A stretch of 42,140 bases of DNA, from positions 1 to 42,140 of the forward strand of contig CAMMMH010000013.1 of NCBI GenBank assembly GCA_946497955.1, written 5' to 3'. The notes beneath the pieces were generated by a model. It saw only the letters and a program-made list of their open reading frames with translations, had not been told where the DNA came from and did no database searches. This DNA is from an uncultured Mycoplasmatota bacterium (GTDB taxonomy: Bacteria; Bacillota_I; Bacilli_A; RF39; UBA660). This document shows positions 1-42,140 of this stretch, one piece after another. The position numbers and the translations under genes were made by a program. Each line of letters opens with the position of its first letter. The first letter of the stretch is position 1.

Positions 1-51
1 TCTGCCCTTTTTTAGGTTTTTTCCTAAAATAAATTTAGTTTTATTTTTCAG
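1..51 (-). CDS. 5' end of a gene leaving the left edge, possible CTG start
   Basis: A strong Shine-Dalgarno GGAAAGGAG (60-68) lies 8 nt before an in-frame CTG (49-51). From there an open frame reads LKNKTKFILGKNLKKG before leaving the window. No ATG, GTG or TTG exists at the right distance, so if the gene is intact it starts at CTG. Only 17 codons are visible and the product cannot be identified. It would be the distal gene of the leftward series that includes the OB-fold protein upstream. The RBS is clear, but the coding status rests on a short open frame. Confidence 0.35.
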   Translation of the reverse strand, partial: MKNKTKFILGKNLKKGR

Positions 52-112
52 ATTAATTTCTCCTTTCCTTATATTATTAATAAAAATTCCTCATAATAAA
101 TTCAAATCCTTT

Positions 113-550
113 CTATTTATATTCGCTTAATAAGTTTTCCATTTCTTTTTGTTCTTCTAAAGTTGCAGGTGTACTTTCACACCTATTTCCATCCCAAATT
201 AAAACACCATCATCATCTTCTCTGATATGTGGTGCTTTTTTGCCTTTTATTATTTCCTCTGAATTATTTGCTACATCAGTAACAGTAATAAAACTTTGTA
301 TCTTTTTATTTCTATCTATATAAGAGTTTAAATAACCCTTAATATAAATCTTATTACCTTTTATAAAATAATCTTTATAAATATGATAAAGCTCTCTTGC
401 TATATTTAAACTAACATATACATTTTTATCTTCTTTAGTAGTATATTTTCTTGTAGTAATTCCAAACTTAATATATTTATCATCCGTATCAGTAACAGCA
501 TTAATCACTCCTGATACTAATACTTTATTAAAATTTATATCATTGTTCAT
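113..550 (-). CDS. Single-stranded DNA-binding (OB-fold) protein
   Basis: The 145-residue product looks like a divergent SSB. An N-terminal NKVLVSGVI strand is followed by alternating strands, a GNKIYIKGYL segment (about 66-75) and a further strand carrying FITVTDV, in the order expected of an OB fold. The C-terminal tail lacks the usual acidic DDDIPF tip. The start is ATG with RBS GGAAAGGATC. SSBs of this kind are common in conjugative and mobilizable elements, where they coat transferred single strands; that role is inferred from context. The family assignment is moderate because sequence similarity to canonical SSB is low. Confidence 0.6.
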   Translation of the reverse strand: MNNDINFNKVLVSGVINAVTDTDDKYIKFGITTRKYTTKEDKNVYVSLNIARELYHIYKDYFIKGNKIYIKGYLNSYIDRNKKIQSFITVTDVANNSEEIIKGKKAPHIREDDDGVLIWDGNRCESTPATLEEQKEMENLLSEYK

Positions 551-654
551 TAATCAGATCCTTTCCATTTTTGCTTTTTAAATATAATTTAAAATAATTT
601 ATTTTATATTTTTATTTATTCTTTATTATATGGTGGAAATATATTTCTAGTGGG

Positions 655-948
655 CTAGCAATTTTCTTCTACACCTATGGAAGTATTTTTCCACCCCGTT
701 TCTATAACATATAATTTTCTAGTATGATTAATATATTCTATTTTAATTAATCCCTCTTTCTTTAACTTTGCTAAAGCTGATGTTATCGTTCTTTTAGATA
801 CATTAATTCTTTTAGCCAAATATTCATTACTGGCAAAGCAGTCATTTCCTTTATAATTTAAAGAGCAAATCATTCCCATTACAAGTTTTTCTGTTGAGTT
901 CAAATTTTTATTTTCACAAACGATGTTAGGAACAATTATATATTTCAA
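655..948 (-). CDS. Small winged-helix DNA-binding protein
   Basis: The 97-residue product opens with a hydrophobic strand, then has a helix-turn-helix: LNSTEKLVMGMICSL followed by SNEYLAKRINVSKRTITSAL and a wing LKKEGLIKIEY. This is the HTH_36/replication-initiator-like arrangement found in many element regulators and Rep accessory proteins. The start codon is TTG (946-948) with GAGGAA upstream. The RBS overlaps the end of the preceding gene (stop at 962-964), which implies translational coupling. The exact function (regulation or replication) cannot be told from the sequence. Confidence 0.6.
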   Translation of the reverse strand: MKYIIVPNIVCENKNLNSTEKLVMGMICSLNYKGNDCFASNEYLAKRINVSKRTITSALAKLKKEGLIKIEYINHTRKLYVIETGWKNTSIGVEENC

Positions 949-961
949 GTTATATCATTCC

Positions 962-1207
962 TCACATCTCCATTGTTCTATCTAATTCTTTTAATTCTTC
1001 TTCATAAACTACATTCTTATTTTCTTTATCATAACTGAAATATAACACTTCGTCATTTTTATCAGTAACTTTTATTTTATTACTATCTACTAAATAAATC
1101 TTAAATTCACTAACATTAAGATTCTTCTTTAAATAATCTAAAATATAAAATTGTGATATAGTATCAACATTACTTTTTAAAATATCTTCATCGTTAAGTA
1201 TTTTCAA
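962..1207 (-). CDS. Small hypothetical protein
   Basis: I do not recognise this 81-residue, acidic, lysine-rich protein. It shows a short alpha/beta pattern, with strands around FKIYLVDSNKIKVTD and EVLYFSYD, and no membrane segment or obvious motif. The start is TTG (1205-1207) behind AAAGGAG at a 9-nt spacing. It lies directly upstream of, and probably coupled to, the winged-helix gene, and downstream of a structured non-coding stretch. The good RBS and tight packing make it a real gene. Confidence 0.5.
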   Translation of the reverse strand: MKILNDEDILKSNVDTISQFYILDYLKKNLNVSEFKIYLVDSNKIKVTDKNDEVLYFSYDKENKNVVYEEELKELDRTMEM

Positions 1208-1410
1208 ATAATCATTCTCCTTTCTTTTTAGACAACAAAAAAACCTGTATTCACTACAAGCACTCCATCAAAACAGCAATATTCCCCATAGGGCTTGTTT
1301 TAAATCCTCCCTTTAGGATTATTCTTTAATTCATCTTATTTTCATAAGATAGGTACTAACATAAGCCTTATATCTTACTGTACCTTACTTAACTAACGCT
1401 TAGTAGCTCT
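1208..1410. other. Structured intergenic stretch with several inverted repeats
   Basis: About 200 bp without a gene carries four short perfect inverted repeats: AATCCT/AGGATT (1303-1320), ATCTTAT/ATAAGAT (1333-1350), AGGTAC/GTACCT (1351-1385) and CTTAACTAA/TTAGTTAAG (1388-1419). The last overlaps the stop of the gene to the right. None is followed by a convincing T-tract. It may be a structured leader or an origin-like region of the element. Confidence 0.4.
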
Positions 1411-1668
1411 TTAGTTAAGAGTTATGGTATACATACCATTGGAATACTCTTGATAAACTAGATATTTTGCTTGTTCTAGCCTATCGAGATTTTTCCTCAA
1501 ACCCTTGTTAGTAATTCTAACGGTTTGTTGTATCTCCCCTACATTTATATCTGTAAAGTATCTATTATAGCCTTTACTATAAATGTAAGAGTAGATATAC
1601 TTGGCTTCCTTTGGAATAGATTTATCTTTCCAAATAGCCTGTGGTACTCTTAGCTGATCTTTAATCAT
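1411..1668 (-). CDS. Small helix-turn-helix protein
   Basis: The 85-residue product has a helical N-terminal part (VPQAIWKDKSIPKEAKYIYSYI) and an HTH-like segment VGEIQQTVRITNKGLRKNLDRL, followed by a wing-like strand VYQEYSNGMYTITLN. The layout resembles the 97-residue winged-helix protein in the same element, so both may be replication or regulatory factors. The start is ATG (1666-1668) with a purine-rich GAGGAAAT leader. It diverges from the XRE repressor gene across a 180-bp control region. The fold call is reasonable, the role unknown. Confidence 0.5.
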   Translation of the reverse strand: MIKDQLRVPQAIWKDKSIPKEAKYIYSYIYSKGYNRYFTDINVGEIQQTVRITNKGLRKNLDRLEQAKYLVYQEYSNGMYTITLN

Positions 1669-1696
1669 TCATAGATTTCCTCCTCTCTTATAATTT

Positions 1697-1724
1697 AATT
1701 AACGAATATTAAGAAACGTTAATT
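1697..1724. promoter_or_regulatory. Candidate operator (8-bp inverted repeat)
   Basis: AATTAACG (1697-1704) and CGTTAATT (1717-1724) form a perfect inverted repeat with a 12-bp spacer. It lies in the divergent control region between the leftward HTH gene and the rightward XRE gene. Position and symmetry fit a binding site for a dimeric repressor, most simply the adjacent XRE protein. Confidence 0.4.
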
Positions 1725-1799
1725 TTTTTTAACACAATATTAATATACATGATAATTACTAACTTGTCAACTTTTTTTTGAAACAAAACTCCAATATTG

Positions 1800-1828
1800 T
1801 TGATTTTTTTTAACATTTATGCTATTAT
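1800..1828 (+). promoter_or_regulatory. Promoter of the XRE regulator gene
   Basis: TTGATT (1800-1805) and TATTAT (1823-1828) are separated by exactly 17 bp, a near-consensus sigma-A promoter. Its position shows that an in-frame start at 1819 would lie inside the promoter, so translation begins at the ATG at 1849. Confidence 0.6.
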
Positions 1829-1848
1829 TGTTGCATAAGGAGGTCAAT

Positions 1849-2352
1849 ATGCAAGAAAAAAAAGTTGGCGAAATTATTGCAGAAGCAAGAGAAAAAGCTG
1901 GTTTATCACAAAGACAACTTGCAAAGATTGCTAATATAAGTAATGCTCAACTTTCTAAAATAGAATCTGGGGAAATTGAAATACCTAATCCAAAAATGTT
2001 AAGAAAAATATGCGATCACATAGATGCTAACTATCAAGACTTAATGTATATGATAGGTTTAGGTATGGAAGTAAGTCCACTTAACCCTTTTATAAAAAAC
2101 TATTATTCCAAATTAAACAAAGAAGAATTATATGAGGCAAGATTAAATGTTTTAGGAAGTATAAACAATTCAGAAAAATTAGTAGAATCTTGTAAAGAAA
2201 ACTTAAATAAAGAAAACATTACTGAAAAAGAAAAAGAATTATTATTACATACAATAGAAGATACAGAATATCAAATTAATACATCAAGGGAGATTATTAA
2301 ACTTATTGAAAGTATAGAAATAAAGGAGAGAAATAAAAATGCGAAAAACTAA
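1849..2352 (+). CDS. XRE-family transcriptional regulator
   Basis: The 167-residue protein has an N-terminal HTH_XRE domain: VGEIIAEAREKAGLSQRQLA, then SNAQLSKIESGEIEIPNP (about residues 5-60), followed by a helical, charged C-terminal region likely used for dimerisation. The start is the ATG at 1849 behind AAGGAGGT (1837-1844). The gene diverges from the leftward element genes and overlaps the following membrane-protein gene by 14 bp. It is the likely master repressor of the element, in the manner of immunity-type regulators, with the inverted repeat at 1697-1724 as a candidate operator. Confidence 0.85.
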   Translation: MQEKKVGEIIAEAREKAGLSQRQLAKIANISNAQLSKIESGEIEIPNPKMLRKICDHIDANYQDLMYMIGLGMEVSPLNPFIKNYYSKLNKEELYEARLNVLGSINNSEKLVESCKENLNKENITEKEKELLLHTIEDTEYQINTSREIIKLIESIEIKERNKNAKN

Positions 2353-2776
2353 AATTTTAAATAGCTTATTAGTTGTATTTAATATTTTAATTATTGCTAG
2401 TCTAATTATAGCCTTAATAATAAAAACGAAACTTGCTTATTCTCTATATTGGTTTATCGTACCACTACTTATTTTACTTTTAATATTAGTAATTAGAGAG
2501 TGGAGTAAAAGAGGAAAAGACTCTGACATTGATAAATCAAAAATAATTCAAAGGTCATTTGATGACACAACTACTCTATCAACTGTATTTTATGGAATAA
2601 TTTATCTAATCATTATGTTTATTGATACCTTTAATGAAAATATAAAAAATAGTCCTTATGTATTAATTGGCTTCTTTGTAATAACAATAATATATGAATT
2701 ATTTATATATTTAGCTATTGATAATGCGAATAAAGAAACAACTAAATTATTAAATGAGCAACACCATAATAAATAA
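2339..2776 (+). CDS. Four-helix membrane protein
   Basis: The 145-residue product has four predicted membrane helices: about 6-28, 32-52, 79-95 and 105-127, with a charged loop SKRGKDSDIDKSK between helices 2 and 3. I recognise no family. Its ATG overlaps the end of the XRE gene and is preceded by AAAGGAGAG, so the two genes are translationally coupled. Pairing of an XRE regulator with a small membrane protein is common in mobile elements, but neither sequence shows metalloprotease motifs of the ImmA type. Function unknown. Confidence 0.6.
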   Translation: MRKTKILNSLLVVFNILIIASLIIALIIKTKLAYSLYWFIVPLLILLLILVIREWSKRGKDSDIDKSKIIQRSFDDTTTLSTVFYGIIYLIIMFIDTFNENIKNSPYVLIGFFVITIIYELFIYLAIDNANKETTKLLNEQHHNK

Positions 2777-2784
2777 TTCATAAG

Positions 2785-2822
2785 AAAACAACCTAATGTC
2801 ATCAAAGCACATAGGTTGTTTT
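2785..2822 (+). terminator. Terminator after the XRE operon
   Basis: A perfect 11-bp stem AAAACAACCTA (2785-2795) / TAGGTTGTTTT (2812-2822) sits 9 bp after the membrane-protein stop. The T-tract is short and is part of the stem. Confidence 0.55.
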
Positions 2823-2827
2823 CATTT

Positions 2828-2884
2828 AAAAAGACGTGGCACGTTTTGTTCGCTTTAGCGAATGAAAGTGGCGATAGTCTTTTT
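2828..2884. repeat. Long imperfect stem-loop in the oriT-proximal region
   Basis: Arms begin AAAAAGAC (2828-2835) and end GTCTTTTT (2877-2884), with a GC-richer TTCGC-TTTA-GCGAA apex and partly matching middle segments. It could be a terminator for rightward transcripts, or a structural element of the transfer or replication origin. Confidence 0.4.
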
Positions 2885-2910
2885 CTTTTTTATGAAACGT
2901 AAGTTGAAAT

Positions 2911-2964
2911 AAAAAAGGCACTATATTACTACATATCATTAATACACTTTTAGTAATATAGTGC
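2911..2964 (-). terminator. Terminator for the leftward relaxase/helicase/YdbC operon
   Basis: A perfect 14-bp stem GCACTATATTACTA (2918-2931) / TAGTAATATAGTGC (2951-2964) is followed on the minus strand by CC and six T (complement of 2911-2916). It is a textbook intrinsic terminator for the leftward operon ending with the YdbC-like gene. Confidence 0.65.
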
Positions 2965-2979
2965 TTAAATGGGGTTTCA

Positions 2980-3054
2980 AAAGGGCTCTCCCTTTGCACA
3001 CATCGTTATTGGCTCTGCCAATATCATAGTGTGTTACTAAAATGCCATTTTAGT
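2980..3054 (+). other. Candidate origin of transfer (oriT), MOBV type
   Basis: Three hairpins follow each other: AAAGGG/CCCTTT (2980-2995), a nested ACACA...TATTGGC-TCT-GCCAATA...TGTGT (2998-3034) and ACTAAAAT-GCC-ATTTTAGT (3036-3054). Between the second and third lies TAGTGTGTTA (3027-3036), identical to the nick core TAGTGTG/TTA described for pMV158 MobM, the MOBV prototype; the scissile bond would be between 3033 and 3034. The same element encodes a MobV relaxase. With this strand nicked, the YdbC and helicase-nuclease genes would form the leading region. Confidence 0.65.
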
Positions 3055-3306
3055 TTAATCGTCGTTACTAGCCTCTTCGTCCAATAGTTTTATTTCTTCA
3101 TCCAATATTTTTTTTAAACTTCTAAGTTCTTCTTCAGATAAAGTAATACCCTTGCCCATTTTTTCATGATTTTTCGACCAATCTCTAATATCATATTTTG
3201 GTTCATTTCCATTCCAACTAACACGATTTAATTCCTTTGCCCACGTATTATTTTCAGAAATAACTCCTATATTATTTATAATCTCATATTTAAAATCTTG
3301 TTTCAT
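3055..3306 (-). CDS. YdbC-like PC4-family ssDNA-binding protein
   Basis: The 83-residue product matches the YdbC/PC4 transcription-coactivator-like family, with FKYEIINNIGVISENN, then RVSWNGNEPKYDIRDW and HEKMGKGITLSEEE. This family forms dimers that bind single-stranded DNA, as shown for Lactococcus YdbC. I chose the ATG at 3304-3306 because family members begin just before this motif; upstream in-frame starts are possible, and the RBS (GAGAGG) is weak. The stop directly abuts the oriT hairpin, so this would be the first gene to enter a recipient. A role in coating the transferred strand is inferred. Confidence 0.7.
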   Translation of the reverse strand: MKQDFKYEIINNIGVISENNTWAKELNRVSWNGNEPKYDIRDWSKNHEKMGKGITLSEEELRSLKKILDEEIKLLDEEASNDD

Positions 3307-3425
3307 TATAAAATTCATTCCTCTCATAATAAAGTTAATCACTTAATAAAAACTTTATAATTTTTAAACCTCACTCTGCTAAAATGCAAGTAGTAATACA
3401 ACTCTAATATTGAAATATTAAGTTC

Positions 3426-6400
3426 CTACTTGAACATTACTCTCCATGCAGGTTTATTTTCAGTAACAATTGATCCTCTTCGCTCAAATGTATATGGATA
3501 CTTATATTTACTTAAAACTCTCTTTATTAATTCAGAAGTTGAATCATTATGAATAATCCAAACAATTCCAGACTTTTCTCTATTATCGATGTATTGAAAG
3601 TTATTTTTCTTTAAATCCGTTATAAAATCATCATTATCATGTTTTGATTCTAAATTAGAATTTATTGAAAAAACATTATCATTAAACCTTTCCGTTTTTC
3701 TATTTTGATTCCATTTTAAATACATATTGATTACTTCATCATATTCAGTACTACCTTTATATTTTTCAATAAAGCTACTTACACATTTTTCAACATAAGG
3801 TTGATGATATTTTTCAGAAACCGTCTGCAAAGATTTCTTTACCGTATCATAGGCAACATTATAATATAATGAAATATCTTTTCTACTTACTCCCTCACTA
3901 AATAAAACCATATATTTAAATTGACTTTCACCAAACTCTAAATCTAATAAATCATTATTTTTAACAAATATATTTTCATTAACTTGTTTATTTTGACTTG
4001 TACTAACTGAATCAATTTTATTTTTTAATAAAGTGCTATTATTTTTTTGACTATCAGAAACTTTATAAGATTTATTATCCAAAGCATACAATATATCATC
4101 CAAATTACTATCATTATCCTCTTGATGTATTTCTGATAAAAACTTTGAAGATTCATTTTTTACTTTTTCAAACAGTTCACTTGTTCTTTCTTCATTATTT
4201 ATATTTATACTTTCTGGATAAATTTTATATGATTCTAATTCTTCAAAAACTTGATTCATTGTAGCTTCAGGGTTTTTAAAAAATTGACTTCCTCTTATTC
4301 TTATAAATCTCCAACCGATACGTTCCAAAATAGCTTGACGTTGCATATCTTCCTTGATTTTTTCTTCACCGGTGTGATACCTTTCTCCATCACATTCTAT
4401 TACAATCTTTCTATTTTCACATATTACAACTATATCTAACCTATAGGCTCCAACTGGATATTGTTGAACAATATGATAACCTTGAGATAACAATTTTTTT
4501 GCAACTTGTTCCTCAAAAACTGAATCAGATTTATTTTTTACTTCATCAGACTGTAATAAAAATGCTTTAGGATTTGTGGCATAATCTAATAATTTTTTTC
4601 TAATATCCATCGACTTTAAATCATTTGCTGAATCTAATGAATTGACAACCCATACTTGATCACGAGCTCTACTAACAGCAACATTGTATCTCTTTTTAAC
4701 AGAATCTTCAACTCCATTTCCTTGCAAAGGTAACGGACCTTTATCTGAACCACTATCTACCATTGATAAGAAAATAACATCTCGTTCATCTCCCTGAAAA
4801 TTAGAGGCATTTCCAACTAAGATTTTTCTCTCTTCAATATCACGTATATCAATATATTGATATAATAACTGTTCAATTAATCTAACCTGTTCATCACCTA
4901 ATAACGAAATTACACCAAAGGTTTTACCTTCATATTCTTTAATATTTAAACATCCTTTTATAAATGAAATAATAGTTTCAGCTTCTACTCTATTAGTTTT
5001 TCCAATTCTCTTACCTTGTACTCTATAATTTATAACAGAAGGCAACAAATCAGTATCATTTGAATCTCTTAGTGGTTTTATTTTAAAATCATATGAAAGC
5101 ATATTACTAAATCCAATTATTTCTGGTACACATCTAAAATGTTCTTTTAACATCAATGGTTGAAATGTTGTAGCAGCAATATCATATAATGAAGTTTTAG
5201 CACTATATAAATGAGAATTTGGAATTTTATCTTTAATAAACATTTTTTCTAAGGCATTAATCTTATCAATTTCTACACCAACTGCCATAGGACTTACTTG
5301 CTTATCATCTCCAACAACTATCATTTTTTTTGCAAAATAAGATATTGCTAAGGAAGATATATCTGATTGACTTGCTTCATCAATGATAATAACATCGAAT
5401 TCATTTTCACCTGGTTTTAAAGACTCAATAGCTTTATTCATAGGCATTATCCAACAAGGAACAGCATTTTGACATTTTGCCATTAATTCACGAGCCTTTG
5501 CTTTATATTTAGGAGCATTTTTCCCAGTAGCTTTACCAATTTTTTTAATTGTTAACTCCCATCCTTTCAAGGCTTGTTTCATATCAATATCACATTCAGT
5601 TCTTGCCAACAAATTATACCAAGCACATACCCCTGCATAATTTTCAGTAATTTTCCTATAATTTGAACTTAATCGTTGACTCGTTTTTTGCAAATCCTCT
5701 AATGATTCTTTTGTCATATCATATAAAATACTTAAATATTGTTTAAATTTCCAAGCATCTTGAATATTAGCAGGAGTTTCACTTAAACCATGAATACCAC
5801 GCCTATTTCTAATGTCATTTGCCCATTGTGGTGCAACTGATTCTAATTTTTCCAATAAAGAATTTCTTTTACTTAAAATTTCATATTTTTGATATAAACT
5901 TTCTAATTGTTTAAAAAACTCTAAATATTTTTCATTATCATAATTCTTCAATGACTTCTTTAAATTAATACAAACTGAAGAATTTATTAAACCATTGTCA
6001 TCCAAAATAGTTACTGAATTTTCTATTTCTTGATTGGCATTATCAATAGCAATTTTTGCTTCACATATATCCAACAAATAAGGAATTACATTTTGTAAAG
6101 AATCAAATATTTTATTTATATGATCAATATCTTTATCTAAATCATTCAATTGTAATATAATTTGATAAGGAAAATTGGCTTTTTCCAAATATTTAGTTAA
6201 ATTCTTATATTCCTTATCATACCAATTTAAATATTTAACTATAATATCAATCCATTTTTCAGCAACTCTTTCAGGCTCTGAATTATCTAAATCATAAAAT
6301 TTTGTAACTCCATAGCAAGATAACAAATTATCCCATAAATTAGCAAGTTTATTTCTCGCTTCTATTAAATCAATATAATCAAGTACAAAATCGCATTCTT

Positions 6401-8648
6401 CTTTTGTTGTAATTTGTTTACCATTAACTTGAATTTCTGATAGTAATAAATTGAATTCATTATTTAAAATCAAATCAATTTTCCCAATTTTCCCTTTTCT
6501 ATCCAAAATTTTTTTTAATTTTTGCAAACCTATTTTATAATCACAAACATCACTATTATTTTTTGTAGAAACTTTTTTACCAAAATGATTATATATAAAA
6601 TTTTCACTTATTTTTGAGGTAGTTTTTATCTCATTAATTAAATCTAGCCATCTCTTTTTATGAGCACCACCCCTTTTGCCATCACAACAAACTGCTTTTA
6701 CCCAATTATCAAAATTAGAAAAAATATTAATATAATTTCTCAATTCAGTTATATCATTAGTCTTATAATTTGTAATATAAAAATTACCAAAATTAGTTTC
6801 AAAAAACAAATCATCATTAATTTGAATAGTCCATTTTTTTAAACTTCCAATTTCTTCGATTTCTTTTTTTGAATTATCAATTATTGCTAATAATTTTTCA
6901 AATTTATCAGGATGAATTAATTTTGCTGGATCTGGTAATTTATAATTAAGTTCTTTTTCTTCATCATAAGAAATTTTAGAATTTGTTCCATATAAATAAT
7001 TAAACTCATTTATTGTTAACGGTAATGGAGAATACAATTTTACTCTACCATCAATATAAGACAATCTTTCTTTATTTTGTTGAACAAAGCAAGCTGCATC
7101 TATAGGAGAAATTTCTTCGCCATCTAAAACAATACTTTTATATTCACTATTAATAATATCAAATATTTTTCTTCTTACAGAAGCCAAATCCTTAATAACC
7201 TTTAGTCGATTTTCTTTCAATTCTTCCATTTTATGTTTTAATTCAAATGAAGTGGTCCTAGACATATAATCTGTTATACCATCAATGGAGTCCTCCATAT
7301 CTTCATTTGAATCATCTAAAACAGACACACATAAACTTTGAATGTTTTTCGGCAATTTATCTTTTAAAACATTTAAAGCCTTTTTTGTATAACTTGTAAC
7401 TAAAACACTTTCCCCATGAGCCAAAAAGTGTCCAACTAAATTTGCTATTGTATGTGTTTTACCAGTACCAGGAGGTCCTTGCACCAATACTGCATTGTAT
7501 TTACCTATTCTTTTTGCAATTTCTAATTGCTCCCTATTTGCTTCTTTAGATAATAATATATCTACACTCTCTCCACCAACTTTAGCTAACGATTCCTCAA
7601 TAGTTTCTTCAGTTTCCTCAGGTTTTTCTAATTTTCCACCACTAATGATATCTATCAAATGGCTTGGAATAAAACCAGTTTCTTCTATATTTTTAATAAT
7701 CTGTTCAGTAGCTTTTATTGTCCCATCCATTCTTTTTCGCATAATTAAACAGGGTCTATAAAACATATTAATTCTATTTTCAGAAATATCATCTTGACCA
7801 TCTATATATTTACTGTCAGAACTCAAGTTATGAACAAGTATTTTTAAAAAGTTGGGTGTATCATTTCTATCCATTGGATGATAATCATGTACCATTAAAT
7901 CAGAATTTAATGTAGTTAATGAATCAAGATCAATATCATCCATGACTTGAAACAGTTCAGAGTATAATTCAGTTCTAGCATCAGTGTCCATTACATATAT
8001 AGTATTTTCATTAGCATCAAAATTCATGTTTAGTCTTTTTGTCAACACAGGATGACATATATTTTCGTTATTCTTATCAGTTATATAACCATTAGCAAGT
8101 ATTAACTCAGTAGTTTCAAAATCACGTTGTAAATCTACATACTTCATATATAAAGTAGTAAAGAAATTTCTCGTTCTTTCTATTTTTAATTGTCTTTCAA
8201 CCCATTGTTTTCTTTTTTCAAGCCATACTTTATATGTTTTCACACGTTCCGAATCATCTGTAAACATTTCTACTACTTTTTCAGAATTGTTTTGATTATT
8301 TTCATATTCTATTTTTTCTTTAACTTGAACAGTATTTCTATAAGAATCCCAACCTTTTACTAACCATTTTTCAAAAGATACATCAGGTTTAGGACATTTT
8401 TCAAATTCAGGCTTATGAACTTTTAACAAGTAATCTACACTATTATCATCAAGTACCTCATCTTCCACTTCGACTTTGTCCTTATATAATACGCTAATAT
8501 TTTCATTATCTTGGGGAACATTACTAATCTGATATTTCCATAAATAATCATCATCGTTACATATAATTTTTTGTTTACTCTTACAAAACTCTATAATAAA
8601 TTTATATAGTGATATTATTTTCTCCTTATTAGAAATTTCTTGATTCAT
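3426..8648 (-). CDS. SF1 helicase with Vsr/DUF559-like nuclease domain (defence-like)
   Basis: A 1740-residue protein. The Walker A motif GPPGTGKT is at 391-398, Walker B IIIDEAS near 1089, later motifs NFQGDERDVIF and YNVAVSRARD near 1323: a UPF1-like SF1 helicase with a roughly 690-residue helical insertion between motifs. A PD-(D/E)XK nuclease follows (YRLDIVVICENRKIVIECDG, about 1400-1425) of the MTES_1575/DUF559/Vsr type. Next come a low-complexity linker, an HTH (SRKDISLYYNVAYDTVK, near 1585) and a C-terminal module with IDNREKSGIVWIIHND. Large helicase-Vsr fusions include the anti-phage Hhe type (DUF4011-helicase-Vsr); the N-terminus here is not clearly DUF4011. The start is the ATG behind GTGGAGTG. 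The gene lies 63 bp after the relaxase gene and is probably co-transcribed with it. Confidence 0.8.
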   Translation of the reverse strand: MNQEISNKEKIISLYKFIIEFCKSKQKIICNDDDYLWKYQISNVPQDNENISVLYKDKVEVEDEVLDDNSVDYLLKVHKPEFEKCPKPDVSFEKWLVKGWDSYRNTVQVKEKIEYENNQNNSEKVVEMFTDDSERVKTYKVWLEKRKQWVERQLKIERTRNFFTTLYMKYVDLQRDFETTELILANGYITDKNNENICHPVLTKRLNMNFDANENTIYVMDTDARTELYSELFQVMDDIDLDSLTTLNSDLMVHDYHPMDRNDTPNFLKILVHNLSSDSKYIDGQDDISENRINMFYRPCLIMRKRMDGTIKATEQIIKNIEETGFIPSHLIDIISGGKLEKPEETEETIEESLAKVGGESVDILLSKEANREQLEIAKRIGKYNAVLVQGPPGTGKTHTIANLVGHFLAHGESVLVTSYTKKALNVLKDKLPKNIQSLCVSVLDDSNEDMEDSIDGITDYMSRTTSFELKHKMEELKENRLKVIKDLASVRRKIFDIINSEYKSIVLDGEEISPIDAACFVQQNKERLSYIDGRVKLYSPLPLTINEFNYLYGTNSKISYDEEKELNYKLPDPAKLIHPDKFEKLLAIIDNSKKEIEEIGSLKKWTIQINDDLFFETNFGNFYITNYKTNDITELRNYINIFSNFDNWVKAVCCDGKRGGAHKKRWLDLINEIKTTSKISENFIYNHFGKKVSTKNNSDVCDYKIGLQKLKKILDRKGKIGKIDLILNNEFNLLLSEIQVNGKQITTKEECDFVLDYIDLIEARNKLANLWDNLLSCYGVTKFYDLDNSEPERVAEKWIDIIVKYLNWYDKEYKNLTKYLEKANFPYQIILQLNDLDKDIDHINKIFDSLQNVIPYLLDICEAKIAIDNANQEIENSVTILDDNGLINSSVCINLKKSLKNYDNEKYLEFFKQLESLYQKYEILSKRNSLLEKLESVAPQWANDIRNRRGIHGLSETPANIQDAWKFKQYLSILYDMTKESLEDLQKTSQRLSSNYRKITENYAGVCAWYNLLARTECDIDMKQALKGWELTIKKIGKATGKNAPKYKAKARELMAKCQNAVPCWIMPMNKAIESLKPGENEFDVIIIDEASQSDISSLAISYFAKKMIVVGDDKQVSPMAVGVEIDKINALEKMFIKDKIPNSHLYSAKTSLYDIAATTFQPLMLKEHFRCVPEIIGFSNMLSYDFKIKPLRDSNDTDLLPSVINYRVQGKRIGKTNRVEAETIISFIKGCLNIKEYEGKTFGVISLLGDEQVRLIEQLLYQYIDIRDIEERKILVGNASNFQGDERDVIFLSMVDSGSDKGPLPLQGNGVEDSVKKRYNVAVSRARDQVWVVNSLDSANDLKSMDIRKKLLDYATNPKAFLLQSDEVKNKSDSVFEEQVAKKLLSQGYHIVQQYPVGAYRLDIVVICENRKIVIECDGERYHTGEEKIKEDMQRQAILERIGWRFIRIRGSQFFKNPEATMNQVFEELESYKIYPESININNEERTSELFEKVKNESSKFLSEIHQEDNDSNLDDILYALDNKSYKVSDSQKNNSTLLKNKIDSVSTSQNKQVNENIFVKNNDLLDLEFGESQFKYMVLFSEGVSRKDISLYYNVAYDTVKKSLQTVSEKYHQPYVEKCVSSFIEKYKGSTEYDEVINMYLKWNQNRKTERFNDNVFSINSNLESKHDNDDFITDLKKNNFQYIDNREKSGIVWIIHNDSTSELIKRVLSKYKYPYTFERRGSIVTENKPAWRVMFK

Positions 8649-8711
8649 TAAATTCACTCCACTTCCAACACTCAAACCAATCTTTATATCACTAGTATAT
8701 CATAATTCTAT

Positions 8712-9986
8712 CTACCTTGTTAACTCAAAATCATCTTTATCTCTATCATTATCTTTTTTAGTTTTATAATAACTAGGTATATCAGCATACCCAAAAAGTT
8801 CATCTTCTTTAGTAGTGCCATTTGAAATATCATAAACATCATTGCTATCAAAATCTTTATTGTCATAATATTCCTTTATTTCGCTTGTAGCGGCTTCTTT
8901 TGTAGGCTCATTACCGATTTGTAATAAATGTCTAAAAAAGTGCTTTATTGCCCCTAATATGGCTTTAATATAGGATTTTAAAGTATTATTCTCTTTTGTA
9001 AGATTTTGATTTCTCGTAGTTAATGCCTTAATTTCTCTTTTCATATTTTGATTTTCTTTTTCCAAACTCTGATGACTTTTAGTAAAACTATCTACTTCAT
9101 TAAATAAATTTTTTATTTTTGGTTCTATTTCTATCGCTTTTTTTGTTTCTTTAATTACTTTGTTCATACTATCAAAAGTTTCTTTTTCTACTAAAACATG
9201 AGTTTTATTAAAAGGAATATTTTTGGTAGTTTTTTGTTTCTCATTAAATTCTTTCATAGCTTCATCTATTTTAGAGTTTAAAACCTCTACTTTCTGTTCA
9301 TAATATCTAGTAGTCTTTTTTAGTTCTCTAACCTTTTGATGTTTAGCTGTACTTCCTTTAATACCTCGCTCTAAATCATAACCTTTACTAGTTAATCTTT
9401 GGTGGTATTTATCTTGTAATTCTGATAAATGTATTTTATCTTTAATATAGGCTTTTTTAGAAATAGTATATCTTTCTGTATTAGTTCTTTTATCAAACTT
9501 TTTAATCAAAGGGATAACTACACAATGTAAATGAGGAGTTTCTTCATCTAAATGGACAGTTGCGTGTAACACTTGCTCTTTAGTATAACCTAAATCTCCA
9601 TAAACAAACTCCATACAAGTATCAGCCCACTTTTTTATATCTTCCCTACTCATATTATCAAAAAACTTATGTGTTGCTGTAAAAAGTAATTCATCGGCTA
9701 CTACATTTTTAGATTTATTAAGCATTTGATTAAAAGTTTTTCTTCTATCAGGTCTTTCCGTTTTCATTCTCTCATTATGCTCTTTTTCATAATCCTTAAC
9801 TTTGTTTTTAAAACCTTTAACATATTTCTCTTGTAATGGTACTATCTCAATATTATCTTTAGATAATTCTAATTTTATATTTGGATTAGAATTATAGGCT
9901 TTCTTTTCTCTTTTATTATGTGATCCAATCCCAGCTAAATCATTCAAAGTATAAACTGCTTCACTTCTAAATATTGCATAATTAAT
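8712..9986 (-). CDS. mobV: MobV-family relaxase (plasmid recombination enzyme), ATT start
   Basis: A 424-residue MOBV relaxase that would nick oriT and pilot DNA during mobilization. The N-terminus reads NYAIFRSEAVYTLNDLAGIGSH, typical of the family, and the metal-binding motif HLDEETPHLH lies at 145-154. The C-terminal third is coiled coil (about 215-340). The frame is open up to a stop at 10,002-10,004, but no ATG, GTG or TTG occurs before a TTG at 9945-9947, which would cut off the conserved N-terminus. A strong AGGAGG (9995-10,000) sits 8 nt before ATT (9984-9986), exactly where the family Met should be. Either ATT is used, as in infC, or the start was lost by mutation. Confidence 0.85.
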   Translation of the reverse strand: MNYAIFRSEAVYTLNDLAGIGSHNKREKKAYNSNPNIKLELSKDNIEIVPLQEKYVKGFKNKVKDYEKEHNERMKTERPDRRKTFNQMLNKSKNVVADELLFTATHKFFDNMSREDIKKWADTCMEFVYGDLGYTKEQVLHATVHLDEETPHLHCVVIPLIKKFDKRTNTERYTISKKAYIKDKIHLSELQDKYHQRLTSKGYDLERGIKGSTAKHQKVRELKKTTRYYEQKVEVLNSKIDEAMKEFNEKQKTTKNIPFNKTHVLVEKETFDSMNKVIKETKKAIEIEPKIKNLFNEVDSFTKSHQSLEKENQNMKREIKALTTRNQNLTKENNTLKSYIKAILGAIKHFFRHLLQIGNEPTKEAATSEIKEYYDNKDFDSNDVYDISNGTTKEDELFGYADIPSYYKTKKDNDRDKDDFELTR

Positions 9987-10010
9987 AATATCTACCTCCT
10001 TTTATGCAAA

Positions 10011-10034
10011 ATAAAAAGATATGATTTCTCATAC
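10011..10034 (-). terminator. Terminator between the lipoprotein fragment and the relaxase gene
   Basis: On the minus strand GGTATGA-GAAA-TCATATC forms a 7-bp stem with a GAAA tetraloop and one G-U pair, followed by TTTTTATTTT. It would isolate relaxase transcription from the truncated host gene. A hairpin just upstream of a MOBV gene could also be a transfer-related structure. Confidence 0.5.
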
Positions 10035-10051
10035 CTTTCGTGGATATAACC

Positions 10052-10375
10052 TTAAACTATTAAATTTTTTTGTTGCGTACTTACGCGCGTTAGGACAAAA
10101 ACTCCATCATCGTTCTTTAAAATTATTTGTTCATGGTTATTAGAAGTATTAGTAAGTGTTATCTTATAATAATCATCTTTCTTATAAGCAGTTTCTACTT
10201 CATAATTATAAATATCATCATTATTTAAAACTTCCAGTGTTCCTGTCATTACATAACCTTTACCATCATTAACTTTTTTATCTAAATCTGCTAAAACATC
10301 ACTTTCACTATTTTTCCCACATCCAGTAACTAAAAAACAAGTGATAAATAATAAGAATAAGCTTAATTTTTTCAA
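10052..10375 (-). pseudogene. Truncated LolA/GerS-like lipoprotein gene
   Basis: The 107-residue reading frame has a lipoprotein signal peptide, MKKLSLFLLFITCFLVTGC, with the lipobox Cys at 19. It then has the start of a LolA/GerS-like sorting-protein fold: GYVMTGTLEVLNNDDIYNYE, YKITLTNTSNNHEQIILKN, DGVFVLT. Family members continue for roughly another 90 residues after this point; here the sequence switches to RVSTQQKNLIV and stops. I infer that the mobile element inserted at about 10,085 and removed the 3' half to beyond the left edge. The start is TTG (10,373-10,375) behind GAGGTG. A short secreted product may still be made. Confidence 0.65.
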
Positions 10376-10504
10376 AATTTTTCACCTCTTCACTTTCTCT
10401 AATTAATTATATTAAAGAAAATAAATTAATATTCATGAATAAAAAATGTAAATTAGTCCATTATATGAATGTAATAAATAAAAAGAGGAGGAAGGTTGAA
10501 AAAA

Positions 10505-10722
10505 ATATCTAAAAAATAAACACGCAAAAAAGATTTTGTGAGAAAACGCAAAAATTCGTGTTCATAATAATTATCGACAAAAATAAATGAGTTGTGGCAT
10601 TGACTGTAAATCTCCACTTGAAAACTCGAGAATTGTTTTACCAAAGTTAAGGTTCCGTGCTCATAAAAGTAGAATAATAATCTACAGGCTACACTCATTT
10701 GTACTCTAGAGATAAACGACAC
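10505..10722 (-). ncRNA. Candidate structured small RNA
   Basis: A leftward promoter (TTAAGA, 17 bp, TATAAT at 10,728-10,733) precedes a rod-like fold. AAAUGAGU pairs with ACUCAUUU, CUGUAGAU with AUUUACAG (one G-U), and CUACUU with AAGUGG (one G-U). Downstream AACACG/CGTGTT encloses a smaller stem and is followed by TATTTTTT, an intrinsic terminator. The G-U pairs exist only in minus-strand RNA, which supports that strand. Length of about 200 nt and a long interrupted hairpin recall 6S RNA, but I see no diagnostic 6S sequence. An 89-codon open frame on the same strand has no RBS or recognisable product. Confidence 0.45.
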
Positions 10723-10727
10723 ATATA

Positions 10728-10756
10728 ATTATACGGGTTTAAGAAACATTTCTTAA
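10728..10756 (-). promoter_or_regulatory. Promoter with overlapping 18-bp palindrome
   Basis: TATAAT (minus strand, 10,728-10,733) is 17 bp from TTAAGA (10,751-10,756). The -35 box is one end of the perfect palindrome TTAAGAAA-CA-TTTCTTAA (10,739-10,756). A repressor bound there would block the small-RNA promoter, so this is a candidate operator. Confidence 0.45.
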
Positions 10757-10850
10757 CACCACTCACCTCACCGTGCTCTGTAGTGTACCAACAACTGATA
10801 GTTATTATAAATGATTTTAGATATAAGTCAACTTTTCATCTCAATTTGTG

Positions 10851-10870
10851 CCTTTCAGAGGACTGAAAGG
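10851..10870 (+). promoter_or_regulatory. Hairpin in the DUF378 gene leader
   Basis: A perfect 8-bp stem CCTTTCAG-AGGA-CTGAAAGG lies 26 bp before the DUF378 start, just upstream of its RBS. There is no T-tract, so it may protect or regulate the mRNA 5' end. The preceding 10,757-10,850 shows no gene. Confidence 0.35.
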
Positions 10871-10896
10871 ACGATAGAAAGGAATGTTAGAGAATT

Positions 10897-11103
10897 ATGG
10901 AAACATTAAAAAAAATATGCTTAGTTCTTATTATAATAGGAGCGATAAACTGGGCATTAGTAGGTTTATTTGAACTAGATTTAGTTGCAACTCTATTCGG
11001 AGGTAGTGATGAACTACTAGCAAGATTAGTTTATATTATAATAGGAATTGCAGGTCTAATTGATATAAGTATTTTATTTGATCGTTTAGACCATCATGAT
11101 TAA
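10897..11103 (+). CDS. DUF378 small membrane protein
   Basis: The 68-residue product has two membrane helices (about 5-27 and 42-62) and the family hallmark INWALVGLF-x-DLVATLFGG, followed by YIIIGIAGLIDI. This is the DUF378 (YuzA-like) family of small integral membrane proteins with no assigned biochemical role. The start is ATG with AAAGGAA upstream and a hairpin-containing leader. It is a single-gene transcription unit that ends in a strong bidirectional terminator shared with the convergent cdaR gene. Confidence 0.9.
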   Translation: METLKKICLVLIIIGAINWALVGLFELDLVATLFGGSDELLARLVYIIIGIAGLIDISILFDRLDHHD

Positions 11104-11135
11104 AAAAGAGATTCAAGTAAATGAGTCTCTTTTTT
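11102..11135. terminator. Bidirectional terminator between the DUF378 gene and cdaR
   Basis: AAAAAAGAGATTC (11,102-11,114) and GAGTCTCTTTTTT (11,123-11,135) form a 13-bp stem (one G-T) with an 8-nt loop, A-rich on one side and T-rich on the other. It serves both convergent genes. Confidence 0.8.
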
Positions 11136-12495
11136 AACTATTTGCAGTAATTCTAACTTTAACTTTCTTAGTCTTAGGTGCATAGTTAAGTTTAACATCG
11201 TCTCCCCTAACTTTAACTTCTACTTCATGTTCTCCAACACCTAAGCCATCTAAATCAACATAAGCATATATAGTAGATGAATCTATACTATCAATAATAG
11301 ATTTACTACCAGTAACAACTACTGTAACTCTACTATCTTCTTCCGACAAAGCTTGTACTCTATATTTAGATGTATCCAAGTTCTCAGTAGCAATTGAAAC
11401 ATTATTAATTTCTCTAGTTGTAGAATCATCAAGCGTTACATTAACAGTAATAGTTTTCTCGCTTATCTCTGTAACACCATTAGGACGTTTCAAAGTAACA
11501 GTATATTCTTTATCATCAGAAAGTCCTGTAACATCTACTTCTACTTCTAATGAATCTAATTTATCTAAAGCTTCTTCACTACCATAAACAGTAACACTAT
11601 CTATATTAGTACTAAGTGATTTAATCGCTTTACCAAAAGCAAGCTCTCCCTTAGGAACTATCTCAATAGGTAATTTTTTAGATGGACTAGATACAGTTAC
11701 TTTAGCAGTCACTGTCTTAGGAACTATTTCTACATCTACTGTCTTACCATTAGCATCATATGCAACTAAAGGAACATCTTCAAGAGTAATTTCTCCAGCT
11801 TCTTGTGTAGGGAAGTTATCAACATCAACTAATGCTCTAACAGTTGCAACTTCATCAAGCTTATATTCAGCACCTTTAACTATTACTTCACTTCTATCAA
11901 GTTCTACATTATCTATATTTAATTTAGTATCTAGATTATCTTGATGTAATACATCATAAGTAAGTGATTTAGTAGCACTAACTTTATCATATATAGTAAC
12001 TGTAACTGTAGATGGATCAAGTCTATAATCTATTGATTTTAATTGTTGTGTATATTTAAGGGTTACTTTATGTTGTCCTGGTTTTAAACCAGTTAAATCA
12101 ACAGTAACTCCTCCACTAGGAGATTGTTTTGCTAAAAAGATATGTCTTTTCTGACCAACTAAAGTTATATCAACACTATCAGGTAATCCTTCAACAACAT
12201 AAGCTTCTTCATTATAAGTAGCTGTAACAGGTTGATCATATAAAATCTCTGCATATTGATCAATCATTGTATTACCTTCACTATCTACAATAAAGAAAAC
12301 TGCTAAAGCCAAGACTAAACTAATTACAATTAAGGTTTGTTTCTTCCCAATAAGTCGTTCTAAACCTTTACTATTACTCTTAGAAAAATCTATAATTTTA
12401 AGAATTAACTTAGTAATAGGAGTAATTAACCACTTATCAAAGAATGCACCTATATGACGAAAAAATTTTCCAATACCTCTAATTATCTTCTTCAT
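11134..12495 (-). CDS. cdaR: CdaR/YbbR-domain regulator of c-di-AMP synthesis
   Basis: The 453-residue protein has a cytoplasmic amphipathic N-terminus, one membrane helix (about residues 54-70, LIVISLVLALAVFFIV) and a long extracellular part made of about four YbbR repeats of 80-90 residues. Each repeat ends in the pattern VTVTI/VTVSS/ITVNVTL/VKVRI. CdaR binds and modulates the membrane diadenylate cyclase CdaA. The two genes overlap by 17 bp here, and their order cdaA-cdaR is the standard Firmicute arrangement. glmM, often the third gene, is not present. Identification rests on the domain architecture and the neighbour. Confidence 0.9.
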   Translation of the reverse strand: MKKIIRGIGKFFRHIGAFFDKWLITPITKLILKIIDFSKSNSKGLERLIGKKQTLIVISLVLALAVFFIVDSEGNTMIDQYAEILYDQPVTATYNEEAYVVEGLPDSVDITLVGQKRHIFLAKQSPSGGVTVDLTGLKPGQHKVTLKYTQQLKSIDYRLDPSTVTVTIYDKVSATKSLTYDVLHQDNLDTKLNIDNVELDRSEVIVKGAEYKLDEVATVRALVDVDNFPTQEAGEITLEDVPLVAYDANGKTVDVEIVPKTVTAKVTVSSPSKKLPIEIVPKGELAFGKAIKSLSTNIDSVTVYGSEEALDKLDSLEVEVDVTGLSDDKEYTVTLKRPNGVTEISEKTITVNVTLDDSTTREINNVSIATENLDTSKYRVQALSEEDSRVTVVVTGSKSIIDSIDSSTIYAYVDLDGLGVGEHEVEVKVRGDDVKLNYAPKTKKVKVRITANS

Positions 12496-13312
12496 ATATC
12501 TCTTCCTCTTCTATTTCATCTTCATCGTACTCATTACTAGTCTTAGGCTTTAATTCATTTATTAACATCATTCTAACATCATCTATTGATAAGTTATAGA
12601 AAAGTTCTCCTTTAATAGCAACAGATAAACGTCCAGTTTCTTCTGAAACAACTAAAGCAATAGCATCTGTCTCTTCAGCAATACCAAGTGCTGCTCTATG
12701 TCTTGTACCAAGTCTTTTATTGATTTTAGTACTACTACTAGTAGGAAATACTGCTCCAGCACAAGTTATCCTATCTCCTTGAATAATAACTCCTCCATCA
12801 TGTAAAGGATTACCCTCATAGAATATTGCTATCAACAAATCACTAGATAAATCAGCATAAAGTTTCTTAGCTTTATCTATATAATTACCTAAACTAATAT
12901 CCCGCTCTAATACGATTAAAGCACCAATTTTATTTTTTCTTAAATAATCCATCGCTTGGGTTAATTGATATACTAAATGTTCTCTTTCATCAACAGTAAG
13001 TACTTTATGACGACCTAACAATTGATTACGACCTAACTGCTCCAAAATATTTCTAATTTCCGGTTGAAAGATTACAATTAAAGCAAGTGGTCCATACATA
13101 ATAACATACTCTAAAAGTAAACCAACAGTTGTAAAGCCACACAAATCACTAACTATTTTTAAAATAATGATAATGATAACTCCCTTAAACAAAAGAGTAA
13201 GCTTAACACTATTTCTAATATTTTTTAAAATGATATAAAACATTAACCAAACAATCGATATATCGACAATTTTCCTCAAAATTGTCAAAACACTTGTAAC
13301 AGTAATAACCAT
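12479..13312 (-). CDS. cdaA: Diadenylate cyclase (CdaA/DacA)
   Basis: The 277-residue protein makes c-di-AMP from two ATP. Three membrane helices fill the first 85 residues, followed by FQPEIRNILEQLGR and the DisA_N catalytic domain. Key motifs are NPLHDGGVIIQGDRI (the DGA site, here DGG) and LGTRHRAALGIAEETDAIALVVSEE (the RHR site). The C-terminus is acidic (DEDEIEEEEIYEEDN). It overlaps cdaR and follows a membrane-anchored Val/Thr-rich protein gene by about 20 bp, so all three are likely one operon. c-di-AMP controls osmolyte and cell-wall homeostasis. Confidence 0.95.
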   Translation of the reverse strand: MVITVTSVLTILRKIVDISIVWLMFYIILKNIRNSVKLTLLFKGVIIIIILKIVSDLCGFTTVGLLLEYVIMYGPLALIVIFQPEIRNILEQLGRNQLLGRHKVLTVDEREHLVYQLTQAMDYLRKNKIGALIVLERDISLGNYIDKAKKLYADLSSDLLIAIFYEGNPLHDGGVIIQGDRITCAGAVFPTSSSTKINKRLGTRHRAALGIAEETDAIALVVSEETGRLSVAIKGELFYNLSIDDVRMMLINELKPKTSNEYDEDEIEEEEIYEEDN

Positions 13313-13332
13313 AAAATCTCTCCTAACTGTTT

Positions 13333-13950
13333 CTAAACTGTATTATTATTTCCATCTTGATTAATCGTTGGTATAACTACTTGACTAACTTCACTAGATG
13401 GAGCATTTACATTATCAGTACTAACTGTATTATTAGTAGTTTGTTCAATCTGTGGATTAACTACAGTAGGTGTAACTACATTATTATGTTGTGATACTTC
13501 TACTTGAGGAGCCTCTACTGTAGCAGTATTATTAGAATTAACACTTGTCGTAACTTCACTAACTGTCGGTGTTACAACACTACTATTAACAGTCTGAACT
13601 TCTGGTTCACTTACAACGTTATTTTGAACAGCGTCTGTGTTATTAACACCACTAGTTGGAACTTCTTCAGCCACTGGAACATTACTAACAGGCTCTGCAA
13701 TAGGTGTTGTAACAGGAGTACTAGTAACTTGTGCATCACTAACAGGTTCACTAACTACATTATCTTGAACAACTTCTGTATTATTAGTATCATCAACAGT
13801 AGCATATTTTTCTTTCTCTTTTTTATTCTTAATACCTTTCTCAGCTAAATAACCAATACAAGCAAAGATAAGAATAACAAGTACTACTACCCACACGATA
13901 TAAAAAGGGCCATCCAATGTATCCCTAAAAAATTCAATAACAATATCCAT
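13333..13950 (-). CDS. Membrane-anchored Val/Thr-rich repeat protein
   Basis: The 205-residue product has one N-terminal membrane helix (about 14-33, FYIVWVVVLVILIFACIGYL), a lysine-rich stop-transfer segment and a long low-complexity tail. The tail is rich in Val, Thr, Pro and Asn with imperfect repeats such as VVQDNVVSEPVSD and AVQNNVVSEPEV. I chose the ATG at 13,948-13,950, with AAAGGCGGTG upstream, over an earlier in-frame codon. No enzymatic domain is visible. Its position directly before cdaA suggests co-transcription. The repeats may vary in number between strains. Confidence 0.6.
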   Translation of the reverse strand: MDIVIEFFRDTLDGPFYIVWVVVLVILIFACIGYLAEKGIKNKKEKEKYATVDDTNNTEVVQDNVVSEPVSDAQVTSTPVTTPIAEPVSNVPVAEEVPTSGVNNTDAVQNNVVSEPEVQTVNSSVVTPTVSEVTTSVNSNNTATVEAPQVEVSQHNNVVTPTVVNPQIEQTTNNTVSTDNVNAPSSEVSQVVIPTINQDGNNNTV

Positions 13951-14044
13951 AAGACACCGCCTTTCACACTTTATCCCTTTATTCTTCATTTATTATCATA
14001 ACATGATGAACTCATCTTTTCAACTAAAGAAAAATAAAAAATTA

Positions 14045-14563
14045 TTATTTATGTAACTTCATGTATATAGTATCAACAGCATCACCATTAATAATTGCAA
14101 CATTCTTAAAAGTCTTATAAGGAACAAAGCCTAGTTTTTCATATAAATTTATCGCTCTATAATTATTAGAATATACTCCTAAATAAATTTCTTCTAACTT
14201 CAAATCATTAAATCCATAATCTATAAATCTTTTAAGAGCTTCTAATCCATAATGTCTATTTTGAAACTCTTCATTTATAATGATACCAATTTCCGCATTA
14301 CTTAAAGTTATATTATCAAAATCTATATTTCCAATAAACTTACCACTCTTTTTATCAAACATCGACAAAATTATCAAAGTATCTGTTTCTAATGCTTCTT
14401 TTACACACATAAATCTATTCTCATAAGTATAAGGCTTAGGGTCAGCAGTTATAAATTTCTTTATATTAGGATTATTAAACATCTTTAAATATTCATCTAT
14501 TAAATCATATGAAATATTAACATAATAAATATTATCTGATTCTAATACAATTTCTCTATTCAT
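14045..14563 (-). CDS. GNAT-family N-acetyltransferase (RimJ/RimL-like)
   Basis: The 172-residue protein follows the RimJ/RimL GNAT fold. It has an N-terminal strand IVLESDNIYYVNI, a central IGNIDFDNITLSNAEIGIIINEEFQNRHYGLEAL with the acetyl-CoA loop (Q/R-x-x-G-x-x-A equivalent NRHYGLEAL), and the terminal LGVYSNNYRAINLYEKLGFVPY motif. The ATG at 14,561-14,563 has GGAG 5 nt upstream; an earlier in-frame codon lacks an RBS. The substrate (ribosomal protein N-terminus, antibiotic or small molecule) cannot be inferred. It appears to be a single-gene unit. Confidence 0.8.
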   Translation of the reverse strand: MNREIVLESDNIYYVNISYDLIDEYLKMFNNPNIKKFITADPKPYTYENRFMCVKEALETDTLIILSMFDKKSGKFIGNIDFDNITLSNAEIGIIINEEFQNRHYGLEALKRFIDYGFNDLKLEEIYLGVYSNNYRAINLYEKLGFVPYKTFKNVAIINGDAVDTIYMKLHK

Positions 14564-14622
14564 AAACACTCCAAAAAATAACTTCTCAACCAATATAATT
14601 ATACTACAAAATCAATTAAAAA

Positions 14623-14715
14623 TCACACAGTAATAACTAAATTAGATTTTAAATAATTAATAATAGTATCTTTTAAATCAGTAATTTCCACATCTAGCCA
14701 ATTATTTTTATAAAG
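14623..14715 (-). pseudogene. Short gene remnant
   Basis: A minus-strand open stretch encodes LYKNNWLDVEITDLKDTI followed by about 13 more codons and a TGA (14,623-14,625). It has no start or RBS and is cut off upstream by a 13-bp inverted repeat. It may be the tail of a decayed gene; its family is not recognised. Confidence 0.25.
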
Positions 14716-14755
14716 TAAATGTCGGATTTAGTGTTGACTTTGTCCGACATTTACT
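14714..14755. repeat. Perfect 13-bp inverted repeat
   Basis: AGTAAATGTCGGA (14,714-14,726) and TCCGACATTTACT (14,743-14,755) are perfect inverted copies with a 16-nt loop. No T-tract follows on either strand, so it is not an obvious terminator. It is more GC-rich than its surroundings. The remaining 14,756-14,848 shows no gene. Confidence 0.5.
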
Positions 14756-14848
14756 CACCAATATTATATTTTCTTTGCTGCTAATTTTTAACTGCAATGT
14801 TTTATCCTACATTCAAAATATAAAATAACACTCCATTAAACAATAAAA

Positions 14849-14924
14849 TGGTGCCGACTAAAGGATTTGAACCTTTGACCTACTCATTACGAATGAGTTG
14901 CTCTACCTACTGAGCTAAGTCGGC
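14849..14924 (-). tRNA. tRNA-Thr (anticodon CGT)
   Basis: The 76-nt gene folds as a tRNA. The acceptor stem is GCCGACT/AGTCGGC with A73 and an encoded CCA. The D-arm is GCTC...GAGC, the anticodon stem ACTCA/TGAGT with loop TTCGTAA (anticodon CGT, reading ACG), and the T-arm is AAAGG-TTCAAAT-CCTTT. It is a single, isolated tRNA between the GNAT gene and the AAA/DUF4143 gene. Confidence 0.97.
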
Positions 14925-14972
14925 ATAAAAACTTTACTACTTTAGTATAGCAAAGTTTAAAGAAATAATCTA

Positions 14973-16229
14973 TTACAAATCCAAACTATCAGGATTTAAT
15001 AAGAAATCCATAATTCCAATAACAGATATACCTTCTTCAGTAATCCAAGGTTTAATTATATCTTTAACAACAATAATCTTTTTAAAGTTATCTCCTATAT
15101 TCATTAAAGATCTTTCCTCTTGAATAGTCTTTTCCCTAGTTTCCAAATTTAAAGAAGATTGTATATAATAACGTTTATTACCTAAATTACATACAAAATC
15201 AACTTCTAATTGTTTTCTCTCACTTTTACCATCCTTATTTTTAACATTCTGCTCTACAACTCCAACATCTACATTATATCCTCTAACTAATAATTCATTA
15301 TAAATAATGTTTTCCATCAAATGGCTTTCTTCTTGTTGTCTATAGTTAAGTCTTGCATTTCTTAAACCAACATCTGTAAAATAATACTTCTGAGGAGTCT
15401 GAATGTATTTTTTTCCTTTTATATCATATCTTAAAGATTTATTAACAATAAATGCATCTTCTATATTCTTTAAATATAGGTTTATAGTATTTAATGACAA
15501 CTCTTTTTCCCCATTACTTTTAAAAGCATTATAAATTTTTTGAGGATTAGTAAGAGAACCTACTGATGATGCTAACATATTTATTATAGAATCAAGTATA
15601 TCAACTCTTGATATATTATTCCTATCTACTATATCTTTAACATATGTTTCCTTAAACAAATCTTTTAAATATTGTGACTTTTCTTCATCTGTTTTTTTAG
15701 AAAGTATAAGAGGCAATCCTCCATAAGTAACATAATCGGCCCAAGCTTCATATTTATCTCCATCATAACATGATAAATATTCACTAAAAGAAAGTGGGAA
15801 CACTCTAACCTGATCGCCTCTACCTCTAAACTCTGTTATTATATCACTTGATAAGAATTTAGAATTACTACCAGTTACATAAACATCCATATTTCTCTCA
15901 TATAAAAAACCGTTTAAAACATATTCAAAACCAGCTACAAGTTGTATTTCATCTAAAATAATATAATACATGTCTTTATCAGTAACTTTACTTCTTATAT
16001 ATTTATCTAAGATTTTAGCATCTAAATATTTTCTATTTTGTTCTTTATCAAGTTCTAATTTAATTATATGATCATCTTTTACACCAATAGATTTTAAATA
16101 GTTAATAAATAATGGATCTAATAAATACGATTTTCCACACCTTCTTATTCCTGTAACAACTTTAATAAGACCATTTTCTTTTCTATTGATTAATCTATTT
16201 AAATAAATATCTCTTTTAATTTGTTTCAT
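14973..16229 (-). CDS. AAA_14/DUF4143 family ATPase
   Basis: The 418-residue protein has a P-loop VVTGIRRCGKS (G27 to S34), Walker B YYIILDEIQL (D93, E94), a sensor VTGSNSKFLSS and the family motif LSFSEYL. A C-terminal DUF4143 region carries a degenerate endonuclease-like core, LMENIIYNELLVRGYNV ... QLEVDFVCNLGNKRYYIQSS. These ATPases are widespread, often mobile and poorly understood. I start at the ATG 16,227-16,229 with GAAGGAGC; an upstream in-frame extension of 58 codons runs through a hairpin and lacks an RBS. It is monocistronic, downstream of the ABC transporter gene. Confidence 0.85.
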   Translation of the reverse strand: MKQIKRDIYLNRLINRKENGLIKVVTGIRRCGKSYLLDPLFINYLKSIGVKDDHIIKLELDKEQNRKYLDAKILDKYIRSKVTDKDMYYIILDEIQLVAGFEYVLNGFLYERNMDVYVTGSNSKFLSSDIITEFRGRGDQVRVFPLSFSEYLSCYDGDKYEAWADYVTYGGLPLILSKKTDEEKSQYLKDLFKETYVKDIVDRNNISRVDILDSIINMLASSVGSLTNPQKIYNAFKSNGEKELSLNTINLYLKNIEDAFIVNKSLRYDIKGKKYIQTPQKYYFTDVGLRNARLNYRQQEESHLMENIIYNELLVRGYNVDVGVVEQNVKNKDGKSERKQLEVDFVCNLGNKRYYIQSSLNLETREKTIQEERSLMNIGDNFKKIIVVKDIIKPWITEEGISVIGIMDFLLNPDSLDL

Positions 16230-16296
16230 AAAACCAGCTCCTTCTTTTATAATTTTATTATAACTCAAAAGAATAAAGCTTAGCAATAGTTTCGAT

Positions 16297-16328
16297 GAAG
16301 ATTTTTGTGTATTTACGCAAAAATCTTC
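16297..16328. repeat. 11-bp inverted repeat between the ABC and ATPase genes
   Basis: GAAGATTTTTG (16,297-16,307) and CAAAAATCTTC (16,318-16,328) are perfect inverted copies with a 10-nt loop. The T-tract (eight T at about 16,333) is on the plus strand, whereas both flanking genes run leftward, so its function as their terminator is doubtful. Confidence 0.45.
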
Positions 16329-16338
16329 ACCGTTTTTT

Positions 16339-18669
16339 TTATTCTGTCCTAAGTGCAATAACAGGGTCTTTCTTACTAGCCATTTTAGATGGAACAAATC
16401 CACTTAAAACTGTCAAAGTAACACTAATTACTAAAAGAATAATGGCATGAACAGGATTAAGACTAGCAACATTAGGAAGGTCTGCTAAACTCTCTATTAA
16501 TGAATTAATTGGGAATGTCAAAAGATAAGCAATAACAAGTCCTAAGACACCACTACATACTCCAATAATAAATGTCTCAGCATTAAATACCCGAGTTATA
16601 TCTTTACCTCTAGCCCCTAAAGCTCTTAAGATACCAATCTCTTTAGTTCTCTCAAGTACAGAAATATAAGTAATAATCGCAATCATAATACAAGATACCA
16701 CAAGAGATATTGATGAAAATGCTATCAAGACATAAGTAACAGCATCCATAATACTACCTGATAAAGTACTAATCAAAGAAGCATAATCAGTATATAATAC
16801 TTGGTCACTTTCATCTTTACCTTCATTATAGTCATCTAAATAATCTGTAATATAGTCCTTAGTATCAAAATCTTTTGGATAAATATAAATAATTAAAGGA
16901 GTTACTTCTGCACCTAACACCCCTAAAATATTATCTTTAGTAACAGTAGAAGTTGTATCATCAAAAGCTTGACCTGTTAAAACATTATAACTGACTTCTT
17001 TTTGTCTATTAACAATATCACTATCTTTATTCTTATTAATAACCTCATCTACTAATGCAGAATTATAGTAAATTCCTGACTGAGTCAAAGAGTTCTTATC
17101 TTCTTTTCCCCTTATAATAGCAGTAACTTTAACTGTAATCGCATCACTACTATTATACATATCTTCATAATCTTTACTAGGAACAAAATAATTATTAATT
17201 TCATTATAGTAAATATCATTAGGAATTACTTTAAACTCTTTATTTAAGATATCATCAAAAGATATATTACTACTTGTATCAAATCCAAGTTGTTCTAAAG
17301 TACCACTATCTAACTCATTACGAGAATTAACAGCGATAACAACACTAGGAGTATCTTTATCTATAGAACCTGCTAAAACATCATAATTATCTTCTAACAT
17401 GCTCTTACCATTAACTTTATCAGCATATAAACTCCAACCCATAACACCTGTCATAGATGTAGTAGACATACTATAATTAGTACTAGTAGGAACTAATCCA
17501 TAAGTACCATCCGCATTTCTAGTAACAACATTTAAAGTAGTACCGTACTCATAACTAATTGCCGAAACATTATCTTTATCCATAGATTCTATATAATTAA
17601 TATAATCATCATTAATAGTATTAAAGTGCATCATAGTCTCTAAACTATTTTCTCTAGGATAAATAACGTTCTTATTAGTATACTCTTCATGTTTATCTCT
17701 ATTACTAGTCATCTCCTGCATAACTTCTTCATTTATATTCATAGCCTGTGTACTAATCGTAATAGGCATCTGTGATAAACTATCCGCTTCATATTCATCT
17801 ATTTTCTTCTGAAAACCATTAGATAATGAAAGTATTAAAGCAATACCAATAATACCAATAGATGCTGCAAAAGATGTCAAGAATGTTCTACCTTTCTTAG
17901 TCTTAATGTTATTAAAAGAAAGTTTTAACGCTGCCCCATATCCAAGTACAGTCTTTTTAATAGTTACTTTATCTTTAGAATTCTCTTTATCTTTAACAGG
18001 CTTACTATCACTTAAAATCTTTCCATCTTTAAGTTCAATAACTCTAGTTGCATAATCCTCTGCAAGCTCTGGATTATGAGTAACCATAATAACTAACTTA
18101 TCTTTTGCAATTTCTTTTATTAAATCCATTATCTGAACACTAGTAACAGAGTCAAGTGCCCCAGTAGGTTCATCTGCAAGTATAATCTCAGGGTCATTAA
18201 CAAGAGCCCTTGCAATAGCAACCCTTTGCATCTGCCCCCCAGATAACTGATTAGGCTTTTTATGGGCATGGTCTTTAAGTCCAACTTTATCTAAAGCTTC
18301 AAGTGCTTTAACCTTTCTATCTTTCTTCTTATAACCACTAAGTATTAAAGCCATCTCTACATTTTCTAAAACACTAATATGACTAATTAAGTTATATGAC
18401 TGAAAGATAAAACCAACACAATTATTACGATAATAATCCCATTCCACACTTTTAAACTTCTTAGTACTTTTATTATTAATGATTAAGTCCCCACTATCAT
18501 ATCTATCAAGTCCCCCAAGAATGTTTAAAAGAGTAGTCTTACCACTACCACTACTTCCCAAAATAGCGACAAACTCACACTTTCTAAACTTTAAACTAAC
18601 ATCATTTAAAGCATGTTGAACAAAATCTCCTGTCTTATAACTTTTATTTATATTCTTTAACTCAAGCAT
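16339..18669 (-). CDS. MacB-like ABC transporter, ATPase fused to FtsX permease
   Basis: The 776-residue protein combines an N-terminal LolD/MacB-type ATPase with an FtsX-like permease. The ATPase has Walker A GSSGSGKTT near 38-46, signature NQLSGGQMQR near 140, Walker B IILADEPTGALDS near 162 and an H-loop VTHNPE. The permease has a membrane helix at about 265-285, a roughly 350-residue extracytoplasmic domain, and three helices in the last 140 residues with the LERTKEIGILRALGARGKDI motif. Such fusions export lipoproteins or peptides or act as mechanotransmitters; the substrate is unknown. The start is ATG with AAGGAGG. It diverges from the RNase R paralogue unit. Confidence 0.9.
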   Translation of the reverse strand: MLELKNINKSYKTGDFVQHALNDVSLKFRKCEFVAILGSSGSGKTTLLNILGGLDRYDSGDLIINNKSTKKFKSVEWDYYRNNCVGFIFQSYNLISHISVLENVEMALILSGYKKKDRKVKALEALDKVGLKDHAHKKPNQLSGGQMQRVAIARALVNDPEIILADEPTGALDSVTSVQIMDLIKEIAKDKLVIMVTHNPELAEDYATRVIELKDGKILSDSKPVKDKENSKDKVTIKKTVLGYGAALKLSFNNIKTKKGRTFLTSFAASIGIIGIALILSLSNGFQKKIDEYEADSLSQMPITISTQAMNINEEVMQEMTSNRDKHEEYTNKNVIYPRENSLETMMHFNTINDDYINYIESMDKDNVSAISYEYGTTLNVVTRNADGTYGLVPTSTNYSMSTTSMTGVMGWSLYADKVNGKSMLEDNYDVLAGSIDKDTPSVVIAVNSRNELDSGTLEQLGFDTSSNISFDDILNKEFKVIPNDIYYNEINNYFVPSKDYEDMYNSSDAITVKVTAIIRGKEDKNSLTQSGIYYNSALVDEVINKNKDSDIVNRQKEVSYNVLTGQAFDDTTSTVTKDNILGVLGAEVTPLIIYIYPKDFDTKDYITDYLDDYNEGKDESDQVLYTDYASLISTLSGSIMDAVTYVLIAFSSISLVVSCIMIAIITYISVLERTKEIGILRALGARGKDITRVFNAETFIIGVCSGVLGLVIAYLLTFPINSLIESLADLPNVASLNPVHAIILLVISVTLTVLSGFVPSKMASKKDPVIALRTE

Positions 18670-18740
18670 AAATACCTCCTTAAATACTCTACATAACTAT
18701 TATATACTATAAATTAATATTTTTATTTATTTTTTTGAAA

Positions 18741-18842
18741 TATAATGTTAAAATTAAGGAAAGGGAGGGATTAATATGTTAAAAAAAATATCTAAAAACT
18801 CATTCCCTCTATGGCAATACTAAGGTTTGTATTGCCTTTTTT
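18741..18842 (+). promoter_or_regulatory. Leader region with attenuator upstream of the RNase R paralogue
   Basis: TATAAT (18,741-18,746) is a likely -10 box, though the -35 is weak. It is followed by a strong RBS, a 15-codon leader ORF and an intrinsic terminator GGCAATAC (18,813-18,820) / GTATTGCC (18,829-18,836) plus six T (18,837-18,842). The terminator ends 14 bp before the RNase gene start, and the leader stop codon lies in its loop. A ribosome reaching the leader stop would block the hairpin, so this looks like translation-dependent attenuation. Confidence 0.6.
18776..18823 (+). CDS. Leader peptide of the RNase R paralogue
   Basis: ATG at 18,776 is preceded by AAAGGGAGGG at a good distance and opens a 15-residue ORF, MLKKISKNSFPLWQY, ending in TAA (18,821-18,823). 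Its last codons TGG CAA TAC form the left arm of an intrinsic terminator and its stop lies in the loop, a geometry typical of ribosome-controlled attenuators. The peptide has no recognisable domain; the position of translation is probably what matters. Trp, Gln and Tyr codons at the end could make it sensitive to charged tRNA supply. Confidence 0.5.
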   Translation: MLKKISKNSFPLWQY

Positions 18843-18856
18843 AATGGAGGAAGTAT

Positions 18857-21358
18857 ATGAAAACAATATTTGATTATCAAAGAGAAATAATTAGTGAATT
18901 AAAAGAAAATGAGTATTTAACTATTCATGAATTAAAAAAGAGAATAGAAATACCTTCATACCAAGAACGAAGTAATTTTCTAGAAGCCTTATATAATCTA
19001 GAGTTAAAAGAAGGCATTTATAATATAAGGAAAGGGACATACACACTATTTCCTAAAGACTTATACAAAGTTGACTATGTAATTCCTATTTCCAAAGGAT
19101 TATATTTAAAAAGATCTAAAGTAACAATAGATGAAACTCTTAATAAAGGAAAAATAATTTTGCCAGACGATATCGTTGTTGTAACCAATGAAGAAAATCC
19201 TAAAATAAAAAGAACAATCGGAAGAAGTATGTATTTCTTTAAAAACTACTTATTGAAAGAATTAGAACAAAAGAATTTAACATATAAACAAATTAAAACC
19301 CTTGCTATAGCAAGAAATCATCAAAAAATAACTGAACTAAAAGATTTACTACATACTCTTGAAAAAGAAGGTAAAATCTACTGTCAAGGCAAAACATTTG
19401 AAAAGTGGCCAAATAACTTAGCTTTAACTAAATTAGAAACTGATAGTAATAATAAATTATATTTTGTATTAGATAACAAAAGATACTACAAAGAGAAAGA
19501 AGAACTTAACAATGCTTTAGATGGAGATATTATCGCTGTATCAAGGAAAGGAAAACACATTGTAAAAATAATTGAAAGAACAAAAGAAGAATTAATATTA
19601 GAAGTAGTTGAAATTGAAGGAGTAAAACAATTAGAACCAATACTTTTACCAGGCAAGGGCAAAATTAAAGTTAGAATAAGCTCTAATGACATGAAACATC
19701 TTAAAATAGGTGATAGAATAAAAGCTCGAATAAGTCTAGATAAAACAGATGGAGTCTATGAAGCAGATTATATAAGTACAATAGGAAATATCAAAGATAA
19801 TGATATTGATATAATATCTATCGCTGCAAAACACGGCTTCAGTATTGAATTTAGTGAAGAAGCTTTAAGAGAAGCTAGAAACATTCCTCAAACTGTAAAT
19901 ATAAATGACTACAAAGATAGATATGATTTTACCAAGAGATTTAAAACATTTACTATTGATTGTGATAATACAAAAGATATGGATGATGCAGTTAGTATAA
20001 TGAAAAATGAAAAAGGCAATTATATTTTAGCAGTGCATATTGCCCACGTATCTCATTATGTTAAAAGAGGTAGTGCTCTTAATAAAGAAGCCTATGAAAG
20101 AGCCTTATCGGCATATCCTGCAAATTCAGTTATTCCAAACCTACCACCAGAATTATCAAATGGTATCTGTTCTTTAAATCCTAATGTTCCAAGACTAACA
20201 AGAACATGTATTATGGAAATATCTCCAAGAGGAGAACTACTAAACTATAAATTTGTAAATTCTATAATTGAATCTAAAAAGAAAATGTCTTACAGCGAAG
20301 TTAATAAAGTATTAGATGAAGGAATAGTAGATGATGAATACCTACCATTTTTAAATGATCTAACTACTTTTAAAGAACTATCAGATATTTTAACATTAAA
20401 AAGAAAAAGCGAAGGTATGTTAACATTTATAGAACATGAAAATAATTTTATCGAAGATAAAGATGGCAATATTATTAGTATAGAAGAGAAAAATAATGGT
20501 ACAGCAGGTAAAATGATTGAAAATGCTATGATTTTATATAACTACTGTGAATCTTCATATTTAAACTTTATAATAGGTACATCTATTAATAGAGTCCATG
20601 ACTCACCAGATCAAGATAAATTAATGGATGCTTTTGATAAAATTCATAATCTTGGTTATAATTTACCAAAAATAGGTTCTATGACTACAGCACAATATAT
20701 TCAAACAATATTAAATATGTATCAAAATGAAAATGATTATCCTATTATTTCAGATATTATATTAAAAGCTTTACCAAGAGCCCATTACTCTATTTATCCA
20801 ACAGGGCACTTTGGTTTAGGATTAGATTTTTATACTCATTCTACTTCACCTATTAGAAGATATCCAGACCTTAAAGCTCAACAGATAATTGATTCATATG
20901 AACAAGGTAAATTATATGAAATAGAAGACAATAACACTCTAGAAGCAATATGTGAGCACTGTTCTATGAAAGAACAAGAAGCCGAAGCTTTAGAACGAGA
21001 AGTAGAACTAATAAAAATGTTAAAATATGTTGAAAGACATAAAGATAAAAATTATTATGGCATTATAACAGATATAGATAATGAAAGAGCATATCTAAAA
21101 ACTATAACAAATATACCCGGTTATATAGAGTATCTTGACTTAGATGATATAAGATTTATAAAATCTAAACGATATTTAAAAGACGAAAATGATATGGTAG
21201 TATTAAAAATAGGAGATACAGTTAAAGTACAAACTCATAATACAAATCACAAAGAATTGTTAGTAAACTTTGACTTTATTAAAAATATTACTTTAGAACA
21301 ACAAAATAAAAAAGGAGCTACTGCTCTTAGAAAAAGTTATATAAAAAGACTCTATTAA
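18857..21358 (+). CDS. RNase R-family exoribonuclease (paralogue 2)
   Basis: An 833-residue RNB-family 3'-5' exoribonuclease. Two N-terminal winged-helix-like segments (about 1-75 and 115-185) and cold-shock-like domains precede the RNB core. The catalytic block TIDCDNTKDMDDAVSI (near 365-380) keeps the Asp residues that bind metal, and HSTSPIRRYPDL closes the core. A C-terminal S1-like domain is degenerate (YYGIITDIDNERAYLKT). It is longer and more divergent than the second RNB protein in this window, which sits in the conserved secG-rnr-smpB context, so this is likely a specialised paralogue. Its expression appears controlled by the leader attenuator. The start is ATG with GGAGGAAG. Confidence 0.88.
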   Translation: MKTIFDYQREIISELKENEYLTIHELKKRIEIPSYQERSNFLEALYNLELKEGIYNIRKGTYTLFPKDLYKVDYVIPISKGLYLKRSKVTIDETLNKGKIILPDDIVVVTNEENPKIKRTIGRSMYFFKNYLLKELEQKNLTYKQIKTLAIARNHQKITELKDLLHTLEKEGKIYCQGKTFEKWPNNLALTKLETDSNNKLYFVLDNKRYYKEKEELNNALDGDIIAVSRKGKHIVKIIERTKEELILEVVEIEGVKQLEPILLPGKGKIKVRISSNDMKHLKIGDRIKARISLDKTDGVYEADYISTIGNIKDNDIDIISIAAKHGFSIEFSEEALREARNIPQTVNINDYKDRYDFTKRFKTFTIDCDNTKDMDDAVSIMKNEKGNYILAVHIAHVSHYVKRGSALNKEAYERALSAYPANSVIPNLPPELSNGICSLNPNVPRLTRTCIMEISPRGELLNYKFVNSIIESKKKMSYSEVNKVLDEGIVDDEYLPFLNDLTTFKELSDILTLKRKSEGMLTFIEHENNFIEDKDGNIISIEEKNNGTAGKMIENAMILYNYCESSYLNFIIGTSINRVHDSPDQDKLMDAFDKIHNLGYNLPKIGSMTTAQYIQTILNMYQNENDYPIISDIILKALPRAHYSIYPTGHFGLGLDFYTHSTSPIRRYPDLKAQQIIDSYEQGKLYEIEDNNTLEAICEHCSMKEQEAEALEREVELIKMLKYVERHKDKNYYGIITDIDNERAYLKTITNIPGYIEYLDLDDIRFIKSKRYLKDENDMVVLKIGDTVKVQTHNTNHKELLVNFDFIKNITLEQQNKKGATALRKSYIKRLY

Positions 21359-21389
21359 AAAACAGTGAAACGTCCACTGTTTTCTTTTT
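21359..21389. terminator. Terminator between the RNase R paralogue and the CotF-like gene
   Basis: AAAACAGTG (21,359-21,367) and CACTGTTTT (21,375-21,383) form a 9-bp stem followed by CTTTTT. It lies between convergent genes; the A-run on the other side could also serve the leftward operon. Confidence 0.75.
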
Positions 21390-21705
21390 ACCCATTCAAA
21401 TCCATAAATTCTTGATTTAAAGTTTGATATTTATTAGATATTTTATTAGCATCACTCTTCTCTAATACATACCAACCCTTACGAAACATAAGTTCATAGA
21501 CTTCTCTTTGTAATGAAGAATAAGTATCAAACATCTCTTTATATTCACTATATAATGTTTCATTAGATGCTTCTGTTAAGCTAACAGCATAGTTTTTAAC
21601 TAACTGTTTTAAAGTACTAAGTAATGAAGAAATATAATCTTTATCATTTAGAGCCATTCCTTTAGGAGTCTCTACTTTAGGATTACAAATTTGATTATTA
21701 ATCAT
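21388..21705 (-). CDS. CotF-like spore coat domain protein
   Basis: The 105-residue all-helical protein matches the coat F domain: MALNDKDYISSLLSTLKQL, then YAVSLTEASNETLYSEYKEM and LQREVYELMFRKGWYVLEKSD. The ending KGWY-x-x-E is typical of CotF proteins. The start is the ATG with AAGGAGGTAACA; the gene overlaps the upstream small CotF-like gene by 8 bp. It is the last gene of a leftward operon that begins with a rubredoxin-like protein. CotF proteins are spore coat components, but related domains also occur in organisms not known to sporulate, so sporulation is not proven. Confidence 0.7.
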   Translation of the reverse strand: MINNQICNPKVETPKGMALNDKDYISSLLSTLKQLVKNYAVSLTEASNETLYSEYKEMFDTYSSLQREVYELMFRKGWYVLEKSDANKISNKYQTLNQEFMDLNG

Positions 21706-21925
21706 TGTTACCTCCTTCATTTAAGATATTTAAAATTTTACTAATATTACCTTGAAATACATTGCTAGCCTTACTAAGCATATCTTTAATTTCACTATCA
21801 CTTACACTATTAATAGCATTACTAGTACTCTTATAAGCACCATAATTCCAATTAAACATATCACTTAGATAATCTAAATCTTTACAGCTAATCATATTAG
21901 GTACTGCACTATAATTATTTTCCAT
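21698..21925 (-). CDS. Small CotF-like helical protein
   Basis: The 75-residue helical product has NMISCKDLDYLSDMFNWNYGA and SVSDSEIKDMLSKASNVFQGNI, a pattern resembling the first half of coat F-type ferritin-like bundles. I start at ATG with GGGAGGAAAAGAT upstream. It overlaps the next CotF-like gene, so the two are probably made together and may form a hetero-oligomer. The assignment leans on the neighbour and the helical pattern; a function outside the spore coat is possible. Confidence 0.5.
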   Translation of the reverse strand: MENNYSAVPNMISCKDLDYLSDMFNWNYGAYKSTSNAINSVSDSEIKDMLSKASNVFQGNISKILNILNEGGNND

Positions 21926-21985
21926 ATCTTTTCCTCCCAATATTAATATGGACAAAAACAAAAAAACTATACATAAAGTATAATT

Positions 21986-22279
21986 TTATTTAATAGTCTT
22001 TAATCTATGTTTAATATCCAAAATTAAATCCATCGGAGCATTATCCATTTTATTTAAAACAAGTAAGGCATCTTGCAATTTAGTCTTAACAGATACATTA
22101 TTCTTAATGTTCTCTACTTCTTCATCTAAATTAAAGTTTTTACTAGGATTATCTTTCATATAATCTTTAATATAGTTCTTTATATCATTAAGAACATATT
22201 CTTTTAACTTATATGAATCCATCTCCATAACTCCAAAATATCCACTAATCATATATCTATAAACATCTTCTATTGTCAT
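21986..22279 (-). CDS. Hypothetical protein in the rubredoxin-ferredoxin operon
   Basis: I do not recognise this 97-residue protein. It is largely helical and charged, with YKLKEYVLNDIKNYIKDYMK and a C-terminal LQDALLVLNKMDNAPMDLIL. There is no cysteine motif and no membrane segment. It sits 9 bp after the ferredoxin gene and 60 bp before the CotF-like pair, clearly in the same leftward operon. The ATG has AGAGGGATG upstream. Confidence 0.5.
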   Translation of the reverse strand: MTIEDVYRYMISGYFGVMEMDSYKLKEYVLNDIKNYIKDYMKDNPSKNFNLDEEVENIKNNVSVKTKLQDALLVLNKMDNAPMDLILDIKHRLKTIK

Positions 22280-22288
22280 AACATCCCT

Positions 22289-22786
22289 CTAATCATTAAT
22301 TTCAAGTTTCTCTAATAGTTTATTAATAACTTTATCTATCTCTTCATCTTTACCTTTAAGACTAATTAAAAGTTTATTAGTATTAGATGACTGAGGTAAC
22401 ATATATCCTGCCTCTCTAAATAAATCTTCAACCATTACTTTATTAGAATGAATTAACGCCTTATAAAAACGTTTTTCATCATCATCACTAGATTTACTAA
22501 TAAGATACTTTAAAGTCTTAATTTGTTCTATCTTACTATCAGCAAGTTTAAATAATTCACTGATAACTCTTTTATCTTTTACTTTCTGTTTAGGATAAAC
22601 TCTAGGTAACATACTAATTGCTTTTGATGGACAAGCCGCTGCACAGGCTCCACATCCAATACATTTATCAAAATCTATCTGCCCAGTCTCATTATCAGTC
22701 GCCCCTGTTGGACATACAAAAAGGCATAAACAATCTTTAGTACATATTTTTAAGTCACGATAAGCATGTCTTTCACTTTTCTCCAT
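22289..22786 (-). CDS. 4Fe-4S ferredoxin-like protein
   Basis: The 165-residue protein has an N-terminal bacterial ferredoxin-type domain. CTKDCLCLFVCPTGA (about 16-30) is followed by CIGCGACAAACPSKAI (about 41-56), giving Cys patterns for two 4Fe-4S clusters. The rest (about 65-165) is helical without a known motif. The ATG is 1 bp from the end of the upstream rubredoxin-like gene, so expression is coupled. With rubredoxin and rubrerythrin-like centres next door, an electron-transfer role in peroxide or oxygen defence is the reasonable inference. Confidence 0.8.
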   Translation of the reverse strand: MEKSERHAYRDLKICTKDCLCLFVCPTGATDNETGQIDFDKCIGCGACAAACPSKAISMLPRVYPKQKVKDKRVISELFKLADSKIEQIKTLKYLISKSSDDDEKRFYKALIHSNKVMVEDLFREAGYMLPQSSNTNKLLISLKGKDEEIDKVINKLLEKLEIND

Positions 22787-22787
22787 A

Positions 22788-23426
22788 TTAACACACCTCC
22801 AATATCTTAAGACTAGGAACCTTACAGACAGGACAAACCTTAGGAGGATTATCTCCTATATAAACAAATCCACAAATATCACAAACCCATATCTTTGTAT
22901 TTTTAATATAATCTATTCCCTTTTCTTTATAAGTATCAATTACTACTTTCATAATATTAGTACTCTTATTAGCCCAATTAACAACCCTTTTAGCACCTCT
23001 ATCATCATATTTAGAAAATACTTCCATTGCTTTACTAAAGCTATTAATATCACTATTTACCATATTAATAACATCATCTAAACTACCAGTTTTATCTTCT
23101 TCTAAACCTTCATAATATTTAGATAATTCTCTAAATAAATCTTTCTCTTCCTCTAAATACTGTTTTTCACAACCACGAGCTAAGTTAGAACAAATTAAAG
23201 ATATCTCATAGTTAGATAATTCTCTTAAGTCATCATCTACTTCTTCTATAATCTGAACTTTAGGCTCTTCATTTATTTCCTCTTTTTCTTCTTTAACCTC
23301 TTCAAATAAACTCTTAGGCGCTCCACACAATGGACATTTCCAATCATCTGGTAAATCAACAAATTTTACCTTTTCTTTCGCTTCATCATAAATATAACCA
23401 CAAATTGTACAACGATATTTTTTCAT
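22788..23426 (-). CDS. Rubredoxin-rubrerythrin-like fusion protein
   Basis: The 212-residue protein starts with a rubredoxin domain: [13 protein letters not shown] and [14 protein letters not shown] (two CxxC knuckles, about 4-45). A helical middle region follows (about 75-180; ferritin-like in appearance but without obvious ExxH pairs), then a second zinc-ribbon/rubredoxin knuckle [22 protein letters not shown] near the C-terminus. This is a desulforubrerythrin/reverse-rubrerythrin-like layout. The start is the ATG at 23,424-23,426 with GGAGGTTAGA. It is the first gene of the operon running to the CotF-like genes and probably protects against oxidative stress. Confidence 0.7.
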
Positions 23427-23479
23427 TCTAACCTCCATACATAAATCATATCAAACTAAGAAAAATAAATCTACAATAA

Positions 23480-23507
23480 TTGACATTTTTATATTCTTCT
23501 ATATAAT
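23480..23507 (+). promoter_or_regulatory. Promoter of the 228-residue hypothetical gene
   Basis: TTGACA (23,480-23,485) and TATAAT (23,502-23,507) are both perfect consensus with a 16-bp spacer, 30 bp before the start codon at 23,537. Confidence 0.75.
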
Positions 23508-23536
23508 AATAACTAAATTAAAAGGAGGGATATCTA

Positions 23537-24223
23537 ATGGATAAACAAAAACGTTGTATAGACATATATGGCGAACCATTAAAAATAGGAGATGAAGTTA
23601 TTCCTGTTCTTGAAGAAGCTTTAATCATAGGAATAAGTGGTACTATTTCTAAAATAGAATATAGTGAAAAATATAATAATCATTACATTACAATAACAGA
23701 TAAACAAGGTAATGTTCTATTAGAAGGTGTTGATGCAAGATGCTATACTACTAAAGAAAGATTCAATGAAAGAGAAAATGAAGATTTTATATATAGTATT
23801 AATTTTTATAATAAAAGACTCATGCTCCAAACATCTTTACCCTTAAGTAATATAACAAGTGTAGATTATGAAATACCAGAGGATACAACTTTTGCCACCA
23901 TCAACGCTAGACACACATTTGAAAAAGATGCATATTCTATTGATGATGTTTATTCTCTAATTATTGATAACAAAGTCAAAGTATGTCATGATAAAGAGGA
24001 TGATTATTATTACTTAATGAATGAAGAAACTTATGACTATCATGATATAAGTAGTAATTATAGAATCTTTAAAAATGAAGAAGAATTTAAAGCTTTTATT
24101 AAAGAAATAATTAAATATTTTAATAATACAGATTTAACTCACATTAACACAGAAGAAATATTTGATGAAAATGAAAAGGCTAAAGTCTTTGAAAAAAGCC
24201 TAATAAATAGATTAAGTAATTAA
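23537..24223 (+). CDS. Hypothetical cytoplasmic protein
   Basis: I do not recognise this 228-residue, acidic, Asp/Tyr-rich protein. The N-terminal third has a small beta-barrel look (GEPLKIGDEVIPVLEEALIIG, then GTISKIEYSEKYNNHYITI), as in KOW/SH3-like or DUF-type domains. The C-terminal half is mixed, with YYYLMNEETYDYHDI. There is no signal peptide or membrane helix. It is transcribed alone from a consensus promoter (TTGACA/TATAAT), with a strong RBS AAAGGAGGG and a terminator, so it is probably well expressed. Confidence 0.7.
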   Translation: MDKQKRCIDIYGEPLKIGDEVIPVLEEALIIGISGTISKIEYSEKYNNHYITITDKQGNVLLEGVDARCYTTKERFNERENEDFIYSINFYNKRLMLQTSLPLSNITSVDYEIPEDTTFATINARHTFEKDAYSIDDVYSLIIDNKVKVCHDKEDDYYYLMNEETYDYHDISSNYRIFKNEEEFKAFIKEIIKYFNNTDLTHINTEEIFDENEKAKVFEKSLINRLSN

Positions 24224-24227
24224 ATAT

Positions 24228-24265
24228 AGAGAACTTATTCATAAAAAATAAGTTCTCTCTTTTTC
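24228..24265. terminator. Terminator between convergent genes
   Basis: AGAGAACTTATT (24,228-24,239) and AATAAGTTCTCT (24,247-24,258) form a perfect 12-bp stem, followed by CTTTTTCT. It closes the hypothetical gene on the left; the HD-domain gene ends just to the right. Confidence 0.8.
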
Positions 24266-24266
24266 T

Positions 24267-25181
24267 CTAATTATACCTTTTACCATTAACTAATGGTTTT
24301 AAAACTCTAACCTTAACATTAGGAAGTTCAGTTTTAGGAATACAATCTATATTTATATTTTCGAAAAGACTAATTTTATCTAATAGTTCCTTATCTTTAC
24401 TATTCTTTAATCTATTAAACAATTCTATTTCATTAAAACTATACAAGTCATCATAACTAATATAACCTCTATCAATAGATAATTTTGTTATAGTAGCAAG
24501 TAACTGCATCATATAATTATCTTCGTTAGTATGACAATACAAATCTATACTTTTACTAACATCAATTATTTTAGAAACAATATCTCTATTAGTAAAACCA
24601 ATCTCATCTTCATTATCTTCATTTTTAAATACTCTAACATCATTAATAATTTTTTTAATATCATCTTTATTGATATTTTTAGTCCAACCTATACCAGTTA
24701 AAATAACGCCATCTAACCTATCAGTACAACATTTAGGCCTATCATTATCAACAATACTAAATTTCTTAAAGTTGATAATATCATTAACATCTATATTATC
24801 TTCTTTTAAACATTTAAGTAAATACTTATCACTTTTAATGATATCTTCCGTAAGTTCTTCTGTACTTTCTTGTTTTTCATAATCTTCATTCATATAATCT
24901 ATAACATGTGAAAAACAAGGAGTTGCCACATCGTGAAATAATGCTGCAACGGTCATAGTCTTATCTTTAGTTACTTTATAAGTTAGTAAAGAAGTTGTAA
25001 GTGAATGAGCAAATCTACTAATATATTCACTAAAATCATAAACACTTTTAGAAGCAAAATCCATTCCACAAAAATAACCAACTCTCATTAATCTAACTAA
25101 AGATGGACATTCAAAATACTTCCTAAGAAATAATGGAATATTCTTATAATCTAATTGTTCTAAATAAAACTGTAATAACAT
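24267..25181 (-). CDS. HD-domain phosphohydrolase
   Basis: The 304-residue protein has an HD-superfamily metal site: H59 in RFAHSLTTSL, H83-D84 in LFHDVATP, a further H92 in FSHVIDYM, and a later D in CCTDRLDGVIL. The core resembles dGTPase/SAMHD-like and YfbR-type hydrolases more than signalling HD-GYP domains, but the substrate cannot be assigned. The ATG start lies 12 bp after the stop of the upstream unknown gene, so they form a two-gene operon. Confidence 0.75.
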   Translation of the reverse strand: MLLQFYLEQLDYKNIPLFLRKYFECPSLVRLMRVGYFCGMDFASKSVYDFSEYISRFAHSLTTSLLTYKVTKDKTMTVAALFHDVATPCFSHVIDYMNEDYEKQESTEELTEDIIKSDKYLLKCLKEDNIDVNDIINFKKFSIVDNDRPKCCTDRLDGVILTGIGWTKNINKDDIKKIINDVRVFKNEDNEDEIGFTNRDIVSKIIDVSKSIDLYCHTNEDNYMMQLLATITKLSIDRGYISYDDLYSFNEIELFNRLKNSKDKELLDKISLFENINIDCIPKTELPNVKVRVLKPLVNGKRYN

Positions 25182-25193
25182 ATTGAACCCTCC

Positions 25194-25760
25194 CTAATAA
25201 TATTTTCTCATTTTCTTTAATATAAGTCTACCCTTTTCTTTATCAGTAATATATTCTAAAAACTCTTTTCTACTTACCTCTTCAAAATCATCTACAAATC
25301 TTTTGTTCTCTAATCTATTTCCAAGATATATTAAATATTGTCTTTTAATTTCTAACTCTTCAAATAATATTTCTTTCATAGACATAGTTGTATAAAACTC
25401 TCTTCCATTAGTATAAACAAAAGAATCTCTTTCTTCATAAAAAGGACATCTTGCATCATAAATAATTCTATCATTTTGAATAATAAAAGAACCAACTATA
25501 TTTTTATTAGGATCAGATACTTTTAAACCACCACTACTTTTAAAATCATTACCTTTAATATCAGAACAACCTGCTAGTAACTTTCTATCTTTTAAATAAA
25601 TAATACCCTTAGCACTTTTTAATTTTGCAAAAGTGTCAAAACTTACATATCTAAGATTAAAAGAATGTTCAGACTCTCTTAAATATTCTAAAACAGAGAT
25701 ATTTTCTGGAACATTTATAGATTCATAATAAATTGTTTGGTTTTTAATAATTTCTTTCAT
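25194..25760 (-). CDS. Hypothetical protein upstream of the HD hydrolase
   Basis: I do not recognise this 188-residue protein. It is soluble and mixed alpha/beta, with GIIYLKDRKLLAGCSDIKGN and FVYTNGREFYTTMSMKEIL, and a basic C-terminus. The ATG has AAGGAGG. It is the first gene of an apparent two-gene operon with the HD-domain hydrolase, which may indicate a shared pathway. Confidence 0.6.
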   Translation of the reverse strand: MKEIIKNQTIYYESINVPENISVLEYLRESEHSFNLRYVSFDTFAKLKSAKGIIYLKDRKLLAGCSDIKGNDFKSSGGLKVSDPNKNIVGSFIIQNDRIIYDARCPFYEERDSFVYTNGREFYTTMSMKEILFEELEIKRQYLIYLGNRLENKRFVDDFEEVSRKEFLEYITDKEKGRLILKKMRKYY

Positions 25761-25844
25761 TAGAACCTCCTTGAAAACATTCTATCATAGTTGGTAATAA
25801 ATTAAAAGAAAGAACAAGACTTAATACTTGTTCTAACTAATTTC

Positions 25845-26036
25845 AAGTGAATAACTCCACATAGCTTCCGTCACTCACGCTTCCTTATTAATTAATTTAG
25901 GTTGTGATAGTCGTGAAGTTGCCAAAAAATTAGGAGATACTGTTGAAGTTATAGAAAGTACATATTATCATATGTTTCCAGGCAAGAAAAACATACTGTA
26001 GATGTATTGAATAACTTTAAAAAAAGAGGTAAATAA
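25845..26036 (+). pseudogene. Decayed tyrosine recombinase (phage integrase) C-terminus
   Basis: The catalytic end of a phage-type integrase can be read across three lesions. In frame 1 ITPHSFRHS carries the HxxR box (25,851-25,877) and is preceded by a TGA. A 2-bp loss then shifts to HASLLINLGCDSREVAKK and DTVEVIESTYYHMFPG, which contains the catalytic Tyr. Another frameshift leads to HTVDVLNNFKKRGK and a stop at about 26,036. The upstream catalytic domain is gone. It ends 61 bp from the 3' end of ssrA, a classic integrase target, so it is probably the relic of an element once inserted there. Confidence 0.8.
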
Positions 26037-26042
26037 GGGGTA

Positions 26043-26086
26043 AATAAAAAAAATAATATTAAAACCCTTACGAAACCTAAGGGGTT
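26043..26086 (-). terminator. Terminator of ssrA
   Basis: On the minus strand CCCTTA and TAAGGG (26,065-26,083), with extra flanking pairs, form a stem followed by a T-rich tract ending in TTTTTTT, directly after the tmRNA 3' end. Confidence 0.7.
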
Positions 26087-26096
26087 AATTACTAAT

Positions 26097-26477
26097 TGGT
26101 GGAGATGAGGAGATTCGAACTCCTGTCCAAAAATAAAGCTACATAAACTTCTACAAGTTTAGATGATTAAGAAACTTCGAACTATTTTCTAGTAACCATC
26201 AACTAATAAAATAGTTCTAGTCTAAAAGATTCCATCATAGTCTAGACAAACTATAACTATATCCTGCTAAAATTAACCATCTTAACTTAACACAGGAAAT
26301 TAAGAAAAGACAGTGCATTTACCTATACTAGGCGAAAGCTAACTCAGTATTTTTCTTAAATAAGTTAGCAAATGCTGTTTTAATACTGTTTCCAGTTATA
26401 TTTAATTTAGTTTGTAACGTAAACAACTCGACTTGCCATTTATGCTCTATTATTCCTGTCGAAACCAAAGCATCCCC
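26097..26477 (-). ncRNA. ssrA: tmRNA
   Basis: The 381-nt gene starts GGGGATGCTTTGGTTTCGAC and ends GGTTCGAA-type T-arm ...CTCATCTCCACCA. The acceptor stem GGGGAUG/CAUCUCC closes with one G-U. The resume context TTAAATATAACTGG is the same as in Bacillus subtilis ssrA and sets the tag frame: GGA at 26,391-26,393 to TAG at 26,328-26,330. The tag begins GNSIKTAF, continues ANLFKKNT and ends ELAFA, 21 codons plus the charged Ala. It acts with SmpB to rescue stalled ribosomes; smpB lies upstream on the same strand. Confidence 0.95.
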
Positions 26478-26489
26478 AAATACATCTAT

Positions 26490-26518
26490 ATTATATCACA
26501 GAAGTATCAAAATAGCAA
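26490..26518 (-). promoter_or_regulatory. Promoter of ssrA
   Basis: On the minus strand TTGCTA (26,513-26,518) and TATAAT (26,490-26,495) are 17 bp apart, and the -10 box is extended (TGATATAAT). The start would be about 6 nt before the mature tmRNA 5' end, consistent with RNase P trimming. Confidence 0.65.
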
Positions 26519-26565
26519 CTGCTTTTTAGTGCCAATAATTACCAATAAAAACTACAATTTTTAAG

Positions 26566-26594
26566 TTGCACATAAGAGCTTAACATGATACTAT
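26566..26594 (+). promoter_or_regulatory. Extended -10 promoter of the small membrane-peptide gene
   Basis: TTGCAC (26,566-26,571), a 17-bp spacer and TACTAT (26,589-26,594) with an upstream TG (TGATACTAT) make a plausible extended -10 promoter. The predicted start at about 26,601 coincides with the first base of the long-range inverted repeat. Confidence 0.45.
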
Positions 26595-26601
26595 TAAATT
26601 A

Positions 26602-26830
26602 GGAATATTTAGTTATTTAGGTACTATCCCCCTAGCTTATATTTTATAATGTGAAAGGGGAGTTGATAATATGAGAAAAATAGAGAAATTCCTTTGTTAT
26701 ATCATATTTTCACTTGTTTTCATAATAATAGTTTTATTATTTATGTTAATAAAAATAGTACCTACTCCTTAGAGTGGTACTAAACCAACAATAAACGGGA
26801 TAGTACCTAACAGCCAAAGCTAGATATTCC
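26602..26830 (+). repeat. Nested inverted repeats enclosing a small gene
   Basis: Outer arms GGAATATTTAG (26,602-26,612) and CTAGATATTCC (26,820-26,830) match at 10 of 11 positions. Inner arms TTAGGTACTATCCC (26,617-26,630) and GGGATAGTACCTAA (26,797-26,810) are perfect over 14 bp. They frame a 33-codon ORF. A smaller hairpin GTACC-T-ACTC-CTTA-GAGTGGTAC (26,757-26,779) spans the ORF stop. No target-site duplication is visible outside the arms, which argues against a MITE. Confidence 0.8.
26671..26772 (+). CDS. Small hydrophobic membrane peptide (type I toxin-like)
   Basis: The ATG at 26,671 is preceded by AAAGGGGAG and opens a 33-residue ORF: MRKIEKFLCYIIFSLV, a second hydrophobic stretch FIIIVLLFMLI and the tail KIVPTP. 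It is a basic N-terminus plus one membrane helix, the size and shape of Fst/Ldr/TisB-type toxins, though I recognise no specific family. The SD can pair with CCCCC at 26,628-26,632 in the 5' leader, so translation may be structurally controlled. It runs antisense to read-through transcripts from smpB. Coding status is supported by the RBS, promoter, hydrophobic pattern and terminator. Confidence 0.55.
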   Translation: MRKIEKFLCYIIFSLVFIIIVLLFMLIKIVPTP

Positions 26831-26837
26831 CTTTTTT
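26797..26837 (+). terminator. Terminator of the small peptide transcript
   Basis: GGGATA (26,797-26,802) can pair with TATTCCC (26,825-26,831, one bulge), followed directly by six T (26,832-26,837). The same left arm can instead pair with the 5' leader, so terminator and long-range pairing are alternatives. Confidence 0.5.
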
Positions 26838-26906
26838 AATTTATGCAAATTTCTTTTACATATTCATATTATCATAAAATTATTATTAATTCAAGATACA
26901 TGTCAC

Positions 26907-27344
26907 TTATTTGTATTTATTAAGTTTAGCAGCTTCCCTCTTCAAATCTCTTTCTTTAATACTTTCTCTCTTATCATAGTTTTTCTTACCCTTACAAAGA
27001 CCGAGTTCTATTTTCGCTTTACCACGTACAAAATATAGTTTTAAAGGAATAAGAGTATATCCTTCTAATTTAAGTTTATTATCTAACTTTTTAATCTCAC
27101 TTTTATGAAGTAATAACTTTCTACTTCTTGTCTCTTCATGATTAAAGATATTACCTTCTTTATAATGGTCTATAAACATATTAACAAGATAAACTTCGCC
27201 ACCTCTTATAATTGCATAACTATCTTTAATAGAAGCTTTACCAAGCCTTATAGACTTAATCTCTGTTCCTTTTAAAACAATACCAGCCTCATATGTATCT
27301 TCTATAAAATAATCAAATTTAGCACGCCTATTAATAATCTCCAT
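26907..27344 (-). CDS. smpB: SsrA-binding protein SmpB
   Basis: The 145-residue protein is a typical SmpB: INRRAKFDYFIEDTYEAGIVLKGTEIKSIR at the N-terminus, then SYAIIRGGEVYLVNMFI, the RSRKLLLHKSEIKKL stretch and the basic tail LGLCKGKKNYDKRESIKERD. It binds tmRNA and places it in stalled ribosomes. I start at the ATG 27,342-27,344, 8 nt after GGAG; a GTG three codons earlier overlaps the capA-like stop. ssrA follows about 430 bp downstream on the same strand, separated by the antisense-oriented small peptide gene. Confidence 0.96.
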   Translation of the reverse strand: MEIINRRAKFDYFIEDTYEAGIVLKGTEIKSIRLGKASIKDSYAIIRGGEVYLVNMFIDHYKEGNIFNHEETRSRKLLLHKSEIKKLDNKLKLEGYTLIPLKLYFVRGKAKIELGLCKGKKNYDKRESIKERDLKREAAKLNKYK

Positions 27345-27349
27345 TATAA

Positions 27350-28534
27350 TCACTCCAAACTAGGCATCTCTATATTGCTATCAAGAGATAACACTATATT
27401 TTTATATGTCTCATAATAATCTCTATAACCAGGAAGTAATTCATCATTTAAACTAGTATAAGGATAAACAACAAAGTTTCTTTTCTTTCCATAAGTAGAA
27501 TGTGTATATAAAAGTTCTGCTTTAGGATTTCTTAACTCTATCGTACTAACACCGTTTTCCACAGACTTGTGGATATCTATACTAGCCATTAATCCCGTAA
27601 GACGTTCTACTCCCTCCTGGTCAGATATAAAGTTACCTAATGAATATATTACCATAGTCTTTCCAATAAAGGCAATGGGCTCTACTACATGAGGATGACT
27701 TCCAATAATAATATCAACACCAAGACTAGATAGGTAGTTAGCAATTTCCTGTTGTGATGCACTAACACTAGTAGAATATTCTGTTCCCCAGTGCATCGCT
27801 ACTATTACAACATCTACCTTGTCACGAACTTTTTCAATGTCCTCTTTCGCTTTCTCAGGACTATAGACATTATTTAGATATTCTTTACCACTAGGAGTCT
27901 CTAAGCCATTAGTCCAAGTAGTATAAGAAAAGAAAGAATAAGTAATACCATTAATCTCTTTAATAACTGGTTTATCTCTATCTTCAAAAGATAAATAACT
28001 ACCAGCCGTATAAACATCATCTTTACTATTCCAATAGTTTAAAGAGTTAATTACACCTGCCTCTCCTTTATCCATTGTATGATTAGTAGCAAGACTAACT
28101 AAGTTAAAACCTGCATCAATAAAAGCATCACCTACTTCATAAGGAGAATTAAACCTAGGATAATTAGATAAGCCTAACTCTGTTCCACCTAAAATAGTTT
28201 CTTGATTATAATATTTCAAATCATATTTTTTTATTAAGGGCTTAATCTCTTTTAACATTGGTTTAAAGTCATAACCATCACCTGTATAAGCATCATTATA
28301 AACAGTACTATGAATTAAAGCATCTCCTACCATTACAAGTGAGGCATCCATCTCTTCTTTCTTACTAACTACTTCTTCTTCCTGTTTTTGTTCTTTTACA
28401 TCATCTTTTTTAACATTATCATTAGTTAAACGATAATAAAATCCTAAACTCGCTCCAAATAAAACACCAATAAAAAGAATAATAACAAGACGACCTAATA
28501 CTGTTAACTTTCTTCTCTTCTTAACTTTACTCAT
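27350..28534 (-). CDS. CapA-family (PGA_cap) metallophosphatase-like protein
   Basis: The 394-residue protein has an N-terminal membrane helix (about 13-30) and an extracellular CapA domain. DASLVMVGDALIHS opens the fold, followed by YYNQETILGG, LVSLATNHTMDKGEAG, VVIVAMHWGTEYS and VDIIIGSHPHVVEP, the metal-site motifs of the family. Members include poly-gamma-glutamate synthesis protein CapA, but many stand-alone versions have no known link to capsule. It lies between rnr (2-bp gap) and smpB, so it is in the secG-rnr-smpB operon, where it is an insertion relative to the usual order. Confidence 0.85.
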   Translation of the reverse strand: MSKVKKRRKLTVLGRLVIILFIGVLFGASLGFYYRLTNDNVKKDDVKEQKQEEEVVSKKEEMDASLVMVGDALIHSTVYNDAYTGDGYDFKPMLKEIKPLIKKYDLKYYNQETILGGTELGLSNYPRFNSPYEVGDAFIDAGFNLVSLATNHTMDKGEAGVINSLNYWNSKDDVYTAGSYLSFEDRDKPVIKEINGITYSFFSYTTWTNGLETPSGKEYLNNVYSPEKAKEDIEKVRDKVDVVIVAMHWGTEYSTSVSASQQEIANYLSSLGVDIIIGSHPHVVEPIAFIGKTMVIYSLGNFISDQEGVERLTGLMASIDIHKSVENGVSTIELRNPKAELLYTHSTYGKKRNFVVYPYTSLNDELLPGYRDYYETYKNIVLSLDSNIEMPSLE

Positions 28535-28536
28535 AA

Positions 28537-30627
28537 CTACAACTTCTTAACAATTTCAAAGTCAATAGTTTTTGCCTCTTTAGAAGCAGCCACTACTTTA
28601 ACTAAGACCCTTTCTCCAATAGTATATTTAATTTTACTCTTCTCACCTACTAAAGTCATTCTTTCTTCATCAAAAGTAAAGTAATCATCCATAAGCCTAA
28701 CAGGAACAAGCCCTTCCACCAAGTTATCAAGTTCTACAAACATGCCAAAGCTCATAACTGATGATATCATTCCTTCGAATTCTTCCCCAATATGACTTTC
28801 CATATATTCAGCCATCTTCATATCTTCAACTTCTCTTTCACAGTCAACAGAAGCCCTCTCCATCGCTGAGGAATGGTCTGCCACAAAGATAAGTTTTTCT
28901 TCATAATGATGAATAGTATGACTACTTAAATCATGATTAAATAAATATGTTCTTAAAAGTCTATGTACCGTAGTATCAGGATAACGTCTTATAGGAGAAG
29001 TAAAATGAGTATAACAACTACTACCTAAACCAAAGTGTCCCACATTAGTAGGAGAATATATCGCTTTCTGCATACATCTAAGTAATAATGAGGTAAGAAT
29101 AGGTCCTTCTTTCTTATCATGAACAAACTTAAGTAGTTTTTGAACAGCAATGCTCTTATTACCTTTTAAATCTCCTGTTACTTTATATCCTAAATTACTA
29201 ACAAAACTTAAGAAGTCTCTAAGTTTATCCTCTTTAGGGCTCTCATGAATACGATAAATAAAAGGTAAATCCATATTATATATATGAGTTGCTACACACT
29301 CATTAGCAGCAATCATAAAGTCCTCTATTAAATTCTCCCCAGTACCTCTTTCTCTTTTAGTAATTTTATAAGGAACGCAGGTCTCATCTACAAGTATCTT
29401 CGCTTCATCAACATCAAAATCTAAGTATCCCCTCTTTACTTTAGCTTTTCTAAGAATAGTTGCAAACTCACTCATAGTCTTTAAATCATCAACAAACTCT
29501 TCATATCCTTCTGGCACAATATTTTTCTCTAATATACTATTAACGTTTTTATAAGTCATCTGTTTTCTAGACCTAATTACACTAGGAAAGATATCATAAT
29601 CCAAAAGCTTACCTTCACTATCATATTTCATTACACAACTAATAGCAAGTCTATCAACATTAGGATTCAAAGAACATATTCCATTAGATAACTCATGAGG
29701 TAACATTGGTATAACTCTATCGACAAGATAAACTGATGTACCTCTATCCATTGCCTCTTTATCTAAAGGACTACCTTCTTTAACATAATAGGAAACATCA
29801 GCGATATGAACACCTAAAGTATAAGTATCACCATCTTTTTTTATAGATATGGCATCATCTATATCTTTAGTATCATCACCATCGATTGTAAAGATTACTT
29901 CATCACGTAAGTCCCTTCTACCCTTTAAGTCCTCATCTCTCACTTCCATAGGTAAAGACTTAACTTCTTCTTCAACCTCTTCTGGAAAACTAGTATTAAT
30001 ATCATATTTATATACTATTGATAGAATATCTACCCCAGGGTCATTCTTATGTCCTATTATTTTAATTACTTTGCCTTCTGCTTTCTTATTACTAATTCTC
30101 TTAATTATCTCAACTACTACCTTATGTCCATCAACAGCATTAAGACTATTTTCTTTAGCAACTACAATTTCTAAATTAACCTTATCTTCATCTAAAGTAA
30201 CATAACCAACATTATTCTTAAAGTTAATCTCCCCTACATAAGTATTACTTTCATGTTTTAAGACTTTAACAATTCTACCTTCTACTCTATCAAGCCCCTT
30301 TTTATTGACAAGTTCAACAACCACTAAATCCCCATGCAAAGCCCCATTAATATTTTCTTTAGGAATATAAATATCAACATCACTATTATCTACATCTACA
30401 AAGCCAAATCCTTTTTTATTAGAATGTAAAACTCCTTTAAGTAGATGACTATCTTTAAACAACATATATTTATCTTTATTAGTATGATAAACCAAAGTCT
30501 CAACCTCAAGTTCTTTAAGTACTTTTAACAATTCCTCTAAATTATCACTACCAAGTTTCTCTTCTATTTCAAAAACAGTAAGACTTTTCCCTGCTTCTTC
30601 TAATATTTTTAATATATCTTCTCTCAT
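28537..30627 (-). CDS. rnr: Ribonuclease R
   Basis: The 696-residue RNB exoribonuclease has an N-terminal winged helix (EDILKILEEAGKSLTVFEIE), cold-shock domains (LLKGVLHSNKKGFGFVDVD near 65), the RNB core with FTIDGDDTKDIDDAISI near 245 keeping the catalytic Asp residues, HFTSPIRRYPDT, and a C-terminal S1 domain (FEGMISSVMSFGMFVELDN). It degrades structured RNA and, with tmRNA-SmpB, non-stop mRNAs. I start at the ATG with GAGGTCG; an upstream extension lacks an RBS. The order secG-rnr-(capA)-smpB-ssrA marks it as the orthologous rnr. Confidence 0.95.
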   Translation of the reverse strand: MREDILKILEEAGKSLTVFEIEEKLGSDNLEELLKVLKELEVETLVYHTNKDKYMLFKDSHLLKGVLHSNKKGFGFVDVDNSDVDIYIPKENINGALHGDLVVVELVNKKGLDRVEGRIVKVLKHESNTYVGEINFKNNVGYVTLDEDKVNLEIVVAKENSLNAVDGHKVVVEIIKRISNKKAEGKVIKIIGHKNDPGVDILSIVYKYDINTSFPEEVEEEVKSLPMEVRDEDLKGRRDLRDEVIFTIDGDDTKDIDDAISIKKDGDTYTLGVHIADVSYYVKEGSPLDKEAMDRGTSVYLVDRVIPMLPHELSNGICSLNPNVDRLAISCVMKYDSEGKLLDYDIFPSVIRSRKQMTYKNVNSILEKNIVPEGYEEFVDDLKTMSEFATILRKAKVKRGYLDFDVDEAKILVDETCVPYKITKRERGTGENLIEDFMIAANECVATHIYNMDLPFIYRIHESPKEDKLRDFLSFVSNLGYKVTGDLKGNKSIAVQKLLKFVHDKKEGPILTSLLLRCMQKAIYSPTNVGHFGLGSSCYTHFTSPIRRYPDTTVHRLLRTYLFNHDLSSHTIHHYEEKLIFVADHSSAMERASVDCEREVEDMKMAEYMESHIGEEFEGMISSVMSFGMFVELDNLVEGLVPVRLMDDYFTFDEERMTLVGEKSKIKYTIGERVLVKVVAASKEAKTIDFEIVKKL

Positions 30628-30683
30628 TTTATCGACCTCAATTCTTAATACCATTGTACTCTATATTTATCATAATGTAAAAG

Positions 30684-30707
30684 AAAAAAGACATTATTTC
30701 ATGCCTT
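30684..30707 (-). terminator. Terminator after secG
   Basis: On the minus strand AAGGCAT and ATGTCTT form a 7-bp stem (one G-U) followed by six T. Some read-through or a separate promoter must serve rnr. Confidence 0.6.
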
Positions 30708-30923
30708 TTACATAAATGAATATACTAAACAAATTATAAAGAATGCAGCACCAAGTACCATAGTAATTCTTGTAATAACTAACTCACTACCTCTTTCTTT
30801 TCTATTTTTAAATAAATCAGTAGAGTTACCTGAAAGAATTTGAGCTGCACTTTCAGCTTTACCACTTTGTAATAGTACAATTATTATTAATAGTATTGAT
30901 ATAATTAATAGAGCTATTTGCAT
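30708..30923 (-). CDS. secG: Preprotein translocase subunit SecG
   Basis: The 71-residue protein has two membrane helices (about 2-17 and 48-69) joined by the SecG loop LLQSGKAESAAQILSGNSTDLFKNRKERGSE-like region, with LLQSGK and a basic patch. It is an accessory subunit of the SecYEG channel. The start is ATG with GGAGGTG. It heads the conserved secG-rnr-smpB-ssrA group. Confidence 0.95.
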   Translation of the reverse strand: MQIALLIISILLIIIVLLQSGKAESAAQILSGNSTDLFKNRKERGSELVITRITMVLGAAFFIICLVYSFM

Positions 30924-30990
30924 AGTTTACACCTCCGATAGATTTCTTTTAAACTGTTAATATAATAGCATAAACACCCAATAAATGCAA

Positions 30991-31626
30991 CTAAGATTTG
31001 GCTTTGTTCTTTGTTTTCTCACTATTTTTCATAAGTTCCTCATAATCACCAGTCTTAGAAACAATATTATAACCATGCTCTAATCTAAACTTTTTCCTAT
31101 CTTCTGCTTTCATAACAAATACCTCATCTGCAATATCCATATGTAATATTCCATCTAAATGGTCATACTCATGAGATAAAACGGTCGCTTCAAATCCTTC
31201 AAATATTTCTCTATGTTTATTACCATCAATATCAAAATACTCTAACATTATTTTATACGGTCTCCTAACATGACCAAAATTATCTAAACAACTAGCACAA
31301 GCTTCCCAATAATCAGTTAACCCTTCTCTAGAAATTATAACAGGATTTATCAAGACTCTTGCCTCATTATAATTTTTCTCTTCTAAACTAACACTATCAT
31401 CTTGAATTTTGTTTACAATATCTAAATTTGTATTTTTTAAATAAATTATTCTTTTTGGAATACCTAACTGCACTGCTGCCATAGCGAGTACCTCTTCTTC
31501 TTTACAATATTTATCTAAAACAGCAATATCTTTTTTTAATGATTTATCATTAAAATCTACAGGAAGGGAAACTTGTCTTAAATACTCTTCATTATCGGCA
31601 ATTGTCACTACTTTTATATCACTCAT
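30991..31626 (-). CDS. def: Peptide deformylase family protein
   Basis: The 211-residue protein has the three deformylase motifs in somewhat divergent form. Motif 1 is VLAMAAVQLGIPKRI (usually GLAAxQ), motif 2 is EACASCLD (usually EGCLS; the Cys ligand is present), and motif 3 is LSHEYDHLDGIL with the HExxH zinc site. It removes formyl groups from nascent proteins. The ATG has GGAGGTT. The length is longer than the usual 150-190 residues, with a lysine-rich C-terminal tail. The divergent motif 2 suggests either a lineage variant or a second copy, so the gene symbol is tentative. Confidence 0.85.
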   Translation of the reverse strand: MSDIKVVTIADNEEYLRQVSLPVDFNDKSLKKDIAVLDKYCKEEEVLAMAAVQLGIPKRIIYLKNTNLDIVNKIQDDSVSLEEKNYNEARVLINPVIISREGLTDYWEACASCLDNFGHVRRPYKIMLEYFDIDGNKHREIFEGFEATVLSHEYDHLDGILHMDIADEVFVMKAEDRKKFRLEHGYNIVSKTGDYEELMKNSEKTKNKAKS

Positions 31627-31690
31627 TTAAATAACCTCCATTTAGGCAGAAAGAGCCTATTTACTAAGCTCTTAAGATATTCTACTTTAT

Positions 31691-32228
31691 TCAATATTTA
31701 ATAACATTATTATTTAATAAACATTTAACTTCGTCCTTTTCACAACTACTAATTAATTTTACAAAATTTGATGCACTTTTATCTAATTCTTCTAAAGTAG
31801 TATTTTCAACTATATAATCATATGAATAATTATCAACATTTGCATCAGAGTAATTAGTAGTTATATTAGCAAGTCCGGCTCTTTTAACTAATAAAGTTTT
31901 AGCAGAAAAAGTATTAGCTGCTCGTTCAATTTCTTCAGGCTCCCTTATATGAATAAATAATATATCAGAATCAGAAATCTCAAATTTTGAAACAGCTTCC
32001 TTTATACTATTAAATGAAAAATCATTATAATCTGTTGTTAACTTTTTTAAATCACTTAAAAATCTGCGGTCTTTTTCAGTTTTCTTACCATCCTATCAAA
32101 GTTGCTATTTCTTTTACTTTATCAATTGAGGAAAAATTCATTATACTTCCATATTTTGAACAAAACTCTACAAATGTATCTTTACCACTACCACCAGTTC
32201 CATTTATTATTATAATCTGTTTTTCCAT
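31691..32228 (-). pseudogene. Frameshifted P-loop nucleotide/phosphomevalonate-like kinase
   Basis: An intact RBS GGAGGGGG and ATG (32,226-32,228) start MEKQIIIINGTGGSGKDTF, a P-loop, then FSSIDKVKEIATLIGW, where a TAA ends the frame at about 32,088. Shifting frame restores GKKTEKDRRFLSDLKKLT and on to ILFIHIREPEEIERAA, LLVKRA and YDYIVENTTLEELDK, ending at 31,691. The family normally has IGWDGKKT, so the break equals loss of one GATGG from a GATGGGATGG-like tandem. It is a dNMP/phosphomevalonate-kinase-like ATPase, inactivated once and otherwise well preserved, so the loss is recent or phase-variable. Confidence 0.8.
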
Positions 32229-32261
32229 AATCCCCCTCCAAATATTATATTAATAGATATT

Positions 32262-33494
32262 TTATTTTAAGCTTAACTTTTCTTCTATTCTCATTAATTG
32301 ATTATATTTACATATTCTATCTGTTCTTGACATAGAACCAGTCTTAATTTGACCAAGGTCAAGTCCAACAGCAAGGTCTGCAATAGTAGTATCTTCAGTT
32401 TCACCGCTTCTATGAGAAATAATCGTTTTATAATTATGAGATTTAGCAAGTTCAATAGTCTCAAGTGTCTCCGTAATAGTACCGATTTGATTTACTTTTA
32501 ATAGGATTGCATTACCAGCTTTATTATCGATACCTTTTTGTAGACATTCTTTATTAGTAACAAATAAATCATCACCAACAAGTTGAATCTTGTCTCCAAG
32601 TAATGCTGTTACTTTACTAAATCCTTCCCAGTCATTTTCATCTACTGGGTCTTCAATAGAAATAATAGGATAAGTATTAACTAAATCTTCATAATATTTA
32701 ATCAACTCATCAGTACTAAGTACTTTACCTTCTCCTACAAGGTTATATTTACCATCACTATAGAACTCGCTTGCTGCAACATCTATTGCATAACATACAT
32801 CTTTTCCAGGTTCATATCCAGCACGTTTAACAGCTTCAGTAATTAACTCAAATCCTTCTTTATTAGTTTTAAGATTAGGAGCAAAACCACCTTCATCTCC
32901 AACACTAGTAGCATATCCCTTCTCTTTTAAAACATTCTTAAGACTATGGAATACTTCAGCACCTACTCTAACTCTCTCATGAATAGTATCTCTTTGAGGT
33001 ATAATCATATACTCTTGAAAATCTAATGAGTTATCAGCATGAGCACCTCCGTTAATGATATTCATCATAGGTACAGGTAAAGTCTTACCATCTCCAACAT
33101 ACTCATATAACTCTTTTCCACAAGCTTTAGCAGCAGCCTTTAAACAAGCCATAGAAACACCAAGTATTGCATTAGCACCTAATTTACTCTTAGTCTTAGT
33201 ACCATCTAACTCTAGCATTTTATAATCTATTTCTTTTTGTTTAGTAACATCCATTCCAATTAGATAATCACGTAAAATAGTATTAACATTATTAACAGCA
33301 TTTAATACACCTTTACCATTAAATCTACTCTTATCTCCATCTCTCATTTCTAAAGCTTCTCTTTCACCTGTAGAAGCTCCACTAGGTACAGCAGCCCTAC
33401 CCATAACACCATTATCAAGTATTACATCTACTTCAACAGTAGGGTTACCTCTTGAATCTAATATTTCTCTTCCTATAATATTTTTAATATTCAT
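32262..33494 (-). CDS. eno: Enolase
   Basis: The 410-residue enzyme interconverts 2-phosphoglycerate and phosphoenolpyruvate. Visible signatures are [43 protein letters not shown], the metal ligands in [20 protein letters not shown] and [10 protein letters not shown], and [10 protein letters not shown] with the catalytic Lys, then [11 protein letters not shown]. It is slightly shorter than the usual 425-435 residues because the C-terminus ends at EEKLSLK. I start at ATG 33,492-33,494 with AAAGGATG. A HIT-family gene lies 13 bp upstream, so the two are probably co-transcribed. Confidence 0.98.
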
Positions 33495-33507
33495 AAAATC
33501 ATCCTTT

Positions 33508-33903
33508 CTATTTTTTAAAATATCTACTATAAACAACATCGACAGGTAATTTTTCTGGTTGTTGTTCTAAAGTCTTATCCCTAGGTATAACATGCATATG
33601 AAAATGTTTTACATTTTGGGCATTATCCATATTCCAAAGATAAGTAATACCATCTGTTCCTATTGTATCTTTAATAAGTTCTCTCATCTTTTGAGCTACA
33701 TCTATCATATGCAATAACAGTCCATCCTCTTTTAGCACATCACTTGTATCTACAATATGTTTTTTAGGAACAATAAGCATATGACCATTAAAATCAGGAC
33801 TACTATCTAAAAAAACAAAAACTTTATCATCTTCATATATTTTGTAGGAATCAACCTCTTTATTAGCAATCTTACAAAATATACAATCTTTGTGGTAATC
33901 CAT
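33508..33903 (-). CDS. HIT-family hydrolase
   Basis: The 131-residue protein has the N-terminal zinc-type [11 protein letters not shown] and [26 protein letters not shown], and the histidine triad HFHMHVIPR (HxHxH). HIT hydrolases cleave AMP-linked nucleosides and related phosphoramidates. The start is ATG with GAGGAGGAG. The stop lies 13 bp before eno, an unusual but simple pairing that suggests a shared transcript. Confidence 0.92.
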
Positions 33904-33974
33904 TATAAACTCCTCCTCCTCTTGCAATATATATTATATCACTATTTTACTATTATTTAAATCTATCTTTTAAA

Positions 33975-34910
33975 TTAACCTAAACTAACATAACATTTAT
34001 CTTTTAAAAATTGTTTAATCTTATCAGTATCTTTTCCTTCATAATACATAATTAACAGTTTCTTATAATCTTCTACTAAATCTCCGGGAATAGAGATAAT
34101 ACCTAATCCTCTTGATATCAAATGATGATTAGCAAAAATAACAGCAGTTCTCTTATTACCATCAATAAATATCTGTCTTTTCATAACATACAACAATAAC
34201 TCTATTGCAAGACTAACATCATCTAATTTACTATTTAAAATGTCATTAAGCTCCTCTACTACCTGACTCTCTATAGGAATACTAGGTATCCAAGTTGTCC
34301 CACCTATCTTAGCAGGAGTACTCCTAACCTTACCTGCATTATAATAAAAAGCTTCAAGAATTAACTTATTAATTTGTGATAAAAAAGAAAAATTCTCTTC
34401 AGCCATAATAACATTTTCGTCTAAAACAAATTCCCAAGCATGTTTTAAATTAACAACTTTCATAATATCAGTAGAAGTCATACCATTTACTTTACCGCCT
34501 TCTATAATACTTTCAGTATCAGCATAAGTAGTAACCACACCTTCTAACATCGCTTGATTATAAATAGAATCTACCAAATTTCTCTTAGCAAAATCTATAT
34601 TAAGTTTAACTTCATTACTAAGTTCACTCTCTTGATAATTTAACTCTTTTAATTTTTTCTCTAAAGTCTTTATTTCTTTCTTTAACTCTTTAGACTTTAG
34701 ATTATTATTTAAAATCAAATTATACAAATCATCACTATATTCTCCCACATACTTAGATACATTTCTACCAAGTTCTCTATAATGTACATAAATGTATTTC
34801 TTTTCATCTTTTTCTCTAATTTCAATAGAACCAAAAATCATGTTATTAAGTTGTTCTTCTAAACTATGTTTATAATGTAAAGTGTCCATTATTTCAACAT
34901 TATTATTCAT
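33975..34910 (-). CDS. Fic-family protein lacking the catalytic His
   Basis: The 311-residue protein has a long charged N-terminal half with a coiled coil (about 70-110), then the Fic domain. The core motif is QIFIDGNKRTAV (residues 246-257) where active AMPylators have HPFxDGN(G/K)R: the His is Gln, a one-base change from a His codon. The anion-hole and Arg residues remain. Upstream AMLEGVV resembles the inhibitory-helix region without its Ser/Thr. AMPylation is therefore doubtful; it may be inactive or use another chemistry. The start is ATG with AAAGGAGCG. The nonsense-disrupted gene lies just upstream. Confidence 0.82.
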   Translation of the reverse strand: MNNNVEIMDTLHYKHSLEEQLNNMIFGSIEIREKDEKKYIYVHYRELGRNVSKYVGEYSDDLYNLILNNNLKSKELKKEIKTLEKKLKELNYQESELSNEVKLNIDFAKRNLVDSIYNQAMLEGVVTTYADTESIIEGGKVNGMTSTDIMKVVNLKHAWEFVLDENVIMAEENFSFLSQINKLILEAFYYNAGKVRSTPAKIGGTTWIPSIPIESQVVEELNDILNSKLDDVSLAIELLLYVMKRQIFIDGNKRTAVIFANHHLISRGLGIISIPGDLVEDYKKLLIMYYEGKDTDKIKQFLKDKCYVSLG

Positions 34911-34967
34911 AAATATCGCTCCTTTCTTAAACATATTCTACATCAAAAATAATAAAGTGTGAAACAT

Positions 34968-35372
34968 CTATTGAAGTTTCTTAATATTTTGTTTCACATT
35001 TTTATTATTCTTAAACTCACTCATTGATAATGCAGAAAGCAAATTTACAGGAACAATACTACAGCCATCTCTTTCTTCTGCAACAGCAACATAAGCTTCA
35101 GGATAGAAATCTCCTAGTATGCTAGCAGCATAAGAAACATCATTAATAGGGCTTTCTTTTAAAAGCTCATTAACTTGTAAATTTAACTCTTCCATTTTAG
35201 ATTCATAATTAAGTAGAGTATTTCTTCCATAAATAACAAATACTCTAAATAAATATTTAAGACCTAACTCTTCCGCTTCCTTTATATCGTTTTCAAAAGT
35301 TACTATATCACTGTTCTTATCAAAAGTAAGTACTAAAGTATTATAATCTTAATCTTCAAATCTAGTCATCAT
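34968..35372 (-). pseudogene. Small gene interrupted by an early TAA
   Basis: AGGAGG and ATGATG (35,367-35,372) start MMTRFED, then TAA (35,349-35,351), after which the same frame stays open for about 126 codons: DYNTLVLTFDKNSD, then ELGLKYLFRVFVIYGRN, and finally EELNLQVNELLKES, SPINDVSYAASILGD and NVKQNIKKLQ. No start codon with an RBS exists soon after the TAA; an internal ATG at 35,195 could give only the last 75 residues. I do not recognise the family. One substitution explains the stop, so the gene is probably a recent pseudogene, though recoding cannot be excluded. Confidence 0.65.
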
Positions 35373-35402
35373 ATTTAAACCTCCTAAAAGCTCATAACAA
35401 AA

Positions 35403-35951
35403 TTAATATTTTCTTTTCCTTCTCTTTTTACAAACAGCCGTTTTAATATATTGATATTTCTTTTCTAAAGCTAAATTATATAACTGCTCTAAATTTAAAA
35501 AATAAGTCAAAGATGCTCCTGTCTCATTAATTAAAGAATTAATTAACATATTTTTTGAATTCTGATAAAATTCCATATCATCTTTAAATACTTCTTTAAA
35601 ATCAACCTCTTCTAATTTTATTGTAATATCTTTTCTTATATTAGTATAAGGTTTCTCACACATTTTATATGCTGCATCCACTGCTATAGAAGCATTAACA
35701 AGCTTTTCTTCAGTAAAGCCATGTTTATTAACAGCAACCATCATACAAGATGCCATTTTAAATGTATCTAAGTCTCCCACAACATAATTCTTTCGCAAAT
35801 ATTCACATAGAACTTTATATTCCAAAATAATATCATGTATTATTGATAAACTATCTTCCTGTACATCTACATTATTTTCATTTGCCACACCAATAAGTAA
35901 ATTAATTAATTCTCTATTTCCTATTTTGGCACTATTTATACTATTTTTCAC
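35403..35951 (-). CDS. Hypothetical protein downstream of murD
   Basis: I do not recognise this 182-residue, mostly helical protein. It has LLIGVANENNVDVQED, a Cys/Met-rich helix FKMASCMMVAVNKHG, NASIAVDAAYKMCEKPY, and a very basic end KKRRKRKY. The start is GTG (35,949-35,951), inside the last codons of murD (11-bp overlap), with GGAG 11 nt upstream, so it is translationally coupled to murD. The function is unknown. Confidence 0.6.
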   Translation of the reverse strand: MKNSINSAKIGNRELINLLIGVANENNVDVQEDSLSIIHDIILEYKVLCEYLRKNYVVGDLDTFKMASCMMVAVNKHGFTEEKLVNASIAVDAAYKMCEKPYTNIRKDITIKLEEVDFKEVFKDDMEFYQNSKNMLINSLINETGASLTYFLNLEQLYNLALEKKYQYIKTAVCKKRRKRKY

Positions 35952-37296
35952 TGTCTTTAAAACTCCTAACTATATCTCTAAATTCATCCCCTCTATCTTC
36001 ACACTGTTTATATTGGTCCCATGATGCTGATGCCGGGCTAAGTAACACCGTATCACCATCCACCACTACACTATTAATGTAATCCATCGCTTTGTTTAGT
36101 TTTTCAAAGGTATTAGTCTTAATACCAACACTCTCTCCATATTCTTTAACTCTATCACGACATTCTCCAATACCAACTATCTCTTTAACAGGACTAATAA
36201 AGTTATCTAAATCATGAAAGTCTTGACCTCTTTCTAAGCCTCCAAGTATTAAGATGACATTTTTATCAAATGATGATAAAGCTATCTGGGTACATTTAGT
36301 ATTAGTCGCTTCTGTATCATTATAATAATCTACACCCTTAACTTTATCAATAAACTCCAATCTATGTCTAACACCAGTAAATGTTTTTAAAACACTAATA
36401 ATAGACTCATTATCTACTCCAACTTCTTTCGCTATCATCATAGCCCCAAGAGCATTCTCAACGTTATGATTACCTTTAAGTAGAAACTCATCCCTATTCA
36501 TAATAAACTCATCATAGTAATAAAGTTTATTATCTAACATATAAGCCCCATTTATCTCGCGTTTAGAAGAAAAATACTTAACATTACTCTTAATATTTCT
36601 AGTACCCTTCATAACTTCATCATTTTCTATATTTAGTATTGCAATATCATCATCACACTGATTTTTAAATAATTTAAGTTTATCTTCTTTATAAGCTTCA
36701 TAACTACCAAAGAAATCTATATGAGCTTCTGACAAGTTAGTCATCAATGCAATATGAGGATTAAACTTATCCATATTGGCAAGTTGTTGGCAAGATACCT
36801 CCATGACAATAATATCACCACTTTCTAATTTATCTAGAAAACTACACAAAGGATAGCCAATATTACCTGCTAAATGTACTCTTTTTCCACTCTTTTTTAT
36901 CATCTCATAAGTAAGAGTTGTTGTAGTAGTCTTTCCATTAGTACCTGTAATTCCAATCAAAGTAACATCATCTGGTAATAATCTATAAGCCATCTCTGCC
37001 TCATTAATAACAGGAATCCCTAACTCCTTAGCCTTAACTACATACTTATGGTCATTTCTAATACCAGGATTTTTAATAATATAATCAAAACTATCATCAA
37101 GTAAATCATCAGGATGACTATCAAATATTAAAGTAATACCTAACTCCTCTAACTCTTTAACTTTCTTATCATCTTGTTTATCCCTACTACCACCATCATT
37201 TAATATAATAGTATTATTATGCTTACTTAAATACTTACATGCCTCATAGCCACTGCGAGCCATCCCTAATACTAATATTTTTTTATTTTCAAACAT
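35941..37296 (-). CDS. murD: UDP-N-acetylmuramoylalanine--D-glutamate ligase MurD
   Basis: The 451-residue Mur ligase adds D-Glu to UDP-MurNAc-L-Ala. The N-terminal Rossmann part is KILVLGMARSGYEACKYL, the ATP site is GITGTNGKTTTTTL (about 113-126), the substrate motifs are NLSEAHIDFFGS and VENALGAMMIA, and the C-terminal domain has ILGGLERGQDF and LLSPASASWDQY. I start at the second ATG (37,294-37,296) after GAGGAA. Its presence, together with a FemABX gene diverging upstream, points to a peptidoglycan-containing cell. Confidence 0.97.
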   Translation of the reverse strand: MFENKKILVLGMARSGYEACKYLSKHNNTIILNDGGSRDKQDDKKVKELEELGITLIFDSHPDDLLDDSFDYIIKNPGIRNDHKYVVKAKELGIPVINEAEMAYRLLPDDVTLIGITGTNGKTTTTTLTYEMIKKSGKRVHLAGNIGYPLCSFLDKLESGDIIVMEVSCQQLANMDKFNPHIALMTNLSEAHIDFFGSYEAYKEDKLKLFKNQCDDDIAILNIENDEVMKGTRNIKSNVKYFSSKREINGAYMLDNKLYYYDEFIMNRDEFLLKGNHNVENALGAMMIAKEVGVDNESIISVLKTFTGVRHRLEFIDKVKGVDYYNDTEATNTKCTQIALSSFDKNVILILGGLERGQDFHDLDNFISPVKEIVGIGECRDRVKEYGESVGIKTNTFEKLNKAMDYINSVVVDGDTVLLSPASASWDQYKQCEDRGDEFRDIVRSFKDSEK

Positions 37297-37357
37297 AAGC
37301 ATTCCTCATTTCTCTACTAACATTATACTAAATTATGGAAATATTTAAACCCTTTAA

Positions 37358-37386
37358 TTGAAAAGTATCTAATATATTGATATAAT
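37358..37386 (+). promoter_or_regulatory. Promoter of the FemABX gene
   Basis: TTGAAA (37,358-37,363) and TATAAT (37,381-37,386) with a 17-bp spacer, 27 bp upstream of the start codon, in the divergent region shared with murD. Confidence 0.75.
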
Positions 37387-37413
37387 TTAATAAAGGAAAG
37401 GGAAGTAGAGGAT

Positions 37414-38658
37414 ATGAAGATAATAACTTTAGATGAAATAAGTTTTGATAAATTTGCAAGTACTCATAAATATCGTAACTATTATCAAACATCAGCATAT
37501 GCCAAGACTATAAAAAATCATGGCTATGATATTCACTATATAGGTATTATAGATGATTTAGGTAATCTAATAGGAGCATCTCTACTTCTTTATAAAGAAG
37601 TATTTATGAACTATAAAATTGCCTATGCTCCTCGTGGTTTTCTTTTTGACTACACAAATATTAATAATTTAAAAGAATTAGCAACTAGACTAAAGAAGTT
37701 ACTAAGTAAACAAGGCTTTATCTCAGTTACAATCGACCCTTATCTTCCTGTTAATATCAGAGATAAAAATGGTAAAATAATGAATATTAATAACGAAGCT
37801 AATATTGCTTTAGAAAACTTAAAAGCCAGTGGTTTTAACTATCTAGGACCTAATCTCTTCTTTGAAAGTAAAAAACCTAGATTTGAAGCAATTATAACAC
37901 TTGATAACGATATTAAAGACATTTACCAAAGTTTTGAAAAAAGAGTAAGACACAAAATAAAGAAAGCTATTAGAAGTGGCGTTGAAATATATAAAGGCAG
38001 TAAAGAAGAATTAGAATTATTTTATGAACTTATCAAAAAGAAATATAATAAACCTCTTAGTTATTATATTGATTTATATAACAATTTTGAAAATAATATT
38101 GATTTATACTTTGCTAAACTAAATACCGAAACTTTTGTAATTACAAGTAGATTACAATATGAAAGAGAAATAGAAATAAACAATGATTTAGCCAATAAAA
38201 TTCAAGCAACATCTAATGCCAATTCTAAAAAGAAATTAATTAATGAAAAGATGGAATCAGACAAGTTAGTAAACACCTACAAAAAGAACCTTGTCTGGGC
38301 TACTAACTTATTAAAGGATAACCCTGAAGGATTAATTATTGGAACATCTTTAAATTTAACTTATGACAACGTCTGTTACTTAATTATAGAAGGTTTTAAT
38401 CAAAGTTTTAAAACTCTAAACCCTAACTATCTTATAAAATGGAAAATGATAAATGACTACAAAAATAAGAATATAAAATATATAAATTTAAATGCTGTCA
38501 GTGGCGAATTTACAAAGATAAATAAATATAGTGGTCTTAATGAAATGAAACTAGGATTTAATTCTTTAGTAACAGAATACATTGGCGAGTTTGAATTAAT
38601 TATAAGTCCTCTACCATATAATTTATATAAAAATCTAAACAAAGAAAAGAAAAAGTAA
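37414..38658 (+). CDS. FemABX peptidyltransferase
   Basis: The 414-residue protein matches FemABX enzymes, which add the first amino acids of the interpeptide bridge to lipid II from aminoacyl-tRNA. It has the double GNAT-like layout: FASTHKYRNYYQTSAYAKTI, IAYAPRGFLFDY, VTIDPYLPV, FEKRVRHKIKKAIRSGVEIYKGSKEE, then a coiled-coil insertion (about 245-285) and YLIIEGFNQSFKTLNPNYLIKWKMI ending in KYSGLNEMKLGFNS. The start is ATG with AAAGGAAAGGGAAG. Residue specificity cannot be told. It diverges from murD across a consensus promoter. Confidence 0.9.
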   Translation: MKIITLDEISFDKFASTHKYRNYYQTSAYAKTIKNHGYDIHYIGIIDDLGNLIGASLLLYKEVFMNYKIAYAPRGFLFDYTNINNLKELATRLKKLLSKQGFISVTIDPYLPVNIRDKNGKIMNINNEANIALENLKASGFNYLGPNLFFESKKPRFEAIITLDNDIKDIYQSFEKRVRHKIKKAIRSGVEIYKGSKEELELFYELIKKKYNKPLSYYIDLYNNFENNIDLYFAKLNTETFVITSRLQYEREIEINNDLANKIQATSNANSKKKLINEKMESDKLVNTYKKNLVWATNLLKDNPEGLIIGTSLNLTYDNVCYLIIEGFNQSFKTLNPNYLIKWKMINDYKNKNIKYINLNAVSGEFTKINKYSGLNEMKLGFNSLVTEYIGEFELIISPLPYNLYKNLNKEKKK

Positions 38659-38763
38659 AAGACATATAGTAAGTAACAAGTTAAAGCAATTTTACACTTA
38701 TTATGTAAAATATACTACTAAATTATTAGTATTTATGTTATAAATAAAAAAAGGAGGATAATT

Positions 38764-39396
38764 ATGGAAAGTTTAAATGAACTACAACAACAATTAAGAA
38801 ATGCAGAAAGTGAACTAGCATCAATTAGTATCAAAAAACATAATCCAGTAAATTATGATTATGAAAGAGGCGAAACCTATGGAGAAGAAACTCATTATAA
38901 TGAATATAAAGATCAAGCTAGAGCTCATTATTTAAGAGAACGTATAGCACGTTTAAATGATAAAATTACAAACTATAATAAGTATGTTGAAGCTGAAAAA
39001 GAAAGAGCAGAATATTATCAAGGAGTAAGAAATGAAGCAAAGCAAAGAGAAATAACCGCTACAGCTCATGATATGTATGAACAAGCACAAAGTGACTATA
39101 ACAAAAAAAGTGTTTTTGGAAAAATAGGAGCTATCTTTACAGGCAAAAAGCCTAAAAAGTTATATGATAGCGATGATATCATGAAACAATACAGTGAAGC
39201 TGCAGAACAAGCAATTAATAATGAGTCTGTTGATAGAAAAATTGCAGAATTAGAACAGCAAAGACAACTATATCACGCTAAATTTAGTGGAAACACTCCA
39301 AGAGATGAAGCCCAAAGGGCTACTATGGATGCTCATATAGACAAAGAAATCGCTAAATTAAAAGGAGAAGATATGTCTAATGGAAAATCAAAATAA
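38764..39396 (+). CDS. Coiled-coil protein of unknown function
   Basis: The 210-residue product is almost entirely helical and rich in Glu, Lys, Gln and Ala. It has coiled coils at about 1-20, 50-110 and 155-200, and a break at KSVFGKIGAIFTGKKPKK, a short Gly/hydrophobic patch that might contact membrane or a partner. There is no signal peptide. A strong AAAAAGGAGG precedes the ATG. It overlaps the next small gene by 17 bp, so the two are coupled. I do not recognise a family. Confidence 0.6.
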   Translation: MESLNELQQQLRNAESELASISIKKHNPVNYDYERGETYGEETHYNEYKDQARAHYLRERIARLNDKITNYNKYVEAEKERAEYYQGVRNEAKQREITATAHDMYEQAQSDYNKKSVFGKIGAIFTGKKPKKLYDSDDIMKQYSEAAEQAINNESVDRKIAELEQQRQLYHAKFSGNTPRDEAQRATMDAHIDKEIAKLKGEDMSNGKSK

Positions 39397-39679
39397 TAAA
39401 GAATTTAATAATTTAGTAGAAGCTTATAAAAAACTTACTACTAAAGAAAAACAAGATGAAATTATAAAATTGTTTAAAGAAAATATCGCTGTTTGGGAAA
39501 AGTTAAACAATGATATAAATAATAAACATAATCTTTTATTAAATAGAGAAATAATAGATGTAAACAAAGATAATGCTACCTTAGATGATTTTTTAGAAGC
39601 TGTATTTGTTTATTTACATATGTTATCTGATTCTACCGCAAGTTTTGCTGAAAAAATTGCTAATGATTTCTACAAATAA
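39380..39679 (+). CDS. Small helical hypothetical protein
   Basis: I do not recognise this 99-residue acidic, helical protein (NLVEAYKKLTTKEKQDEIIK, then DDFLEAVFVYLHMLSDST). The ATG (39,380) lies inside the end of the coiled-coil gene with AAAGGAGAAG upstream, implying coupled translation and a two-protein unit. The stop is directly followed by a terminator. Confidence 0.55.
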   Translation: MENQNNKEFNNLVEAYKKLTTKEKQDEIIKLFKENIAVWEKLNNDINNKHNLLLNREIIDVNKDNATLDDFLEAVFVYLHMLSDSTASFAEKIANDFYK

Positions 39680-39705
39680 AAATATTCTAATCGCTAGAAT
39701 ATTTT
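39679..39705. terminator. Bidirectional terminator
   Basis: AAAATATTCTA (39,679-39,689) and TAGAATATTTT (39,695-39,705) form a perfect 11-bp stem with a 5-nt loop and a T-tract. The stop codon of the leftward gene (39,687-39,689) is inside the stem. Confidence 0.75.
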
Positions 39706-40334
39706 TTTATATCGTCTTCATTAAAGCAAAGGCTATCCATTATTTCATTAGCAACTTTTTCCCACTCTTCATAAGTATTAACAGAACAGTTGAATTCAAC
39801 AGTAACTAATTTATTATCAAGAGTAAAGAATCTCATATTATAATATGTATTCGCATCCGTTACCACTAATCTTGCAAAAGTCTTATCATATTTTTGATAT
39901 ACTCCACTATCTATTACAGTCATACCTGTAAGACCTGCTACCCTGTTATTAAGATATGCTTCTAAACCATCATCAGTCATATCTTCATTAGTAGTACTAA
40001 CAAAAACATGTTCAGAATCTGTCTCACTCATAAATACAAGTTCTGGACGATTATTATAATTATATTTACTCTTTAACGTCGCCTCATCTAACATTGTAAA
40101 AGTATCAGGAACATTTAAAAAGAAACTACTATCAACTCTATACGTCTTAAAATTAATCTCCACTCCATTAACTTCAATTTTATCTTCCTTCTCTTCAACT
40201 TCCTCTTGTTTTTTATCTTCCTGTTTATTAATTGATTTTACATGGTTGTCATGAATCATATTAGCAAGAAAGAAAGCAATCACTACTATTACAACAATAC
40301 CAACAACACCTAAAATAATATCTTTTCTTTTCAT
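39687..40334 (-). CDS. Membrane-anchored extracellular protein of unknown function
   Basis: The 215-residue product has one N-terminal membrane helix (about 6-26, ILGVVGIVVIVVIAFFLANM), a charged Glu/Lys linker (about 38-55) and an extracellular alpha/beta domain with SFFLNVPDTFTMLDEAT, VFVSTTNEDMTDDGLEAYL and YNMRFFTLDNKLVTVEFNC. The pattern resembles PsbP/DUF-type lipoprotein domains, but I cannot name a family. I start at ATG 40,332-40,334; the RBS is weak (GGTG). Confidence 0.6.
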   Translation of the reverse strand: MKRKDIILGVVGIVVIVVIAFFLANMIHDNHVKSINKQEDKKQEEVEEKEDKIEVNGVEINFKTYRVDSSFFLNVPDTFTMLDEATLKSKYNYNNRPELVFMSETDSEHVFVSTTNEDMTDDGLEAYLNNRVAGLTGMTVIDSGVYQKYDKTFARLVVTDANTYYNMRFFTLDNKLVTVEFNCSVNTYEEWEKVANEIMDSLCFNEDDIKKYSSD

Positions 40335-40379
40335 ATTTAACACCATAATAAGTATATCATTTATAATAACAAACGTAAA

Positions 40380-40895
40380 CTAGTTATCTTCATTAGATGA
40401 TTTAAAAATTCTAATAAAGCCTATCAAACTTGCCAAAAGCTCAAATAAATTACTAATTACAGAAACATAAGCACCAACAATAATATCATATACATTACTT
40501 ATAAGTGCTACTACTATTCCTATAAAATAAGTTATCTTCAAATTTCTTTGCCATGCTCCATATGTAAATAAACAAGCACCTAAAATAGGAATTAAAGAAT
40601 ATAAATTTTCATAAGTTAAAATTCCCAAAACTATAAAGCTAAATTCTAAAAGTATAAGAAAAAAAATACTTGTAGATTTATTTTTCTTTTCATCAATACG
40701 AAAAATAAACATCTTAATAGTTGAAATTAAAAAGGCAACCATTCCACTATAAGCATGTAAAACAAAATACTGTAATACATAAAAAATATTAGCAAAGAAT
40801 TGAAAATTTAAAAAATTAATACGTTTCTTTTGCAGATAACTAATAACTAAAAACAATAAAGCGAAAGCTCCAAAAATTTGTGCTAATACATTCAT
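40380..40895 (-). CDS. YgjV-family inner membrane protein
   Basis: The 171-residue protein has about six membrane helices and the YgjV (Imp-YgjV) pattern: GAFALLFLVISYLQKKR, LNFQFFANIFYVLQYFVLHAYSG, and the C-terminal ISNVYDIIVGAYVSVISNLFELLASLIGFIR. Its biochemical role is unknown. The start is ATG with AAAGGTAAG. It lies between tuf and the membrane-anchored protein on the same strand, but tuf ends in a strong terminator. Confidence 0.8.
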   Translation of the reverse strand: MNVLAQIFGAFALLFLVISYLQKKRINFLNFQFFANIFYVLQYFVLHAYSGMVAFLISTIKMFIFRIDEKKNKSTSIFFLILLEFSFIVLGILTYENLYSLIPILGACLFTYGAWQRNLKITYFIGIVVALISNVYDIIVGAYVSVISNLFELLASLIGFIRIFKSSNEDN

Positions 40896-40935
40896 AATAT
40901 CTTACCTTTCTAACAGATTATAACAAAAAAAGCAC

Positions 40936-40962
40936 AAAAAAAGAAGTCCTAAGACTTCTTTT
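40936..40962 (-). terminator. Terminator of tuf
   Basis: On the minus strand AAAAGAAGTC and GACTTCTTTT form a 10-bp stem with a 4-nt loop, extended by further T (complement of 40,936-40,940). Confidence 0.8.
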
Positions 40963-40971
40963 AAGTTTCTA

Positions 40972-42140
40972 TTATCCTTCGATTTCAGAAACAACACCAG
41001 CACCAACAGTACGTCCACCCTCACGGATAGAGAACTTAGTACCTTTTTCAATAGCAATTGGGTGAATTAATTCAACTTCCATTGTTACATTATCACCAGG
41101 CATAACCATTTCTACACCTTCTGGTAAAGTAATTACACCAGTAACATCAGTAGTTCTGAAATAGAATTGTGGACGATAGTTACTGAAGAATGGAGTATGA
41201 CGTCCACCTTCTTCTTTGCTAAGTACATAAACCTCAGCTTTGAATTTATGATGTGGATGTACACTTCCTGGTTTAGCTAAAACTTGTCCACGTTCAACTT
41301 GTTCACGAGAGATACCACGAAGTAAAACACCAGAATTATCTCCAGCACGAGCTTCATCAAGTTGTTTTCTGAACATTTCAATACCAGTAACAACAGTCTT
41401 TTGAGTTGGTTTAATACCAACAATTTCAACTTCATCATTAAGTTTTAATGTACCACGTTCAACACGTCCAGTAACAACTGTACCACGACCTGTGATAGTG
41501 AAGACATCTTCGATACTCATTAAGAATGGTTTATCAGTATCACGTTCTGGAGTTGGAATCCAAGAATCAACAGCATCCATTAAATCATAGATAGCTTGAA
41601 CATACTTAGGATCTCCTTCAAGAGCTTTAAGAGCAGAACCCTTAATAACTGGAGTTTCATCTCCTTCGTAACCATATTCATTTAATAAGTCACGAACTTC
41701 CATTTCAACTAAATCGATTAACTCATCATCATCAACCATATCACATTTGTTTAAGAATACAACCATACGAGGTACTCCAACTTGACGTGATAATAGGATG
41801 TGTTCACGAGTTTGAGCCATAGCTCCGTCAGTAGCAGCAATTACAAGAATTGCTCCATCCATTTGAGCAGCACCAGTAATCATGTTTTTAACATAGTCAG
41901 CATGTCCTGGGCAGTCAACATGAGCATAATGACGTTTTTCAGTTTGATATTCTACGTGTGCAGTATTAATTGTAATACCACGTTCTCTTTCTTCTGGAGC
42001 TTTATCAATGTTTGCATAATCTGTAAAATCAGCCCATGCAGGGTTTTTATCATGTAAACATTTAGTAATAGCTGCAGTTAATGTAGTTTTACCATGATCT
42101 ACGTGTCCAATTGTACCAATGTTAACATGTGGTTTTGAAC
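40972..42140 (-). CDS. tuf: Elongation factor Tu (partial, 5' end beyond the right edge)
   Basis: The frame is open to the right edge, beginning with [20 protein letters not shown], so only the first few residues are missing. GTPase motifs are all present: G1 GHVDHGKT, G2 [13 protein letters not shown]3 DCPGHADY, G4 FLNKCD and G5 GSALKALEG. Domains 2 and 3 follow ([54 protein letters not shown]) and the protein ends in [18 protein letters not shown]. Codon use and base composition are less AT-biased than neighbouring genes, as expected for a highly expressed gene. It delivers aminoacyl-tRNA to the ribosome. Confidence 0.98.

Follow-up and report, generated by a model that had tools for sequence, protein, structure and literature searches.

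According to a recent paper, type I toxin-antitoxin (TA) modules occur only in Proteobacteria, Firmicutes, and Tenericutes and are difficult to detect, their parts being tiny; the bacterial group studied here is not named in that placement (PMC12390103). Two of the closest described systems rely on pairing between the ends of the toxin mRNA. In aapA/IsoA, the full-length mRNA is closed to translation by long-distance 5′-3′ pairing and by hairpins that mask the Shine-Dalgarno (SD) sequence (PMC6733600; PMC8309996). The hok mRNA of hok/Sok has complementary ends and metastable leader pairing and is stable and inert (as described in PMC6733600). Trimming of the 3′ end opens both mRNAs for translation (PMC6733600). 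Other modules use an antisense RNA that converges on the toxin gene. This is the case for txpA/RatA, bsrG/SR4, bsrE/SR5, and yonT/SR6 of Bacillus subtilis; SR4, SR5, and SR6, the last of about 100 nt, act at the 3′ ends of the toxin mRNAs, and RNase III cuts the duplex (PMC5848175). The CD2517.1-RCd8 and CD0977.1-RCd11 modules of Clostridioides difficile also consist of convergent overlapping genes and encode small hydrophobic peptides in multiple copies (PMC6563280; PMC7699646).

The window analyzed here, a stretch of 42,140 nucleotides from an uncultured Mycoplasmatota bacterium, contains a peptide unit between ssrA (complement 26097-26477) and smpB (complement 26907-27353, named from an earlier sequence-only reading of this DNA and from its position beside ssrA). 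This unit is very probably a member of an undescribed, multicopy, chromosomal type I TA family that works by the mechanism proposed below. Judged from its sequence, it is by class a type I module that falls in no Pfam, NCBIfam, PHROGs, PADLOC, or Rfam family. Pfam, NCBIfam, and PHROGs gave no match near the cut-off and only sub-threshold hydrophobic matches, PADLOC gave no match to the family, and Rfam matched tmRNA models only. A description of the family, or of type I TA modules in RF39-like bacteria, was not found in the mainly open-access literature searched, which is weak evidence. The earlier statement that no such family had been described agrees with these searches.

The family shares with aapA/IsoA a membrane peptide of about 30 aa, several chromosomal copies, and a cis antisense RNA, which is predicted here (PMC6733600; PMC8309996), as well as 5′-3′ pairing and SD-masking hairpins that close translation, here by folding prediction only. 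It differs in its unrelated sequence and phylum and in its predicted antisense RNA, which would cover the 3′ end of the mRNA and have its terminator on the stop codon. With hok/Sok it shares the long-range 5′-3′ pairing of the full-length mRNA. Homology to the Hok peptide or Sok RNA was not seen, with no Pfam or NCBIfam match near the cut-off and only tmRNA in Rfam, and no conserved mok-like overlapping frame was noticed in the family. The Sok antisense RNA targets the 5′ leader of hok, whereas the conserved antisense promoter and terminator lie here at the 3′ end. The hok-type label given by the sequence-only reading therefore fits the pairing of the mRNA ends, but not the position of the antisense RNA or any sequence relation to Hok.

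At the level of sequence, a convergent antisense RNA over the 3′ end of the toxin mRNA is predicted, like those of the four B. subtilis modules. Those peptides are unrelated and longer (BsrG, 38 aa; YonT, 58 aa), and an end-to-end pairing of 26 bp does not figure in the available part of their description (PMC5848175). The B. subtilis modules are also prophage-borne, in contrast to the present family, which is chromosomal and order-wide. Toxin or antitoxin homology to txpA/RatA or bsrG/SR4 was not found in Pfam, NCBIfam, PHROGs, or Rfam. The C. difficile peptides have 50-53 aa (PMC6563280) and no sequence relation to those studied here, and that group has long 5′ UTRs rather than an end-paired mRNA. 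Very short hydrophobic peptides are also found in Ibs/Sib and ShoB of E. coli (19 and 26 aa; PMC8309996). A sequence relation of Ibs/Sib or ShoB to the family was not found. We know of no end-to-end mRNA pairing in either of them. The best reading is that the family joins hok/AapA-like end-to-end mRNA pairing with a convergent 3′ antisense RNA like those of Bacillus and C. difficile, two control schemes that are usually separate. Its mRNA would behave as those of aapA and hok do, and its antisense RNA as those of the convergent modules, and it belongs to neither group.

The predicted sense transcription unit and its paired ends

The promoter, ribosome binding site (RBS), one-helix ORF of 33 aa, and complementary mRNA ends that the sequence-only reading had described are all present, on the forward strand. 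On inspection of the sequence, the candidate toxin mRNA promoter (26566..26594) consists of a −35 box, TTGCAC (26566-26571), a 17-nt spacer, and an extended −10 element, TG-A-TACTAT (TGATACTAT, 26586-26594). Its score is only slightly above that of shuffled sequence. A TA-rich −10-like hexamer precedes the 5′ arm in 85 of 96 copies, which is a weak test in AT-rich DNA. The RBS, AAAGGGGAG, is at 26654-26662, and a purine-rich SD occupies the equivalent position in accepted family copies. The ORF (26671..26772, ATG at 26671) shows codon-level selection and encodes the one-helix peptide MRKIEKFLCYIIFSLVFIIIVLLFMLIKIVPTP, a putative toxin. The same module at smpB is shared by three loci of other species, whose smpB genes are 98.7-99.3% identical to the one in the window. 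Upstream of smpB there is a 394-aa ORF (27350-28534, reverse strand) whose product looks, by eye, like a CapA/poly-gamma-glutamate synthesis metallophosphatase; the ORF stays adjacent to smpB in relatives.

The predicted mRNA starts with 5′ arm B (AGGAATATTTAG, 26601..26612), which pairs with 26819-26831 (helix 1, supported by covariation and duplex energy). It is followed by 5′ arm A (TTAGGTACTATCCC, 26617..26630), which pairs with 26797-26810 (helix 2, supported by covariation and folds). On the other side, 3′ arm A (GGGATAGTACCTAA, 26797..26810) is the perfect complement of 26617-26630, and 3′ arm B (GCTAGATATTCCC) is followed by T6, the U-tract at 26832-26837, to form the end of the toxin mRNA (26819..26837); covariation supports both 3′ arms. 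The two end-to-end helices thus have about 12 bp near the termini and 14 bp just inside. The outer arms, GGAATATTTAG and CTAGATATTCC, form 10 Watson-Crick pairs and one G-U pair, and the 14 pairs between the inner arms are all perfect, as the sequence-only reading had given them.

Judged from these sequences, the 5′-3′ pairing is real and beyond chance. The predicted RNA (26602-26838) folds with −74 kcal/mol (z = −7.7), and none of 200 dinucleotide shuffles was as good. Duplexes between a leader and its own 3′ end had a mean of −36 kcal/mol, compared to −13 to −31 with the 3′ ends of other classes and −16 ± 4 with shuffled sequence. Covariation was assessed in an alignment of 28 diverse copies, with two copies with visibly replaced leaders left out. 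In this alignment, 84.5% of arm cells are paired, compared to 40-47% after shifting the partner by 1-3 columns, and both-side (compensatory) changes occur at 19 of the 22 arm pairs. The arm covariation score was 0.47 versus 0.26 ± 0.015 for shuffled arms, and no shuffle out of 500 scored as high. Choosing the arms by duplex favors pairing, and more reliance can be placed on the class-swap and slide controls. Among the non-Watson-Crick arm cells, G-U (177) greatly outnumbers A-C (28). Selection therefore acts on the sense RNA, with the sense transcript as the constrained molecule, and an inverted repeat at the DNA level is ruled out as the main origin of the arms.

By folding prediction only, the ends pair with a probability of about 0.8 on average and the SD is closed. 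The SD of aapA opens after 3′ trimming; here, in contrast, predicted SD accessibility is 0.14 in the full-length and 0.12 in the truncated mRNA. Since the SD is closed in both alike, activation of the hok/AapA type by 3′ trimming is not predicted. A pairing of the leader CCCCC with the RBS had also been proposed. The C-run at 26628-26632 of 5′ arm A could indeed pair alternatively with the RBS, and leader/SD complementarity is in modest excess over shuffled sequence. However, the local hairpin in the ssrA-smpB copy is unexceptional on its own (z = −0.5), and a class-swapping test gave no convincing covariation of the leader/SD hairpin. Weak local hairpins are also predicted in the 3′ arms (−9.0 versus −4.3 shuffled) and in the leader (−5.9 versus −3.5 shuffled), which makes it plausible that two complementary hairpins open into one long helix.

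The predicted antisense RNA

Conservation identifies a second promoter, on the reverse strand beyond the end of the mRNA (26866..26894). It has a −35 box TTGAAT (26894-26889), a 17-nt spacer, and a −10 box TAATAT (26871-26866); many other copies have TTGACA-17-TACTAT. Across 135 copies, conservation extends from the U-tract of the mRNA to core position +38 and then drops to background. The conserved pattern is a reverse −35 TTGANA, 17 nt, and a reverse −10 TANTAT, and it ends just past the −35. The search selected for a 21-nt core only, and the −35 box, U-tract, ORF, and arms all lie outside that selection. The antisense promoter is the top-scoring promoter per copy in the same genome and is conserved more strongly than the peptide. 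In the ssrA-smpB copy it is weaker, with 8 of 12 consensus positions, and a simple consensus promoter scan did not list it.

A hairpin over the toxin stop codon had been noticed before. The hairpin is present, but comparison of the copies assigns it a different role, as the intrinsic terminator of the antisense RNA (26751..26782, reverse strand). The hairpin itself spans 26782-26756, with the toxin stop codon in its loop region, and is followed by a U-tract templated by A26751-26755. All 48 sampled copies have an antisense-strand hairpin of −6 kcal/mol or lower at the toxin stop, compared to 4 of 48 mononucleotide shuffles. Of 96 copies, 74 have the A-run that templates the terminator U-tract on the antisense side, and 6 have a T-run on the sense side.

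Together, the conserved promoter and the stop-codon terminator predict an antitoxin RNA of about 110 nt (26749..26860, reverse strand) that would be complementary to the 3′ end of the mRNA. Both 3′ arms lie within it, and its predicted fold has a z of −3.2. The hairpin at its 5′ end (ATGTAAAAGAAATTTGCAT, 26843..26861, reverse strand) is conserved over 135 copies, with a stem that alternates between copies as TAAA/TTTA or CAAG/CTTG.

The peptide family, its distribution, and alternative explanations

A DNA search found 20 matches in the same genome with the same layout and differing peptides, or about 20 modules of this layout in 1.7 Mb. R1, a 76-nt model of the 3′ module built on sequence only, gave 24 matches there, and at least 16 of these have a hydrophobic ORF that is intact. 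The peptide classes in this genome include MRKIEKFLC...VPTP, which is the class of the ssrA-smpB copy, MSKKDFLI...LLIIYR (22 aa), MKTKTFIIKVLK...KIK (31 aa), MSKKDFLV...IIILI (30 aa), and more. All copies have in common the sequence that follows the mRNA U-tract, TTATGTAAATTTCTTTTACATATTCATAnTATCATAAA...TCAAG.

An RBS and a short hydrophobic ORF were found at the equivalent position, under strict criteria, in 107 of the 120 full-length copies (those with full upstream sequence), in at least six sequence classes. dN/dS is about 0.12-0.35 within peptide classes and about 0.19 in the class of the ssrA-smpB copy, values that are approximate because they come from a crude count over non-independent pairs; most substitutions fall at third codon positions, also in the class of this copy. 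At the sequence level, the family ORFs are therefore under purifying selection, and the same 33-aa peptide is present in MAGs of other species. The sequence-only reading had named a broken ORF beside persisting arms as the sign of a mere repeat and had proposed looking for arm covariation and ORF conservation in related genomes. Both were found, and only a few remnants have lost the ORF.

A scan of named genome contigs with the shared core found at least 112 stretches, and the core matches listed were nearly all from MAGs labelled Bacilli, Tenericutes, Erysipelotrichaceae, or Candidatus Onthousia. R1 matched 281 of 385 genomes of the order and 90 of its 117 genera, commonly with at least 12 matches per genome in the same genus. 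In a class-wide draw, R1 matched only five genomes outside the family to which the window's genome belongs. One of these matches (G551) was strong, a full module with an intact 30-aa ORF, and a draw across the phylum gave one further strong outside match (G854). The viral contigs, phages, and plasmids searched gave no match to the family, and a phage or plasmid origin was rejected.

Several individual copies depart from the common form. In L118 and L094, the leader and promoter have been replaced while the ORF and 3′ module are intact. L012 (about 880-1065 of contig 53 in the same genome) is a remnant that has lost its 5′ half and has a broken reading frame, and L118 and L094 followed by L012 form a series of decaying copies. 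L010 (C5:39539-39956, same genome) holds two modules in tandem, one of the VPTP class and intact, the other of the KKDFLI class, degenerate and lacking an ATG. In another genus, the 3′ module of a copy is found on the opposite, 3′ side of ssrA (L220:1-70, G011 contig 36), so family modules have come to flank the tmRNA gene on either side. This might be because tmRNA genes are common insertion sites. A contig from a Thermoguttaceae MAG, of an unrelated phylum, contains the core pattern once without a hydrophobic ORF (L063), by chance or by mis-binning.

The type I toxin-like reading is supported at the sequence level, and the peptide is a putative toxin by its likeness to short one-helix type I toxins (PMC8309996). 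Alternatively, the peptide could be a non-toxic membrane micropeptide with a regulatory or structural role, for instance one that modulates a membrane protein, and a cis antisense RNA would limit its synthesis. Single helices are common among bacterial micropeptides, and purifying selection on the peptides would suit such a role as well, toxicity being argued by analogy. However, toxin control better accounts for the many paralogues of differing class per genome, the remnants, the stronger conservation of the antisense promoter relative to the peptide, and the doubly locked mRNA, and we regard a non-toxic role as rather unlikely.

The about 20 dispersed copies, some tandem and some truncated, and the copy that another genus carries on the opposite side of ssrA would also be expected of a small mobile or repeat element in which the complementary ends are terminal inverted repeats and the ORF is incidental. 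Against this, the arms are internal, with the conserved promoters beyond them, their G-U cells are far more numerous than their A-C cells, the reading frame is conserved, and no such sequence was seen in the viral contigs, phages, and plasmids. A transposable or structural repeat was rejected because of the internal position of the arms, their tolerance of G-U on one strand, and the conserved ORF, and an element of this kind has very little probability left. The sequence-only reading's version, in which folding is the main control of a hok-like mRNA and smpB read-through supplies the antisense partner, agrees with the orientation of smpB towards the unit and with the confirmed 5′-3′ pairing, but the family is found at numerous unrelated sites, and its modules carry a conserved antisense promoter and terminator of their own, so that this partner is unneeded and the version is hardly credible.

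Proposed mechanism

For a type I TA module, we infer transcription, duplex decay, an activation step, and toxicity from the sequence parts, covariation, coding selection, and family distribution. The rightward promoter would give an mRNA of about 235 nt for a single-helix membrane peptide of 22-33 aa, the putative toxin. The first approximately 30 nt of this mRNA would pair with the last approximately 35 nt in two helices of about 26 bp, and part of the leader could pair with the RBS. The prediction is thus that the completed mRNA is stable and closed to translation. Buried ends and a closed SD would suit a stable, silent mRNA pool. The second, strongly conserved promoter beyond the mRNA end would direct the antisense RNA of about 110 nt back over the 3′ arms, with transcription ending at the terminator on the toxin stop codon. 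Being complementary to the 3′ arms, the antisense RNA resembles the mRNA’s own leader and should compete with it for these arms. The duplex at the 3′ end of the mRNA would be destroyed, most likely by RNase III, in parallel with what is described for SR4, SR5, and SR6 (PMC5848175), and an RNase III gene is present in this genome. If antisense synthesis falls, the long-lived mRNA would be left without an antidote, opened by some processing or refolding step, and translated, and the peptide would act on the cell’s own membrane.

A broader proposal is an order-wide chromosomal type I TA superfamily in which the antitoxin RNA is a copy of the leader that competes with the leader for the 3′ arms. 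We offer it tentatively and consider it more doubtful than probable. If true, binding of the antitoxin would expose the mRNA ends to nucleases and free the leader to close the RBS, and the about 20 copies of diverse class per genome would provide small-genome gut Bacilli with a standing array of insulated switches for self-toxicity.

Comparison alone brought to light a family with hundreds of copies in an order of gut bacteria that are mostly uncultured, together with compensatory changes in the RNA and a clear promoter for the putative antitoxin. With so many natural variants, both the folding pathway and the specificity between the toxins and antitoxins of paralogues can be tested directly, and the 76-nt R1 module can readily be used for searches.

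A GC-RAA-like motif (TTGCAAAA, CGCAAAC, GCCAAAG) was also seen in many copies in the segment left unpaired between the 3′ arms (26811-26818 in the window, and its equivalents). It would form the loop of the middle hairpin of the antisense RNA and could be the site at which pairing starts.
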